Below the pieces are notes generated by a model. It saw only the letters and a program-made list of their open reading frames with translations, made no database searches and was not told where the DNA came from. This document shows positions 1 to 62,030 of a DNA stretch of 62,030 nucleotides, in pieces. Both the position numbers and the translations under genes were made by a program. Source of the stretch: an uncultured Planctomycetaceae bacterium. Lineage in GTDB: Bacteria; Planctomycetota; Planctomycetia; Planctomycetales; Planctomycetaceae. Where the stretch lies: the NCBI GenBank assembly GCA_903858815.1, contig CAIOKE010000110.1, positions 1 to 62,030 of the forward strand, in the 5' to 3' direction. How positions within the stretch are numbered: position 1 is the stretch's first letter; the number at the start of each line of letters is the position of its first letter.

Positions 1-452
1 AGGCTGCCGATCTATGGCACCGTGTGGCGGAAATCATAGGGCGTCTGGCTGAGCTGAAGAATCCACCGCAGCTTGACCTGCACCGTCACTACCGCTTGAA
101 GGCGGCAATTCTGATGAATTGTGCCCGCCAGCAGTTGGCGGCCGGTGATTTTACAAAGGCGGCGGAAGCTGCGGAGCAGGCGATTCGGGTGATCGGCCGG
201 ATTGAGCGGAGTGATCCCGAATGGGCAGTGGATGTGGTACGACGCCTTGAGTATTCAATTCCTCTGGCACAGTTGTTGTATGGAGCAGGCCAGCGGAGTC
301 GTGCTGTGGCTGCGATTGATCGAGCGATGTCTCTGTATGCCGATACCCAATTTGTCGAACCGCGTTTGCAGGCGACCGCCGATGGCTTGCAGCAGCGTCT
401 GCAAAGTTACCGAGCGGTGGTCACCGGAGAAACTGATCGCTTGCTGCCGTAA
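1..452 (+). CDS. Helical-repeat (TPR-like) protein, 3' part only
   Basis: The frame is open from the left edge to a TAA at 450-452, so only the last ~149 codons are visible and the true start lies outside the window. The visible part is almost all helical. It contains two A-rich helix pairs with the spacing of tetratricopeptide motifs (a gly-asp turn followed by repeated alanines, around positions 115-215 and 255-335). This suggests a soluble scaffold or TPR tail of a larger protein. No catalytic motif is visible. It converges with the GspF-like gene, with only 25 bases between the stop codons. Family assignment beyond helical repeat is not possible from this fragment. Confidence 0.6.
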   Translation, partial: AADLWHRVAEIIGRLAELKNPPQLDLHRHYRLKAAILMNCARQQLAAGDFTKAAEAAEQAIRVIGRIERSDPEWAVDVVRRLEYSIPLAQLLYGAGQRSRAVAAIDRAMSLYADTQFVEPRLQATADGLQQRLQSYRAVVTGETDRLLP

Positions 453-477
453 TTGTGATGAAGGCGTATTCTTCGTT

Positions 478-1530
478 TCAGCCACTCATCCCAATGGCGT
501 CGTTCAGGATTCCGACGTAGATCATGGCGATGCGGAAGATGAAGTACACGATCAGGCCGGCGGTCAGGAACCAGACAAGGCCGGAGAGAACTTTTGTCAG
601 TCGCTGCATGCTGCGCTGGGCTTCGTCGTGAAACATCAGGCTCAACCGGTCCAGCTGTTCAGGCACCGTTCCGGATTCTTCTGCCGTCGCCACAATTTGC
701 AGGAATTCCGTGGTGAACAGGCCGGATTGTGCAAAGGCGTCGGTCAGTGTTTCACCGCCGGAAACATGGCGCCAGATACCGGGACCAGCGGCCAGAAATG
801 CCCCATTCCCGGCTGCTTCCAGACTGCAGTCCAGTGATGGGCGAATCGACATGCCGGCTTTCTGGGTCAGAGCGAAGCACCATGCGAAGCGGGCAATCGC
901 AAAGGCCTGCAGGCAACTGCCAAGCACGGGCAGTTGCAGCAGCCACGGATCCAGCATCTGCTGTCCGGAGAAACTGTTGCGTGAGTATTTCCAGAAGAGA
1001 AAGCCGGCAGTGCCGATGGCCGCCCAGCCACCGATCCACGTCAATGCTCCGGATGTTCCGGCCAGTCCGAGGCCGGTCACATCAAAGGGTTTGCCATCAC
1101 GTCCGGCCGGCGGGAGGATGCCCAGAATGAAGATCAGCAGTCCGATAATGCCGATAGCGGCGATGAACTGAATGATGGGCCACGCAGCAGCCGAGCGAAA
1201 CTGTCGCTGCAGCAGAATCCGATCATCATAGTACTTCGCAAGTGAATCGAAGACCTCAGGCAGATGTCCGGTCTGTTCTCCGACGCTGACGAGGGCACAG
1301 AACAAATCGGGAAACAGTGGCTGCCGCGCCTTCAGGGCATCCGCCAGTGAATGTCCGCCAGAGATGTCAGTGCGCAGCTGGTCGACAGTCGGAGCCAGTC
1401 GCCGATCACCAGACTGGCGCCCCGAAGTCAGCAGTGACTTGCGGACCTCGACTCCCGCTTCCAGCAGTCGAGCCATGGAGCGTGAAAAGCCGGCCAGTGC
1501 CTGCGCGGATAAGTCTGGATTTCGCAGCAT
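478..1530 (-). CDS. Type II secretion system F family (GspF/PilC-like) protein
   Basis: 350 residues with the two-copy T2SF plan: a cytoplasmic helical domain (about 8-110), a hydrophobic segment (about 117-140), a second one (about 161-180), a second T2SF domain, and a C-terminal membrane helix (about 315-340). The typical 'SVGEQTGHLPEVF' and 'ATAEESGTVPEQL' blocks mark the two repeats. GspF/PilC proteins are inner-membrane platforms of type II secretion or type IV pilus machines. It lies 18 bases downstream of the Rieske gene on the same strand. No GspE ATPase, GspD secretin or pilin is nearby, so the machine it serves must be encoded elsewhere. Family call is firm; GspF versus PilC is not resolved. 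Confidence 0.85.
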   Translation of the reverse strand: MLRNPDLSAQALAGFSRSMARLLEAGVEVRKSLLTSGRQSGDRRLAPTVDQLRTDISGGHSLADALKARQPLFPDLFCALVSVGEQTGHLPEVFDSLAKYYDDRILLQRQFRSAAAWPIIQFIAAIGIIGLLIFILGILPPAGRDGKPFDVTGLGLAGTSGALTWIGGWAAIGTAGFLFWKYSRNSFSGQQMLDPWLLQLPVLGSCLQAFAIARFAWCFALTQKAGMSIRPSLDCSLEAAGNGAFLAAGPGIWRHVSGGETLTDAFAQSGLFTTEFLQIVATAEESGTVPEQLDRLSLMFHDEAQRSMQRLTKVLSGLVWFLTAGLIVYFIFRIAMIYVGILNDAIGMSG

Positions 1531-1548
1531 GACCGGCGCCCTGTTCTG

Positions 1549-1854
1549 TTAATCCAGTTGCACACACAGTTGACCGTTCTGCACCTCGGCCCTGTATGAC
1601 ACTGCACAGATTCTTGAGTTCAGGCAGTGCTGCCCGGTTGTTACGTTGAGCTGCCAGCCATGCCACGGACACGTCACGACATCACCGCGGAGTGTCCCTT
1701 TGCCAAGCGGTCCCCCGGCATGCGGGCAGATTCCATCCAGAACATGGAACTGCCCGTCCACGTTGTAGACTGCAAAGACTTTCCCGGCCGCCACCACTTC
1801 ACGACAGGTGCCTGGTGGCAGTTCGGCCGAGTCGATAAGCGGAATCAGAGGCAT
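1549..1854 (-). CDS. Rieske [2Fe-2S] ferredoxin
   Basis: 101 residues from the ATG at 1854, chosen because it begins exactly where Rieske ferredoxins begin and avoids overlap with the upstream gene; a longer in-frame start at 1983 would overlap it. The cluster ligands are visible as C43-P-H45 and C62-P-W-H65, each followed by Gly-rich loops, as in the NirD/BphF-type small Rieske ferredoxins. The protein is soluble with no signal or membrane anchor, so an electron carrier or an oxygenase/reductase subunit is likely. It sits between the large PEPCK-like gene (40 bases upstream) and the GspF gene. No oxygenase alpha subunit is adjacent, so the partner is unknown. Confidence 0.88.
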   Translation of the reverse strand: MPLIPLIDSAELPPGTCREVVAAGKVFAVYNVDGQFHVLDGICPHAGGPLGKGTLRGDVVTCPWHGWQLNVTTGQHCLNSRICAVSYRAEVQNGQLCVQLD

Positions 1855-1894
1855 AGGATGCGTTTCCACAGAGAATCCGTACCCGGAACAATGT

Positions 1895-4800
1895 TCAGAG
1901 CCGATCTGCTCCCAGCGTGCCGGCCAGTTCAGAAAGATACTCAGGGGCAGAGACTTTTGCGAGCATCTGCCGAGCGAAGTCAAGCCGGCCGGTGATGTCG
2001 AGAACCAGTTTTTCCTCTGAATACTCGCTGCTGTTCAGGAAGGTATCCAGAGACTGCACATGTCGCTGCCAAAGGCTTTGTTCACGTTCCTGCCGCTTCT
2101 GCAGACGGTCCTGATACCACTCTGATGTCAGCATTGCATCCAGAGTGAACAGGTTGCGGAAGGCCGGATCATGAATGGTCAAACCCTGCCACGTGCCATC
2201 AGCCATGATGTGCAGCAGGGCCTGCAGCGGTGGGCAGGCCAGTTCGATGGAACCGTCTTCAAAGTACCTGCGAGCAATCTTTGTCTGCGCCTCTGCGATG
2301 AACAGAACGCCATCGGCAAAGGCCGCCGGATCCTGCGATTCGGGGCAAAGAATGGCTTCGTCAAACACTTTGTTCGGATTGTCAAAAACGCGTCCGCCAA
2401 AGTGCCGGATGAAACGCGGTGTGATTCGCCAGCCCAGACGACTGGCGGGAATCAGGGAACCGTTGTATTCGTAGTCGTCGAGTTTCTGCAGCAGTTGCTG
2501 TGAGATCAGGTATTTTGCTGATCGCTCCTGAGGACTGAGCCGGCACCAGATTTCAGGAATCAACAGACTGATGTCATGGTCAACTCGTACGTCTGGTCCG
2601 ATATGGCCGGCCGGAGTGGAGAATCCGTCCAGACCGGTCAGCAGATAGCTGACGAGCGCATTATTGAGATCCGTGATGGGTCGCAGGCAGTTGAAAGGTC
2701 CCTTGGTCAGTGCACCTTCACTGCCGGCTCCGGTCGTTGACGGACTTTTCCCGGACAAGGCACTGATAAAGTCCATGAACAGCTCAGGTAACTCCTGGTA
2801 ATGAATCGGGTTGTAGACCGAGAGCGGTCGGATACCACGCGATGGTTCCGGAGGATTATTGCGGCGTCCGATCAGAACAGCCTGCACCGGGGAGTGGACT
2901 GGTTTATCAGCAGGAACAGCCCGCGATAGTCGGATGCCCATTTCGCCCACATAGCGATTCACCGGGTTGATCAGATCGGGGCGTGGCTGCAGATAGCGAG
3001 GATTCCTGCTGGGGACTCCGTTGACCAGTCTGGGGGTGTTTGAGCACACAAGGTAGCTGTCACCGCTATTCATCATATCCAGCAGCAGTTTCTGCATGGG
3101 CTGAGTGAACTGGCTGAGGTCAACGGGGCGATCGATGATTTCAGAAACCTGCTGACGTGCCAGCGGCTCGAAATTGACGATGAAGTTGTCCGCCCGGGCC
3201 AGTTCGGATTCGGTCTGTCGATCGAGGCCTCGGTGAATCGCATCGTCCGGACGCTGAAACAATCGGTACTCGCAGTTCTGGACAAACTTGTAGCTGGTTT
3301 CTTCTGTCAGGACTGTGCCGAGGTGCTGCAGGCTGCGACGCGGCACGATCACGGACACACTGATGTCGTCTTCGGTCTGGACTTTCTGAGCCGGTGCGAA
3401 GTCCTGACGCAGTTTGTAGGTGCGCCAGGTGTTTTCACCCAGCAGACCGACTCGCAGGTACGTTCCCACCAGTTTTCGTTCGCCGAACTTGAGTTCGTGA
3501 CCGGCGGTACCGTTGACGATGTCGACGGAGAAACATTTGCGCCAGTCTGCCTCATCACCGGCATGCATTCGCTTAATAACGAAAACGATGGCATAGATAT
3601 GGTCGGGAATGCCAGCCAGCCAGGCGTTGTAGGCGTCGGTGTAATCTGCAGAGGGCGTCAATAGTTTGATCACGCTGCCCAGCGAGCGTCCCGGATCCAT
3701 GATGCGTCGACTGGGAGTGCGGGCGTAGTCCGGCTGCACGGAACCATCGGGCCGCCAGCGGTCTGAATAATCACGATCGAAGATCTGCTGGACAAGGTCG
3801 AGGTCTTTTTCAGCATCGGCTACGAACACCGGTCCATGCAGCAGATAGTCGCCAATGGATTTGCTGATTTCACTTTTTCCGCCACCACTGACCGTACAGG
3901 GTTTGTGGCAGAAGACCCCTTCGAACAGTGTGCCGATCAGACGCCAGGACGGAGCGGCCGGGTGTTTTTCCAGCCGCACTTTGTAGCCGGAGGGTGTCAT
4001 GTAGATGCAGCCGGGGCGGAGTGGAATCTGCTGCTGCTGCCCGTTGTAGAACCAGGAGACACGCTGGTCTGACACTCGAAATCGAGCATTTTCTGAAACG
4101 TAGATCACGTTGGAGTGCTGGCGATCGATCCCATAGCCTTCGGGCTGAAGATGCATCAGCTGGGCGTAGTCGCGAGCAACGTCAGCGAAGGTGCGATTGT
4201 TGTATCGCTTGCTGTCAGCATTGAATTCCTCGCCCAGGTTGAAGCTTGCGAATGCCATGGCACCACCGGCATGCTCTTCTTCCACAAGGCCGGCCAGATT
4301 GGAGGCATAGCTGAGCTGAGTTTTCACTTCCTTCTTGCAGTAGCCGTAGTAGTTGTCGGCAATCAGGGTGACAATGACCCCTTCCTCATCCCGACAGGTC
4401 AGTTTGAAGGCCTGTCCGTCGTTGTACTTTTCATCTTCGCTTTTCCAGCACATGCCATCCTGACGCTGTCGTTCTGTGGCGTCGTCGTAGTGCGGCAGGC
4501 CGAGATCCTTTTTGCAGAGATCGACGAGGTGTGGGGCAACGATGACGCAACCCGTATGACCGCTCCAGTGATGGACGTCAAGAGACGCATCATTGGCGGG
4601 CAGAAAGGGATCACCCGCATTGCCGAAGATGGATTCGACAAAGTCGAGGTTGCTGACGAGTGAGCCGGGAGCGAAAAAGCGAATTTCCATGGACTGCTCT
4701 TCGCACCAGCCCTGCACTTCCGGGCACAGCACAGGCCGAATCAGCAGTGACACGAACGCTTCCGCCGGTTGCTGTTCGCGGCTGCTGAATGGCAGCTGCA

Positions 4801-5365
4801 GCAGTTCGCGAGGAGGATTCATGGCATGGCGAAACAGGGCTGCAAAGGTCACGCGTGGGACGGCCTTCTTGTCACGCGGGACCGGCAGGCCACCTTCCGT
4901 CACATGGAACGTGCCTTCGGTTGTGCGTCGGTCATTCGCGGGATTGTGCAGGACGCCGTTGCGGACGCGATACGAGGATCCGAAGCGGTTGGTGTAGTCG
5001 TCCCCGTCATGCGGCAGAGATAACTCGCGAGCAAGCCCATGACGGTCGAGAATGATGGTCAGGTCCGGCAGTCGCAGCGAGCTGCAGCCCTTGACGCGGT
5101 CAAAGTAACGCCGCAGGAAGGTTTCGATGCGGGCATCAGCCGGACAGTGAATCGAGTCAAGTCGTTTGAGCCGATGGTGATAGGTGCTGAGCAGCCTTGG
5201 GGCACCCAGCCGATCATGGTCCTGAAAGCGGGGCGGGACCGGCAGTCCGTTTGCCAGCAGTTTCAGTACGATGTAGCGATGCAGGCTGGATCGCATGGCC
5301 TGAGCATGCTGATCGGAGTACTGGGAAACAAATCCGATTGATTCTTCAAGATTGCCCGCAAGCAT
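1895..5365 (-). CDS. Putative diphosphate (PPi)-type phosphoenolpyruvate carboxykinase family protein
   Basis: A single 1156-residue soluble protein without signal peptide or membrane helices. Two glycine-rich blocks stand out: V492-SGGGKSEISKS, a nucleotide/phosphate-loop-like segment followed by an acidic strand 'VFVADAEKDLD' (about 514-523), and 'TGAGSEGALTKGPFN' at about 878-892. From memory, length and the second block resemble the ~1100-1150-residue PPi-dependent PEP carboxykinases described from Entamoeba and Propionibacterium (EC 4.1.1.38), which interconvert oxaloacetate + PPi with PEP + CO2 + Pi. That assignment is inference and could not be tested by alignment. The alternative is a conserved planctomycete protein of unknown function. 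It is the first gene of a possible minus-strand run with Rieske and GspF. Confidence 0.5.
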   Translation of the reverse strand: MLAGNLEESIGFVSQYSDQHAQAMRSSLHRYIVLKLLANGLPVPPRFQDHDRLGAPRLLSTYHHRLKRLDSIHCPADARIETFLRRYFDRVKGCSSLRLPDLTIILDRHGLARELSLPHDGDDYTNRFGSSYRVRNGVLHNPANDRRTTEGTFHVTEGGLPVPRDKKAVPRVTFAALFRHAMNPPRELLQLPFSSREQQPAEAFVSLLIRPVLCPEVQGWCEEQSMEIRFFAPGSLVSNLDFVESIFGNAGDPFLPANDASLDVHHWSGHTGCVIVAPHLVDLCKKDLGLPHYDDATERQRQDGMCWKSEDEKYNDGQAFKLTCRDEEGVIVTLIADNYYGYCKKEVKTQLSYASNLAGLVEEEHAGGAMAFASFNLGEEFNADSKRYNNRTFADVARDYAQLMHLQPEGYGIDRQHSNVIYVSENARFRVSDQRVSWFYNGQQQQIPLRPGCIYMTPSGYKVRLEKHPAAPSWRLIGTLFEGVFCHKPCTVSGGGKSEISKSIGDYLLHGPVFVADAEKDLDLVQQIFDRDYSDRWRPDGSVQPDYARTPSRRIMDPGRSLGSVIKLLTPSADYTDAYNAWLAGIPDHIYAIVFVIKRMHAGDEADWRKCFSVDIVNGTAGHELKFGERKLVGTYLRVGLLGENTWRTYKLRQDFAPAQKVQTEDDISVSVIVPRRSLQHLGTVLTEETSYKFVQNCEYRLFQRPDDAIHRGLDRQTESELARADNFIVNFEPLARQQVSEIIDRPVDLSQFTQPMQKLLLDMMNSGDSYLVCSNTPRLVNGVPSRNPRYLQPRPDLINPVNRYVGEMGIRLSRAVPADKPVHSPVQAVLIGRRNNPPEPSRGIRPLSVYNPIHYQELPELFMDFISALSGKSPSTTGAGSEGALTKGPFNCLRPITDLNNALVSYLLTGLDGFSTPAGHIGPDVRVDHDISLLIPEIWCRLSPQERSAKYLISQQLLQKLDDYEYNGSLIPASRLGWRITPRFIRHFGGRVFDNPNKVFDEAILCPESQDPAAFADGVLFIAEAQTKIARRYFEDGSIELACPPLQALLHIMADGTWQGLTIHDPAFRNLFTLDAMLTSEWYQDRLQKRQEREQSLWQRHVQSLDTFLNSSEYSEEKLVLDITGRLDFARQMLAKVSAPEYLSELAGTLGADRL

Positions 5366-5409
5366 GGCATGCCACCCTTTTTACAGAATTCCGCGAGTCA
5401 GCCCGAACT

Positions 5410-5453
5410 GTCCAGCTGTGCTGCCGGCAGCACGGGACTGCCGGCAACTGGAC
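5410..5453 (-). terminator. Two-tier hairpin downstream of ilvD
   Basis: Inner arms TGCCGGCAG (5422-5430) and CTGCCGGCA (5438-5446) form a 9-bp stem. Outer arms GTCCAG (5410-5415) and CTGGAC (5448-5453) can pair around it. It lies 82 bases after the ilvD stop and 45 bases before the start of the next minus-strand gene. There is no T-tract, so it may be a non-canonical terminator or an RNA-stabilising structure. Confidence 0.4.
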
Positions 5454-5534
5454 GAATGTGGTCAGGAAAACGCGTGGCTGTCGGCGTGGTGCAGGTGGAT
5501 GCCGCCGCAGTTCAATTTCCAGACACCAGTATAC

Positions 5535-7217
5535 TCAGCTTTCGTCCGTCACACAGCCCTCAGAGGCAGATTTTACGAGACGGATGTATTTCGCCAGAGT
5601 TCCACGGGTGGCCTTGAACGGTGGAGCCACGAACGCAGCTCGTCGCGTGGCAAGTTCGGCGTCCGTGAGTGCCACGTTGATTTCGTTCTTTTCAGCATCG
5701 ACTGTGACCAGATCGCCATCCTGCAGCAGAGCCAGAGTACCACCGACCTGTGCTTCGGGAGTGATATGGCCGACAATAAAGCCGTGCGAGCCACCGCTGA
5801 AACGGCCGTCTGTGAGCAGTGCGACGTCGGAACCAAGTCCGGCACCCATGATTGCGGAGGTGGGTGTCAGCATTTCCGGCATCCCGGGACCGCCCTGCGG
5901 GCCTTCATACCGAATTACGACCACGTCACCTTTCTGAATGCGACCCTGTTCGAGTCCGCGGAGCATCAGTTCTTCAGAATCGAAGCAGCGAGCCGGTCCG
6001 GAGAATACGAGGCCTTCCTTGCCGGTGATTTTTGCAACAGCACCGTCCGGGCAGACATTGCCGCGCATGATCCGGATGTGTCCGCTTTCCTTGATGGGGT
6101 TTTCGAGCGGTCGAATGATCTGCTGGCCGGCCTTCAGGCCTGGCAGGCTGCTGAGGTTTTCGGCCAGAGTTTTACCGGTCACGGTCATGCAGGAACCGTC
6201 GATCAGGCCCTTTTCAAGGAGATACTTGAGGACTGCGGGGGTACCCCCGACATGATGCAGATCCTCCATGACGAATTTGCCGCTGGGTTTGAGGTCTGCG
6301 AGATAGGGGATGCGATCGCTGACGGACTGGAAGTCGTCGATTGTGAGCGGAACGCCTGCAGCGCGAGCCATCGCGATGAGGTGCAGGACCGCATTGGTTG
6401 AGCCACCTGTGACCATGATCAGGACCATGGCATTTTCAAATGCGGCACGGGTCATAATGTCGCGGGGTTTGAGATCCAGTTCCAGCAGGTTGCGAATCGC
6501 TGCGCCAGCGTGGAAGCATTCGTCGAGCTTGGCTGGATCTTCTGCGGGAATGGAGGAACTGTACGGCAGGGTCATGCCCATGGCTTCGATGGCGGAGGCC
6601 ATCGTATTGGCTGTGTACATGCCACCGCAGGCCCCGGCACCAGGGCAGCTTTTGCGGACGATGCCGGCGCGTTCATCCTCAGAAATTCGGCCGCTGATGA
6701 ATTCACCATAGGACTGGAACGCAGACACGATATCGAGCTTGTCACCTTTGGCACTGCACCCGGGTTTGATGGTGCCACCATAAATCATCAGTGATGGGCG
6801 ATTAAGGCGGGCCATGGCCATCAGGCAGCCGGGCATGTTTTTGTCACAGCCGGGCAGCGAAATGTTGGCGTCATACCACTGAGCCGACATGACAGTTTCG
6901 ATGGAATCGGCGATCAGATCGCGTGATTGCAGCGAGTAGGACATACCGTCGGTGCCCATGGAGATTCCGTCTGAGACCCCGATGGTATTGAATCGCATGC
7001 CGACCAGTCCGGCGTTCTGAACACCTTCGCGGACGCGAGCTGCGAGGTCCATGAGGTGCATGTTGCAGGGATTGCCTTCGTACCAGACGCTGGTGATGCC
7101 CACCTGAGCTTTGTGCATGTCTTCGGCGGACATGCCGGTGGCGTAGAGCATGGCCTGAGAGGCGCCCTGGGAGGCAGGAAGAGTAATTTTGCTGCTGTAT
7201 TTGTTGAGCTGTGTCAT
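5535..7217 (-). CDS. ilvD: Dihydroxy-acid dehydratase
   Basis: 560 residues, the normal length. IlvD dehydrates 2,3-dihydroxy-isovalerate and 2,3-dihydroxy-3-methylvalerate to the keto acids that precede valine, isoleucine and leucine. The three cluster cysteines are visible at C51 (NPCN), C124 (GCDKNMPG) and C197 ([12 protein letters not shown]), and the C-terminal '[12 protein letters not shown]' block is present. The spacing matches the IlvD/Edd family. The presence of branched-chain substrate residues was not tested, so sugar-acid dehydratases of the same family are a minor alternative. No other ilv gene is in the window. A hairpin follows the gene. Confidence 0.93.
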
Positions 7218-7420
7218 ATGACAACGTGTTCCTGAGAGTGGGTCGGGTCTTCAGCGGGGGCGCACAATATCACGGTTTGGAGATGAATCAAGGACCGGGG
7301 GTAAGGAGGGGGCAGTTTTCGGTTTTCAGTTTTACGGGTACCGATGGGTCCTGCGAGGGAGCGATATTTGACAGCATTTCTGCTGCTGATTTCGGGTTGT
7401 CGGCATTGGGGGCTTGATGT

Positions 7421-8122
7421 TCAGCCTGGGACGGTCAGTGGCATGCCGTTGTGGTCGGGCGAGATACTGAGCAGGAAGGGGACAGCGCGGGAGGCCCATT
7501 CATCGGCATCGGGGTAGTAAGTGGCACCATGACCGAAACAGCTGCGGAGCATTTCGGTGTTGATCACACCGGGGTTGAGCGGGACAGCGCACATGCCATC
7601 GGGCAGTTCTTCAGCGAGTGCCTGTGTCAGTCCTTCAATGGCCCATTTTGAGGCGCAATAGGGTGCGACCTGAGCGGAAACGGAGCGTCCCCAGCCGGAA
7701 CTGAAGTTGACGATGACGCCTTTGCGGCGCTGAATCATGGCCGGCAGGAATGCGCGGATCACGTGAAAGGTGCCGTTGACGTTGATATCCATCAGGCGAC
7801 GGAATTCAGCATCTGCGATGTCCCAGAGATTGCGATTGGGATTAATGATGGCTGCGTTATTCAGCAGCAGGTCTGGAGGCCCGGCCTGCTGCAGAATGGA
7901 TGCGGCCCATGCTGCAACGGCCGGCTGATCAGCGACATCGACCTGTGTGAGTTGGCAGGTGGCAGCCGGAACCCTGGACTGCAGCTGTGCCAGCAGTGTC
8001 GCACTGCGCGCACAACCGAACACCTGATGTCCGGCTTCACAGAATTTTTGCACCATGGCCTGTCCGAGTCCTTTTGAGACACCGGTGACCACAATTGTCC
8101 TTGGTCGGGCTGTTGAAGGCAT
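7421..8122 (-). CDS. Short-chain dehydrogenase/reductase (SDR)
   Basis: 233 residues of classical SDR. It has the N-terminal nucleotide motif TGVSKGLGQ (about residues 13-21), the NNAA strand (LLNNAAI), a conserved Asn in 'MDINVNG', and the catalytic Ser / Tyr-x3-Lys (YCASK). The enzyme is a cytosolic NAD(P)-dependent oxidoreductase. The substrate cannot be read from the sequence. It is upstream of ilvD on the same strand but separated by about 200 bases that include G/T-rich low-complexity DNA, so co-transcription is uncertain. It is divergent from the STAS gene. Confidence 0.88.
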   Translation of the reverse strand: MPSTARPRTIVVTGVSKGLGQAMVQKFCEAGHQVFGCARSATLLAQLQSRVPAATCQLTQVDVADQPAVAAWAASILQQAGPPDLLLNNAAIINPNRNLWDIADAEFRRLMDINVNGTFHVIRAFLPAMIQRRKGVIVNFSSGWGRSVSAQVAPYCASKWAIEGLTQALAEELPDGMCAVPLNPGVINTEMLRSCFGHGATYYPDADEWASRAVPFLLSISPDHNGMPLTVPG

Positions 8123-8315
8123 TCAAAGCCTCTGTCGAGCAACGTTGACGTCAAAACCACCTGCCACTCCCTTGAATCTCGCATGTCCCCGCGAATCCTG
8201 CAACTTTGTGGCGTCAGGTGAATTCAATTGCTCAAAATCGCTTTTTTTGAGAACATAGCGTGGCGGGTTGGGGGCGGTCCCGGCGACAGTTTCAGTTGGC
8301 CTTCTGAGGTGGCGC

Positions 8316-8666
8316 ATGAGCACTTGCGGGGAGAATTCGGAGCACGGTGAGTTCACGGTCCTGCGTCCGGGTGAGGAATTTGCCAGTTTATTCGAGAACG
8401 ATCTGGACGCCGCCGGCCTGACGGCCGAGCTGGCTCGGACCATCGATCCGCCACTGCTGGTGATTGACCTTGTGAACGTCCGGTTCATCGGCTCAGCGTT
8501 TCTTGGTCGTTGCGTGCTGCTGCAGAAAACCCTGCGGGCTCGTCAGGGCGGTCTGGCTCTTTGCCATCTGAACTCATTTGGCTCCACGGCTTTGTCGGTG
8601 GCCGGACTGGATCAGGTGATTCCGTTGTATGCGACATGCGAAGAGGCGAAAGCGGGACTGACCTGA
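8316..8666 (+). CDS. STAS-domain protein (anti-sigma factor antagonist-like)
   Basis: 116 residues from the ATG at 8316, which is preceded by GAGGTGG; an upstream in-frame start at 8268 is less well placed. One STAS domain fills the protein: a beta strand 'LLVIDLVNVRFIGSAFLGRCVLL' region with the conserved Asp before the phospho-acceptor serine position (about residues 55-75). These proteins bind anti-sigma kinases or act as small phosphorylation switches. No RsbW-like kinase or sigma factor is next to it. A shared hairpin terminator follows, and the next gene converges. Confidence 0.75.
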   Translation: MSTCGENSEHGEFTVLRPGEEFASLFENDLDAAGLTAELARTIDPPLLVIDLVNVRFIGSAFLGRCVLLQKTLRARQGGLALCHLNSFGSTALSVAGLDQVIPLYATCEEAKAGLT

Positions 8667-8674
8667 AAAAAAAA

Positions 8675-8702
8675 CAGGCCCCGAGAACGAGCTCGGGGCC
8701 TG
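8675..8702 (-). terminator. Intrinsic terminator between STAS and DUF1559 genes
   Basis: Perfect 11-bp stem: CAGGCCCCGAG (8675-8685) and CTCGGGGCCTG (8692-8702) with a 6-base loop. Nine consecutive A (8666-8674) on the plus strand become a T-tract after the hairpin on the minus strand, so it terminates the DUF1559 gene. It may also stop plus-strand read-through from the STAS gene. Confidence 0.9.
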
Positions 8703-8730
8703 TGCAGGCATTCGGTTGCAGGTCCGAATA

Positions 8731-9732
8731 TCAGAATTCACCGATCACTTCACCACCCTGCAGAGTAATGGCTCCGGCAAGCACTGCCGCTGACATGTTT
8801 TCAGACAGGAAGCGGACCGAGCCGTCGGCGAGGACGGTCTGAATTCCACCGGTGTGGAATGAATAGAATTCGCTGTCATTGGTGCAGTTCATCGTACAGC
8901 GACCCACAATGGTGGTTGCACCGCTGCCGCTGGTGTCGTTCTGCAACCCTGCGGAGTTAGCACCGTCGATGCTGAAGCCGTTGTTGATGTCGGCCCAGCC
9001 CCAGCCGTCCGCCGTGAACTGCGTGCCAAAAGCCACGTTCCCAACTCGGGGGTTCAGCCCGGGCTGTCGGCCAATGTACTGTCGTGGGCGACCAGCACCT
9101 TCACCCAGCAGCAGGGTGTTGGAAGTTCCGTCCGTGATGTCGCGGATTTTTGTACCACCTGGACCACGTCCCATGGCACCCATGGCGTCCTTGGTACCGA
9201 TCGATGGCAGACCAGCCATCACGATGAACGCATTGCGAACAGCGTTGATGGAGCCGTAGTCGTTGTAACCCCACAGCGGCTGATTCGTACGAGTACCACC
9301 GGAAATTGCGGTGTAGAGCGTCACCGTTGGCACGGGACGACTGCCCGGCGTTGACGGGCAGACAAAGGCCGGCAGCTGAATGGTGGTGACAGGGTCATTG
9401 ACGACGTTGAACCAGTTGACGTTGGTGTTGTACTGGCGGTAGGCATTGTCCTGTTCGATGTACGGCAGGATCATCGTGTTCCAGGAGATCTGGAACGTCG
9501 GGTTGCTGAGGCTGATGCGACTGGGCGGAAACATCCCGTAGGTGCTTTCGTAGTTGTGCAGTGCCAAACCCAGCTGTTTCAGATTGTTCTTGCACTGTGT
9601 GCGGCGTGCAGCTTCGCGAGCCTGCTGGACAGCCGGCAGCAGCAGCGCTACGAGGATAGCGATGATGGCAATCACCACCAGCAACTCGATCAGTGTAAAG
9701 CCTCTCAGTTTCCGCTCAGACAACTTGACCAT
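8731..9732 (-). CDS. DUF1559 domain protein with type IV prepilin-like N-terminus
   Basis: 333 residues. The N-terminus is a prepilin methylation/cleavage motif ([17 protein letters not shown], residues 10-26) with a hydrophobic helix, followed by the AREAARR[16 protein letters not shown] block diagnostic of DUF1559. The C-terminus carries the H-x9-DG motif ([15 protein letters not shown]). DUF1559 proteins are greatly expanded in planctomycetes and are thought to be surface pseudopilins. A strong ribosome site (AGGAG, 8 bases before ATG) supports the start. The gene follows a lipoprotein gene on the same strand, with a hairpin just ahead of its ribosome site, and ends at a strong terminator. 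Confidence 0.95.
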
Positions 9733-9759
9733 GGATCAACAACTCCTGAAGAAAAAACC

Positions 9760-9781
9760 GCGGTCTCCACCCCGAGACCGC
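9760..9781 (-). terminator. Hairpin plus T-tract in front of the DUF1559 start
   Basis: Perfect 8-bp stem GCGGTCTC (9760-9767) / GAGACCGC (9774-9781). On the minus strand it is followed by CGG and six T. It lies 56 bases after the lipoprotein stop and only 12 bases before the AGGAG of the DUF1559 gene. It looks like an intrinsic terminator or attenuator separating the two genes. Confidence 0.7.
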
Positions 9782-9837
9782 AAATGAATCCTGTCTGCAG
9801 ACAACCCGTCGCAGACGTCCTGTTTTTGTGGCGACGA

Positions 9838-10275
9838 CTATTTACTGGTCAGTGCGAAACTGACCGGATCCTTGAGATCTTCACTGACAGTGACCACAAG
9901 TCCGGATTTGTCCGGAATCTGGTAGCGTTTCGGCAGTCGCTCTTTTCCATACTCAGGCTCACTGGCTCCGGGGTTTTTGATCTCAGGCCACGAAACTGTG
10001 ACCGCATAGCCACCATCGGGGGCGCCGTCGTGAACTGAGTAAGTGGAAATCCGGAAGCGACCTTCCGCGTCGGTGATTCCATTCGGAGAGATATCTGAGG
10101 CCTGAGCGCCCTGAAGATTCACAAGTACGACTCGAGCCCCTTCGACCGGTTTGCCATCCAGTGTGATGATGCCACTGACCGGATGGATCGGAACTGTGGG
10201 AGCGTCAGCCGGGGGCTTGCCACAACCGGCGACCAGCAGGAGCAGACATCCAGTGATCAACACGTCCCGCCTCAC
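9838..10275 (-). CDS. Lipoprotein with carboxypeptidase-regulatory-like (transthyretin-like) fold
   Basis: 145 residues from a GTG with GGAGG seven bases upstream. A short signal sequence ends at a lipobox LVAGC (Cys18). The mature part has the pattern of a beta-sandwich regulatory domain: 'V-x-G-x-I-x-L-DGKPVEGA-x-V' (about 32-49) and 'T-DAEGRF-x-I' (about 68-76), as in carboxypeptidase-regulatory-like domains. It is probably a small outer-surface or periplasmic lipoprotein. In planctomycetes such proteins often accompany DUF1559 genes, and here the DUF1559 gene follows it. The exact role is unknown. Confidence 0.8.
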   Translation of the reverse strand: MRRDVLITGCLLLLVAGCGKPPADAPTVPIHPVSGIITLDGKPVEGARVVLVNLQGAQASDISPNGITDAEGRFRISTYSVHDGAPDGGYAVTVSWPEIKNPGASEPEYGKERLPKRYQIPDKSGLVVTVSEDLKDPVSFALTSK

Positions 10276-10351
10276 AAACCATCCTCCAGTCAGGCCAAAT
10301 CAATCCCGGCAAGGTTCGTCCCTGCACTCCTGACTTGTTTTTCTGCGCTGA

Positions 10352-10440
10352 TTGTTAAGCGATTGTTAAGCGAAGGGGGTGAATCGGAACTTTGTTAAGA
10401 AAGGGGGCGATTCGGGGTGAAATCGTTCAGGATTGTTAAG
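10352..10440. repeat. Four direct copies of TTGTTAAG in a divergent promoter region
   Basis: TTGTTAAG occurs at 10352-10359, 10363-10370, 10392-10399 and 10433-10440, the first two with an 11-base period and preceded by GA. Copies two and three each precede a similar GGGGG-containing block. The cluster lies between the lipoprotein gene (minus) and the acyltransferase gene (plus). It could be a regulator-binding array. The gene-free interval 10276-10705 holds nothing else I recognise. Confidence 0.6.
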
Positions 10441-10705
10441 AAATGGCGTAGGCAGCACTGCGGTTTCCGAGGGTCGTGGCCCGCCTGCTCAGGTGCATGA
10501 GCGCTGGATGCTGTTCTGGGTAAAGTGCGTGATTTGGGTTTGTGCGGCGGACTGGAATTGATCGGATCTCGTGAATCGGCAAGAATTGCCGGACAGCCAG
10601 CACGTGTCTGCAGGACTTCTGCAGGCGGACGCAGCATGGAAGCGGCGTGTGTCGTGTTGCGGGTTGCTTGGTTTCCTGTTGTGTCCCCTGCCCGAAGGAG
10701 CCGCC

Positions 10706-12643
10706 ATGCGGACGCGAATGGATCGCCTGCGAGTGGTGAAGTATGTGTTATCGCTTGAGGATCAGCCGGGCGGTCCGGATGTGACAGAGTCTGTGCGGCT
10801 GTCTGCGGCAGCAGGCGGTACGGCTGTGAATTCCGCCGGGAAGCCTCAGGGGGCGGTATCGAACCGGATTGAATCTTTGCGGTCTGCGGGAGCTGCTGGC
10901 GGATCGTCCGAACGGCCTCGTGAGACACTGGCGGCTGGTGAGGCAGGGCGACGTCTGCGTCCTGGGCGTCTGCAGGACCGCCCTGCTCCGAGTGCAAACC
11001 GTCTGGTGTCACTGGATGCGTTTCGTGGCTTCATCATGATGATGCTGGCGGCGGGCGGATTCGGGGTGCTTGCATTTTCGAAAATCAGTGAAACATCGCC
11101 TGTGTGGCAGCAGCATGATCGTGCATTCTGGACGGGCCTCGCAGTTCATTTCGATCATCCGGCATGGCTCAGTGTGTTCGACACATGGAAGGTGTCGTTC
11201 TGGGATCTGATCCAGCCGGCCTTTATGTTCATGGTGGGTGTTTCGATGCCGTTCTCTGATGCACGGCGAGAAACGCTTGGTCATGGCTGGCTGCGTCGAG
11301 CGGGTCATGCGCTGGGACGTTCTGTGATCCTGACTCTGATGGGAGTGTTTCTGTACTCGCTTGGTAAAGAGCGCACCAACTGGATCTTTCCGAATGTGTT
11401 GTGTCAGATTGGTCTGGGCTATTTCTTTGCCTGGTTGCTGTTGAATCTGCGAGTGGCATTTCAGTTTGGTGCTTTCGTGGTGATTCTGGTGGGCTACTGG
11501 GGTTGGTTTCGGATGAATCCTCCGCCGGCGGATTACGACTATGCGGCGGTGTATGCGTCGAAGGAGAAAGGTGAGGTCTTTGAGGGCCGGCTGGAGGCGT
11601 GGTCGAAAAACGGCAATGCCGCGTTTTTCTTTGATCAGTGGCTGCTTCCTCAACTGAGAACTCAGACCCCACCTGCTGTGCCTGAATCGCTTCCGGCAGC
11701 TCCGCCTGCGGAGGCAGGAGTGCTGCGTGGCAACCGGATTCGTTTTGCTCCATGGCGGGTCGCGACATTGTCCTATGTGCAGGATCCTGTGGTGTCTGCA
11801 GTCCAGTCTGCGGATGAGCCGGCAGCGGGGGCTGGGCAACCCGCACCTGCTCCGGGTGTCCTGGAAGATACTCCGCCGGTCCCAGCCGGCGATGTTCCGG
11901 CTGCCGCCACCGATGCTGCAGCAGCGCCGCCTGCGTCTGCCCCAGTGCAGTCTGGTTCCTTAGAGCCGTCATCAGATGCGGTGGCGTCAGACGTGCCCCA
12001 GTCTGAAGCGGGGGCTGGCGGTGTCACGGCAGAGCCTGTGCAAGCGGCGGGTCCGCCGTGGTATCAGCAGTGGTTTTTTTCGAACACGGCGGCTTACGAG
12101 GTGAACCGTGGCGGGTATACGACGCTGAATTTTATTCCGTCAATTGGTACGACGCTGCTGGGGATTCTTTGTGGTCAGCTGCTTTTGAGTTCCGAGAAGC
12201 GGGCACTGGAAAAGCTGGGGTTGCTGGTGGCCCTGGCGGCCGGTTGTTTTGTGCTGGGTGTGGCTGCGCATATGACGGTTTGCCCGATCGTGAAGCGTAT
12301 CTGGACACCGTCATGGGTGCTGTTCAGTGGTGGCTATGTGATAACGATGCTGGCGGTGTTTTACCTGCTGTTTGATATACTGCCGCTGCGGTTGCTGGCG
12401 TTTCCGCTGGTTGTGGTGGGGACCAATTCGATTCTGATTTACATGCTGGGGCAGACCGTCAGCGGTTGGGTCCGTGAGCAGGTGGTGCGGGTGCACTTCA
12501 CGGGAATGATTGAGAGTGTTCTGGGGCCGAAGGCACTGGATCCTCAGTGGTATGCTCCGGTGACTCTGTCAACGGCGACGTTTCTGGTGTATTGGTTGTT
12601 TCTGCTGTGGTTATATCGTCAGAAGATATTTCTGCGGATCTGA
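10706..12643 (+). CDS. DUF5009 / heparan-alpha-glucosaminide N-acetyltransferase-like membrane acyltransferase
   Basis: 645 residues from the ATG at 10706, preceded by AAGGAG with 5-base spacing; an in-frame GTG at 10571 has no ribosome site. A ~98-residue hydrophilic N-terminus precedes the family signature RLVSLDAFRGF and the 'FMFMVGVSMP' block, followed by about eight to ten membrane helices ending in 'FLLWLYRQKIFLRI'. Relatives such as HGSNAT and bacterial NagX move acetyl groups across the membrane onto amino sugars. An Ala/Pro-rich stretch of ~130 residues (encoded by about 11656-12048) is inserted before the conserved GGYTTLNFIPS block. It is first in a three-gene plus-strand run. Substrate is inferred only by family. 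Confidence 0.82.
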   Translation: MRTRMDRLRVVKYVLSLEDQPGGPDVTESVRLSAAAGGTAVNSAGKPQGAVSNRIESLRSAGAAGGSSERPRETLAAGEAGRRLRPGRLQDRPAPSANRLVSLDAFRGFIMMMLAAGGFGVLAFSKISETSPVWQQHDRAFWTGLAVHFDHPAWLSVFDTWKVSFWDLIQPAFMFMVGVSMPFSDARRETLGHGWLRRAGHALGRSVILTLMGVFLYSLGKERTNWIFPNVLCQIGLGYFFAWLLLNLRVAFQFGAFVVILVGYWGWFRMNPPPADYDYAAVYASKEKGEVFEGRLEAWSKNGNAAFFFDQWLLPQLRTQTPPAVPESLPAAPPAEAGVLRGNRIRFAPWRVATLSYVQDPVVSAVQSADEPAAGAGQPAPAPGVLEDTPPVPAGDVPAAATDAAAAPPASAPVQSGSLEPSSDAVASDVPQSEAGAGGVTAEPVQAAGPPWYQQWFFSNTAAYEVNRGGYTTLNFIPSIGTTLLGILCGQLLLSSEKRALEKLGLLVALAAGCFVLGVAAHMTVCPIVKRIWTPSWVLFSGGYVITMLAVFYLLFDILPLRLLAFPLVVVGTNSILIYMLGQTVSGWVREQVVRVHFTGMIESVLGPKALDPQWYAPVTLSTATFLVYWLFLLWLYRQKIFLRI

Positions 12644-12679
12644 AGTCTTTAGGGTTTGTTGTGGACGTGAGTGCGAGTG

Positions 12680-13801
12680 ATGGCCTGGGATGTCATTGTG
12701 ATTGGCTGTGGCGGTTTTGGATCCGCGACAGTTCGTGAGTTATCTGCGCGTGGTCTGCGGGTGCTGGGGCTGGATCAGTATGTTCCACCGCATCCGTTTG
12801 GCAGTTCGCACGGGGAAACGCGGATTATTCGCAAGGCGTATTTTGAGCATCCGGACTATGTTCCACTGCTGCATCGTTCGTGGGATCTGTGGCGTCAGGC
12901 GGAGGCTGAGTCCGGTCTGTCGCTGCTGGAACGCTGTGATCTTGTGCTGAGTGGCCGAGCGGAATCGGAGGTCATCCGGGGTGCTCGGCTGGCTGCATTG
13001 CAGCATGGGCTCACGATACGCAATCTGACTGCTGCGGAGGCCTGTGCTGAGTTTCCGGTGCTGCGACTTCCTGAGGATCACGAGGTGACTGTCGAGTCGA
13101 CTGCAGGTTATCTGTGGGTTGAGCGATGTGTGGCTGCGATGCTGAATCTGGGGAGGGCCGCGGGTGCTGAGATTCGCACGGGCGAGCGGGTTGTTGGACT
13201 GAGGTGTGCTGCGAATTCGGTGGAGGTGGAGACTGCGGGGCAGCGATATTCTGCTGCGGCTGCGGTTGTCACCTGTGGACCGTGGACGTCGCAGCTGTTG
13301 CCTGAATATGAGCGATTGATCACGGTGCGGCGGAAGACACTGTTCTGGTATGCGGTGCAGTCGGCTGCGTGGGCGCGGCTGTGGGGGGCACCGATTTTTC
13401 TGGTGGACATGCCGGGGGGCCAGTTTTACGGGTTGCCTGCTGTGGATGGTCTGCGGGTCAAGGTGGGTGAGCATACGGGTGGGGAGACAGTGGCGGACGC
13501 ATTTCGGGTGCAGCGCGAGACTGGCGTGGCTGATCAAGCTCCGGTGGATCATTTTGCCGGGCAATGTCTGCGGGGACTGGAGGCTCAGCCGTGTCAGTCT
13601 GCTGTCTGTCTGTATTCGATGAGTCCGGACGGTCATTTTCTGTTTAGCCGTCATCCGGAGTATCCATTAGTGACGGCGGCTGGTTTTTCAGGTCATGGCT
13701 TCAAGTTTACTCCGGTGCTGGGTGCTGCGGCCGCAGATTTGATTGTCAGTGGGCATACTGAACTGCCGGTAGGATTTCTGTCGCAGAGCCGTTTCGGCTG
13801 A
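12680..13801 (+). CDS. FAD-dependent amine oxidase of the sarcosine / N-methyltryptophan oxidase family
   Basis: 373 residues from the ATG at 12680 (a GTG three codons earlier is possible). The N-terminus is a Rossmann dinucleotide fold (DVIVIGCGGFGSA), followed by the MSOX/SolA block FGSSHGETRIIRKAY. Near the C-terminus, C310 in 'CLYSMSPDGHF' occupies the position of the covalent FAD-linking cysteine of monomeric sarcosine oxidase, followed by AAGFSGHGFKF. It likely oxidises an N-methyl amino acid, releasing formaldehyde and H2O2. It is 36 bases after the acyltransferase and 33 before mtnA. N-methyltryptophan oxidase and sarcosine oxidase cannot be separated by eye. Confidence 0.88.
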   Translation: MAWDVIVIGCGGFGSATVRELSARGLRVLGLDQYVPPHPFGSSHGETRIIRKAYFEHPDYVPLLHRSWDLWRQAEAESGLSLLERCDLVLSGRAESEVIRGARLAALQHGLTIRNLTAAEACAEFPVLRLPEDHEVTVESTAGYLWVERCVAAMLNLGRAAGAEIRTGERVVGLRCAANSVEVETAGQRYSAAAAVVTCGPWTSQLLPEYERLITVRRKTLFWYAVQSAAWARLWGAPIFLVDMPGGQFYGLPAVDGLRVKVGEHTGGETVADAFRVQRETGVADQAPVDHFAGQCLRGLEAQPCQSAVCLYSMSPDGHFLFSRHPEYPLVTAAGFSGHGFKFTPVLGAAAADLIVSGHTELPVGFLSQSRFG

Positions 13802-13834
13802 ATCCTGCCGGGGGCAGGGAAAGTGAAGTGTGAG

Positions 13835-14893
13835 ATGGCAGCATATGAGACCTTGCGGTGGCGGGGAGATGCGGCGACTGGTGTGTTGCAGCTGCTGGAC
13901 CAGACTCTGCTGCCTGAGCAGCGTCAGGAGATTGACTGTCGGTCGGTGCAGCAGGTCTGGGAGGCGATTCGTGTGCTGCGAGTTCGCGGTGCTCCGGCGA
14001 TTGGCGTGTCTGCGGCTTACGGTGTCGTGCTGGCGACACAAGGGCTGCGTGGGGAGGCACTGGAGTCATTTCGTGCGGGGCTGCGGCAGGCTTGTGAGTA
14101 CCTTGCGGGCAGTCGGCCAACGGCAGTCAATCTGTTCTGGGCATTGAATCGCATGCAGCAGTGTGGGGATTGCTGGAGCGGGGACAGTACGGCGGAGCTG
14201 CATGAGCAGCTGTTGCTGGAGGCGGTCCGGATTGATGATGAAGATCGACGGATGTGTCTGGCGATTGGTCAGCATGGTGCTGAACTGCTGCAGACGGGGA
14301 TGAATGTCCTGACGCACTGCAATGCCGGCGGTCTGGCGACAGCAGGTGATGGTACAGCACTGGCAGTGATCTTTGCTGCGGCGCGAGCGGGCAAGCGGTT
14401 GCATGTGTTTGCCGATGAAACTCGTCCGTTACTGCAGGGCGCGCGATTGACTGCGTGGGAGCTGCAGCAGCGAGGAATTCCTGTGACAGTGATCTGTGAC
14501 AACATGGCTGGTCAGGTCATGCGCGAAGGCCGGGTGGACATGGTGATTACGGGAGCGGATCGGATTGCCGCGAATGGTGATGCGGCGAACAAGATCGGGA
14601 CATACAGTGTCGCGGTGCTGGCGAAGCATCATGGCATCCCGTTCTGTGTGGCAGCGCCTTCCAGTACGTTTGACCTGAGTCTTGCGGACGGCAGTGGGAT
14701 TCCGATTGAGGAACGTCAGGCCGAGGAAGTGACGTGTGGATTTGGACGGCGAACTGTGCCGGAGGGGGTCGCAGTTTACAATCCGGCCTTCGATGTGACT
14801 CCGGCGGGATTGATCACCGCCCTGATCACCGAGCGTGGTGTGGTGCGCAGTCCGAATCGTGATTCGGTCGTGGAGCATTTGGGTGGTGGATGA
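13835..14893 (+). CDS. mtnA: S-methyl-5-thioribose-1-phosphate isomerase
   Basis: 352 residues from the ATG at 13835; a GTG at 13823 is an alternative start. MtnA converts methylthioribose-1-phosphate to methylthioribulose-1-phosphate in methionine salvage. The family landmarks are visible: VRGAPAIGVSAAYG near residue 50, the HCNAGGLATAG block near 165-175 containing the catalytic Cys, and ITGADRIAANGD with catalytic Asp, followed by NKIGTYSVAVLAKHHGIPF. It is the last gene of a plus-strand run. No mtnP, mtnB or mtnD is in the window. Confidence 0.93.
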   Translation: MAAYETLRWRGDAATGVLQLLDQTLLPEQRQEIDCRSVQQVWEAIRVLRVRGAPAIGVSAAYGVVLATQGLRGEALESFRAGLRQACEYLAGSRPTAVNLFWALNRMQQCGDCWSGDSTAELHEQLLLEAVRIDDEDRRMCLAIGQHGAELLQTGMNVLTHCNAGGLATAGDGTALAVIFAAARAGKRLHVFADETRPLLQGARLTAWELQQRGIPVTVICDNMAGQVMREGRVDMVITGADRIAANGDAANKIGTYSVAVLAKHHGIPFCVAAPSSTFDLSLADGSGIPIEERQAEEVTCGFGRRTVPEGVAVYNPAFDVTPAGLITALITERGVVRSPNRDSVVEHLGGG

Positions 14894-15000
14894 GTTCGTG
14901 TGGGGAGGGGGGATAGAGGGGATCAACGAAAAATCATCCGCGCACCTGCGGGTTGCGGTTTGATGTGGTCAGCGAAAAACACGCTGCATACTGCTCCTGT

Positions 15001-15246
15001 GGGAGGAAAACACAACCGCTCAGGCGTGAACGACAACACCCGTCAGCTTACGCTCATGGCTCGCCAGTGGGGAGGCTTGATTGCGTTGCACGATACGGGC
15101 TGAAGCGTGTGCTACGACCACCGAGCACCAGCCTCGTGACGATTTCGAGGCTCGTCTTTGCTGAGTGGTTATCAGCTTACGGAATGGCTGAGCGACGGGC
15201 GAGGGTGTGTCGCTTTGTGTGGGGCAAAGGCGGCCGGGCAGGAATG
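15001..15246 (+). repeat. Repeat mosaic downstream of mtnA (block shared with 41.7-41.85 kb)
   Basis: About 115 bases ending at 15117 align by eye with 41681-41793, sharing CACAACCGCTCAG and the degenerate hairpin module CGGGCTGAAGC...GCTACGA (15096-15117). Next comes a second module, ACCGAGC-ACCA-GCCTCGT (15120-15137), shared with 24713-24730. The stretch ends in CTTTGTGTGGGG...GGCCGGGCAGGAATG (15212-15246), which matches 41816-41848. No gene is supported in 14894-15555. Confidence 0.75.
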
Positions 15247-15365
15247 ACGCGAGGGACAAAAGTCGGCTGAGGCCGTCAAATTGACTTCAGCTCATTGAAA
15301 AACATCGTGTTTTTGCGGTACGGGGCCGAGCAGGAATGCTCCGGCTACATTTTTGTCCTCGGCGT
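15247..15365 (+). mobile_element. MITE-like element, copy 1
   Basis: 119 bases with ends ACGCGAGGGACAAAA and TTTTGTCCTCGGCGT (12 of 15 positions pair as inverted repeats). It is about 90% identical to the element at 48612-48731. Flanking direct repeats CAGGAATG lie at 15239-15246 and 15366-15373. A related uninterrupted sequence with a single CAGGAATG is at 41841-41848, which looks like the empty site. Inside are a small hairpin AAAAACA-TCG-TGTTTTT (15298-15314) and a REP-like module GCCGAGCAGGAATGCTCCGG followed by CTAC (15325-15348). It has no coding capacity. Confidence 0.7.
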
Positions 15366-15418
15366 CAGGAATGCTCGGTCTACGGTTGTGGGCGAACAAC
15401 GAAAGCTGAACAGTGGCA

Positions 15419-15443
15419 GTTGACTTCGGCTCGGCAGGAGCCG
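15419..15443 (+). repeat. Hairpin repeat module TTGACTTCGGCTCGG...GAGCC
   Basis: The GGCTC-GGCAG-GAGCC hairpin with the preceding TTGACTTC is shared with 41894-41917. Both copies lie about 30-50 bases after the conserved CTACGGTTGTGGG...GAACAACG string, so the two loci are collinear over this part too. Confidence 0.6.
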
Positions 15444-15485
15444 GGGCGTTGCAGGGGGCGTGGAACCGGCCAGCATGAAACGCAA

Positions 15486-15515
15486 CAGGCCGAAACCGTT
15501 ACCGGTTTCGGCCTG
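15486..15515 (-). terminator. Hairpin after the DUF1598-like gene
   Basis: A 13-bp perfect stem, CAGGCCGAAACCG (15486-15498) and CGGTTTCGGCCTG (15503-15515), with a 4-base loop. It begins 40 bases after the stop codon of the minus-strand gene. Only a short T-rich stretch follows on the minus strand, so it is a probable but not perfect intrinsic terminator. Confidence 0.7.
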
Positions 15516-15555
15516 AGACGATTGGGTTCAGCAGCGGAGCAGTGTCCGCGTTTGG

Positions 15556-17256
15556 TTAACGGATGGCTGCATCCCACCACCAGCGGCCTGTCTGGCCGAC
15601 TGGGTTGGCATTACGGGCCTGAGCAGAAACTTCCGGTGTTGTGGTGAAGTTCTGTGGGTTGCCAACCACATCCCGCAGGTCAACTTTGACGCCACCAGCG
15701 ACCTGAATCAGGATCGTTCCGTCACGGTAGACTCGAGATGCAGCAGCAGTCATCAGTTCCTGTGGTACGTCAACAGACTGAGTCTGGAATTTGTCACTGG
15801 TCGTGAACACTGCCGGCTGCCAGCCAGCCTGACGATCCAGATCCATGGTGTTGATCATGGCCGATGCCAGTGCCAGATCGAAGATATTCTGCAGATCAGC
15901 GAAGACGATGTCTTTTTCGGCCAGTTGCGGCAGGTGTTCGGTGAACAACTGAGCGAACTGGGCATTGGCACCATCGGCCTGTCCGGTTGCCTGTCGAGTG
16001 CCGTCTGCTTTCACCAGCTGATTTTCTGCCTGGCAGCGGATTGATCGTCCGGTGAATTCGAATGATCGGCGGTCAGGAGCAACACGGATGGCGTCGTAGC
16101 CCACAGTCATCCACCAGCGGAGAGCATCGAGAGAGGCACCGCGACGTTCTTCGCGTCCGGCCAGTTCGAAGTAGTTCTTCATTCCGGCAGCACCGTCACG
16201 CTGTCCGATCCCGATGAGTTTCATCTGATAATCGGCATCAACGATGACTGATGCGACGCGGGAATCCGCCGGCACACCGGCCACATGGACGTTCTGCAGT
16301 CCCAGCATCTCTTCCAGTTTCTCTGTCGCCTGGCGAGCATTTCGGGCTGAAAGCTGGAGCTGAGCGGCGTAGTCGCGGACGGCCTTGACCTGCTGTGGCT
16401 TCGGATCGATTGTGCACATGAAGAAACCACGGCCGTTGTCGGCAAACGTGCGGCTGAGTGTGACGAGGTCATCAAGCTGCAGCGTGGGACGGCCATTGAT
16501 TGTGCTGACCGTGCGGCCTTTTTCATCCTGCGCCCACGCACCGGCTGGACCACCGATGACCACATCGCCGGTTTCCGGGAAGACGAACAGGAATTGGACT
16601 TCTGTCAGGCCGGCGAGGGCTGCAGCGTCGGCAGGTACCGGCTTGCCAGCAGCCTGCAGGCGAGCAAGTTCCGCTTCAAGGCGGGGCAGGGATACCAGTC
16701 GCAGGTCAGAGGCTTCAAGTACATCTGCATTGCTGTTGGCTGTGCGAGCCAGTTCAGCGGCAGTTGTCAGGCGTGAGTTGTCGAGGGTCATAGCCATGGC
16801 GCCGGCGAGAGCGGGAGCACCAACGAATACCCCCTGCATGTACGGGGTCATCGTGCCGGTCTCATCACCACGCATAATCCACTGTGCTGGTGGAGCGGTC
16901 TGTTCCATGATGAGGGTCATGAGTGACTGAAAGTCAGCCATGGAGCCACCCTGAGCTTCCAGCTGCTGGCGACCGGCACCGGCCTTCTTTGCGGTTTCGC
17001 GGTCACCGACCACCAGTGCGGCCTGTTCGAGAGCGACAGCGGCCTGGAGGAAGTCACCCTGCTCGGCGGCCAACCGCGACTGCAGACGCAGTTTTGAGGA
17101 CTGCAGAACCGGAGGCAGGCCGTCACCAGCGTTCACTGCTGTGGCACGAACTGAACCGGCAGCAGCCACTGCCGCGGCCAGCACTGCACGCTGGAAAATG
17201 CGAGACCAGCGGAGGCGAAGACCAGACACGGGCTTGAAAGAAAGTGGCATCGACAA
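15556..17256 (-). CDS. Secreted protein, DUF1598-like, function unknown
   Basis: 566 residues. The N-terminus has a long basic stretch followed by a hydrophobic Ala-rich segment (about 24-45), consistent with a signal peptide. The body is a mixed alpha/beta protein with a helical stretch (about 55-105), a run reading 'FLFVFPETGDVVIGGPAGAW' (about 223-242), and 'GVPADSRVASVIVDADYQMKLIGIG' (about 324-350). The last run and the overall plan match my recollection of planctomycete DUF1598 proteins. It has no known catalytic motif. It is a single gene, divergent from mutM and closed by a hairpin. Confidence 0.65.
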   Translation of the reverse strand: MSMPLSFKPVSGLRLRWSRIFQRAVLAAAVAAAGSVRATAVNAGDGLPPVLQSSKLRLQSRLAAEQGDFLQAAVALEQAALVVGDRETAKKAGAGRQQLEAQGGSMADFQSLMTLIMEQTAPPAQWIMRGDETGTMTPYMQGVFVGAPALAGAMAMTLDNSRLTTAAELARTANSNADVLEASDLRLVSLPRLEAELARLQAAGKPVPADAAALAGLTEVQFLFVFPETGDVVIGGPAGAWAQDEKGRTVSTINGRPTLQLDDLVTLSRTFADNGRGFFMCTIDPKPQQVKAVRDYAAQLQLSARNARQATEKLEEMLGLQNVHVAGVPADSRVASVIVDADYQMKLIGIGQRDGAAGMKNYFELAGREERRGASLDALRWWMTVGYDAIRVAPDRRSFEFTGRSIRCQAENQLVKADGTRQATGQADGANAQFAQLFTEHLPQLAEKDIVFADLQNIFDLALASAMINTMDLDRQAGWQPAVFTTSDKFQTQSVDVPQELMTAAASRVYRDGTILIQVAGGVKVDLRDVVGNPQNFTTTPEVSAQARNANPVGQTGRWWWDAAIR

Positions 17257-17371
17257 AACCTCGCGAAGTTCCCGGTGACTGTAGCCGCCAACGGCATTTC
17301 CGCAGCCGATATTCAGCTGAGAACTGATCCGCAGCGCAGCAAAATTTGGAATTCCATGCCTCTAGCTTCGT

Positions 17372-17391
17372 CGGGATTCGCCTTAACGTCA
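17372..17391 (-). repeat. 20-base intergenic repeat (second copy at 24578-24597)
   Basis: On the minus strand this reads TGACGTTAAGGCGAATCCCG. The plus-strand sequence at 24578-24597 matches it at 19 of 20 bases. The interval 17257-17702 between the DUF1598-like gene and mutM holds no convincing gene; it contains promoters for both directions that I cannot place. Confidence 0.55.
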
Positions 17392-17702
17392 AGGAAATTC
17401 CGCCAATTACCCAGAGTACTGATTTTCTGCAGAATGCGGGTCCTGGGGATTGTTCCGTGTATTCCGATCGAATCCGGCTGCTGTTGAGCGTTTCCCATCC
17501 TACCCGGATTTCCCCGGGATTCCAGATTGAGTGCCATTTGTTTTGCTCAGAAGTTGTGGTCCGGGCGGAGGAAAATGATATAAACCTATACTGCGGTTTA
17601 GTTTGCGTGCTGACGGGCAGTCTTTCTACTGTTCATTCAAGGGCTTGCAGTGTTGTGGTTTGCGTTGGCAGGCTGTGCCAGTCGACCTGAAAGGAAGCGA
17701 AA

Positions 17703-18536
17703 ATGCCTGAGTTGCCGGAAGTAGAGACGATGGTTCGTGGTGTCCGGCGGCACTGTGAGAATCGGCGTGTGGAGACGGTGGAATTCTGTCCGTGTCCGCG
17801 GCAGCCAATCCCGGTTTTCCCTGATCGCGGGACTTTCGTGCGGGTTCATGGGGCCACGATTGAGAGTGTTGGGCGGCTGGGAAAACGTGCGCTGCTGAAG
17901 CTGAATTTGGGTGACACCATCGTGATTGAACCGCGGATGACAGGGTTGCTGCTGGTTTCCGAACCGCCGACCGAACTGCATTTACGAATGAGGCTCTGGT
18001 TGCAGCCATCGCGCGGGCTGGCTGCGACTTTACGGTTCTGGGATCGACGGGGCCTTGGGACAGTCTCGCTGCTGGATGAATCCCAGATGCAGCAGCTGCG
18101 AAACAGACTTGGCCCGGATGCTCTTGAGATGACTCTGGTGGACTGGAAGCAGCGTCTGGCGAAGACGTCACGTCCGATTAAGGTCGCACTGCTTGAACAA
18201 TCGCTTGTGGCAGGAATCGGGAATCTGTATGCCAGTGAGATTCTGCATTTGTCGGGTATCTCACCGAAGCGGCGAGCGGACCGAGTGCGGGGCGGTCAAT
18301 TGTCAGCGATGGCTGAGGCGGTGCGGACGGTTCTGGAAACTGCGATCCGTTACGAAGGGTCAACTCTGAATGACGGCACCTATCGCAACGCGTTGAACGA
18401 GGATGGTGGATATCAGAATCACCATCGTGTGTACGACCGAGAGGGCGAGCAGTGTTCAAACTGCGGCCAGTCGTCGATTCGTCGCATCGTACAGGCGCAA
18501 CGCTCGACGTTTTTCTGTCCGAGCTGTCAGCGCTAG
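17703..18536 (+). CDS. mutM: Formamidopyrimidine-DNA glycosylase
   Basis: 277 residues beginning MPELPEVETMVRG; the N-terminal Pro2-Glu3 pair is the catalytic nucleophile and acid. The protein has the H2TH region around 'LVAGIGNLYASEIL' and a C-terminal zinc finger C251-x2-C254...C272-x2-C275. MutM excises 8-oxoguanine and formamidopyrimidines and nicks the abasic site. An AGGAAG ribosome site precedes the ATG. The Fpg rather than Nei assignment rests on the overall sequence and the complete zinc finger. It is a stand-alone gene, convergent with the sulfatase operon, with 37 bases between stop codons. Confidence 0.95.
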   Translation: MPELPEVETMVRGVRRHCENRRVETVEFCPCPRQPIPVFPDRGTFVRVHGATIESVGRLGKRALLKLNLGDTIVIEPRMTGLLLVSEPPTELHLRMRLWLQPSRGLAATLRFWDRRGLGTVSLLDESQMQQLRNRLGPDALEMTLVDWKQRLAKTSRPIKVALLEQSLVAGIGNLYASEILHLSGISPKRRADRVRGGQLSAMAEAVRTVLETAIRYEGSTLNDGTYRNALNEDGGYQNHHRVYDREGEQCSNCGQSSIRRIVQAQRSTFFCPSCQR

Positions 18537-18573
18537 TGATCGAACCGAGCGTAATTCGACACAGCGACGGCAG

Positions 18574-20070
18574 TCATTCGTCCGTCGCTGCCTGAGTTCT
18601 GTTTTTTGTTTTTGCTTTGCCCTGTCCGTTTTTCTTACCAGCTTTGCCTGGTTCCGAGGCTTCAGCGGGTTGGATATTCGGGTTGGGTTCGGGCAGACGT
18701 GCGGAGACCTGAGTGCGCCACGCGATCAGTTTCCGGTGCAGTGCCTTTGTCTCGGCGGGGTAAGCTGCAGCCACGTTATTGGTCTGCGAGGGATCTTTTG
18801 TCAGGTCATACAATTCCAGTCGTTTGTCTTCGAAGAACTCGAGAAGTTTCCAGTTTCCTGATCGAACAGCACCTGCTGGCAGGGTGCGCCATTGTCCGGG
18901 TCCTGCTCCGAGATATCCCGGGAAGTGCCAGAACAGGTCGCGGGACTGGGATTGAGTGCCTCCGCTGGTCAGGCAGGCGACCTGACTGACGCCGTCGAGA
19001 GGCTGATTTTCAGGAAGTTTTGCCTGAGCCAGTTCGGCCAGTGTGGGCAGCAGATCCACGCTGATAATGGGAGTCTCTGTAACGCCGGGTGGGATTCTGC
19101 CGGGCCAGCGTGCGATCCACGGGACTCGGACACCGCCTTCATACAGACAGCCTTTGCCGGATCGGAGAGGAGCATTATCCGTGATATCTCCGCTGCTTTT
19201 TGTGCCTTCACGCACGTAGCCACCGACGCCACCGTTATCACTGCTGAAGATGACGAGGGTGTTTTCGGCGAGGCCCTGTTGATCGAGCGCAGCGAGGATC
19301 CTGCCCACACTTTCATCCACGCTGGCAATCATGGCTGCATAGATCGGGTTGTTGTGTCCTCCGACGGTTTTCAGTGACTTGAAGCGTTCAATCAGTTCCG
19401 GTTTGGCCTCGTGTGGCGAATGGACACCGAAGTGTGGCAGGTAGAGAAAGAACGGTCGATCTCGGCGACGGCCGATGAATTCCACAGCCCGGTCGGTCAG
19501 AAAATCGGCGAGGTACTGGTCTGCAGGGTAATCCACCGGGGGATCGAGCTTGAAATTCCAGTGCTGGCCCATGGTGACGAGGGCTTCGGCGAAGCCACGT
19601 TTCGCCGGGTGGTGGTCGCCGTTCTGGCCGAGGTGCCATTTGCCGAACATGGCAGTGTCGTATCCGGCGTCCTGCAGGACGTTGGCGACCGTGCGAAGCT
19701 GCAGTGGCAGGGCAACGACGTTTTCCACCGGCTTCAGCGGGCGTGTCTGCCAGTTGAAGCGTTCGATGTTACCGACTGTGTAGACTCCGGTGCGAGGTCC
19801 GTATTGCCCGGACATCAGTGCGGCGCGAGTGGGCTGGCAATTGGGGCCACAGGTATAACCCTGAGTGAATCGCAGGCCCTGAGCGGCCAGTCGATCGATG
19901 GCAGGGGTCTGATAGTATTGAGATCCCTGGCAGCCAAGATCTGTCCAGCCGAGGTCATCAGCCAGAATGAAGATAATATTCGGACGATCGGCAGCAGCTG
20001 CCGGTGTCAGAATGAGAGTACAGACAGCAGTCAGGTTCAGCAGGATGTTGAACAGGGCTGTGCGCAGCAT
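18574..20070 (-). CDS. Exported sulfatase (arylsulfatase type) with Lys-rich tail
   Basis: 498 residues with a signal peptide (about 1-26). The metal-site run NIIFILADDLGWTD is at 31-44, and the formylglycine motif is C78-Q-P-T-R82 followed by AALMSGQY; Cys78 is the residue matured to formylglycine. The C-terminus is an unusual Lys/Asn/Gln-rich tail (GKKNGQGKAK...). It hydrolyses a sulfate ester, probably on a polysaccharide, outside the cytoplasm. It is third in the epmB-sulfatase-sulfatase run, 32 bases after its neighbour. Substrate cannot be inferred. Confidence 0.92.
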   Translation of the reverse strand: MLRTALFNILLNLTAVCTLILTPAAAADRPNIIFILADDLGWTDLGCQGSQYYQTPAIDRLAAQGLRFTQGYTCGPNCQPTRAALMSGQYGPRTGVYTVGNIERFNWQTRPLKPVENVVALPLQLRTVANVLQDAGYDTAMFGKWHLGQNGDHHPAKRGFAEALVTMGQHWNFKLDPPVDYPADQYLADFLTDRAVEFIGRRRDRPFFLYLPHFGVHSPHEAKPELIERFKSLKTVGGHNNPIYAAMIASVDESVGRILAALDQQGLAENTLVIFSSDNGGVGGYVREGTKSSGDITDNAPLRSGKGCLYEGGVRVPWIARWPGRIPPGVTETPIISVDLLPTLAELAQAKLPENQPLDGVSQVACLTSGGTQSQSRDLFWHFPGYLGAGPGQWRTLPAGAVRSGNWKLLEFFEDKRLELYDLTKDPSQTNNVAAAYPAETKALHRKLIAWRTQVSARLPEPNPNIQPAEASEPGKAGKKNGQGKAKTKNRTQAATDE

Positions 20071-20102
20071 AAGTGATGAATCCGTGGCTTATGTGGAGGC
20101 GA

Positions 20103-21827
20103 TCAACGGGGATCCGGAAGGGGCCATGGCGCGACGCCGACTCGTGCGGCCCAGCGATCATACAGAGTGCTCAGTTCACGGACCTTTTCGGGCTGTTGTC
20201 TGGCCAGATCCTGAGCTTCAACACGGTCTTTATCAATGTCATACAGTTCCCAGGGCTGATCATGTCTGGCAACCAGTTTCCACTGCCCTGCCCTGACTGC
20301 TCGATTGCCTTCGTGTTCCCAGTAAAGGGCTTCGCGCTGCAGGGGCTGATCAGCGAATACAGGCAGCAGGCTGAGTCCTTCGAGTGGTGGGCTGTCAGTG
20401 GGGACTGTGGCACCGGCAACGTCGCAGCAGGTGGCAGCAATATCGATCAGGTGACCGGCGGTTTTTCGCAGTTCTCCACGGGCCGGGATTCCGGCTGGCC
20501 AGTGTACAATCAGAGGTGAACTGATCCCTCCTTCGTGTACCCAGTGTTTGTATTCTCGAAAGGGCGTATTGGAGACAGTTGCCCATGCTCGGCCGTAAGC
20601 CACATAAGTGTCGGCGGGGCCCGGTATGGCGTTTTTTCCCATGCGGACGGGATAGCCATCGCGAGTCTGAGCGGGCGTGCTGCCGGCAGCGGCAAAGTCA
20701 GTGGGTTTCATTGCCGGCAGCGTGGGCTGTGCCGGGCGTGGGATATCGGGGTGCTGTCGATTTCCGGTGCGTCCCACAGTCTCAGCGCAACCTCCGTTAT
20801 CCTGCAGATAAAAAACCAGTGTCTGTTCGGTCTGCCCGCTCTGCTGCAGTTCCTGCATCAGGCGCCCGATGCCCTGATCCATCCGATCGATCATGGCGGC
20901 GTAAACTTCCATACCAGCGGCTTCCCATGCTTTGTCTGGCTGAGCATTCCAGTTACCGAAGCCCGGCGCCATAGGCTGATCAGCTGCGATCAGTCCCAGT
21001 TCGGCAGCGCGCCGAAAGCGAGCGTCACGGATGGGCTGATAGCCCGGATCGTAGCGTCCTCGATAGCGCGCGATATCTGCGGGAAGAGCATGCATGGGCC
21101 AATGGGCTGCAGTGTAGGCGACGTACAGGAAAAACGGCTGCTGCTGATGTTGCTGTCGGTGCTGCTGCAGGAAACTGATGGCGTGATCCGTGATCGCGTC
21201 TGTGTAGTAATACGTCTCTGGTTTGTATTCCGTGTCGGCATAAGCAGAAATCATCTGGTTGCCGCGGACAAGCGAAGACGGGTCATAGAAACTGCCTGCT
21301 CCGTGAATCGTTCCGTAGAATCCATCAAAGCCTCTTTGCAGCGGCCAGTTGTGTTTTGGGCCGTCGGCGTCAGTGTGCCGTGTGACATGCCATTTGCCAA
21401 CGGCGTAGCTGCGGTACCCGACAGGTTTCAACAATTCAGCGATGGTTCGAGAGCCTGCATGCAGGTTTCCGGTGTACCCTGGCAATCCTCGATCATCCAT
21501 CATGTGTCCAATGCCGGCCTGGTGCGGGTAGAGCCCGGTCAACAGGCAGGCTCGAGTGGGGCAGCAGCGACTTGTGTTGTAGAACTGAGTGAATCGCAGA
21601 CCTCCGGCGGCAAGTGCATCCAGCGCTGGCGTATTGATTTCACCGCCGTAACAGCCGAGATCTGAAAAGCCCATGTCGTCGCTGAGGATTACAATGATGT
21701 TGGGACGCGGAGCTGGTGCAGCGGCCTGCAGTGGCTGGCTGACGGGATGCAGCGCGAGCAGCAAGGACAGAATGCAGGAAAGTCTTCCGGGCAGCAGCTT
21801 CAGTCTGCAGATGACCATAGCCAGCAT
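20103..21827 (-). CDS. Exported sulfatase
   Basis: 574 residues. A signal peptide (about 8-36) precedes NIIVILSDDMGFSDLGCYGG and the formylglycine motif C88-C-P-T-R92 followed by ACLLTG. The 'YAVGKWHV' lysine block and 'FYLQDNGGCAE' metal-site block are visible, and the fold is complete to the C-terminal 'YDIDKDRVEAQDLA' segment. This resembles the arylsulfatase A/B-like group common in planctomycetes. It lies between epmB (27 bases upstream) and a second sulfatase (32 bases downstream), so the three are likely one transcript. Confidence 0.92.
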   Translation of the reverse strand: MLAMVICRLKLLPGRLSCILSLLLALHPVSQPLQAAAPAPRPNIIVILSDDMGFSDLGCYGGEINTPALDALAAGGLRFTQFYNTSRCCPTRACLLTGLYPHQAGIGHMMDDRGLPGYTGNLHAGSRTIAELLKPVGYRSYAVGKWHVTRHTDADGPKHNWPLQRGFDGFYGTIHGAGSFYDPSSLVRGNQMISAYADTEYKPETYYYTDAITDHAISFLQQHRQQHQQQPFFLYVAYTAAHWPMHALPADIARYRGRYDPGYQPIRDARFRRAAELGLIAADQPMAPGFGNWNAQPDKAWEAAGMEVYAAMIDRMDQGIGRLMQELQQSGQTEQTLVFYLQDNGGCAETVGRTGNRQHPDIPRPAQPTLPAMKPTDFAAAGSTPAQTRDGYPVRMGKNAIPGPADTYVAYGRAWATVSNTPFREYKHWVHEGGISSPLIVHWPAGIPARGELRKTAGHLIDIAATCCDVAGATVPTDSPPLEGLSLLPVFADQPLQREALYWEHEGNRAVRAGQWKLVARHDQPWELYDIDKDRVEAQDLARQQPEKVRELSTLYDRWAARVGVAPWPLPDPR

Positions 21828-21854
21828 GATGTTTTTCCGTAATCGGAGGGCGAG

Positions 21855-22910
21855 TCAGGTTCGTTCGTGGAGCACTGGAGTTTTTCCGGTGGCGCCGGGG
21901 ATTTCCTGGACGTAGCGAGGAACAGCGTAGCCCGGCAGGCGTGCCTGCAAATCGCTGATGATCTGCTGTCCGACGCTTTGCGGAACTTCGAAGTGCTGAG
22001 TTCCGGCGACACGATCCAGCTGATGCAGATAGTAGGGAATCACTCCGGCATTCACGAGACTCAGGCTGAGCTGTTCCTGAGCGTCTGCGGTGTCGTTGAT
22101 ATTCCTGAGGAGGACGGCCTGGTTCAGCACGGGAAGTCCTGCCTGAATCAGCTGCTGCAGTGCCGCCAGACAGTCGTTCCGGATCTCGGCCGCGTGATTG
22201 GCATGAACGACCACAAGGACCTGCAGAGGCAGGCTGGTCAGCAGCGAGCAGAGTTCGGTTGTGATGCGAGATGGCAATACGATGGGCAGACGGGTGTGGA
22301 TTCTGAGTCGAGTGATATGCGGGATCCGGCTGATGCGCTGGCACAGCTGTGCCAGTCGATGATCATTCAGTACGAGTGGATCGCCACCACTGAGTATGAC
22401 TTCGTGGATTTCCGGGCTGCTTTCAATTTCAGCCATGGCCGGTTCCCAGTCTTCCAGCCGACGGGGTTCTTCGGAATACGGGTACTGGCGACGAAAGCAG
22501 TAGCGGCAGTGCACGGCACAGGCTCCGGCTGCCATCAACAGCACGCGGCCGTGATACTTATGCAGCAGTCCTGGGCTGCGCCGAGCGTGCAGATCTGCAA
22601 CAGCGTCGGCAACGAATCCGGGAATCGTGAAGGATTCGGACAATTGAGGCAGCACCTGCAGCAGCAGCGGGTCACGCGGATTTCCAGTCTGCATGCGATT
22701 CAGAAAGCTGACAGGAACAAGGACTGGAAAGTCGGTGGCGTCCGCGGTGGGCAGAAGTTCGGGCAGATCCTGCGGAGACAGTTTCAGTCGATTAAGCAAT
22801 TCCGAGCTGCTGCGGACAGCCTGGGACAGTTCCAGCTGCCAGCGAGCGGTGTGGCGGGCAGAGCCAACTGCAAGGGGGTCATCGGATGTGGTATCGGGCA
22901 AGCTGGTCAT
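21855..22910 (-). CDS. epmB: EF-P beta-lysylation protein, radical SAM (lysine 2,3-aminomutase type)
   Basis: 351 residues, the length of EpmB rather than the longer KamA. The radical SAM cluster motif is C131-AVH-C135-RY-C138, followed by the SAM-binding 'LSGGDPL' block. A C-terminal Lys (about 343, in GATGKTPV) is at the PLP-binding position. EpmB makes (R)-beta-lysine for EpmA, which attaches it to elongation factor P. No epmA or efp is in the window. It heads an operon with two sulfatases but is not a sulfatase-maturating radical SAM enzyme: the extra C-terminal Cys clusters of anSME are absent. Confidence 0.88.
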   Translation of the reverse strand: MTSLPDTTSDDPLAVGSARHTARWQLELSQAVRSSSELLNRLKLSPQDLPELLPTADATDFPVLVPVSFLNRMQTGNPRDPLLLQVLPQLSESFTIPGFVADAVADLHARRSPGLLHKYHGRVLLMAAGACAVHCRYCFRRQYPYSEEPRRLEDWEPAMAEIESSPEIHEVILSGGDPLVLNDHRLAQLCQRISRIPHITRLRIHTRLPIVLPSRITTELCSLLTSLPLQVLVVVHANHAAEIRNDCLAALQQLIQAGLPVLNQAVLLRNINDTADAQEQLSLSLVNAGVIPYYLHQLDRVAGTQHFEVPQSVGQQIISDLQARLPGYAVPRYVQEIPGATGKTPVLHERT

Positions 22911-23111
22911 GACGGGCTGAAACTGAACTCAGGTGGAGTGCGAGACTTCTGACAGAAGAGTCCGGAAGATCAGGCCGGTCTGCCGAAGTGGGGGAGACTA
23001 GCAGAATCTGAGTACAGGTGCAATTTTCAGAATTCGGCGGTAGTCTGTAGCCGCGTGTTTGTCTTCTGTGGCCCAGCGTTGATGTGAAGTTGTTCAGAAC
23101 GGAGTGTTGAA

Positions 23112-24434
23112 ATGTCAAAGGCAGCAGCAGTTCCCGCAGCATGTCGTTCCGAAAAAACTCGCCGTCATTTTCTGCGGTCAGCCGCCGCAGTGGCGGCACC
23201 GCTGGTGGTTCCTGCGAGTGCTCTTGGACGCGGTGGTTTCACGGCGCCGTCCGAACGGCTGACTCTGGGAGTGATCGGGATCGGGCCTCGTTGCACTTAC
23301 GATCTGACGGCGATGCTGAAATTCGCGGATGTGCGTTGTGTGGCGATCGCTGATGTCCAGCAGACGCGCCGTGACGCGGGCAAGCAGCTGGTGGACAGCA
23401 CCTATGGAAACGCGGACTGCCAGCTGTACCGGGATTTTCGTGAGTTGCTGGATCGCAGGGATATTGATTCGGTTATTGTGGCGACGGGGGATCGCTGGCA
23501 TGCGGCGGCATCGATTCTGGCCGCACAGGCTGGCAAGGATGTGTACAGTGAGAAGCCCTGTGGCATTACAATCGCCGATTGTCAGCGACTGGCTGATGTG
23601 ATGGCAGCTGAGAAGCGAGTATTTCAGGCGGGGACTCAGCGTCGCAGCGTTGCCAATTTTCAAAAGGCAGTGGAACTGGTGCACTCGGGGAAACTTGGAA
23701 AGCTGCATACGATGCATGCTTCTGTCTACATTCCCACGCTGGATAATTCGTGGCTGCCGGCTCAGGCTTTGCCGGCGCGAGACAAGGTGGACTGGAATCT
23801 GTGGCTGGGCCCGGCGGCGTGGCGCCCGTACAACCAGGCATATTGTGACGGCAAGTGGCGAGGGTACTGGGATTTTGATTCGGGAGCCCGATTGCTTGAC
23901 TGGGGGGCTCATACCGTGGACCTGTGTCAGTGGGCAAACAAAGCGGATGACACGATGCCGATTGAATATGAGCCGACGGAAACGAATATTGTCTGTCGGT
24001 ATGCCAACGGTGTGAAGCTGATCATTGATTTTCTGCCGACTCCTTTTGGTGATCGCAGTCCTCAGTATGTGACGCGACTGGGAACGTGTCCGGTCCGTTT
24101 TATTGGTGACGAGGGGTGGGTTGAGACGGGTGATGAGGGCGAGATTGTGGTGATGCCGGAATCTCTTCAGAAAGAGATTCCGGATACTGCGAAGCGCGTG
24201 CGAGGTCTGGATGTGTCCGTACATGCTCGTGACTTCTTCGACTGCATACGATCGCGAGGACTGACGGCGGCCAATCCGGCAGTTATGCGTCGTTCGCATA
24301 TCGCCTGTCATGCGGCGGCAGCGGCATGGATACTGAAGCGAAAGCTGAAGTTCGATCCTCAGACTGAAGACTTCGTGGGGGACACGGATGCAACACTGCT
24401 GAAGTCGCGGGAAGCACGACGGTGGGAAACGTGA
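23112..24434 (+). CDS. Tat-exported Gfo/Idh/MocA family oxidoreductase
   Basis: 440 residues. A twin-arginine signal (R17-R18-H-F-L followed by an Ala-rich stretch to about 40) precedes a Rossmann NAD(P) domain starting LTLGVIGIGPR (about 57-67). The EKPCGITIADC block (about 148-158) carries the conserved Lys of the family. The C-terminal half is the substrate alpha/beta domain. The protein probably acts on a sugar or polyol in the periplasm with a tightly bound cofactor, as do exported Gfo/Idh/MocA proteins such as glucose-fructose oxidoreductase. It is a single gene, divergent from the epmB operon, with a GGAG site upstream of the ATG. Confidence 0.9.
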   Translation: MSKAAAVPAACRSEKTRRHFLRSAAAVAAPLVVPASALGRGGFTAPSERLTLGVIGIGPRCTYDLTAMLKFADVRCVAIADVQQTRRDAGKQLVDSTYGNADCQLYRDFRELLDRRDIDSVIVATGDRWHAAASILAAQAGKDVYSEKPCGITIADCQRLADVMAAEKRVFQAGTQRRSVANFQKAVELVHSGKLGKLHTMHASVYIPTLDNSWLPAQALPARDKVDWNLWLGPAAWRPYNQAYCDGKWRGYWDFDSGARLLDWGAHTVDLCQWANKADDTMPIEYEPTETNIVCRYANGVKLIIDFLPTPFGDRSPQYVTRLGTCPVRFIGDEGWVETGDEGEIVVMPESLQKEIPDTAKRVRGLDVSVHARDFFDCIRSRGLTAANPAVMRRSHIACHAAAAAWILKRKLKFDPQTEDFVGDTDATLLKSREARRWET

Positions 24435-24577
24435 ACGTGTTGCGCCGATCAGTGTTCTGAGCGTGTGATGTATTTGGATGCGCGAATCTGTGCGGGCTTA
24501 CCGGGGAGGGCGCAGCCGCTGAGCCGAGGATGATTTGAGATGGTCGTGGCTGGCTGGAGCCGCGATCTCTCAGGTTG

Positions 24578-24760
24578 TGACGTTAAGGCAAATCCCGTTG
24601 CAGACATCCGTGTGAATCCGAAGGGTGTCGCACTGACATCCTCCGGCTGCATTCCCCGGTGTTTTAGAGGGGATGGGAAGCACTTGCCCGGGCTGAAGCC
24701 CATGCTACGACGACCGAGCACCAGCTCGGTGAGGATGCCGAGGCTTCCCTTTGCTGAGTG
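24578..24760 (+). repeat. Repeat mosaic in the convergent gap after the Gfo/Idh/MocA gene
   Basis: 24578-24597 is the second copy of the 20-base repeat at 17372. At 24687-24710 stands CCCGGGCTGAAGCCC followed by ATGCTACGA. Next to it is the perfect 7-bp hairpin ACCGAGC-ACCA-GCTCGGT (24713-24730), and CTTTGCTGAGTG closes the block. About 75 bases align nearly end to end with 15092-15166. No gene is supported in 24435-24771. Confidence 0.75.
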
Positions 24761-24771
24761 TCCTGCTCCGG

Positions 24772-25851
24772 TCAGCCGACCGCCCGGGCGTACTGCACGG
24801 GCAGGATGTTGCCGGGGTCTGCAACTCCCAGTGTTTTTGCCGCATGGTATGGCCAGTAGGGATCGCGCAGCATCTCGCGTGCCAGCATGATCACATCCGC
24901 CTGTTCTTCGCGAATGGCGTGATCGGCCCGCTCGGCTTCAGTGATCATCCAGCCAGCCGCAGTTGGAATGCCGGCTTCATGACGAATTCGGGCAGAGATG
25001 GGCAGCATAAAGCCGGGGCCCCACGGGATGCCTGACAGGTCAGGGGTGACAAATCCATGACTGACATCCAGCAGGTCAAGACCTCCGGCGTGCAGTCGGC
25101 GGGCCAATTCGATGGACTCGTCAACAGTGACGCCACCAGTCGTCCAGTCTGTGACAGACAGACGCGCGGTCAGTGGCAGTCGTTCGGGCCAGACATGACG
25201 AACTGCTGCAAGAGTTTCCAGCAGGAAGCGAATGCGGTTTTCGAAACTGCCTCCGTAAAGATCGGTTCGCTGATTCGCAAGTGGAGAATAGAATTCGTGA
25301 GCAAGGTAACCGTGAGCGAAATGCAGCTCCAGCCATTCGAAGCCGGCTGCCAGTGCTCGCCGCGCCCCGTTTACAAAACACTGCTGAATGCGTTGAATAT
25401 CTGACAGCTCCATCGATCGAGGCTGTCGCGGCAAGTGAGCTCCAAAGGCCACTGCTGATGGGGCTATCGGCTGCCAGCCACCCTGCTCGTCTGACAGATG
25501 CCCATCGCCTTCCCACGGGCGGGCGGCACTGCCCTTGCGACCGGCATGGGCCAGTTGAATCGCGGGGACAGCCCCCTGCTGGCGGACAAATGCAGCGACC
25601 TGCTGCAATCGCTCGATGTGCTGGTCGTGGTAGATCCCCGCATCCTGTGGACTGATACGGCCTTCTGGCGAAACGGCAGTCGCTTCCACCATGACCAACC
25701 CTGCGCCACCGACAGCGCGCGAGCCAAGATGCACGAGGTGCCAGTCGCTGAGAAAGCCGTCATCAGATGAATACTGACACATCGGAGCAACCGCCACGCG
25801 ATTTCGCAGAACGACATCTTTAAGGCGAAAATCGGAAAACAAGTGTGCCAT
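24772..25851 (-). CDS. Old Yellow Enzyme-type NADH:flavin oxidoreductase (YqjM-like)
   Basis: 359 residues of FMN-binding TIM barrel. The N-terminal 'NRVAVAPMCQYSSDDG' block with a Cys at about residue 25 is typical of the YqjM (thermophilic-like) OYE subclass. 'LHFAHGYLAHEFYSPLANQRTDLYGGSFENR' covers the ligand-binding His positions. Such enzymes reduce activated C=C bonds with NAD(P)H. It is last in the minus-strand run icd-sulfatase-sulfatase-esterase-OYE, 37 bases after the esterase. The natural substrate is unknown. Confidence 0.88.
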   Translation of the reverse strand: MAHLFSDFRLKDVVLRNRVAVAPMCQYSSDDGFLSDWHLVHLGSRAVGGAGLVMVEATAVSPEGRISPQDAGIYHDQHIERLQQVAAFVRQQGAVPAIQLAHAGRKGSAARPWEGDGHLSDEQGGWQPIAPSAVAFGAHLPRQPRSMELSDIQRIQQCFVNGARRALAAGFEWLELHFAHGYLAHEFYSPLANQRTDLYGGSFENRIRFLLETLAAVRHVWPERLPLTARLSVTDWTTGGVTVDESIELARRLHAGGLDLLDVSHGFVTPDLSGIPWGPGFMLPISARIRHEAGIPTAAGWMITEAERADHAIREEQADVIMLAREMLRDPYWPYHAAKTLGVADPGNILPVQYARAVG

Positions 25852-25888
25852 GGGTAAAATCCCCTGAGTCAGGTTGGCAGATCAGGTG

Positions 25889-26743
25889 TTACTTCTGTGC
25901 TGCTGATTTCTGCAGTTGCTGGATGACGTCTGCATATCGCTCACCAAGAGTCCGCAGTGACGGTGTATCAAAATGCACGCCGTCACTTTTGGCCTTCAGG
26001 CCACCAGCATCAACGATGGCAGTACGAGCTGACAGACCTGGCAGCAACTGCAACTGTGCGTTCACAGTTTTCCAGTGATAAGGTTTTCCGCCGGCATCGT
26101 TGCTGAGAAAGTCTCCCAGTGTACCGGCCACAAACGGCACGTCAGCGTCGTTCAGATCGGTGCGCAGGTCATCGACCATTTTTGCCAGTCGTCGTGCATA
26201 AGATTCGGCTTTCTGCAGATCAAGAGAATCATTCTCACCCTGATGCCACAGTATCCCGCGTACAGTCCCGTTTTTCTGAGCTGTTCTGATGCGCTTCAAG
26301 GCCTGCTCGTAGAGGTCTTCACCTTTCTGCCAGCGTGACAGCGGAGTTCCTCCAACGGCACAGGGAACCAGCCCAATGACCGCGTGGGGATCGGATTCGG
26401 CCATCCGAACTGCAAATGAAGCCCCGGGACCAGCAGCAGCAATCGTTTTGTCAAAATGAATTGGTTCGGAGGCAGGTACCCAGCGTTCTTCCTTTGTCAG
26501 CATCAGAATTCGCGGATGCAGGGGCTCTCGGGTCTTCTGCAACTCGCCTCGGCCAGCCATGTTGGACTGACCCATCAGGACATAAATCTGCAGATTCTGC
26601 GGTGGTTCATCAGCAGTCGCAGAGGAAAGCCCCGATGAGATGGATGAGACAAGTGAGATCGTCAGGATTAAAGCCGACAATTTCTGCAGTATACCGCGCA
26701 GGGATGTGCAGCTTCCGGAAGCAGGCCGGTGAGACGTTTTCAT
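25889..26743 (-). CDS. SASA-family (sialate O-acetylesterase-like / CE6) carbohydrate esterase
   Basis: 284 residues with a hydrophobic export signal (about 19-45). The SGNH-type catalytic layout is visible: nucleophile S60 in MGQSNMAGRG, the oxyanion-loop block LWHQGENDS (about 162-170), and the Asp/His pair in D254-G-V-H257. It removes acetyl groups from carbohydrates outside the cytoplasm. Its start overlaps the stop of the upstream sulfatase by four bases (ATGA), so the two are translationally coupled. Together they suggest joint desulfation and deacetylation of one glycan, which is inference. Confidence 0.88.
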   Translation of the reverse strand: MKTSHRPASGSCTSLRGILQKLSALILTISLVSSISSGLSSATADEPPQNLQIYVLMGQSNMAGRGELQKTREPLHPRILMLTKEERWVPASEPIHFDKTIAAAGPGASFAVRMAESDPHAVIGLVPCAVGGTPLSRWQKGEDLYEQALKRIRTAQKNGTVRGILWHQGENDSLDLQKAESYARRLAKMVDDLRTDLNDADVPFVAGTLGDFLSNDAGGKPYHWKTVNAQLQLLPGLSARTAIVDAGGLKAKSDGVHFDTPSLRTLGERYADVIQQLQKSAAQK

Positions 26744-28404
26744 GGGGACGATTTTCGGGAGGATGGTGTTGCCGGACCGGGTTTGCCGTTTTTCTTTCCG
26801 GATCTGGTATCCGGCCGAGGATAACGAGTGACTCGGATGTCGTTCTTCTGAGCAGGTCCGGGCGTACTACGGCCGTCAGTGATCAACTTTTCAAACGTCG
26901 CGCGCATGGCGACCACTCGCGGGCCCTCCGTAGCGGCCAGATTGGTGGATTCTCGGGGATCCTGAGCAAGATTGAATAACTGCACATCGGTCCCCGCTGC
27001 GGCATCGGCCTGCAGGACCAGTTTCCACTGGCCATCGCGGAACGATGGTAAACCATTGCAGGCTGTATTGACGGCCTGTGTGCGAATCGGCGTTGTGCCC
27101 CCCTGCAACAGAGGCAGCATGCTGAAACTGTCTTCCCCGGCTTCCGGTGGCAGAGCTGCTTCAAGGATGTCGGCCAGAGTGGCCATCAGATCGGCCTGCT
27201 GTACAAGTTGATCACAGACTGTGCCGGCAGCGACGACCTGTGGCCAGCGGATGACAAATGGCACTCGATGGCCACCTTCCCACACCGATGCCTTGTAGTC
27301 CCGATAGGGACCACTGGGGAAATGTCCCTGCGCTTCAAGTGGTGGGACACCGATGTAAGAGGCACAGCCGTTGTCACTGGTGAAAACGATCAAAGTCTCT
27401 TCAGTCAGTCCCGTTCGCTGGAGTGTGTCCAGCACCTGCCCCAGCGCAGCATCCGTTTCCATGACAAGGTCTGCATAATCACTGTTCAGTCCACTGCGAC
27501 CGCGCCATTGTTCATTGACAGCCAATGGAGTGTGCGGGGTGGTCAGTGGCAGATACATCAGAAACGGCTGTTGAGCGGTCGCCTGCTGTTCAATGAACTG
27601 ACAGGCCCGGTTTGTCAGAGCGGGCAGAATGCCCTGCAGCGACCAGTGCTCAAGTGCTGGCCCCTGGAGGCTGGCCTGATTCTTCACAAAATCCGATGCT
27701 GGAAGCAGTCGATCCGGGATTCCCACCGTGCGGTCGCCGTCGATGAAACAGTACGGTGGCCAATTAGGCACATCCGTACCGAAGTATTCATCAAAGCCGC
27801 GGTCTGTGGGACCTCCAGGGATTGGTTGTGAGAAGACAGCACGCCACGCCTGACGGTGTGCTTCTGAGATCTGCTCGGTGACCCTGCCACCTCCCCCGGC
27901 CTGGCCGCCGAAGCCGGTGAACAGTGGTTTCAGATCCGGTTCAATCGGCCAGTCATGTCCGAGGTGCCACTTGCCGAAACAGGCTGTGCGATAACCCTGC
28001 TGTTGCGCCAGTGCAGCAATTGTCAGACGATTTTCGGAAATCAGTGGTTTGCCCCAGACTCCGACGATTCCGGACTGCAGCGTGGTGCGCCAGTGATATC
28101 GTCCGGTCAGCAGGGTGTAGCGTGAGGGCGAACAGCAACCGGAACTGGAATGTCCATCAGTGAAACGCATTCCGTCCGCCGCCAGTCGATCCATAGCGGG
28201 TGTGGCGATGCGGCAGGTGTCCGGCGCATTGCAGTGCATATCGCCGTAGCCGAGGTCATCGGCAAGAATGACGATGATGGCTCGCGGTCGAGGAACAGCC
28301 GATTGAGTATCACCAGCGATGCTGAACTGAAACTGCAGCAGGATCAGCAACGGAGACAGCAGATACCGCCAGCCTGAGCCCGGCAATCCTGATGATGTCA
28401 GCAT
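26740..28404 (-). CDS. Exported sulfatase with Lys-rich tail
   Basis: 554 residues with a signal peptide (about 14-32). It has AIIVILADDLGYGD and the formylglycine motif C91-S-P-S-R95 followed by YTLLTGRY, then ACFGKWHLGHDW and FTSDNGC blocks. The layout is that of N-acetylgalactosamine-sulfatase / arylsulfatase A-like enzymes. The C-terminal tail (SGKKNGKPGPATPSSRKSSP) resembles the basic tail of the sulfatase at 18574-20070. It is nine bases downstream of another sulfatase and overlaps the esterase by four bases. Confidence 0.93.
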   Translation of the reverse strand: MLTSSGLPGSGWRYLLSPLLILLQFQFSIAGDTQSAVPRPRAIIVILADDLGYGDMHCNAPDTCRIATPAMDRLAADGMRFTDGHSSSGCCSPSRYTLLTGRYHWRTTLQSGIVGVWGKPLISENRLTIAALAQQQGYRTACFGKWHLGHDWPIEPDLKPLFTGFGGQAGGGGRVTEQISEAHRQAWRAVFSQPIPGGPTDRGFDEYFGTDVPNWPPYCFIDGDRTVGIPDRLLPASDFVKNQASLQGPALEHWSLQGILPALTNRACQFIEQQATAQQPFLMYLPLTTPHTPLAVNEQWRGRSGLNSDYADLVMETDAALGQVLDTLQRTGLTEETLIVFTSDNGCASYIGVPPLEAQGHFPSGPYRDYKASVWEGGHRVPFVIRWPQVVAAGTVCDQLVQQADLMATLADILEAALPPEAGEDSFSMLPLLQGGTTPIRTQAVNTACNGLPSFRDGQWKLVLQADAAAGTDVQLFNLAQDPRESTNLAATEGPRVVAMRATFEKLITDGRSTPGPAQKNDIRVTRYPRPDTRSGKKNGKPGPATPSSRKSSP

Positions 28405-28413
28405 GCGAGTGCT

Positions 28414-30003
28414 TTACTGAGAGAGGAATTCAGCTTGAGAAATGCGTCCATCACCATCTGTATCAAGTTTTTTGAAACGGGCGGCCCCGGACTGGGGACT
28501 GGTGCCGGTAATCGTCTTCAAAAACTCGGACTCATCGATAGCCCCATCGCCGTTGAGATCTCGATTCAGAAATCGATTCTGTTTTCCGGGGGCTGCGGCG
28601 ATGGCTTTTGATTCATTCATCTTCCGCGCATCTTTTTCGGAAGTCGTTGCACGTGGTTCAGGGCGCGGCAGCTTTGCGAGGATGGCGTCAAAACGAGCGC
28701 GTGCTGCCCGCACTTCGGCAGCTGCCGAATCTGTCACGTCACGATAGTCGGTTCCATTACGACTGGCACCGCAGTCAAAAAAACGACCAGCAGCTCCGCC
28801 TTTCGGCATTTCAAGCAACCATCGCTCATCCCGCAGGATCCGGCCATCATCAAGGTGGCTGTAGATCCAGTCACGGTGCTTCGGACTGCTGCCCGTGAGT
28901 ACCGGCAACAGACTGTGACCGTCAAACGGACGATCAGCAGGCAGTCCGGCTCCTGCAATGTCGGCCAGAGTCGGCATGATATCTGTCAGGTCCGCGACAG
29001 CCCCTGATACGAGGCCGGCTTTGACGCCGGGCCCCACAATAATTCCGGGCACCCGTGCCCCCAACTCGGTCACAGTTCCCTTTCCGCGAGTCCCGGTTCC
29101 GTTGTCTCCAAGAAAAATCACGTAGGTATTCTCAGCCAGTCCAGACTTCTGGAGACCGTTCATCAGACGTCCCATCAGATGATCCAGATACTGCAGATTA
29201 TTCTGGAAGCTGGCAGGCAGTCGCTTTCCGGGGTGGGCGGGATCCGGTGTCTCAAGATGCGGACCGTGAGTCAGCACCGATGTGTAATAAACAAAAAATG
29301 GGTGCTGCGAATTACGCTGAGCAAAGTCGAGTACAAAGTCCGTGAACAGATCCGGACCGTAGTCGTTTTCAGTCGTCGGGCGGTATTGGCCATTCTGAAT
29401 AATGCAGGGGTGCCAGTAGCGGCAGGTATTTCCCCCCTTGCCCCCGTTTCCTTCGTGAGCCGGATGAGTGGTGCCTTCCGGCAGGTTGTGGTCATAGGCC
29501 CACATACAGTATTCGTCAAAACCGGTGTCACGAATCAGGGTGGGCAACTTTCCGGACAACTGCCATTTGCCGGCCTGAGCAGTGACATATCCTGCGGATT
29601 TCATCAGATCCGCGTGAGTGAAGTGGCTGCCAATGTCGGACTGCGGCGAATCTCCAGCTGGTTTAAAGGCGGGATTCTGCATGCCCAGAAACCCATTGTG
29701 AAATCCATACTGGCCCGTCATGAGGGCGACGCGAGTGGGAGTACACAAGGGCATCGCATAGAATGTTTCGAAGCGGACACCGGCAGCCGCCATCCGATCA
29801 AGATTGGGGGTCTGATGAGTCGTATGGCCGTAACAACCCAGTTCGGCCGCCCCAAGATCATCTGCCAGAATCAGAATCACGTTGGGACGCTGACCAGCCG
29901 GGGTCACCGACGGTGCACCGGCCTGCAGCAGAGCTGAGCTCACCAGCAGAAAAGACAGCACGCTGGTGATTCGCAGCAGGTACAGGGGCTTTCGCAGGCA
30001 CAT
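28414..30003 (-). CDS. Exported sulfatase with two C-terminal EF-hands
   Basis: 529 residues. A signal peptide (about 8-30), NVILILADDLGAAELGC, and the formylglycine motif C87-T-P-T-R91 followed by VALMTGQYG place it in the type I sulfatases. After the catalytic domain, two canonical EF-hand loops are visible: D482-LNGDGAIDESE and D514-TDGDGRISQAE. These are expected to bind calcium and perhaps mediate cell-surface or glycan contacts. It sits 34 bases after icd and nine before the next sulfatase. Fusion of dockerin-like or EF-hand repeats to sulfatases is known in planctomycetes, but the role here is inferred. Confidence 0.92.
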   Translation of the reverse strand: MCLRKPLYLLRITSVLSFLLVSSALLQAGAPSVTPAGQRPNVILILADDLGAAELGCYGHTTHQTPNLDRMAAAGVRFETFYAMPLCTPTRVALMTGQYGFHNGFLGMQNPAFKPAGDSPQSDIGSHFTHADLMKSAGYVTAQAGKWQLSGKLPTLIRDTGFDEYCMWAYDHNLPEGTTHPAHEGNGGKGGNTCRYWHPCIIQNGQYRPTTENDYGPDLFTDFVLDFAQRNSQHPFFVYYTSVLTHGPHLETPDPAHPGKRLPASFQNNLQYLDHLMGRLMNGLQKSGLAENTYVIFLGDNGTGTRGKGTVTELGARVPGIIVGPGVKAGLVSGAVADLTDIMPTLADIAGAGLPADRPFDGHSLLPVLTGSSPKHRDWIYSHLDDGRILRDERWLLEMPKGGAAGRFFDCGASRNGTDYRDVTDSAAAEVRAARARFDAILAKLPRPEPRATTSEKDARKMNESKAIAAAPGKQNRFLNRDLNGDGAIDESEFLKTITGTSPQSGAARFKKLDTDGDGRISQAEFLSQ

Positions 30004-30037
30004 CCGTCTGTGTCTCCGCAGCAGTGGTATTCAGCTT

Positions 30038-32729
<2,692 letters not shown>

Positions 32730-33206
32730 TCAGGCAGAACCTAATCCGTTTCCACTGCCGCCAGACACCTGATTCATGGCCTCTGACGTCAATCGATCAA
32801 ACTGATCCACATGCTGGGCAAAGAACGAATCCCACCGTCCCTTGTCCCAGATTTCCACATGATCCTGAACACCAATCAAAACCACGTCATGCTGCAGACC
32901 AGCCAGCCGGATTAATCGCTCAGGTATCCTTACCCGAGACTGTTTGTCCACCTGCACTGTCTCCGCTTGCCCGTAGAGCAAACGAAGATAATTTCTGACA
33001 TTTGCCTGCCCCGTGGACAGTCGAGCCATCTGCTGGGCTAACGCTTCGAATCCCTGAAGCGAATACACCGCAAGACAACCCTCGTTACCCGGAGCCAGCA
33101 CAAGATCGTCCGATTCACCGCTGCGAAACCCATCTTTCAAAGGCCGGGGAATGGCAAGCCGCTGCTTGTCATCCAGGCTTCGTTCATAGGTTCCCGTCAA
33201 TGCCAT
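32730..33206 (-). CDS. mraZ: MraZ transcriptional regulator
   Basis: 158 residues from the ATG at 33206, which gives the standard MraZ start (MALTGTYERSLDDKQRLAIP). Two AbrB-like DNA-binding halves are visible, each with the MraZ loop: DDKQRLAIP (12-20) and VDKQSRVRIPERL (about 88-100). MraZ is normally the first gene of the division and cell-wall cluster and represses it. Here no mraW, fts or mur gene follows; the next gene is icd. An operator of three 10-bp-spaced boxes and a plausible promoter lie just upstream, so autoregulation appears to be kept. A longer in-frame start at 33278 would run through the operator and is rejected. Confidence 0.93.
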   Translation of the reverse strand: MALTGTYERSLDDKQRLAIPRPLKDGFRSGESDDLVLAPGNEGCLAVYSLQGFEALAQQMARLSTGQANVRNYLRLLYGQAETVQVDKQSRVRIPERLIRLAGLQHDVVLIGVQDHVEIWDKGRWDSFFAQHVDQFDRLTSEAMNQVSGGSGNGLGSA

Positions 33207-33261
33207 CAGATCGATCCGCACCGGTGGATCACAGGGTGTTTTTGAGTTCTCAACACGAGTT

Positions 33262-33285
33262 CCCACTTTTCCCCACAAACCACCA
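33262..33285 (-). promoter_or_regulatory. MraZ operator (three TGGK boxes, 10-bp period)
   Basis: On the minus strand the boxes are TGGT (33285-33282), TGGG (33275-33272) and TGGG (33265-33262), each separated by exactly six bases. This is the TGGG-N6-TGGG-N6-TGGG arrangement known for MraZ operators. The array starts 56 bases before the mraZ ATG and overlaps the predicted transcription start. Confidence 0.85.
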
Positions 33286-33293
33286 CTGATCGA

Positions 33294-33321
33294 ATCCTAT
33301 TGGAAATCCCAGGGGTGTCAA
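33294..33321 (-). promoter_or_regulatory. Predicted mraZ promoter
   Basis: On the minus strand, TTGACA (33321-33316), 16 bases, then TAGGAT (33299-33294). The -35 is perfect and the -10 matches TATAAT at four of six positions. The predicted start point falls next to the first MraZ box, so repression by direct occlusion is plausible. An A/T-rich stretch lies just upstream (33340-33410). Confidence 0.6.
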
Positions 33322-33439
33322 GGATGTTTGATCGATAGCCTTTCGAGTTGCTGTTTTGTTTTGTTTAAGTTGTTTCTGTATAACAGTTTGTGATTTTTTG
33401 ATTTTTTCGTGACGAGTGGTTTTCGGGGGCGGTCAGAGC

Positions 33440-33559
33440 GGTTTGTGGGGAACTTTGGGCAGTTGCTGTGATCTCTGCTGAGTGACGACTGAATTGTGCA
33501 GGAAACCCTCGAAAATCGGCAATTCTTTGGTGGTGGTGGGGTTTGTGGGGAACTTTGGG
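33440..33559 (+). repeat. 20-base direct repeat carrying two TGGG boxes, copies 100 bases apart
   Basis: GGTTTGTGGGGAACTTTGGG occurs at 33440-33459 and at 33540-33559, exactly 100 bases apart. Each copy holds TGGG boxes ten bases apart. The first 13 bases also occur on the minus strand inside the mraZ operator. They may be additional MraZ sites in opposite orientation. No gene is supported in 33322-34084. Confidence 0.7.
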
Positions 33560-33569
33560 GAGTGTGTCA

Positions 33570-33595
33570 GGGAGTGGTGGGTGGTGGGTGGTGGG
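33570..33595 (+). other. G-quadruplex-type run
   Basis: Four GGG tracts (33570-33572, 33579-33581, 33586-33588, 33593-33595) separated by 4-6 bases within a GGTGGGT microsatellite. It fits the canonical G3-N1-7 pattern. No function is visible. Confidence 0.5.
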
Positions 33596-33666
33596 TGGTC
33601 AAGGCATTCGAGGTATCCGTTGGGGGGGGAGGCTTGCGCCGAAGCGAACGCAGGTGAATTTGCGTT

Positions 33667-33794
33667 ACCGAGCTGGTGCTCGGTGGTCCCGGAGGCAAGC
33701 CGTTGGTGGAAGCTGACGGGTGCTTTCGTGCGAGACCTTCACCGAGCTGGTGCTCGGTGGTCCCGGGGGCAAGCCGTTGGTGGAAGCCGAAGGG
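33667..33794 (+). repeat. Two tandem copies of a 54-base hairpin repeat (74-base period)
   Basis: 33667-33720 and 33741-33794 match at about 51 of 54 bases. Each starts with the perfect 7-bp hairpin ACCGAGC-TGGT-GCTCGGT followed by GGTCCCGG and AAGCCGTTGGTGGAAGC. The same two modules occur in reversed order at 48059-48120. A degenerate CACGGGCTGAAGCCC...GCTAC module follows at 33966-33987. Confidence 0.8.
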
Positions 33795-34084
33795 TGGGAG
33801 GCATAAGGCCGTATTTGAACCACAAAGGAGGTCACGGGCACGCAAAAGGACGTCCTTCAGGCAGGCTGCGGCGGAAGAGCCCCCCCGACGTCTGTAATCA
33901 GTCTTTCCTGCCTCGCTCCATCCCGGAAAACCACTGGGGAGTTCGAGTGTGCAGCGCGGGTTGTGCACGGGCTGAAGCCCACGCTACTGGTTTTGGGCTT
34001 TGCGGCCGGCCGGCCGGCAGGCGTGGTGAACGTCCAGCGTCCGGGCAAAGCGCCGACAAAAACTTCTGGTATTGGCCTGAGGTT

Positions 34085-34984
34085 TTAGTGACCGCGCTGG
34101 CGTCCGAGCAGGAATCGTACAAGCACATCGCCGTAGTGTTCGTGCAGCATCACGCGATGGTATTCCACCGCCGAATCACGAAACAGTCGCGCCAGTTCGG
34201 CCAGCCAGTTTTGTACGGCTTCCCGATACTGAAGCGCCATGATGGCAGGATCAGCCAGCAAGGCCGGGGCACCTTCGAGATCTACAAACCGCATGGGGCG
34301 ATCAAACCTGAAGTCGATTTCGTTCTGATCCAGCAGATGGAACACGGCCACGTCATGTCGTCGGAATCGCAGGTGCTGGATCGCCTGTTTCAGTTCTGCT
34401 GGATCCATAAGCAGGTCAGAAATCACGATCACCAGAGCTCGTTGTGCGATGCGTTCGGCTGCTTCATGCAGTGCAGCGGGCAATCCCGTTGGGCCAGCCG
34501 CTTTCAGGTTTCCGAGTTCATCGAGGACAAGTTTGAGATGCGAGGCACTGCGACGCGGGCGGATCTGTTTCTGGAAACCCTGTCCGGCGCAGTACAGCCC
34601 TACGGCATCACCCTGTCCGGCAGCGAGACAACCGAGGGTGCCACCCAGTCGCCTTGCATAGTCCAGCCGTGAGGTCCCCGGATCCTGACTGCCTCCCGGT
34701 CCGAAATTCATGGATCCGCTGACATCCAGCACAAGGCACAAACGCAGGTTTGTATCGGCTTCAAATTCCTTGATGTAGAAGCGATCACTGCGTCCCCACG
34801 CGCGCCAATCCAGTCGGCGAGTGTCATCACCGGGGACGTACTTGCGATACTCGCTGAATTCAAGGCTGGAGCCGCGAGTCGGGCTGCGGTGGCGACCGGA
34901 CACGCTGCCGATCATGGGCAGTCTGGCATCCAGTGCCAGCGCCTGCAGCCTTGCTATGACTCGCGGTTCAAGATAGGGGTGCAC
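34085..34984 (-). CDS. DUF58 domain protein with VWA fold (cluster 1)
   Basis: 299 residues, soluble. The DUF58 signature EFSEYRKYVPGDDTRRLDWRAWGRSD is near residues 42-67. It is followed by a von Willebrand A-type core whose metal-site motif DVSGSM is intact (about 88-93). Proteins of this kind work with MoxR ATPases, probably as substrate-binding or chaperone partners in metal insertion or envelope assembly. It lies 17 bases after moxR on the same strand. There is no membrane helix, unlike the second DUF58 protein at 49.7-51.4 kb. Confidence 0.9.
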   Translation of the reverse strand: MHPYLEPRVIARLQALALDARLPMIGSVSGRHRSPTRGSSLEFSEYRKYVPGDDTRRLDWRAWGRSDRFYIKEFEADTNLRLCLVLDVSGSMNFGPGGSQDPGTSRLDYARRLGGTLGCLAAGQGDAVGLYCAGQGFQKQIRPRRSASHLKLVLDELGNLKAAGPTGLPAALHEAAERIAQRALVIVISDLLMDPAELKQAIQHLRFRRHDVAVFHLLDQNEIDFRFDRPMRFVDLEGAPALLADPAIMALQYREAVQNWLAELARLFRDSAVEYHRVMLHEHYGDVLVRFLLGRQRGH

Positions 34985-35001
34985 GCTGTGTTTCCTTCAG
35001 A

Positions 35002-36030
35002 TTACGTGCGTTCCCGACTGAGTTCACTGGCCAGTCGGCGGACAATGGTGGTGCTGGTTGCACCTTCGGATTCAGCGGCGAAGGTGGTCAGAACTCGATG
35101 AGTAAGTACAGGTTCCGCCACGGCCAGCAGGTCTTCCATCCGGACCATGTAGCTGCCATAGAGTGCAGCGCGAGCCCGTGCTCCGAGAATCAGGTACTGG
35201 GTGGCACGCGGGCCGGCCCCCCATGCGACAAGCGGTTTGAGCCAGTCCGGGGCATCGACCGAGGCTGGTCGCGTTCGACGTACCAGATCCACCGCGAATT
35301 CGTAGATGTTCTGCGGTACAGGGACACGTCGCACCAGATCCTGAAACTTCTGCACGAGTGCTGCATCCAGTACGTGCTGCAGGGAAGGCAGGCGACCGGA
35401 CGTTGTGGTTTTGGCAATCTGCAGTTCTTCATCGCGTGACGGGTAGTCGACCCGGATCAGGAACATGAAGCGGTCGAGCTGGGCTTCGGGAAGCGGGTAT
35501 GTACCTTCCTGCTCGACGGGGTTCTGAGTTGCCAGTACGAAAAACGGTGGCGACAGCGGGTAGGGACGCCCGACGACTGTCACGCGGTGTTCCTGCATGG
35601 CTTCCAGCATGGCGGCCTGAGTTTTGGCCGGGGCTCGATTGATTTCATCGGCGAGCACGATGTTGGCAAATACCGGCCCCTTCTGGAATTCGAACTGCCG
35701 TCGTCCTTCCGCAGTTTCCTGCAGAATGTCAGTTCCGGTGATGTCCATAGGCATCAGGTCGGGAGTGAACTGAATGCGACTGAAGCTGAGCGACATGGTC
35801 TCGGCCAGCCGACTGATCAACAGCGTTTTGGCCAGCCCTGGCACCCCCATCAGGAGGGCATGACCGCGAGCGAACAGGCAGATTGCCAACTGCTCAACCA
35901 CGGCATCCTGGCCAACGATGATTTTGGCCAGTTCAGTCCGCAGTCTGCCCCAGACTTCGCGGAGCTCGTCGATGGCCGCCACGTCATCCGCTGCGTTGCC
36001 TTGTAACGCTGATTCTGCATTCCGATCCAT
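35002..36030 (-). CDS. MoxR-family AAA+ ATPase (cluster 1)
   Basis: 342 residues. Walker A is the MoxR variant G62-VPGLAKT69, Walker B is VLADEINRAP (about 130), and sensor 1 lies in 'FVLATQNPVEQEGTYPLPEAQLDRF'. MoxR ATPases are chaperone-like and act together with DUF58/VWA proteins. Here it lies between a secreted protein (15 bases upstream) and DUF58 (17 bases downstream). The three are likely one transcript. Client proteins cannot be read from the sequence. Confidence 0.93.
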   Translation of the reverse strand: MDRNAESALQGNAADDVAAIDELREVWGRLRTELAKIIVGQDAVVEQLAICLFARGHALLMGVPGLAKTLLISRLAETMSLSFSRIQFTPDLMPMDITGTDILQETAEGRRQFEFQKGPVFANIVLADEINRAPAKTQAAMLEAMQEHRVTVVGRPYPLSPPFFVLATQNPVEQEGTYPLPEAQLDRFMFLIRVDYPSRDEELQIAKTTTSGRLPSLQHVLDAALVQKFQDLVRRVPVPQNIYEFAVDLVRRTRPASVDAPDWLKPLVAWGAGPRATQYLILGARARAALYGSYMVRMEDLLAVAEPVLTHRVLTTFAAESEGATSTTIVRRLASELSRERT

Positions 36031-36045
36031 ATCACTGAGCGTCCT

Positions 36046-37608
36046 TCATTGGTTCAGCTGAAAACTCCACTGCCCCTGATTCTGCAGGTTCAGCTGCACC
36101 AGTCGGTTGGATTTATCATATTGAAACATCTTTGCAGTTCCCTGCCACGCTTCAAACTGTTGTTCGTTCAGGATCTTTTTGACCGGTTCCTCTTCAGCGA
36201 GCAGCAGCGGGTAACAGACCAGCATCAGGTCCCGAAAATACTCGTAATGTTCCCACGGTTCCTGTTTCGGTAACACCTGTGCCGTCAGCTGCTGCACAGC
36301 TTCGCGTTGATCGGGCTGCAGCCAGAATTCCTGGTCCAGCAGGGCCAGAGCACAGTGGGCATCAGACTGTTTTCGCCGCTGGACTCGCTGTTGTTTCAGG
36401 TCGGTTGCCTGCTGCGTAATCTGCAGTTTTTCAACAGCATTCCGCCAGATGGTCGAGGGGTTCGACTGCTCACCGTTGAAGTCAGGTCTGGACAGTCCGA
36501 ATGAAAAGTTGCCCCCGGCAAACTGCTGGCGATGGTTTTCCATCTGGTCAATCGTGTTGTAGCACTGGTCACGCCATTCACGAAGACTGTGACTGGTGGC
36601 TCCAAGGGCTGCAAGTTTCAGCTGAGCAGTCTGTTCATCAGTCAGCTGCAGGGAGTCCTGATAGAACTGTGCTCGATTCAAATAACCGGCCAGCATCCAG
36701 GGCTGCAGTTTCTGGCTGGAATCTGTCACGAACTGCAACCATTCCTCTGGAGATTGCGACGATGACAGATGCATCTGATCGAGGGAATCGCCAAGATTCT
36801 GAGATTCCCTGAGGAAGGCCGATTGAGCTTCATTCAGGACCTGCCTGCGGGCCTGATCTGAGATGCAGGTCCAGAGACTTTCGTAGGGCAGGAAATAGGC
36901 CTGCGGATTGGCTGCGTACAGCGGGTGCTGGCTTTTTTCACCCAGTTCCACCAGACGCTGATCGATCAGAGCGGTCAATTGTTCGCACTGCGTGGAAGTC
37001 AGGTACAACCGGCGTCCGGCCAGTTCCGCGATGTAGGCAGCGAACGCCCTGCGATGGAAAACATCACGCTCCTGCAGGGCAGTTCGGAGGACTTCCTGTT
37101 GTGCGGTATCAGCGATGGTTTCAAGGACACTGGTAATGAACTTCTGCGACAGTTTGCGCCCCGGCCCACCGGGCCCGGCATACAGGACAGGTGCGGGGGA
37201 ATTGGCCTGCTGCTGGTTGTTTCCGCGTCCTGCCACTGCTGGATCGGGCGCCTGTTGTGCCATTTGATCTGCCAGTTCGAGGACTTTCTGCTGCTGTGGT
37301 GTGCTGAAGGACCCGGTGGTGGCAATCCAGATGGCGACGGCCCGCAGGTGCCGCTGATTGCGCTGGCTGATGGCCGCCAATGCCTGCTTTTGTCCTGGAT
37401 CTTCTACAGCGACAGCAACACCGACCGCATCTTCGACCATGATCTGCGGAGCAACGGTCGCTTCGAGTCTTTCGAGGAGTTGGTTGAAGTTCTGAGTCAG
37501 CTTCTGCAGCAGAGGTGGCTGTTGAGCCCGGCAGGGGGTGGCCGGGATCCAAATGCAGACCAGCACGGCCAGCAGGTGCAGTCTGCAGGAACGGCTGGAC
37601 GGATTCAT
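36046..37608 (-). CDS. Secreted helical protein of unknown function (MoxR cluster 1)
   Basis: 520 residues from the ATG at 37608, chosen because it gives a normal signal peptide (SCRLHLLAVLVCIWIPATPCRA, cleavage near residue 28); an in-frame start at 37659 adds a Pro-rich leader. The mature protein is rich in Gln and Glu and almost entirely helical. It has a Gly-rich linker (about 135-160). No enzymatic motif or known domain is recognised. Its fixed position ahead of moxR suggests it is a client or partner exported to the periplasm. This is inference from synteny only. Confidence 0.7.
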   Translation of the reverse strand: MNPSSRSCRLHLLAVLVCIWIPATPCRAQQPPLLQKLTQNFNQLLERLEATVAPQIMVEDAVGVAVAVEDPGQKQALAAISQRNQRHLRAVAIWIATTGSFSTPQQQKVLELADQMAQQAPDPAVAGRGNNQQQANSPAPVLYAGPGGPGRKLSQKFITSVLETIADTAQQEVLRTALQERDVFHRRAFAAYIAELAGRRLYLTSTQCEQLTALIDQRLVELGEKSQHPLYAANPQAYFLPYESLWTCISDQARRQVLNEAQSAFLRESQNLGDSLDQMHLSSSQSPEEWLQFVTDSSQKLQPWMLAGYLNRAQFYQDSLQLTDEQTAQLKLAALGATSHSLREWRDQCYNTIDQMENHRQQFAGGNFSFGLSRPDFNGEQSNPSTIWRNAVEKLQITQQATDLKQQRVQRRKQSDAHCALALLDQEFWLQPDQREAVQQLTAQVLPKQEPWEHYEYFRDLMLVCYPLLLAEEEPVKKILNEQQFEAWQGTAKMFQYDKSNRLVQLNLQNQGQWSFQLNQ

Positions 37609-37953
37609 CGCGTGGAAGCGACGAAGGGCCGGCGGGGGTGCACTTGGCGAAGTAGGCATAGGAAGCTGCGTCCGGACGGTTTGTCCTGTTGGTCGGGGAC
37701 AGTCGCGGTATTCTCAGAATCCTGTTCACTGCTGGCAAGCCGCGCCATCGATCCTTACGACAGAAATCGAATGTTTTTTCCGGGTGGCGGGGTGAAGCGT
37801 GCCTGGAGAATGGGGTTCAAAGTCAGAATTTTCAGGGAAAACGGAATTCGAGGTGTTTTTTTGTACGGCACAGGCCGGTGGATTGCACTGATAAGAGTGG
37901 ATGTGAAGGTGGACTGAAGCAAGCTGTTTTTTGATTGGGCGAGGTAGTTTCCA
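37609..37953. other. Divergent promoter interval
   Basis: The interval separates the minus-strand MoxR cluster from the plus-strand anti-sigma-like gene. No gene, repeat module or terminator was recognised. It should hold promoters for both directions. Confidence 0.4.
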
Positions 37954-40077
37954 ATGCGACTGACGCTCCGCACACTGCTGGCCTATCTGGACGATCGTCT
38001 GCCCCCTGAAAAGGCTCGCGAAATCGGCCTGAAGATTCAGAAAAGCCCGTTCGCGATGGAGCTGGCAGAGCGGGTACGGGAAGTCAAACGGCGACGGCGC
38101 GTGGCCGCCGATCAGGACAAAGTTCCGTCGGTGGATGCGAATCTGATCGCAGAATACCTGGATGATCAGCTGGCCCCGGATGTGGTGGCACGTCTGGAAC
38201 AGCGGATACTGGCGTCCGATGCCCTGTTGGCCGAAGTCGCGGCAGCCCACGAATTGCTCGGGCTGCTGCGTGAACCGGTCACTGTCGACGCTCGGTTGCG
38301 TGAACGTCTGCTGACGCTGGATCAGACCGGCAGCAGTGCAGCCCCTGTGTCTGCTGGTGCTGAGCGTGAGCCGTCTGATGCGGCAGCGGAAGGCTGGGTG
38401 AATTCACCGGCTTCGTCCACGGGCTGGCTGCGCTGGTCTTCACTGCTGGTTGGTGTTGGTGTGTGTGCGTGGCTGGTCAGTCTGTTCACCGATCCGCGTC
38501 TGTTGAAACCGCCAGCTGCGGTGACTGCTGATGCGGGCACAGGTGCAGCAGTTGTTGCACCTGCTGAGCCATCTGTGGAGATTGGTGCTGGCGCGGCAGA
38601 GGCCCCGGCGGGGGCCGGTGCGGAGGAACCAGCTGGTCAGATCGCATCCAAAGCCTCGCCAGTGGCCGCGGAAAATCCATCAGCTGCCAGCCAGCCAGCT
38701 GCGATGGCTGAAACCGGTCCTGCAGCGGTCATCGCGCCGCCCGCTGAACCGGTCGCGGCCGTGGACCCGGCTGCCGCGGATGCTCCTGCCCCACCTGCAG
38801 TCGAGTACACTGTGCTGCTGCAGGCCGATAACCGGACGGTGCTGCTGGCGAATGAAAAAACGGGCACGTGGAAAACTCTGCTGCAGGTGCCTGGTGGTGA
38901 AACCATCACGGCAACCCCGAACATCACCAACAGTGCTCCGTTCCTGAAGCAGAGCTGGTTCGGTGTGCCGCAGCCATTTGACATGAAGCTGCGGTTTGAA
39001 GAGGGTGGCTGGCTGATCAGGGCACTGGGTGGATCGTTGTTGCGTCTGCCTTCGGATCAGCCGGGTATTCAGGCGCTGGCGGGTCGGATGGTGCTGACAG
39101 CAGACACAGCTGTCGCGTGGCAGGAGGAACAGTTGCCGCGGCTGCATTTGCTGTGTGGGCAGTCTCTTTCACTGCTGACTCTGGCCACCGCAGAAACTCG
39201 GATTGCTTTGCAGATTGTGCCGCGGTCGGTGGTGGCCGAGGATGTGCTGACAGAGTCGGCAGTGGCAGGCGATGCGGCAGCAGAGCCGTCGGATCTGCTG
39301 TCAGCCCTGCTGTCCGCAAAGTGTGATTACGAGGTGCAGGTCACGGTACTGCAGGGAACAGCGATGCTGCAGGTTGCGGGTGGCGAATTGCAGATGCTGC
39401 CGGCGGGTGTACAGGCTGAGTGGCAGGTTGTGGATGGTGGCGAGGCATCTGGATTTCGCCAGCTCCCCTCAACTCCTGCCACGATTCCCGTCTGGATGTT
39501 GGCGCCTGAGACTGAGCCGGTACCGGAAGCGGCCACTGTGCGAACTCAGCTGACAAAATCACTGGAGGCTGGTGGAGATCCTCGGGAAGCCATCCTGCCA
39601 TTGGTGGCGGATCGCAATCCTGAGGTGGGCCTGCTGGCTACCGAAGTCCTGGTGCTGACTCGCAGTGCAGATCGTCTGCTGAATCTGTTTTTTGAGGACC
39701 TTGACGAGGTGGTGCAGAGGCGGATTATTGACGGGCTGCAGGCCATTGCCAGTTCGTCTGAGACAGCTCGTGAGCTGATTCGGGAGTCATTATCGACGCG
39801 GCTGCCGATGGCTGAGGCGATCAACATCAACAGTCTGCTGAATGGTGTGAATGCAGTGCGGGCAGCCGAACCTGAGACAGCCCAGCAGCTGCTGGCGTAT
39901 CTCGGTGATGAGCGACTGGGAGTGCGTACACTTGCGATTTATCGACTTGAGCAGATCACGGGAGATCGGCAGAATTTTTATCCGGCAGCTGACGCATCGC
40001 GGCGTCGCGATGCCATCCGTCGCTGGCAGAAGTGGCTGGATCGTCAGGGGGGAGTGCTGGTGAAGCCGGCGGAATGA
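37954..40077 (+). CDS. Membrane protein with duplicated, Cys-free anti-sigma-like N-domain
   Basis: 707 residues. Two similar helical blocks open the protein: 'LLAYLDDRLPPEKAREI' (8-24) and 'LIAEYLDDQLAPDVVARLE' (64-82). Both resemble the start of zf-HC2 anti-sigma domains but lack the zinc-binding His and Cys. One membrane helix (about 160-178) is followed by a long Ala/Pro/Glu-rich linker (about 185-285). A beta-rich extracytoplasmic domain comes next (about 285-515), and a helical C-terminus with HEAT-like periodicity (about 530-690). It could be a receptor or transmembrane regulator; no sigma factor is adjacent. The function is not known. Confidence 0.65.
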   Translation: MRLTLRTLLAYLDDRLPPEKAREIGLKIQKSPFAMELAERVREVKRRRRVAADQDKVPSVDANLIAEYLDDQLAPDVVARLEQRILASDALLAEVAAAHELLGLLREPVTVDARLRERLLTLDQTGSSAAPVSAGAEREPSDAAAEGWVNSPASSTGWLRWSSLLVGVGVCAWLVSLFTDPRLLKPPAAVTADAGTGAAVVAPAEPSVEIGAGAAEAPAGAGAEEPAGQIASKASPVAAENPSAASQPAAMAETGPAAVIAPPAEPVAAVDPAAADAPAPPAVEYTVLLQADNRTVLLANEKTGTWKTLLQVPGGETITATPNITNSAPFLKQSWFGVPQPFDMKLRFEEGGWLIRALGGSLLRLPSDQPGIQALAGRMVLTADTAVAWQEEQLPRLHLLCGQSLSLLTLATAETRIALQIVPRSVVAEDVLTESAVAGDAAAEPSDLLSALLSAKCDYEVQVTVLQGTAMLQVAGGELQMLPAGVQAEWQVVDGGEASGFRQLPSTPATIPVWMLAPETEPVPEAATVRTQLTKSLEAGGDPREAILPLVADRNPEVGLLATEVLVLTRSADRLLNLFFEDLDEVVQRRIIDGLQAIASSSETARELIRESLSTRLPMAEAININSLLNGVNAVRAAEPETAQQLLAYLGDERLGVRTLAIYRLEQITGDRQNFYPAADASRRRDAIRRWQKWLDRQGGVLVKPAE

Positions 40078-40207
40078 TTTTCTGATTTTTGCCGGCGGCC
40101 TGCAGGCCGGTGCGACCTGTCGTGGAATTGACGAACGTGCGTCCGTTGTTCAGACTTCTGCCAGTCTGCGGTGTCTTTGTTTCCTGTTCTGTCGGAAAAT
40201 TGCTGCC

Positions 40208-41503
40208 ATGCTGTTTCGAAAATGTCTTGCTTTCCTGCTGTTCGGCGGAGTCGTCGGTTCTGCGTCTGCCGAAAACTGGCCTGCGTGGCGCGGGCCTGCG
40301 GGAAACGGCATCAGCACTGAGCACAATGTGCCGACAGAATGGGGGCCGGACAAGCATGTGGCGTGGAAACTGGCCCTGCCCGGTCCAGCAGGTGCGACAC
40401 CCGTCGTCTGGGAAGAACGCATCTTTCTGACGTCCGTCAATGAGGCTGGCGAACTGCTGCTGATGTGTGTGAATACGGCCGGGAAGCCGCAGTGGCAGCA
40501 GGTGGTGGCGAAGGGCAACCAGAATTCTCGAGGTGACGAAGGCAACTCGGCGTCGCCTTCGCCGGTGACCGACGGCCAGCATGTCTGGACTTTCATGGGC
40601 GATGGAACTCTGGCCTGCTACACAGTCACCGGAGAACAGGTCTGGAAACTGAATCTGCAGGACCGCTACGGGAAGTTTCAGATTCAGTTTGGTATGAGCT
40701 CAACGCCGGTGCTTGAGCAGGGCAAGCTGTATCTGCAGTTGATTCATGGCGAAGGCAATCCGCAGACGAGGGAAGCCATCGTGGTGGCGCTGGATGGCAA
40801 AACGGGTGCGGAAGTCTGGAAAGTCGATCGCCCCAGTGACGCCGAAGCAGAGAATGAGCATTCGTATGCGTCCCCAGTGCTGTATCGTGATGACAAAACG
40901 ACACTGTTGCTGACCCATGGTGCCGACTTCATTATTGCACATGATCTGCAGGACGGTCATGAAGTCTGGCGGTGCGGCGGATTGAATCGGCGGGATGATA
41001 CTGTCCTGCCTTACGATCGCACGCTGCGTTTTGTGGCCTCACCAGCAACTGCTCCCGGTCTGATCATCGCCCCTTCAGCCAAGCAGCATCCGCTGCTGGC
41101 AATTCGAGCCGGAGGAAGTGGTGATATCACCAGCTCTGCGAAGCATCGCCTGTGGGACTGGAAACGGACTCCGGATGTCCCTTCACCGTTGATTCTGGAT
41201 GGTCTGGTTTATCTGTGCATGGAGAATGGCAATCTGACAGTGCTGGAAGCTGACAGCGGTAAAGAAGTCTATTCCGAAGCGACTCATCGTCAACGGCACC
41301 GCGCTTCCCCGGTGTATGCTGATGGCAAACTGTACCTGACTGCTCGTGATGGTCGGATCACCGTCGTGCAGGCTGGTCGGGAGTTCAAGGTGTTGGCTGT
41401 CAATGAACTGGGTGAAGATCAGTCAGCGTCTCCGGCTATTTCCGGCGGCACGCTCTATCTGCGGACGTTCGGGCATTTGTGGGCGATTCGGAACGGGAAA
41501 TAG
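40208..41503 (+). CDS. Secreted PQQ-like beta-propeller protein
   Basis: 431 residues. A signal peptide (about 4-21) is followed by the planctomycete-typical ENWPAWRGPAGNGIS and then repeated WD-like blades with 'A-x-D-G-K-T-G-x-E-V-W' motifs (for example VALDGKTGAEVWKVDRP). This is the BamB/PQQ-dehydrogenase-like propeller fold. The residues needed for a bound PQQ cofactor are not apparent, so a binding or structural role in the periplasm is more likely than a dehydrogenase. It is a stand-alone gene 130 bases after the anti-sigma-like gene. Confidence 0.88.
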   Translation: MLFRKCLAFLLFGGVVGSASAENWPAWRGPAGNGISTEHNVPTEWGPDKHVAWKLALPGPAGATPVVWEERIFLTSVNEAGELLLMCVNTAGKPQWQQVVAKGNQNSRGDEGNSASPSPVTDGQHVWTFMGDGTLACYTVTGEQVWKLNLQDRYGKFQIQFGMSSTPVLEQGKLYLQLIHGEGNPQTREAIVVALDGKTGAEVWKVDRPSDAEAENEHSYASPVLYRDDKTTLLLTHGADFIIAHDLQDGHEVWRCGGLNRRDDTVLPYDRTLRFVASPATAPGLIIAPSAKQHPLLAIRAGGSGDITSSAKHRLWDWKRTPDVPSPLILDGLVYLCMENGNLTVLEADSGKEVYSEATHRQRHRASPVYADGKLYLTARDGRITVVQAGREFKVLAVNELGEDQSASPAISGGTLYLRTFGHLWAIRNGK

Positions 41504-42119
41504 TGGTCGGCGGTCGGTGGTCAGTGAGGGGCCACGACATTGGGCGAGTGGGGTTTGGGGCGGCGGTGGTGTGTGTGGCGTGGCTGCTGGCTGGTGCGGT
41601 GTGGTGGGTGAGTGTGGTGGCTGAGTGTGGTGGGTGGTGGATGGTTGATGAAAAACGCTCTGGATCAGGCTTCCGTGCCAGGAACACACAACCGCTCAGA
41701 CGCAAACGACCACACTCGTCAGCTGATGGTAACGGCTCGCCTTTGCGTGGGGGTGAACGTGTTGTGCGACACGGGCTGAAGCCGATGCTACGAGCGTTGA
41801 GCGCCGCTTCGCGGCTTTGTGTGGGGAAAAGGTGGCCGGGCAGGAATGCCCGGGCTACGGTTGTGGGTGAACAACGACAAATGAAGACTGACCATTGACT
41901 TCGGCTCGGCGGGAGCCTCGCCCTCCGAGGCGGGACTTTGCGAGCACTGATCGCTGAGAACGAGGTCCTTCGTTGGTGAAGAATCACCAACTCAGACGGC
42001 ACAGCAACACCGCGAACAGCATTCTGCGTGGAGCCCATTTTCATTGCCCGGTTTTCGCGGAGGTGAGGGGCTGCGCGCACGTGTTTCCCGTGAGGGGCCT
42101 CTCGGGGTGAGCTGTTTTT
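41504..42119 (+). repeat. G/T-rich stretch and repeat mosaic with an apparent empty MITE site
   Basis: 41504-41650 is G/T-rich low-complexity DNA. 41681-41793 aligns with 15001-15117, including CACAACCGCTCAG and CACGGGCTGAAGCC-GATGCTACGA (41770-41793). At 41834-41860 stands GGCCGGGCAGGAATGCCCGG followed by GCTACGG, a perfect CCGGGCA-GGAA-TGCCCGG hairpin. It corresponds to the sequence interrupted by the MITE-like element at 15247-15365. The hairpin GGCTC-GGCGG-GAGCC ends the shared part (to 41917). No gene is supported. Confidence 0.7.
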
Positions 42120-43277
42120 TCAAAAGACCTCGGCGGGGTCTGCGGTGCGCAGACGTCGGATAGCCATCGCGGCGCTCATGCAGCACATCAGGATCGTCAG
42201 GGCAAACACCAGCAGAGCGCGTTCAGCCGTCATGTAGAACTGCATCTGGATGGCCTTTGTGGCTACTCGATACAGACCGATGGCCATGAAGAAGCCGGGG
42301 AAATATCCAAGGACTGAAAGCAGCATGGCCTGGCTGAAGACCACTTTCAGCAGGTAGCGATCTGAAAATCCCATCGCTTTCAGTGTGGCGTACTGGGGCA
42401 GGTGATTTGTGACTTCTGTATACAGAATCTGATACACGACGACGAAGCCGACGAAGAAACCAACTGCGGCACCCATCCCGAAGATGAAGTCAATCGGTGC
42501 ATTTTCGCGAATAAAGGCAATTTCCATGGCGACCAGTTCTTCCTTCGTCAGCACGCGTGCCTCATTGTTGACCAGTGGCTGCAGAGCCCGGCGTACCTGT
42601 TCAAGGTCGGCACCTGACTGCAGTCTGATCAGACCCACATCCACGGATCCCGGTCGACGATCCGGAAACAGTCTCAGGAAGTTTGCGGGAGCCATATACA
42701 GATTGCCGTCGGTATTGATTGAGATTCCTACGTTGATGGCACCGATGATCCGCATCTTTCGCAGGTTGATTTCCACATCAAGCTGGCCCTCACGCTGCAG
42801 AAACCCAAGGACTGGTCCGTAGTTTTTTCGACTGAGTCCGTCGAACAGAATGCGATCCTGCTGCTGCAGCTCTGCGGCATAAGGATCCAGCCCCGGCAGG
42901 TCCATCATTGGCTCACGCGGATCGATGCCGTAGATACTGACAGGAAACTCAAGCTTGTCCCACGGATTCCGGAAGCGGCCCTGGGCCATATACATCTCGC
43001 CCGTACTGCGAACTCCGGAAATTGCTCCCAGACGGTACAGCAGGGAACGCGGGAAGGTCGCAGAAGCAAAGATGGTTTTGGTGCGAGGGCTGACGAGCAC
43101 AAGATCAGCTGTGATGCGACGAGCAATCGCTACGCTGTTGTCCATGGCACCTTCACGGATGCCCAGTTGCACAAGCATCAGCATGACCGCCACAACAACG
43201 CCAGCCGTCGCCACGACCAGCTTGACTCGCTGGTGTGTCAGTTGGGCCCATGCCAGTAAAAAGGAAGACAGTGGCAC
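42120..43277 (-). CDS. DevC/FtsX-like ABC transporter permease
   Basis: 385 residues with the MacB/FtsX layout: one N-terminal membrane helix (about 17-37), a large extracytoplasmic domain (about 40-260), and three C-terminal helices (around 265-290, 315-345 and 350-375). The ending 'MSAAMAIRRLRTADPAEVF' is typical of the DevC family. These permeases pair with a DevA-type ATPase and a DevB adaptor, but neither is next to it. It is 12 bases downstream of the DUF1501 gene and is the last gene of that run. Confidence 0.85.
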   Translation of the reverse strand: MPLSSFLLAWAQLTHQRVKLVVATAGVVVAVMLMLVQLGIREGAMDNSVAIARRITADLVLVSPRTKTIFASATFPRSLLYRLGAISGVRSTGEMYMAQGRFRNPWDKLEFPVSIYGIDPREPMMDLPGLDPYAAELQQQDRILFDGLSRKNYGPVLGFLQREGQLDVEINLRKMRIIGAINVGISINTDGNLYMAPANFLRLFPDRRPGSVDVGLIRLQSGADLEQVRRALQPLVNNEARVLTKEELVAMEIAFIRENAPIDFIFGMGAAVGFFVGFVVVYQILYTEVTNHLPQYATLKAMGFSDRYLLKVVFSQAMLLSVLGYFPGFFMAIGLYRVATKAIQMQFYMTAERALLVFALTILMCCMSAAMAIRRLRTADPAEVF

Positions 43278-43289
43278 AGCAGAGACCGG

Positions 43290-44507
43290 TCAGACAGAGA
43301 AAATATCAAGGGGCTGGAATCGGTCATACAGAATGTCGGCAGAATCCACTTTCAGCCAGCGTTCCAGTACGGTGGCGTAGACTTCCCGGAAATCGGTGGA
43401 GAACTGCAGGTCGCCGTCCTGCAGATTGTTCAGATCGGGGCGTTGACCATGCAGGCCTGCCCGTACCGATCCACCTGCAAGAAACATCGGTCCGGCAGTC
43501 CCGTGGTCCGTACCTGCACTGGCGTTTTCCTGCACACGGCGTCCAAATTCACTGAATGCCAGCACCGTTGTTCGCTGCAGGTCACCACTGGTCTGCAATT
43601 CGGCCAGCAGGGCCGAAATCCCCTCTGACAACTGTCGCAGCAGGCCACGATGAGCATCCGGCTGCTGAGCGTGCGTGTCAAATCCACCCAGAGTCACATA
43701 GTACACTCGCGTCTGCAGCCCTGATCGGATCAGCTGAGAAACGGTTCGCAGACGTTCCGCAAAGCCACTCTGAGGCCATACAACGCTGGTCTGTCCGGCT
43801 TTTGCGGCACCGGCGAGGCGATCGCTGGCAGTCAGTGCAGCACTTGTGCTGCTGGCCACAAAACCAAGCAGATCGTCTTCCTTCTCTCGCTGCTCATCGG
43901 CCAGCTCCTGTACGGCTGTGCGAAACTCAGAGTCCTCAGTGCCACGCAGCCGAAATTCCTCAAGTGACCTGATCGAGGGTACCCGCAGACTACGGGACAT
44001 CAGTGCAAAAGGCTGCTTTTCACCACCCAGATGCATCGCTGCAATATCACCCCCGACGGCCTGCACTCGCTCGGCCCACCGTCCCAGCCAGCCGTCAGGG
44101 CGCTGCTGCTCCTTGCGCAGGCAGGTGTGCCAGATATCCATGGACTCGAAATGCGAACGATTGGGCTGCGGATAACCTACCTGCTGGACAACAGCCAGCT
44201 GCCCGGCCTGCAGCAGATCCGCGAACCCCTGCAGCGCCGGGTGAAAGCCCATGCCATCGGCAATCGACAGGACTTCGGCTGAGGGCACAGCCAGTGTCGG
44301 ACGCAGCCGACGATAGAGCGGGTCGTCTGTGGGAATCACAGTATTCAAACCGTCATTGCCACCCTGCAGCTCAACAACCACAAGGATCCGTTCCGCCTGC
44401 GACCGCAGGGCAGATGCCAGCAGCGGCAGCGGGACCAGTCCGCCACTGCTGAGTACCGCTGAACCCGCGCAAGTCCGCTGCAGAAATCTTCGACGATTCA
44501 TCCGCAT
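43290..44507 (-). CDS. DUF1501 protein, Tat-exported
   Basis: 405 residues from the ATG at 44507, which has AGGAG eight bases upstream and opens with a twin-arginine signal (MRMNRRRFLQ followed by an Ala-rich segment). An in-frame start at 44561 would overlap the upstream gene. The DUF1501 hallmarks 'VVVELQGGNDGLNTVIP', 'GGFDTHAQQ' and 'FSEFGRRVQENASAGTDHGTAGPMFLAGG' are all visible; these form an alkaline-phosphatase-like metal site. DUF1501 and DUF1800 proteins are usually encoded together in planctomycetes and are exported, but their reaction is unknown. It lies 16 bases after the DUF1800 gene. Confidence 0.93.
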   Translation of the reverse strand: MRMNRRRFLQRTCAGSAVLSSGGLVPLPLLASALRSQAERILVVVELQGGNDGLNTVIPTDDPLYRRLRPTLAVPSAEVLSIADGMGFHPALQGFADLLQAGQLAVVQQVGYPQPNRSHFESMDIWHTCLRKEQQRPDGWLGRWAERVQAVGGDIAAMHLGGEKQPFALMSRSLRVPSIRSLEEFRLRGTEDSEFRTAVQELADEQREKEDDLLGFVASSTSAALTASDRLAGAAKAGQTSVVWPQSGFAERLRTVSQLIRSGLQTRVYYVTLGGFDTHAQQPDAHRGLLRQLSEGISALLAELQTSGDLQRTTVLAFSEFGRRVQENASAGTDHGTAGPMFLAGGSVRAGLHGQRPDLNNLQDGDLQFSTDFREVYATVLERWLKVDSADILYDRFQPLDIFSV

Positions 44508-44523
44508 GGTCACTTCTCCTGAT

Positions 44524-45873
44524 TCAGCACAACTGGAATTCCGGCAACGTACACAACGCATGCAGACCTTCCGCGAGGGCGGCTTCCGAACGCGGTTTCA
44601 TCAGTGACAGAATACTGTCACGAGCCCTCTGCGGGATCGGAGCAGCAAACAATAACAGCTGCAGCTCTGCCAGCATCTCGGCCGGTTCTTTCAGATCATG
44701 AGCCGACAGATAATCGGGCAGCGACTGGCGACCGAAGCGAGTATTCGGATCAGTGATCAACTGCCGCATCAGATTGCTGCGACCCAGCAGAGTCGAAGAA
44801 TTGATCCATGTTCGCCCGCCATCCCACCCCTTGACGCTGGGGGGATACAGCAGGCCCTGTCCCAGTTGCTGCAGGGACTTTGCCAATCCAACGGTATTTG
44901 TGGTCCCTTCAAGACAACGCAGCAGTCCCAGAGCCAGCTCGACCGGAGATTTAATCCGGCGACCCACAGAGCGACGTGAAAAGAACAGGCGACTGGTCAG
45001 GATTGTTCGAAGCAGTGGCCGAATCTGCAGGCCACTGTCGCGAAACTGCCGGGCCAGTGGTGCTGTCAGGGCGACTACGTCAACAGGTTCGTCCATTACG
45101 AAAAAACGCAGCATTTTACTGACAATGAACTGCGCTGTCTGTGGCTGACGGAGGACCACATCCACGGCCTGCTCACCGCTGAATTCACCGCTGGTACCCA
45201 GAAATGCGCGGCTGCCTGTATCGTGCTGAAAACGATTGAAACGATATTCACCACGACGCACTTCCCAGCCCGTGAAACAGCGAGCCAGTTCCCGGATATC
45301 CTGCTCCGTATACTGACCTTCGCCCAGGCAGAACAGCTCCATCAGCTCACGCGCATAATTCTCATTGGGGTGCGCCTTACGATTGGATGCAGAATCCAGG
45401 TACAGCAGCATTGCCGGGTCTTTTGAGATCTGTTGAACCAGGTCGCCAAAGCCGGCAAATGCCAGTCGTCGCAGCAGCTGATTCTGCGTCAGCATCAACT
45501 GCGGTTCCGTGACCTTGTCAGCCCCGGTGGCGAAATGACCATGCCAGAACAGCACGGTTTTTTCCAGCAGTTGCCGGGGCGTACCAAGAATTCGATAGAC
45601 CCACCACGCCGACAATGGTTCCACATTGCCACCCGATATGGCAGCGGTCGCAAGCGTCTGCATCTGGCTGTGAAATTCCGCTGGCTCCGGCACGTCCAGC
45701 AGTTCATCAACGACCTGCTGGGGACTTTGTCTGACGGCTGCCTCCAGCTGCTGTCGGTTCGCTCCGAAACCCGCCCGACGGAACAGATGGGCTGCCGCTG
45801 ACAGATCCCACGGGCCGTCGACATCCGGTTCAAACGGTTGCCACAACTCTTCGGCAGTCAGCTCAGTTGCCAC
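44524..45873 (-). CDS. DUF1800 protein
   Basis: 449 residues from a GTG with a strong GGGAGG eight bases upstream. The DUF1800 landmarks are clear: 'AAHLFRRAGFGANRQQLEAAV' near the N-terminus, 'LFWHGHFATGADKV' (about 108-121), 'NENYARELMELFCLGEGQYTEQDI', and 'KGWDGGRTWINSSTLLGRSNL' in the C-terminal half. No signal peptide is visible. Its start overlaps the end of the upstream secreted-protein gene by 11 bases, so translation is probably coupled. It forms the usual DUF1800-DUF1501 pair. Confidence 0.93.
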   Translation of the reverse strand: MATELTAEELWQPFEPDVDGPWDLSAAAHLFRRAGFGANRQQLEAAVRQSPQQVVDELLDVPEPAEFHSQMQTLATAAISGGNVEPLSAWWVYRILGTPRQLLEKTVLFWHGHFATGADKVTEPQLMLTQNQLLRRLAFAGFGDLVQQISKDPAMLLYLDSASNRKAHPNENYARELMELFCLGEGQYTEQDIRELARCFTGWEVRRGEYRFNRFQHDTGSRAFLGTSGEFSGEQAVDVVLRQPQTAQFIVSKMLRFFVMDEPVDVVALTAPLARQFRDSGLQIRPLLRTILTSRLFFSRRSVGRRIKSPVELALGLLRCLEGTTNTVGLAKSLQQLGQGLLYPPSVKGWDGGRTWINSSTLLGRSNLMRQLITDPNTRFGRQSLPDYLSAHDLKEPAEMLAELQLLLFAAPIPQRARDSILSLMKPRSEAALAEGLHALCTLPEFQLC

Positions 45874-47680
45874 GATCAGATTCCTCCCGGATGCTCTGAT
45901 CTGCTGCAGATGTGGCTGGCGTCAACTGCAGATCAAGCTCCAGCTGCAGACGGTTGGCAGCTGCCTCAGGTCGCAACTGCAGCGTCAGACCATGAACCAG
46001 ACTGATGAGTTGCTGCAGTACACCAACTTCCGTTTCGGCTTCCTCACGAGTCTGCCCCTTCGTCAGCATATTCTGGGTGATCATGGCCTGCTGGTTATCG
46101 GCGATCAGCTGACCGGCAACCGCTGCCTGCAATTCCATCCGCATGTTGGCTGATGCGGCCGGCTGACGCGGAACCTGCAGAATCTCAGTCGCCAGTCGTT
46201 CTGTTGATGACAGCACAAAAACATCACCCTGAAAGGCGACAGTCGGGGAAAAATTGTAGATCAGCGGAACCGGCGGAGCTTCCCCGGTGGTGGGACGACG
46301 CGGTGGCAGGTAACGGGCAATCACCAGCTCCTGATCGGCCGTTTTCTGCATGTCCATTTCCAGCTGCGATCGACCCTCCTGAATTCCAGTGATATTGAAA
46401 AACCCAATCGCACTCTGGAAAGCTCGCCGCAGTTCTGGACGCATCGTGGCAGCATCCTTCATTGTCAGCACCAGAGCGAAAGCCGGCAGCTGAATCGCTG
46501 GAACAGGCTGCTCGGCAGAAAAACGCTGGCGAGCCGCCAGCAACAGCATTTCCGGTCCGAATGCTCCCAGAACTTCGTCACCAAAATCACGTCCCCCGAA
46601 GACGGTTCCCAGATTGCTTTCGGCTTCCGCCATGCGGTCGTTGATATCGGCATTGAAAAGGTCACCGGCTCGCTGCCACATCTCGGACACGTTGCGGTAC
46701 ATGCCAACAGTTCCCAGAAGTTCGGTGACCTGTGGCACGGTCGGAACTGTCCCGGAGGCCGCCGGTCCAAAGAACCATTGACGGCTTTCGGGAATCCAGT
46801 CGGTCTGAAAAGGTGCCGCAACGGAGAGCTGCAGGCTGGTGTCTGCAACCTGCAGCTGTGCCTGCAGCCAGTCTGTGCTGTTCAACACGTTCTGCAATCC
46901 ACCGAACAACAGCTCGACCGCTGGGTTGTCAGCCTGCCCCGTGAAGACTTTCTGATTCTTTACCGCGCTGCGGACCGTCTGCATACCGATCCAGAATGAT
47001 GCTGACTCCTGTGATGGCCGAGCCGTACGTGCCTGCTGCCATGCAGGCACTGCCGATAAGGACTGTTCGTCGGCCGCTTTCAGATCCAGCAGCCGATCCA
47101 GCAGTCGTTTGCCGGCTTCTGCTTTATTCACAACCAGCAGCCATTCACCAACGACAGCGGCACCGCCCTGCGGCAGCCGATACACCGGAATATCACGATA
47201 GGTGTCCAGTCGACCGTTGCCCGGTGGAGTCAGTCGAGTCAGTTCCAGAAGTTTCAGTCGCACATCCTGCATCAACTGCTCGTCGCGACCGTGAATTAAC
47301 AGAGCCACTGAATTGTCACTGCTGTCCACTGCCAGCCACAGACCCTGAGCTGTAATCGCCTGCAACGCTTCCAGCCATGGCATGCCCATCTGCAGCTGAA
47401 AGAAATTGCGGCCGGTCATAACAGGTTGCAGATCCGCACTGGCAAGGGCCTTACGAACGCCATCGATTGCCTGCACCCGCTGCACCAGAGGATGCTGCAC
47501 CAGCGATTGCAGGAGTGCCGGAGGGTCTGCAATTTCAAGGCAGGCCGCTGTACTGGCCGGAAAGACATCAGGCCCCTTCAGCGATTGAGCACTGGCGGAC
47601 TGAGTCCCTGCGAAGGGAAGCAGGCACAGGCTGGCGGACAGCAGCCAGAATGCCATGATTGGCCGATCGACACACGTCAT
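45863..47680 (-). CDS. Secreted protein of unknown function upstream of DUF1800/DUF1501
   Basis: 605 residues from the ATG at 47680, chosen because it gives a signal peptide (FWLLSASLCLLPFAGTQSASAQ, cleavage near residue 32). The frame stays open to 47941 but that part looks non-coding. The mature protein begins 'LKGPDVFPASTAACLEIADPPALLQSL', a pattern I associate with planctomycete secreted proteins of DUF3352-like character. It consists of alternating helices and strands with no catalytic motif. It overlaps the DUF1800 gene by 11 bases and probably belongs to the same operon. Confidence 0.68.
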   Translation of the reverse strand: MTCVDRPIMAFWLLSASLCLLPFAGTQSASAQSLKGPDVFPASTAACLEIADPPALLQSLVQHPLVQRVQAIDGVRKALASADLQPVMTGRNFFQLQMGMPWLEALQAITAQGLWLAVDSSDNSVALLIHGRDEQLMQDVRLKLLELTRLTPPGNGRLDTYRDIPVYRLPQGGAAVVGEWLLVVNKAEAGKRLLDRLLDLKAADEQSLSAVPAWQQARTARPSQESASFWIGMQTVRSAVKNQKVFTGQADNPAVELLFGGLQNVLNSTDWLQAQLQVADTSLQLSVAAPFQTDWIPESRQWFFGPAASGTVPTVPQVTELLGTVGMYRNVSEMWQRAGDLFNADINDRMAEAESNLGTVFGGRDFGDEVLGAFGPEMLLLAARQRFSAEQPVPAIQLPAFALVLTMKDAATMRPELRRAFQSAIGFFNITGIQEGRSQLEMDMQKTADQELVIARYLPPRRPTTGEAPPVPLIYNFSPTVAFQGDVFVLSSTERLATEILQVPRQPAASANMRMELQAAVAGQLIADNQQAMITQNMLTKGQTREEAETEVGVLQQLISLVHGLTLQLRPEAAANRLQLELDLQLTPATSAADQSIREESDRGN

Positions 47681-48058
47681 AGGGGATCGCCTGAAAACAG
47701 ACTGCTGAACAGCCTCCAGCAGCCGCGACAGAGCCGAGGCAAACAACACCAGATGGCTGGCTGCGAGAGAAACCTGGTACGGAATTTGGGGCAGTTTCCC
47801 CGGACAAACAGCAGGCTTACGGGTTCCGTGTCCTGAATTCTGACGCGCCGGCCAACTTCGGGCAAACTCAGACCGCTGGAATTGCAGCGATTTGTACGGA
47901 TCGGAAGTCAATGAAACGGGGCGGGCTCCGGGCAGACGCACCGTACCGGAATCCCCTCGTGAGCGGTCACTGCCTGCGTCTGGCCGCTGTCCCTGACAAA
48001 GGGCCCTGCGGAAAATTCAAGACGCGGAAACGCTCGGAAAAACGCCGGGGCTCACACG

Positions 48059-48120
48059 AGCCGTTGGCGAAAGCCAACGGGTGTTTTGTGAGGGAGAACC
48101 GAGCTGGTGCTGGGTGGTCC
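48059..48120 (+). repeat. Two adjacent hairpin modules (GAAA-loop hairpin and ACCGAGC hairpin)
   Basis: 48061-48080 is a perfect 8-bp hairpin, CCGTTGGC-GAAA-GCCAACGG, with a stable GAAA loop. 48098-48115 is ACCGAGC-TGGT-GCTGGGT, one base off the perfect form at 33667. The order is the reverse of the tandem unit at 33667-33794. The rest of 47681-48602 holds no supported gene. Confidence 0.75.
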
Positions 48121-48611
48121 GAGAAGGACTGGTGAGGTTTCCGCCGAATCGCAATGCATGACCGTTCGGTTCAGCAGGAGCTTCAACCACCCGGGATGCG
48201 CAATACCGCAACCCTCTGGAGCGCTCGTCATTACCCATAAAAAAAGATGTTTATGATGCCGCTCCGATGTTGCGGAGGAGTAAATCAATCGTTTTCGGCT
48301 GGGTTTTTCCCTGGGCGTTGCCGAGGGCTACGTTGTGTCTGGCCGTTGGCCAGGTGTGGAACTCACGCGTGGCCGGACGGGTTGCGCAGGTCATGACAAG
48401 TCGGGAGGGCGAAGCTACCACTGAAACGATCAGGGAGAATTCTGCAAACTTCAGTGGCAATGCAAATGGCAGGTGCGTACGTGATTTCAAGTTGATCCGA
48501 AAACAGCTCGGGCAAACGCCACGGCAGCTGAACTTTCCATAAAGTCCTGCGTTCCAGGACGTCCGAATCACAGACTGTCGAACTGACTCAGGCCTGCAGG
48601 ACCAGTGACTG

Positions 48612-48731
48612 ACGCCAGGGACAAAAGTCGTCTGAGGCCGTCAAATTGACTCCAGCTCATTAAAAAAACATCGTGTTTTTGCAGTACGGGGCCGAGCAGG
48701 AAGGCGCGGGCTACATTTTTGTCCCTGGCGT
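48612..48731 (+). mobile_element. MITE-like element, copy 2
   Basis: 120 bases with perfect 15-bp inverted ends ACGCCAGGGACAAAA (48612-48626) and TTTTGTCCCTGGCGT (48717-48731). A perfect 9-bp direct repeat CAGTGACTG flanks it (48603-48611 and 48732-48740). The interior matches copy 1 at 15247-15365 at about 90%, including the AAAAACA-TCG-TGTTTTT hairpin (48664-48680) and the GCCGAGCAGGAA...GGGCTAC module (48691-48714). It has no coding capacity. It sits 31 bases beyond the end of the gene at 48762-49733, on its 3' side. Confidence 0.78.
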
Positions 48732-48761
48732 CAGTGACTGTCCCAACTACGGATGCTCAGA

Positions 48762-49733
48762 TCAGGATTCAGAGTCTGGAGTCGCAGGGCCTGACAGCGG
48801 GGCAGCCTCATCCTGCAGTGACGGTTTGCGTGCAAAGCGTTTTTGTCTTGCTGCGATACGACATCTGACAATCTGCCAGATGTCGTCGTACCAGACATCC
48901 AGTGTCTGCGTTCGAACAAGCTGCTGTGCTTCCGCAGCGGTCAGGCGCCGTGCCACCAGTTCAGCTCCCACGACGATAATACCAATCACGATCGTCAACA
49001 GCAGTGCGGCAGACTGCATCTCGGGCTCAGCTTCAATCGCCTCGCGAAACTGGCTGGTCAGGACTCGTCCGCGTGGCAGCAATGCGACGGTGAGGCAGCC
49101 GACGGTCGTGACAACCAGCAGCGTCAGCACTCCCCGGATCCCGGCTGTCTGCCACTGCACCAGTTGTTCGGAACGCGATGACCAGAATGCGGGACTACAC
49201 AGATCACTGAGCTGCACCGGCCGATTCTCTGTGTCGTCAGCACCCTGCTCCGTCGCATCATCCTGCAGATTCAGCGTGACATTGACCGAAGTCTGGCGTT
49301 CCTGCGCACGGAGTCCCGCAGTCAGTGATCGGGAAGCTGCTTCCTGTAAGATGGGCCGTTGTCGCCAGAGAAACATCAGAAATGTCAGAGCGGCGAGGCA
49401 GAAAACCAGCTCATTTTCCGCTTCAAGGCGACCGCGTACCTGGGGTTCCGTCAGCAGCAGATGCAGCAGCAGGCACAGCAGTACCAGCAATCCACCGGCA
49501 TGGCGCAGGGTCAGTAGAACCAATGCGGCAATCAGCAGGCGAATGGATGCTGCCAGTTGTGGCAGCAGGCAGAAAATCAGGATCGCAGTGCTGCTCATCG
49601 TCAGGAGCAACACGAGCAACCCGCGGAGCAGTGAGACTGTGGGTGACAGACGCAACGGTTTCAGGAGTGTGGGTTCGTGCTGTTGTTGACTGTCCGCGCT
49701 GTGTGTGTCGGCAGGCGTTGTTGCAGTGCTCAT
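48762..49733 (-). CDS. Multi-pass membrane protein of unknown function (MoxR cluster 2)
   Basis: 323 residues. About five or six hydrophobic segments are visible: roughly 33-52, 58-80, 82-95, 105-120, then after a charged loop about 205-225 and 245-265. A basic C-terminal tail follows. No domain is recognised. Its start overlaps the DUF58 gene by four bases (ATGA), so it is translationally coupled to the MoxR-DUF58 pair. Comparable clusters in other planctomycetes include a transglutaminase-like protein, which is missing here. Its likely role is membrane anchoring for the complex (inference). Confidence 0.7.
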   Translation of the reverse strand: MSTATTPADTHSADSQQQHEPTLLKPLRLSPTVSLLRGLLVLLLTMSSTAILIFCLLPQLAASIRLLIAALVLLTLRHAGGLLVLLCLLLHLLLTEPQVRGRLEAENELVFCLAALTFLMFLWRQRPILQEAASRSLTAGLRAQERQTSVNVTLNLQDDATEQGADDTENRPVQLSDLCSPAFWSSRSEQLVQWQTAGIRGVLTLLVVTTVGCLTVALLPRGRVLTSQFREAIEAEPEMQSAALLLTIVIGIIVVGAELVARRLTAAEAQQLVRTQTLDVWYDDIWQIVRCRIAARQKRFARKPSLQDEAAPLSGPATPDSES

Positions 49734-51436
49734 CGTGAGACTCCTGCCCCGGTTCGCCCTGTGCGGGCAAGGTCCATCTCAGTCAGCACGGCGTGAATGG
49801 CGGAATTCTCTCCGGAAAATGCGGCGACAACTCCCAACCGGCGCAGTTCACGCTGCAGTCCGGTCGCAAGCCCGCGAGTGCGAGTCTGTTCGGCTGCCAG
49901 CAGCAGATCCTCAGCAGTTGTGCCGGGGAGTTCCAGTGTGGTTGGAGCGGGGCGGCGAAACACAGGTGTCGGGCAGACGCAGACAACGCGATGATGTCGC
50001 GATCGGGCCAGTCGGAGTGCCGGGAGCAGTCGCGAAATGCCGTGACTGCTTTCGAGCAGATCTGCGAAGATGACAAAGACCTCGTTGTCCTTCGCTCGTG
50101 AAACGGCTGTGACCAGTGTTTGTGCCAGTGTGTCGAGGCGGGTCACGCTGTCATGGAATCCGCGGCCGCGAACAGGCACGACGGGGGCCAGCCAGGCCAT
50201 TCCGCACTGACTGAGAAAGCTCTGACAGCAGGCGGCCAGCAGGGCATCGTCCAGCAGCAGCTGCACCTGCCGCTCGACTGTCATTCCGGACAACTGAGCG
50301 ATTGCCGATGCCAGCAACGCTCGGTTCTGCTGCCGTCGACGACTCCACGGCAACAGCGGAAACAGCCTGAAAGGCAGTGAGTTGATGCGGGGATTCAGCA
50401 GCTGTGGAAACTGCTGATTCAGGACTGCAAGAGTAGACTGCTGCAGTTCAGTGGTCAATCGCGTGAGCAGCGGTCGGGGATTGACGGCGAAATCCGCCAT
50501 GGTCTGCAGAAGCTGCTGAAAGCCTCGATCGCCGGTCTGCTGCCCCAAAGTGTGCAGGCCACGTTCATCAAAGCAGACAATTCCTGCAGAATCACCGGCC
50601 GACAGTGCATTGCGAGCGACCGAGGCGGCGACAAAGCAGGCCTGGTCCAGCAGGCGACTGCCAAAGCCCCCAACCCGCATGCTGATGCCACCGTCAAGGA
50701 ACAGCTGCAGGCGGATGGGGACTTCCGATTCGTATTGTCGAGTCATCAGGCGGTCACGGCGGGCCGAGACTTTCCAGGCAATCGATTTGGGCGGATCGCC
50801 GGGGACATAATCCCGCAGCTCCAGCAGCTCAGAACCCATGCCGGCCCGCTGCAGCCGATGAATGCCGTGTCGGGGGATGGCATTCATGCGTTTAATCAAC
50901 GGACGATGCTCGCCGGTTTCCAGCCATGCCGGCAGGACTCGAAAAGTCTGCCGACAGGGAACGAAGCTTTCCGAGCGGAAGAAGCCGTGTCGATCCTGCA
51001 GAATGATGCGGAATCCTGGCAGAATCAGCTGACCAGTACCGCGCAGTCGCCCGCTCCAGGTGAAGGTCGCCGATCGAAATGCAGAACTGACCTGCACCTG
51101 GTGGGCAGATTGCTGCACATCAATGTTTTCCGGCAGCACATCTTCGATTCGCAGGGGCGGATGACAGACAGTTCCACCGGTGGAAATGCGAACTTCGACA
51201 CGCATCAGTCGACCGGCCTGCAGTGTGCCGTTCGAGTCGCAGTGATCGTTGACAACACGCTGAAACTGCAACCGCGGGATCAGCCTGATCCGACGCCATT
51301 GAAACCACGCATACTCCAGCATCAGCCAGAGTACTGTCGACAGCGCCAGGGCAGAGACGGTGGCCTGTCCGCGGATCAGTCCGGCAAACAGTCCGCACAG
51401 TGCGACCAGCAGAACCGCTCGGCCAGGTGCTGTCAT
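49730..51436 (-). CDS. DUF58 domain protein, membrane-anchored (cluster 2)
   Basis: 568 residues. Two short hydrophobic segments at the N-terminus (about 6-22 and 26-45) anchor the protein, followed by a beta-rich domain. The DUF58 signature 'ELRDYVPGDPPKSIAWKVSARRDRLMTRQYESE' is at about 205-238. At the position of the VWA metal site it reads FLDGGISM instead of D-x-S-x-S, so the metal site looks degenerate, unlike cluster 1. It overlaps both neighbours by four bases. It should work with the MoxR ATPase encoded just upstream. Confidence 0.88.
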   Translation of the reverse strand: MTAPGRAVLLVALCGLFAGLIRGQATVSALALSTVLWLMLEYAWFQWRRIRLIPRLQFQRVVNDHCDSNGTLQAGRLMRVEVRISTGGTVCHPPLRIEDVLPENIDVQQSAHQVQVSSAFRSATFTWSGRLRGTGQLILPGFRIILQDRHGFFRSESFVPCRQTFRVLPAWLETGEHRPLIKRMNAIPRHGIHRLQRAGMGSELLELRDYVPGDPPKSIAWKVSARRDRLMTRQYESEVPIRLQLFLDGGISMRVGGFGSRLLDQACFVAASVARNALSAGDSAGIVCFDERGLHTLGQQTGDRGFQQLLQTMADFAVNPRPLLTRLTTELQQSTLAVLNQQFPQLLNPRINSLPFRLFPLLPWSRRRQQNRALLASAIAQLSGMTVERQVQLLLDDALLAACCQSFLSQCGMAWLAPVVPVRGRGFHDSVTRLDTLAQTLVTAVSRAKDNEVFVIFADLLESSHGISRLLPALRLARSRHHRVVCVCPTPVFRRPAPTTLELPGTTAEDLLLAAEQTRTRGLATGLQRELRRLGVVAAFSGENSAIHAVLTEMDLARTGRTGAGVSR

Positions 51437-52401
51437 CGCGGGCGATCCTGCACGACCGGGACGCTGCGGATGACCTGCTGAATGACCGCATCGACTCGCC
51501 GTCCATCCAGTTCCGCCTCAGGTCGCAGAATCAGGCGATGGCTGAGCACTGGCAGGCAGACGTCCTGGATATCGGCGTGAGTCAGAAAGCCGCGTCCGTG
51601 CAGCAGCGCCTGGGCGCGAGCAGCCTTCAGCAGACTGATGGCTGCTCGCGGACTGGCACCAAGAGCGAGGTCGGCATGGCGACGACTTTGCCGCACAAGG
51701 TCGACCACATATTCCTGCAGTTCACGGGTGGCGTAAACAGTATCAAGGGCGGCACGCATGGCAAGAATTTCATCGGCTGTGGTGACCGGCGCCGGACGCG
51801 CCGCCGGGCGACTGTGCAGATCCAGCATGGCAACTTCCTGATCTCGCTCAGGGTAGCCAACATTGACCCGAAACAGAAACCGGTCCAGCTGTGCTTCAGG
51901 CAGGCGGTAAACACCTTCCTGCTCAATCGGGTTCTGAGTGGCCAGCACCATGAAGGGGTCAGGCAGTGGCAGCGTCCGCCCTTCAATCGTTGTCTGCCGC
52001 TCCTGCATCGCTTCCAGCAGAGCCGATTGAGTTCGAGCGGGTGCGCGGTTCAGTTCATCAGCCAGCAGCAGTTGACAGAATACTGGTCCCTTACGCAGGA
52101 CGAATTCACTGGTGGCACGATCCAGAACCTGCGTTCCGGTCACGTCCGACGGCAGCAGATCCGGAGTAAACTGGATGCGTTCGAAATGCAGTCCCAGCAC
52201 GCTGGAAAAAGTTCGGCACAGCGTCGTCTTGGCCGTTCCGGGAACACCTTCAAGCAGTACATGACCGCCTGCCAGCAGGGCCATCAGCAGCTGATCCGTG
52301 ACGGCTTCCAACCCCACCACAACCTGCGACACAGCCTGCTGAGTCTGTTCGCGAAGGAAACGTACCTGAGCTGCTGTATCTGTGGAAAAACCGGAACTCA
52401 C
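51433..52401 (-). CDS. MoxR-family AAA+ ATPase (cluster 2)
   Basis: 322 residues. Walker A G52-VPGTAKT59, Walker B LLADELNRAP (about 120), and 'MVLATQNPIEQEGVYRLPEAQLDRFLFRV' define a MoxR ATPase. It heads a three-gene unit (moxR, DUF58, membrane protein) in which every junction is a four-base ATGA overlap. It is distinct from the MoxR at 35002-36030, so the window carries two paralogous systems. Confidence 0.93.
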   Translation of the reverse strand: MSSGFSTDTAAQVRFLREQTQQAVSQVVVGLEAVTDQLLMALLAGGHVLLEGVPGTAKTTLCRTFSSVLGLHFERIQFTPDLLPSDVTGTQVLDRATSEFVLRKGPVFCQLLLADELNRAPARTQSALLEAMQERQTTIEGRTLPLPDPFMVLATQNPIEQEGVYRLPEAQLDRFLFRVNVGYPERDQEVAMLDLHSRPAARPAPVTTADEILAMRAALDTVYATRELQEYVVDLVRQSRRHADLALGASPRAAISLLKAARAQALLHGRGFLTHADIQDVCLPVLSHRLILRPEAELDGRRVDAVIQQVIRSVPVVQDRPR

Positions 52402-52677
52402 GGCGGCGCTTTTCTGTTGACTGCTGGGGAAATGGGCGGTACGCGGTTGGCGACCGCGACAGAGAATAGCAGGAAACGTTTCAAGATCGAGCGATTCCTG
52501 TGGTCAGGGAATGACGCAGGCAGGATTTTTCCGGATCATCCACCACTCAGACTGTTGTGATTCTGACCCGGAACAAACCGGTACTGTCTGGATTCCCGCA
52601 ATTCGGCCGAGTACGATCCGGGATCACACCGTCGTTCCCGGCTACCCCCTGCATTCTTCGGCAACTGCGCACGTCTT

Positions 52678-53304
52678 ATGATTGATCGCACCAGTACATC
52701 GTTCACCGACAGTTGTTCTGCTGAATTGACCGAGCTGCTGGAGGCTGCGGAGTTGACGGGGGCTGAGCAGTCCGTGGCTGATGCGGCAGAGGCGGTGGAC
52801 TGGGTTGTGCTGGCTCGTTATGGGCTGGTGCCACAGGTGGCGCGATTTGGCGGTACCGGTGAAGTTCCGACGCGCGATCAGGAAATCGTGGTGACGACAG
52901 AGCGTGGTACAGAGGCCGCAGTTGTGCTGCAGGCTCTGACGGCTCGTGGCACGCAGGGAGTGACGGACCAGCAGCTGACCGGACGAGTGCTGCGGCAGAT
53001 GTCCTCAACGGATCATCTGTCGGTGCAACAGCGCAGGCAGGCAGCCGAAACGTCCTTTGCAGCCTGGATGCAGCGAGCTGCCGCCTGGAAGCTGCAGCTG
53101 CAGATCATCGATCTTGAGCAGACACTGGATGACCGCCTGATTCTGTATGTGCTGAATGATCGTGGCCCTGAAACAACTCGTCTGGCACTGCTGGCGGCGG
53201 CTGCCGGTCATGGTGTGATTCATGTGCAGCCGGTTTCTGCCGCAGGGATTGTTCCGGAAAAGTCGGGTGGTGGATGTGGCGACTGCGGCTGTTCGACTCA
53301 CTGA
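52678..53304 (+). CDS. PSP1-domain (RicT/YaaT-like) protein with Cys-rich tail
   Basis: 208 residues, soluble. The arrangement matches the PSP1 domain: 'VVLARYGLVPQVARFG' (about 47-62), 'DQEIVVTTERGTEAAVVLQ' (about 69-87), and after a helical part 'LQLQIIDLEQTLDDRLILYVLND' (about 138-160). PSP1 proteins include RicT (YaaT), part of the Bacillus Y-complex that promotes mRNA maturation. Here the C-terminus ends in GGGCGDCGCSTH, a small Cys cluster that could bind a metal or Fe-S cluster. It lies 21 bases upstream of the sugar-binding lipoprotein. The domain call is moderately firm; the function is inferred. Confidence 0.68.
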   Translation: MIDRTSTSFTDSCSAELTELLEAAELTGAEQSVADAAEAVDWVVLARYGLVPQVARFGGTGEVPTRDQEIVVTTERGTEAAVVLQALTARGTQGVTDQQLTGRVLRQMSSTDHLSVQQRRQAAETSFAAWMQRAAAWKLQLQIIDLEQTLDDRLILYVLNDRGPETTRLALLAAAAGHGVIHVQPVSAAGIVPEKSGGGCGDCGCSTH

Positions 53305-53325
53305 AACACGATTGGAAGACTGAAT

Positions 53326-54378
53326 ATGTGCAGTGCTGAAGCAACGGGTTGGCGAGTGTCTGTGCTGGCACTGGTGTTGCTGGGGTGTATCGCGGGCTGT
53401 ACGGAATCCGAATCCCCGGCAGGCGCTGCGGTGAACGGCACTGCAGGTGACTCGGCAGAGTCTGCGGCTGGTTCGGCAGTCGCAGCAGAACGGCCACGGA
53501 TTGCTCTGGTGATGAAGTCACTGGCGAACGAATTTTTTGCGACCATGGCTGAAGGCGCGAAAACTCATGCAACCGCCCATGCGGACGATTATGAGCTGAT
53601 TGTGAATGGCATTCAGGACGAAACAGACCTTGCGGGTCAGGTGGGACTTGTTGAGCAGATGATGGCGCAGCAGGTGTCAGCCATCGTGATTGCTCCGGCC
53701 GATTCCAAAGCCCTCGTACCGGTGCTTCGAAAAGCCTGCGACGCCGGGATTGTGGTTGTGAATATTGACAACCGGCTGGATACGGACGTGCTGCGCGAGC
53801 AACAGGTGCAGATCCCTTTTGTGGGGCCGGACAATCGAGCGGGGGCAAAGGCTGTGGGGTTGCAGCTGGCGAAATCACTGCAGGCGGGTGATGAGGTTGT
53901 GATTCTGGAAGGTCTTGAAACATCGTTTAACGGCCAGCAGCGGAAGCTGGGGTTCACGGAAGCCGCAACTGAGGCTCAATTGAAGATCGTGGCTTCGCAG
54001 TCAGCGCAGTGGGAGATGGATATTGCCAATCAGCAGACTGCTGCCCTGCTGACGGCTCATCCTCGCCTGAAAGGGATCCTTGCCTGTAATGACAGTATGG
54101 CGCTGGGGGCACTTGCGGCGGTGCGGGCTGCTGAGCGAACGGACATCAGAATCGCCGGCTTTGATAACATCGGAGCGGTACGGCAGGCGATTCAGGACGG
54201 CCAGATTCTGGTGACGGCTGATCAACATGGGGATCAGCTGGCAGTCTATGGAATCGAAACGGCTCTGGAGCTGTTGCAGGGTGTGTCGGCTCCGGGAGAC
54301 GGTGTGGCAGCGCAGAGAACTGTCAGGGATCGCGAAACGGCTGTGGATGTGATTACAAAGGAAACACTCTCGCGCTGA
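53326..54378 (+). CDS. Sugar ABC transporter substrate-binding lipoprotein (RbsB-like)
   Basis: 350 residues. A signal sequence ends at a lipobox IAGC (Cys25). The mature protein is a type I periplasmic binding fold of the ribose/galactose family: 'RIALVMKSLANEFFATMAEGAKTHA' (about 64-88), 'AIVIAPADSKALVPVL', 'VVNIDNRLD', and 'GILACNDSMALGALAAVRAA' in the second lobe. It should bind a sugar or sugar-like ligand outside the cytoplasmic membrane. No ABC permease or ATPase gene is adjacent. It follows the PSP1 gene closely. Confidence 0.9.
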   Translation: MCSAEATGWRVSVLALVLLGCIAGCTESESPAGAAVNGTAGDSAESAAGSAVAAERPRIALVMKSLANEFFATMAEGAKTHATAHADDYELIVNGIQDETDLAGQVGLVEQMMAQQVSAIVIAPADSKALVPVLRKACDAGIVVVNIDNRLDTDVLREQQVQIPFVGPDNRAGAKAVGLQLAKSLQAGDEVVILEGLETSFNGQQRKLGFTEAATEAQLKIVASQSAQWEMDIANQQTAALLTAHPRLKGILACNDSMALGALAAVRAAERTDIRIAGFDNIGAVRQAIQDGQILVTADQHGDQLAVYGIETALELLQGVSAPGDGVAAQRTVRDRETAVDVITKETLSR

Positions 54379-54518
54379 CCAGTGGCTGATGTGGCAGCCT
54401 TGCAGTCGGCTGGCAGATCGTGCTAATCTCCGTAGACTGGTGATTTTGCGGGGTGTTGGCGGTTTTCGGCGTTCAGTTTTCGGTGTTTGGTGTTTGGTGG
54501 GCAGGAGGCCAACGGTCG

Positions 54519-55859
54519 ATGACAGTGCAGCGTGGACGCAGAATTCAGGCGCGGCGAACTGCAGCGTTACTGACGTGGGTGGCACTGGCGGTGCTGGCTG
54601 CCCTGCTGCGTTATGCTCGTGCGAATGGTCTGATTCGTGCGGAAGTGTGGGAGCCAGCGGCTTTGCTGTTGACGGGGTTTCTGACGATTCTGTCCTTGTT
54701 CTGCTGGCTGCTGTTTGCGCCGCGCAGGTCATCTGCTGAAGACAGTGCGGGTCTGTTTTTTGGCGGGTTGCTGACGCTGATCCCGCCGGCTTTTATTGCC
54801 TGGAATCTGATGCCGGCAGAGTCGCCGCTGAAGTCGTGGCTGACACTGGGCGTGCTGGTATTCGGTGTCCTGGCGATTCTCAGTCCGATCCCTGAAGAAT
54901 TGTTTCGAGTGCCGCGTGATCGTCGCAGTTATCTGCAGTTGGTGACGGATGCGACGCTGGCGACGATGGATGCAGCTTCTGAGCAGACACAGTTTGAACG
55001 TCTGGCAGTGCGGACTGTTTTTCGGCTGACGGGTGGTAGTGATGGTGCGACCGGGGAAACTTCGGCGGCCGGCAGGCGACAGGCTGCACAGAATCGAACT
55101 GAGCAGGCCCGTGATCCGTGGACAGACCCGTTTCATGGAACTGGTCGGACATTGAGTCGAGTGCGTTCTGCGATCAGTGCGGCCGGGAGTGCGATGAGTA
55201 CTGCGGCTGTGAACGTGCTGCGGACAGCCCAGTCTGTCAGGCACGATGGCGTTGGACCAGCACAGCAGTCGCCGAGCACCGTTTCGCCCAACGGGGCACC
55301 CCCGTTGCCAATTCCTGTGGCTGAATCTGTGGCAGCTCGATTTCCGTTGCCGTCCGTATCACCGGCTCCGGTATCAGCATTGCTTCCGGCCGCCGGATCG
55401 CCTGCTGTGCCAGCATCGGGGCGGATATCCAGCGAGGCCAGTCTGCAGGATCTGGATCGTCGTCTGCGCGCGGAGTTTGGTGATGGGGAGGGCGATGACA
55501 GTGCCGCAGATGCAACAGATGCAGAGGCAGTGTCTGGCGGTCTGACAGCAGTGCAGCATTCGGCAGACGCGGTGCAGATGCAGCGAGTGCAGGACGAGTT
55601 TGGTGGCGAGAATATTGAAGGAACTGCGGTAGTGCGGTTTCAGGTGGGGCAGAAGCGGGCGCACGTGCACATTCCGTTTTCACCGCCTCTGCCTGGGATT
55701 CCGGATGTGGAGTGTGAGCCGGCGGGTGGCGAGTCTGTGCGTGTGAAGGTTGCTATGCGACAGGCGTATGGAGTGCGTCTGGAGGTGCGTCGAGCGGAGG
55801 CATCGCAGCCTTTGCAGGCTGAGATCTCATTTGCCGCGGCGGCGGCACCAGTCAGGTGA
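54519..55859 (+). CDS. Membrane protein of unknown function, upstream of cysQ
   Basis: 446 residues from the ATG at 54519, preceded by AGGAGG; an in-frame start at 54453 would include repetitive G/T-rich DNA. Four N-terminal membrane helices (about 13-33, 44-66, 75-96, 102-120) are followed by a soluble region rich in Ala/Pro/Ser. The C-terminus is a compact beta domain (about 365-440) with the run 'HIPFSPPLPGIPDVECEP'. I do not recognise the family. It ends 13 bases before cysQ, so the two are probably co-transcribed. Confidence 0.65.
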   Translation: MTVQRGRRIQARRTAALLTWVALAVLAALLRYARANGLIRAEVWEPAALLLTGFLTILSLFCWLLFAPRRSSAEDSAGLFFGGLLTLIPPAFIAWNLMPAESPLKSWLTLGVLVFGVLAILSPIPEELFRVPRDRRSYLQLVTDATLATMDAASEQTQFERLAVRTVFRLTGGSDGATGETSAAGRRQAAQNRTEQARDPWTDPFHGTGRTLSRVRSAISAAGSAMSTAAVNVLRTAQSVRHDGVGPAQQSPSTVSPNGAPPLPIPVAESVAARFPLPSVSPAPVSALLPAAGSPAVPASGRISSEASLQDLDRRLRAEFGDGEGDDSAADATDAEAVSGGLTAVQHSADAVQMQRVQDEFGGENIEGTAVVRFQVGQKRAHVHIPFSPPLPGIPDVECEPAGGESVRVKVAMRQAYGVRLEVRRAEASQPLQAEISFAAAAAPVR

Positions 55860-55872
55860 ACAGAGTTCAGAT

Positions 55873-56859
55873 ATGAATCAGGGATTGAAGCGGGAACTGG
55901 AAATCGGTTTGCAGGCGGTTCGTCAGGCGGCCGGACTGTGTCGTCAGGTGCAGTCAGCGATCAATACGGAATCACTGTCGAAGCAGGACAGCAGCCCGGT
56001 GACTGTGGCCGATTTTGGCAGCCAGGCTCTGATCTGTCGCCTGCTGCGTTCTGAGTTTCCGGGGGACCCGGTGATAGGCGAGGAGGGTGCGGCGGAACTG
56101 CGGACGCCGGCGGGCGAGGATTTTCTGCGGCAGGTACTTTCGCTGTGTGAGCAGAGTGGTGCGTCAGGATCGGCTGATGAGGTCTGTGACTGGATTGATC
56201 ACGGCGGTGCCTCGCAATACTCGGCCCGCTTCTGGACCCTGGATCCGATTGATGGAACGAAGGGATTTCTGCGAAAGGAACAGTACGCGATTTCGCTTGC
56301 ACTGATACTGAACGGTCAGATTGAGCTGGGGATTCTTGGCTGCCCCAACATGGAGTTTCCGGGTGCGGGGCATGGAGTGCTGGCGTGGGCGGTCCGGGGC
56401 TATGGTGCATGGCAGCAGCCGTTGTTTGGGGTTGAACAGTCGGCGATCGCGATTCGGACCAGCGGGACCGCTGATCCTGCACAGCTGACCATCTGCGAAT
56501 CAGTGGAGTCCGGCCATAGTGCTCATGACTGGTCAGGATTGATCGCCGGTGACCTTGCGGTACAGAAGTCGCCCTTGCGGATGGACAGTCAGTGCAAGTA
56601 TCTGGCTGTGGCTCGTGGCGATGCGGATCTGTACCTGCGTTTGCCGACGAAAAAGGGTTATCAGGAAAAGATCTGGGATCATGCGGGTGGAGTACTGCTG
56701 GTTCAGGAGGCCGGTGGTCAGGTGACAGACATCGGTGGGCGGTTGCTGGATTTCCGGCAGGGATCGACACTGGCATTGAATGAAGGCGTGGTGGCAACGA
56801 ACGGTCGGGTACATCCGGTGGTATTGCGAGCGGTAGAGCGGCATCGTCCGATGCCGTAG
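55873..56859 (+). CDS. cysQ: 3'(2'),5'-bisphosphate nucleotidase (CysQ/Hal2-like)
   Basis: 328 residues from the ATG at 55873. The inositol-monophosphatase-superfamily metal site is clear: 'VTVADFGSQAL', GEEGAAEL, LDPIDGTKGF (about 126-135) and WDHAGGVLLVQEAGG near the C-terminus. The GTKGFLR continuation favours the Hal2/CysQ group, which hydrolyses 3'-phosphoadenosine 5'-phosphate to AMP. The long upstream frame from 55750 is not used. In a sulfatase-rich organism it may also relate to sulfate handling, though no other sulfur gene is adjacent. Confidence 0.88.
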   Translation: MNQGLKRELEIGLQAVRQAAGLCRQVQSAINTESLSKQDSSPVTVADFGSQALICRLLRSEFPGDPVIGEEGAAELRTPAGEDFLRQVLSLCEQSGASGSADEVCDWIDHGGASQYSARFWTLDPIDGTKGFLRKEQYAISLALILNGQIELGILGCPNMEFPGAGHGVLAWAVRGYGAWQQPLFGVEQSAIAIRTSGTADPAQLTICESVESGHSAHDWSGLIAGDLAVQKSPLRMDSQCKYLAVARGDADLYLRLPTKKGYQEKIWDHAGGVLLVQEAGGQVTDIGGRLLDFRQGSTLALNEGVVATNGRVHPVVLRAVERHRPMP

Positions 56860-57144
56860 TGCTGGGTGGGCAGCCGTCTGGCGGGCGGTCCGTCCGTTGG
56901 CAGCGGCCGATTGTGGGCTGGTGGGGCAGTTGGTTGGAGGGGCATCCATGGGGCGCGGATTTCGGTCAGAATCGGTCGGAATCAGCTCGTTTTTCCTTGA
57001 TTTGCCACTTTTTTGCTTTTTGTGAGTTTTTCAGGAACTTTTCCCGGCGGTTGGTCGTCCGGTATTCACAGGGGATGCACTGCGCGCAGTGGCTTCTTCC
57101 CTGCTGGTATTTCCTACGTTCTCGTCCTGCCGAACAATCTGCCC

Positions 57145-58395
57145 ATGTCTGCCTCATCTTCAGATTCGCAATTGCAGCAGTTATTTGATCTGCTGTCTGC
57201 TCAGCACGACGGGGTCTTATCCGTCGCTGAACAGCAGCTGCTTAGTGATTTGGCTGCTCAGTATCCCGTTCAGGCGCAGCAGTTTCAGTCCGGCTGCGGG
57301 CAGGTCACGTCGGCCCTTCGCTCGCTGCCTCGGACCACAATCTCCGCGCCGATCTTTTCGGTTCAGTCTGCAGCGGCCGATGTGCCGTGGCTGATCAGGA
57401 CACCGGTGATTGCCAGACGCCGTTACTGGGCTCGACTGGCAGCAGTCGTCAGTACTGCGGCGGTGCTTGGGCTGGTGGTGATGTTCCAGACAAATCAGCC
57501 TCGCCAGACGGCTGTTCGTATGCAAACCGACTCTCCTCTGCTTAGCTCGGCACCGGCAGGTCCTGTGGCTGCTGCCCCTGCTGTGGCTGCTGCCCCTGCT
57601 GTGGCTGCTCCCGCTGTCGTGTCGTCTGACGCAGTCAGCGTGGCTGGTGCGCAGCCGGCGGAACAAATGCTGTTGGCTGCTGCTCCTGAACTGCAACAGC
57701 AGATGGCTCCTGCGGGATTCGGCGCTGCCAGCGCAGCGCCGCAGCAACCGGTCGTGACTTTGGCAAAAACACCAGACTGGAAGGTGGTTCTGGTCAAAGT
57801 GGGTGCTGCTGACCGGCAGGATGTGCGTGACAGGGTGCAGGGTGTCCTGCAGCAGCACGGGTTGCTGCTTGCTGATACGGCCCCGGTACAGATGCCGGAT
57901 TGGCTGGGGGTTGTGCTGACGTCAGATTCACTGCTGCAGCAAAGTCTGGTACAGGCCGTTTCGATGGCTGTGGGTGGTGCACCGGCCGAATGGAATCCAT
58001 CGCGGATACTCAGTGCCAGTCGTGAAGAACTGATTGAGGCTGTGCGTCGTTCTCTGGAATCACCAACTCAGGCAGAACTGGCACGGGGGGAAATCTATGT
58101 TGCAGTGCGTGACGAACCTGTGGCATCCGAAAGTCTCTCAAGGACTGCGCCGGCAAGACAGTCAGATCGTCTGAACTTCTACAGTCTGTCGGGTCGTACA
58201 TCGGGTTATGTGGCAAGTGCCAATGGGCAGGCTCAGCCGAATCCAGGGGCCGGCGTTGGCGGCAGCTCGAAAAAGGCTGATCAGGCACAGGCTGATCAGG
58301 CACAGACTGCAGCACAGAACGAGGTGACTCTGTTCGTATTTCAGTTCTCGGCTGCAGACGACGATTCCAGTGAAGCTCGGAAGTTGCCGCAGTAG
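57145..58395 (+). CDS. Putative transmembrane anti-sigma-like protein
   Basis: 416 residues from the ATG at 57145. The helical N-terminus (about 5-60, 'LLSAQHDGVLSVAEQQLLSDLAAQYP') resembles planctomycete anti-sigma N-domains but has no zinc ligands. A single membrane helix (about 97-114) follows, then an Ala/Pro-rich linker with the repeat PAVAA, a mixed extracytoplasmic domain, and a Gln-rich stretch with ADQAQ repeats near the C-terminus. No sigma factor gene is adjacent, so the call rests on layout alone. The interval 56860-57144 upstream contains nothing I recognise. Confidence 0.55.
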   Translation: MSASSSDSQLQQLFDLLSAQHDGVLSVAEQQLLSDLAAQYPVQAQQFQSGCGQVTSALRSLPRTTISAPIFSVQSAAADVPWLIRTPVIARRRYWARLAAVVSTAAVLGLVVMFQTNQPRQTAVRMQTDSPLLSSAPAGPVAAAPAVAAAPAVAAPAVVSSDAVSVAGAQPAEQMLLAAAPELQQQMAPAGFGAASAAPQQPVVTLAKTPDWKVVLVKVGAADRQDVRDRVQGVLQQHGLLLADTAPVQMPDWLGVVLTSDSLLQQSLVQAVSMAVGGAPAEWNPSRILSASREELIEAVRRSLESPTQAELARGEIYVAVRDEPVASESLSRTAPARQSDRLNFYSLSGRTSGYVASANGQAQPNPGAGVGGSSKKADQAQADQAQTAAQNEVTLFVFQFSAADDDSSEARKLPQ

Positions 58396-58409
58396 TTCCG
58401 GGAACCATG

Positions 58410-58437
58410 ACACCGAGGACAAAATGTAGCCCGAGCA
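58410..58437 (-). mobile_element. Truncated MITE-like end
   Basis: Read on the minus strand, TGCTCGGGCTACATTTTGTC followed by CTCGGTGT matches the right-hand ~28 bases of the elements at 15247-15365 and 48612-48731, with a few changes. The other end is not recognisable. It lies between the convergent stop codons of the anti-sigma-like gene and vsr. Confidence 0.6.
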
Positions 58438-58462
58438 ACCATCGCGGTGTGACATGCTGATG

Positions 58463-58897
58463 TCAGCGCGATTTGTCCTGAAGCTGCAGATCCAGAAATC
58501 GCTGCAGTTCCATCAACAGGCGTTGCTCGGGCTTTCGTGTCCAGCATTCCCAGACCACAAGGACATCCCAGCCGTCAGCCTGCAGTGCTTTTTTCTGCCG
58601 GCGATCACGTTGTTGATTCTGCAGGCGTTTTTGTCGCCAGAAGTCGGTGTTTGTGGCCGGCTTGACTCGACCGTAGCGACAGTTGTGACAGTGCCAGAAG
58701 CAGCCGTGGACGAAGATCACTTTGCGTCGTCCGGGCAGGACGATGTCCGGTTTTCCGGGCAGTGATTTCCCGTGCAGCCGGAATCTGCCACCCATGCGAT
58801 GCACCAACGACCTTACGATCAATTCCGGACGGGTGTGACTGGACCGAATCCGGGACATGTTGTGAGAACGCTGGGCGGGTGTGTGCACATCAGTCAT
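58463..58897 (-). CDS. vsr: Very short patch repair endonuclease (Vsr)
   Basis: 144 residues from the ATG at 58897, which has AGAGGAG upstream; the frame is open further upstream but without family resemblance. It begins MTDVHTPAQRSHNMSRIRSSHTRPE, the standard Vsr start. The metal and catalytic residues are visible: D51 in KPDIVLPGRRKVIF, H64-G-C66-F-W-H69, and C73 completes the zinc-binding set. Vsr nicks T:G mismatches that arise from deamination of 5-methylcytosine. No cytosine-5 methyltransferase is adjacent. Confidence 0.93.
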   Translation of the reverse strand: MTDVHTPAQRSHNMSRIRSSHTRPELIVRSLVHRMGGRFRLHGKSLPGKPDIVLPGRRKVIFVHGCFWHCHNCRYGRVKPATNTDFWRQKRLQNQQRDRRQKKALQADGWDVLVVWECWTRKPEQRLLMELQRFLDLQLQDKSR

Positions 58898-59621
58898 CGG
58901 TAGGGCTCCTCTGCAGCATTGTGGCAACCAGAAAGCCTGAAGGGAATTCGGGAAAGTGAAATTGTGTGGGGGGTAAGGACAGGCACGAAGGCAGCGATCG
59001 CTGGCGTATGGTGACCTGCCTTCTGGTGTTTTTTGGGGTATGGGGTGGGGCCGTTGCTTCGGCATTACCCCCTTCTGTTGCTGCGGTAACGGTTCGCGGG
59101 ACCATGCCACACGGGCGTCGCTCGATTGGCCAACGGCCATGGTCAGCCCTCGGCAACGTCCGGGGGCAACGTCCGGGGGGCAAGGGTGGCTTTCCTTTGA
59201 TGCGGCAGATGAACGCCACCGCAAAGACTCTGTTTTTATGGGTCATGACGAGGTCGTGTGCACGGGCTGAAGCCCATGGTACGTTTTTGGTGGGGTGTGT
59301 CACAGGAGCACGCTTGCGCGTGCGGTGCACAGCCTGTGCGTTGTGGGCAACTTCTGTTGCTGTGAGATTGCGATGGCGGGGACAGATCCGTGAATTCGGC
59401 CGTCCTGTCCGGCCGAGGCCTGGAAAAGCTCACGGTTTTTGGACGAGGAAATCTGCAATTGACGCCCCCAAATGCACCTTCGTCGCTGGCGACAGGAAGT
59501 TCTGTCCGAGGCATTGCTTGTCCGTACCGGACGGGGCGGACTTCTACCCGCGGGGCACTGTGGCATCGGATTTGCTTCACTGTGCTGATGTCTTGCTGCT
59601 GCATGCGGAAATCGTATTGCT
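58898..59621. other. Gene-free interval with REP-like module
   Basis: No reading frame here resembles a protein. The module CACGGGCTGAAGCCC followed by ATGGTACG is at 59261-59283. TTTTTATGGGTCATGACGAG (59233-59252) also occurs, on the minus strand with one change, near 48235. TTGGCCAACGGCCA with the nearby AGCCCTCGGCAACG (59125-59160) is matched on the minus strand near 48320-48355. Confidence 0.6.
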
Positions 59622-60092
59622 GTGCAGGTCTCAGATGTGAATTGGTGGTACTGGAGTCAATCGGTGATTGCTGGTGAAGTGATTGATCGTGCTGAAGTGC
59701 GAGTTTCGCGAGCGTTGGTGAATTTTGCGCTGGATATGGTCCTGCTGCTGCTGTTTGTGGCCTTGAGTATTGTGTCGGTGATCGTGCAGTTTGTGTTCCC
59801 GCCGGGTGTATCCGCGAAGGGCTGGCATTTGTGGGGACTGAATCTGGGGCAGTGGTGTGGACTGCAGTTTGGCCTGCTGAGTGTGCTGGGCTTTGGGATC
59901 GTGGTGCATGTGATGCTGCACTGGACATGGATCTGTTCGGTTCTGGCCCGGCAGATTCTGGGGCAGCGCGATGTGCCTGATAATGGTCTTCGTACGGTGT
60001 ATGGAGTGGCCTTGTTGATTGGACTGCTGATGACCGGAGCAGTTGTCACAGGGTTGGCAATGATCAGTATTCAGATGCCACCACAGGGGTAG
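59622..60092 (+). CDS. Small membrane protein, function unknown
   Basis: 156 residues from a GTG at 59622. Three strong hydrophobic segments are visible (about 36-60, 83-108 and 128-150) after a short amphipathic N-terminus. There is no known domain. The start is uncertain because no good ribosome site is seen. It is 67 bases ahead of the universal stress protein gene and could be co-transcribed with it. Confidence 0.6.
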   Translation: MQVSDVNWWYWSQSVIAGEVIDRAEVRVSRALVNFALDMVLLLLFVALSIVSVIVQFVFPPGVSAKGWHLWGLNLGQWCGLQFGLLSVLGFGIVVHVMLHWTWICSVLARQILGQRDVPDNGLRTVYGVALLIGLLMTGAVVTGLAMISIQMPPQG

Positions 60093-60159
60093 GGTCCGGC
60101 GCGGGTGTTCCGTCGACCGAGGTTCTGTGCCTGTGAGGGGGATCAGGGGGAACCGCAGG

Positions 60160-60627
60160 ATGATTCGAATTGATCGAATTCTGGTGCCGACGGATTTCAG
60201 TGAGTTCAGTCGTCCGGCAGTGAACTACGCTGTTGCGATGGCCGAGCGATTTGCAGCACAGCTGCATGTGCTGCATGTGGTGCCGGATCCAGCGATGCTG
60301 GTGCCTGAAGCGGCAGTGTTTTCCGTCGAATCCATGCAGTCTCAGTCGGACAAACTGGTCGCTGATGCGCAGCGACTGCTGCAGCAGATTCCCCAGGGCT
60401 GGCAGAGCAGTCTGCCGGTGATTCGCGAAGTGCGGGTCGGTGCTGCTTTTCCGGAGATCATCGAGTATGCGAAGGGTCAGGACATCGACCTGATTGTGAT
60501 CGGCACTCACGGGCGTTCCGGACTGTCCCACATTTTGATGGGCAGTGTGGCGGAACGCGTGGTGCGTGGAGCACCCTGCCCTGTGCTGTCGGTCAAGCCC
60601 ACGGGGCATCAGTTTGTGATGTCCTGA
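60160..60627 (+). CDS. Universal stress protein (UspA family)
   Basis: 155 residues from the ATG at 60160; a GTG at 60127 is in frame but gives an atypical leader. It begins MIRIDRILVPTDFSEFSRPAV and carries the ATP-binding motif G-x2-G-x9-G-(S/T) in 'GTHGRSGLSHILMGSVAERV' (about 115-134), followed by APCPVLSVK. It is therefore of the ATP-binding (MJ0577-like) class. Such proteins modulate stress survival, but specific partners are unknown. Confidence 0.92.
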   Translation: MIRIDRILVPTDFSEFSRPAVNYAVAMAERFAAQLHVLHVVPDPAMLVPEAAVFSVESMQSQSDKLVADAQRLLQQIPQGWQSSLPVIREVRVGAAFPEIIEYAKGQDIDLIVIGTHGRSGLSHILMGSVAERVVRGAPCPVLSVKPTGHQFVMS

Positions 60628-60731
60628 GGCTGGTGGCTTTGCCTGTAACCCGGCGTGGTTTAGCATAACGAGAGCTGCTTGCGTGGCACGTGGCGACTGT
60701 TGTGTCGAATCTGCGTCAGGGGCGACGGGTG

Positions 60732-62030
60732 ATGATTTTCGGACGGGTGTTGATTCGTTGTCTGCTGGCTGCCGTGTGGGTCTGGCTGCTGGTGTGCGGT
60801 GTGTCGTCGGCAAGTGACACTCAGCTTGCCGCCGAGGATCTCAGACGCAACCTGCTGCTGATCACCGCTGACGATATGAATGCCGATTCGCCGGGCTGGA
60901 TGGGTAATCCGCTCCAGGCGACTCCGGTACTGGATGCCTTTGCGGCAGCTTCGCATCGCTTTCGAAATCATCACGTGACGGTGCCGATCTGTCAGCCGGG
61001 CCGCCAGGCGCTGATGACGGGACTGGTACCTCATCGCAGCGGTGGGCTGGGATTCAATCCCATCAATTCCGGAACGGTGACTCTGCCGGCTTTGCTGCAG
61101 CAGCGAGGCTGGTTTACTGCCGTGATTGACAAGCATCCGCACATGAAACCGGATGCGGAGTTCCCGTGGGATGTGAAGCTCAGTGGCAGCGGCAAGAATC
61201 CCGAACTGATGCGTGAGCACATGGACGAGCTGCTGCAGCAGTCCGCTGCGGCGGGTAAGCCCTTCTTCATCAACGCCAACATTACGGATCCGCATCGGCC
61301 CTTCCCCGGCAGTGTGCAATCGCAGGCAAAACAGGGAACCAATGAAAAACGGGGGAAGCAGGCCCAGCGACAGCAGGTGGAGGAACAGTCTGTGGAACGC
61401 GTTTTTTCGGCTCGCGATGTGCAGGTGCCGGAATTTCTGGAGGAGCTACCGGCAGTGCGTCGGGAAGTGGCGATGTATTACACGGCGATGGCAAGGCTTG
61501 ATCGGACTTTTGACAGTATTCTTCAGTCCTTGCAGGCCAGTGGTCGGGCTGACAGTACGATCGTGGTGTTCCTTTCTGATCATGGTATGTCGTTTCCGTT
61601 TTCCAAGGCCAGCGTGTATCGGAACGGTACGTGGTCTCCGGTGCTGCTGCGTTATCCGGGCATGCCGGCAGCAGCTGTGCATGACCAGTTTGTCAGCAGT
61701 GTGGATCTGCTGCCGACGCTGCTGGACCTGTTGAGTGTGCCCCACCCGGCAAGTCTTGACGGTCGATCGTGGCTGCCACTGCTGGACGGCCACGATCAGC
61801 CTCAGCGGGATGCGGTCGTCACGCATGTGAATTCAGTGAGCAGCGGGAAGGACTTTCCGCAGCGCTGCATTCGGACAGCCTCTGCGTCTCTGATGTTTCA
61901 TGGGTGGTCGGACGGGACGGCCCGGTTTCGTGTGGAAGCGATGAGTGGGCTGACATGGAATGCTCTGGTGGCCGCTGCCGACTCCAGTCCGCAGATCGCA
62001 GCGCGGGTTCGGCAGTTTCAGACGGGTGAA
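60732..62030 (+). CDS. Exported sulfatase (heparan N-sulfatase-like), 3' end beyond the window
   Basis: The frame is open from the ATG at 60732 to the right edge: 433 codons without a stop. A signal peptide (about 7-27) is followed by NLLLITADDMNADSPGW and the formylglycine motif C87-Q-P-G-R91, then QALMTGLVPHRSG. 'FFINANITDPHRPFPG' and 'VVFLSDHGMSFPFSKASVYRNG' match the N-sulfoglucosamine sulfohydrolase branch. It likely removes N- or O-sulfate from amino sugars. This is the fifth sulfatase in the window. Confidence 0.9.
   Translation, partial: MIFGRVLIRCLLAAVWVWLLVCGVSSASDTQLAAEDLRRNLLLITADDMNADSPGWMGNPLQATPVLDAFAAASHRFRNHHVTVPICQPGRQALMTGLVPHRSGGLGFNPINSGTVTLPALLQQRGWFTAVIDKHPHMKPDAEFPWDVKLSGSGKNPELMREHMDELLQQSAAAGKPFFINANITDPHRPFPGSVQSQAKQGTNEKRGKQAQRQQVEEQSVERVFSARDVQVPEFLEELPAVRREVAMYYTAMARLDRTFDSILQSLQASGRADSTIVVFLSDHGMSFPFSKASVYRNGTWSPVLLRYPGMPAAAVHDQFVSSVDLLPTLLDLLSVPHPASLDGRSWLPLLDGHDQPQRDAVVTHVNSVSSGKDFPQRCIRTASASLMFHGWSDGTARFRVEAMSGLTWNALVAAADSSPQIAARVRQFQTGE

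Follow-up and report, generated by a model that had tools for sequence, protein, structure and literature searches.

What kind of element has the same 15 bp at both ends, carries no gene of its own and is bracketed by a short direct repeat, and if it moves, what moves it and where does it land? The question arises at positions 48612..48731 of the window, by which we mean the whole stretch of DNA analyzed, 62,030 nucleotides from an uncultured Planctomycetaceae bacterium. A first-pass annotation, made from the letters alone, had read this locus as a non-coding MITE that transposed as a unit. We think it very probable that it is a non-autonomous MITE, moved in trans by an IS1182-related DDE transposase that leaves an 8-bp (rarely 9-bp) duplication, prefers the loops of REP hairpins and inserts in a way that renews the REPs. 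In kind, this is an ordinary MITE; it is the relation between its cargo and its target that is unusual.

The element in the window

The 120-bp copy is delimited by the sequence itself, its BLAST matches and our table of elements (copies, duplications and the internal hairpin are given here without a strand). Its ends are perfect, as the earlier reading had them: the left terminal inverted repeat, ACGCCAGGGACAAAA (48612..48626, plus strand; seen in the sequence, a repeat search and an end-motif scan), has its reverse complement, TTTTGTCCCTGGCGT, at 48717..48731 (minus strand). The reported 9-bp duplication needs qualifying, in that CAGTGACTG does flank this copy on both sides (48603..48611 and 48732..48740), but the usual length in the family is 8 bp, and 8-bp duplications occupy the same place in other copies. 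Because CAGTGACTG is almost palindromic, ends and duplication merge into one 24-bp inverted repeat, which is how the repeat search scored them (96% complementary). End and target duplication are thus inseparable from the window copy alone, and it is the other copies that separate them.

Inside the element lie a hairpin, AAAAACA-TCG-TGTTTTT (48664..48680; from sequence and folding), and, on the minus strand, a slightly degenerate GTAG-tagged REP, GTAGCCCGCGCCTTCCTGCTCGGCC (48690..48714), which differs at two positions from the genome's common form, GTAGCCCGAGCATTCCTGCTCGGCC. A single strand of the element, folded as DNA, gives z of about -5.1 for either strand, and an Rfam search of it returned no match at E up to 1.

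Long minus-strand ORFs lie on either side of the copy, at 45863-47941 and at 48762-49733, with 21 bp from the right duplication to the end of the latter. No ORF of its own is found among those listed at 80 aa or more, and the single listed one to overlap it, a mechanical frame of 338 aa (48673-49689, plus strand), starts inside the element and runs antisense to the more plausible ORF 48762-49733; as far as a gene of its own is concerned, the element is indeed non-coding. The adjoining gene has counterparts, at 70% identity, in two other genomes, G010 (of the same genus) and G007. A scan of about 3.8 kb around each, with up to two mismatches allowed, found no MITE end, the gap itself being unalignable, and these seemingly empty loci hint weakly that insertion may have followed divergence.

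A second copy occupies 15247..15365; it is 119 bp long and, where the two match, 91% identical to the first. Its 8-bp duplications, CAGGAATG, lie at 15239..15246, within a REP loop, and at 15366..15373. The same CAGGAATG stands at 41841..41848, where the REP whose loop contains it, GCCGGGCAGGAATGCCCGGGC, has no insertion; this is a free site of the preferred type. Positions 48304-48360 hold another dispersed repeat, parts of which match elsewhere in the same genome and also in G010 and G008.

Copies, ends and duplications across the genome

A BLAST search of the window's own draft genome (G000; 6.39 Mb in 373 contigs) with a 138-bp query gave at least 45 matches, at least 40 of them long (103-138 bp, 84-100% identity) and five short; the count is a lower bound, with 40 of 166 candidates scored. 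The end motif TGACGCNNNGGACAAAA occurs exactly at 101 sites (48 forward, 53 reverse) against none for the reversed control, and at 175 against 5 when one mismatch is allowed. With 101 motifs against zero, together with 40 long matches, this is a family of elements and not chance. Among 58 other genomes tried, copies were found in G010 only. A pattern scan of genome_contigs, which may leave out records of the window's own genome, matched 24 stretches, 15 in uncultured Planctomycetaceae bacterium LaPlata-b_bin-0686 and nine scattered over unrelated taxa; the nine are not taken as members, since about seven chance matches were estimated.

For closer comparison, 63 elements were tabulated, namely the fetched own-genome loci at which both ends are recognizable (up to three mismatches each and four together, 95-150 bp, overlaps removed). 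The table leaves out one-ended copies, those cut by contig ends and those in which an end contains an indel; four of the 63 were judged to derive solely from a REP search, and chance pairings are possible for L075 (148 bp) and a few elements with three mismatches. Sizes run from 113 to 148 bp and form two classes, of about 118-120 and 128-132 bp, plus a few others. The 41 short-class copies have a median identity of 87%, so most are not recent. L051:1396-1639 (contig C107) holds a head-to-tail pair of related elements, 120 and 116 bp long, with the 8-bp CAGACAAG between them and a divergent REP.

Among copies, the ACGC...GCGT ends are near-constant, and the adjacent 8 bp (9 bp at the window copy) differ from copy to copy yet match across each element, from which it follows that the element transposed as a unit. 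Perfect repeats next to the ends are 8 bp long in 23 elements and 9 bp long in one, the window copy; none is 6, 7 or 10 bp long. All eight flanking positions agree in 23 of 63 elements, against 9.7% when flanks are swapped between elements, and at least seven agree in 37, against 19.1%; these control values are raised by the REP target that many copies have in common. In the 25 elements in which neither flank is a REP loop, perfect agreement is found in seven (0.3% expected) and agreement at seven or more positions in 11 (1.7% expected), and matching rises above background over these eight positions only (15-21 of 25 inside, 3-11 of 25 outside). The first-pass annotation had held that copies with the same outer sequence and without duplications would mark a fixed repeat; on these figures, its reading as a mobile unit is supported.

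Flanks that match at fewer than seven of the eight positions belong to 26 of the 63 elements, the window copy among them; compared over 9 bp, those of L087 and L100 match at eight and seven of nine. The remaining poor matches would be expected from age or from recombination among the copies. Both flanks are REP loops in 18 elements, two of which have them inverted and not direct. REP half-sites inverted to each other, with no direct duplication, were seen at L093 and L143 and at L113 in another genome, G068. For such inverted half-REP flanks, in the own genome and in G068, recombination is the only explanation that we can offer, and we do so tentatively.

REP cargo and choice of target

The internal REP hairpin, the preference for REP loops, and the nested and one-ended copies described below are points that the first-pass annotation had missed. 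The REP GTAGCCCGAGCATTCCTGCTCGGCC, with up to three mismatches, is present in 61 of the 63 elements, and in those longer-class copies that were read the other half holds a second GTAG-tagged hairpin, distinct from the first and inverted relative to it. The genome has 210 REP sites with up to two mismatches, against 0 for a control. These sequences have the marks of the GTAG superfamily: an unpaired GTAG foot, a short stem-loop (-7.8 kcal/mol when folded as DNA, with the 4-nt loop TTCC) and a high copy number.

The duplication is preserved in 38 elements, that is, the 37 with at least seven of eight flanking positions matching plus the window copy. Of these insertions, 26 are in a REP loop and 12 elsewhere (24 of 35 in a REP loop when the four elements derived from the REP search are removed). 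Those in REP loops are at CATTCCTG, and the duplicated CATTCCTG is centered on the loop TTCC. At the other sites, C comes first and G last in most, often as CA..TG. Extended hairpins were looked for at these non-REP targets, and pairing beyond the CA/TG rim was at chance level, so we make no claim that any hairpin suffices. As judged from the insertion sites, the preference would be roughly for CANNNNTG, and above all for the loop CATTCCTG of GTAG-tagged REP hairpins.

Is it the hairpin that is chosen, or merely the letters in its loop? Within the MITE reading, the target may be recognized as sequence (CANNNNTG, at its best CATTCCTG), with REPs serving because they hold it and survive between genes. 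We give this version slightly less than an even chance. The non-REP sites speak for it, since they share the CA/TG rim alone, as do the sites of a more distant relative in G021 (below). REPs look intergenic, and survival as well as targeting may account for their excess. Against it, REP loops are a small part of the CANNNNTG sites (of 348 such sites in the window, five read CATTCCTG/CAGGAATG, and three of these five were created by the second MITE copy or lie within it) and yet received 26 of the 38 insertions; for IS1272, of the IS1182 family, a choice of stem-loops has been reported (PMC5678879).

A transposon with the same ends

The first-pass annotation had proposed a search for a full-length transposon that has the element's ends and carries a transposase; one is present in the genome at L082:263-2109. 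It is 1,847 bp long, ends in ACGCCGAGGACAAAAG and ATGCGAGGGACAAAAG, which match the MITE, and is flanked on both sides by CAGGAATG, an 8-bp duplication within a REP. Between the ends runs a 549-aa ORF on the minus strand, without stops, whose product matches PF01609 (DDE_Tnp_1), PF13751 (DDE_Tnp_1_6) and PF05598 (DUF772), all over their cut-offs. A DDE domain together with DUF772 is typical of the IS1182 family. The NCBIfam IS1182 model, NF033551, scores 180.6 bits over residues 52-532 (next model, 87.4 bits), below its cut-off of 270, and we therefore use the label "IS1182-like." Across eight proteins, 67 columns are invariant, D164, D359 and E492 included, and we assign these three as candidate catalytic residues.

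From these features, L082:263-2109 is likely the parent of the MITE, and its transposase would mobilize the MITE in trans. The two agree over the outermost 15-18 bp only, and the transposase is present as a single copy in the genome. A plasmid search with it gave 114 records, none above 60% identity. With a short length, no transposase gene, terminal inverted repeats, a duplication, many dispersed copies and a transposon sharing its ends, the element has the features by which MITEs are recognized.

Could a different transposase that shares these ends move the MITE, the 1,847-bp transposon being a mere fellow user? The transposon is a single copy beside dozens of MITEs, and the MITEs of G010 are accompanied by no match to the transposase. 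However, the transposon has the MITE's ends, its duplication length and its REP-loop target, a relative has the same target habit, and about 1.5 to 3.5 kb around 100 of the 101 end motifs, less near several motifs where a contig ends, showed no further long element with such ends. We regard this alternative as unlikely and retain the IS1182-like transposase as the probable mover.

Apart from the own genome, 24 of the 169 genomes searched in the family have relatives of the transposase, many of them partial; with the own genome included, the figures are 25 and 170. Although G010 has MITE copies, no transposase match was found there; the enzyme may have been lost, or another may be acting. The nearest relative, 48% identical, is in G068, which belongs to another genus, and its ends read ACGCGCCCGACA. 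All five exact end motifs in G068 abut CATTCCTG (three, where the GTAG half is visible) or CAGGAATG (two, the other half), within halves of a REP whose stem differs from that of our REP. Several of the five lie at contig ends, and they represent at least two copies, probably three. An automatic end finder gave no direct duplications for this element, which has inverted half-REP flanks instead. Five further motifs with one mismatch (of 10 in total) were taken as unrelated, as they lie outside REPs and the reversed control also gave two. G068 has, in addition, a separate repeat with TGACGCGGCCGACA after a conserved left flank, seen three times (L218, L219 and L220).

More distant relatives in G021 (transposase 32% identical) form three full copies with ends ACGGGGCGGCAAAAAG. 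Their duplications, CAGCTTTG and CAAATCTAG exact and CATAAATTG with one mismatch, are 8-9 bp long and of the CA...G kind, and no hairpin surrounds the insertion sites. A search for ends of this type in G021, G068 and G010 found eight sites, all in G021, which make up the three full copies and two single ends, and no MITE. REP targeting is therefore not universal among the relatives: palindromic targets, a trait of some IS1182-family members, are seen as REP loops in the own genome and G068 and not in G021. On this comparison, the REP-loop habit appears to be older than the window's own genome.

Nested and one-ended copies

Contexts were read for the first 30 exact REP matches in contig-number order. 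Two-ended MITEs account for 17, one-ended MITEs for six, and one is cut by a contig end; the other six have no MITE end. In all six one-ended MITEs the left end is missing and the copy starts at GTAG. Nested copies, in which two MITE ends of the same orientation lie 34-35 bp apart, occur at L041, L044 and L046, and a REP pair without MITE ends was seen once, at L161. At L150, L154 and L167, REPs lie inside a longer conserved context, roughly GTTCGCCGACAACC-GTAG REP-CCTTTTGCCCACACAAAGC, which looks like another repeat family with the REP in common.

REPINs, whose movement is generally ascribed to RAYT transposases, are not known to have outer ends or duplications such as those described here. 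It is important to ask whether a REP-associated tyrosine (Y1, HUH) transposase could have moved the inner REP pairs as a REPIN, the outer ends being passengers or an ancient target. The GTAG feet and inverted REP pairs of the ~130-bp class do resemble REPINs, a pair without MITE ends exists, and Y1 transposases are present in 12 of 18 genomes of the genus (0 to 19 matches per genome). The own genome (a draft, 99.4% complete) and G010 are among those without: PF01797, the RAYT-type Y1 transposase, had no match in either, whereas the same search was positive in five of 14 control genomes, E. coli among them. The Y1 transposase expected in the genome of a REPIN/RAYT system is thus not found here, and the MITE copies have 8-bp duplications, which Y1 transposition is, to our knowledge, not known to leave. 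We consider this origin quite improbable. Still less can be said for a fixed structured repeat (a terminator, for instance, or an element of RNA processing) that recombination between REPs has spread, a reading which we judge very improbable indeed, as the strong fold, the site just past the end of ORF 48762-49733 and the mosaic flanks of part of the copies are outweighed by the variable matching duplications at non-REP sites, by a transposon with the same ends and by the counterpart genes in G010 and G007, around which no MITE end (up to two mismatches, about 3.8 kb) was found.

The reading that we prefer, transposition in trans by the IS1182-like enzyme, suggests a cycle. The inverted ends, ACGCNNNGGACAAAA, would be recognized by the DDE transposase of the one full-length transposon elsewhere in the genome, which would move the MITE and leave an 8-bp, rarely 9-bp, duplication. 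Each insertion into a REP would consume one loop, but the MITE's own REP would replace it. On same-direction entry, the outer half-REP, GTAGCCCGAGCATTCCTG, and the inner half-REP would form direct repeats about 34 bp apart, and recombination or slippage between them could remove one end of the MITE and leave a complete REP again. The nested and the one-ended copies are consistent with rounds of insertion and subsequent deletion; the restoring deletion, and the multiplication of REPs by such a cycle, are our proposal.

Comparison with known systems

One close system, by description, is QMITE2 of Coxiella burnetii, a MITE whose direct repeats are 7-11 nt long and which has a GTAG REP inside it, the short versions without ends being essentially REPs and the REP a landing site for a transposon (PMC5896051; reviewed in PMC10969869). 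There, however, the REP is targeted by IS1111, whereas here it is targeted by the MITE's own presumed transposase. IS1272 resembles our transposon in its transposase, its size (~1.9 kb), its ~16-bp ends and its preference for palindromic targets, but its reported mode of insertion replaces the stem-loop without a target duplication, whereas here the 8 bp at the loop are duplicated (PMC5678879); a figure legend of the same paper gives loop duplication as a possible further pathway in its model. In PMC3281130, one IS1182 element is entered with the value 4, presumably the length of its duplication.

Insertion sequences that target REPs include IS1397, ISKpn1, ISPsy8, ISRm22, IS621 and ISPpu9 (PMC1525189). 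They too insert at a fixed point of the REP, ISPsy8 and ISRm22 with a short direct repeat and ISRm22 at the axis of the palindrome, but the families given there are IS3, IS110, IS4, IS256 and IS5, not IS1182, and the sections consulted note no REP-carrying MITE. The REP dimers of A. variabilis and H. neapolitanus are likewise pairs enclosed by inverted sequences and repeated as one unit, although the text available to us gives no transposase, duplication or target preference (PMC3733652). REPINs are themselves inverted REP pairs (PMC3116915, as far as consulted), which here are the inner part of the ~130-bp class. The parts seen of PMC6006769 and PMC12306157 contain nothing on this element. 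In the openly licensed literature, so far as it was accessible, we found neither a MITE that carries a REP preferred by its own transposase nor, in planctomycetes, a MITE belonging to a relative of IS1182.

What the finding means

REPs are usually explained by RAYT transposases. Here is a genome with about 200 REPs and no detectable RAYT, in which 23 of 30 examined REPs lie in a DDE-type MITE or its remains, and this points to a second route for the spread of REPs. An IS1182-related lineage may have captured its own target, so that its jumps renew their landing sites and spread REPs, whose multiplication here would thus not be the work of a RAYT; we hold this tentatively, at slightly under an even call. 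If true, this would be a natural mobile element that travels with its own target, and would predict nesting, little damage to genes and regrowth of the number of targets.
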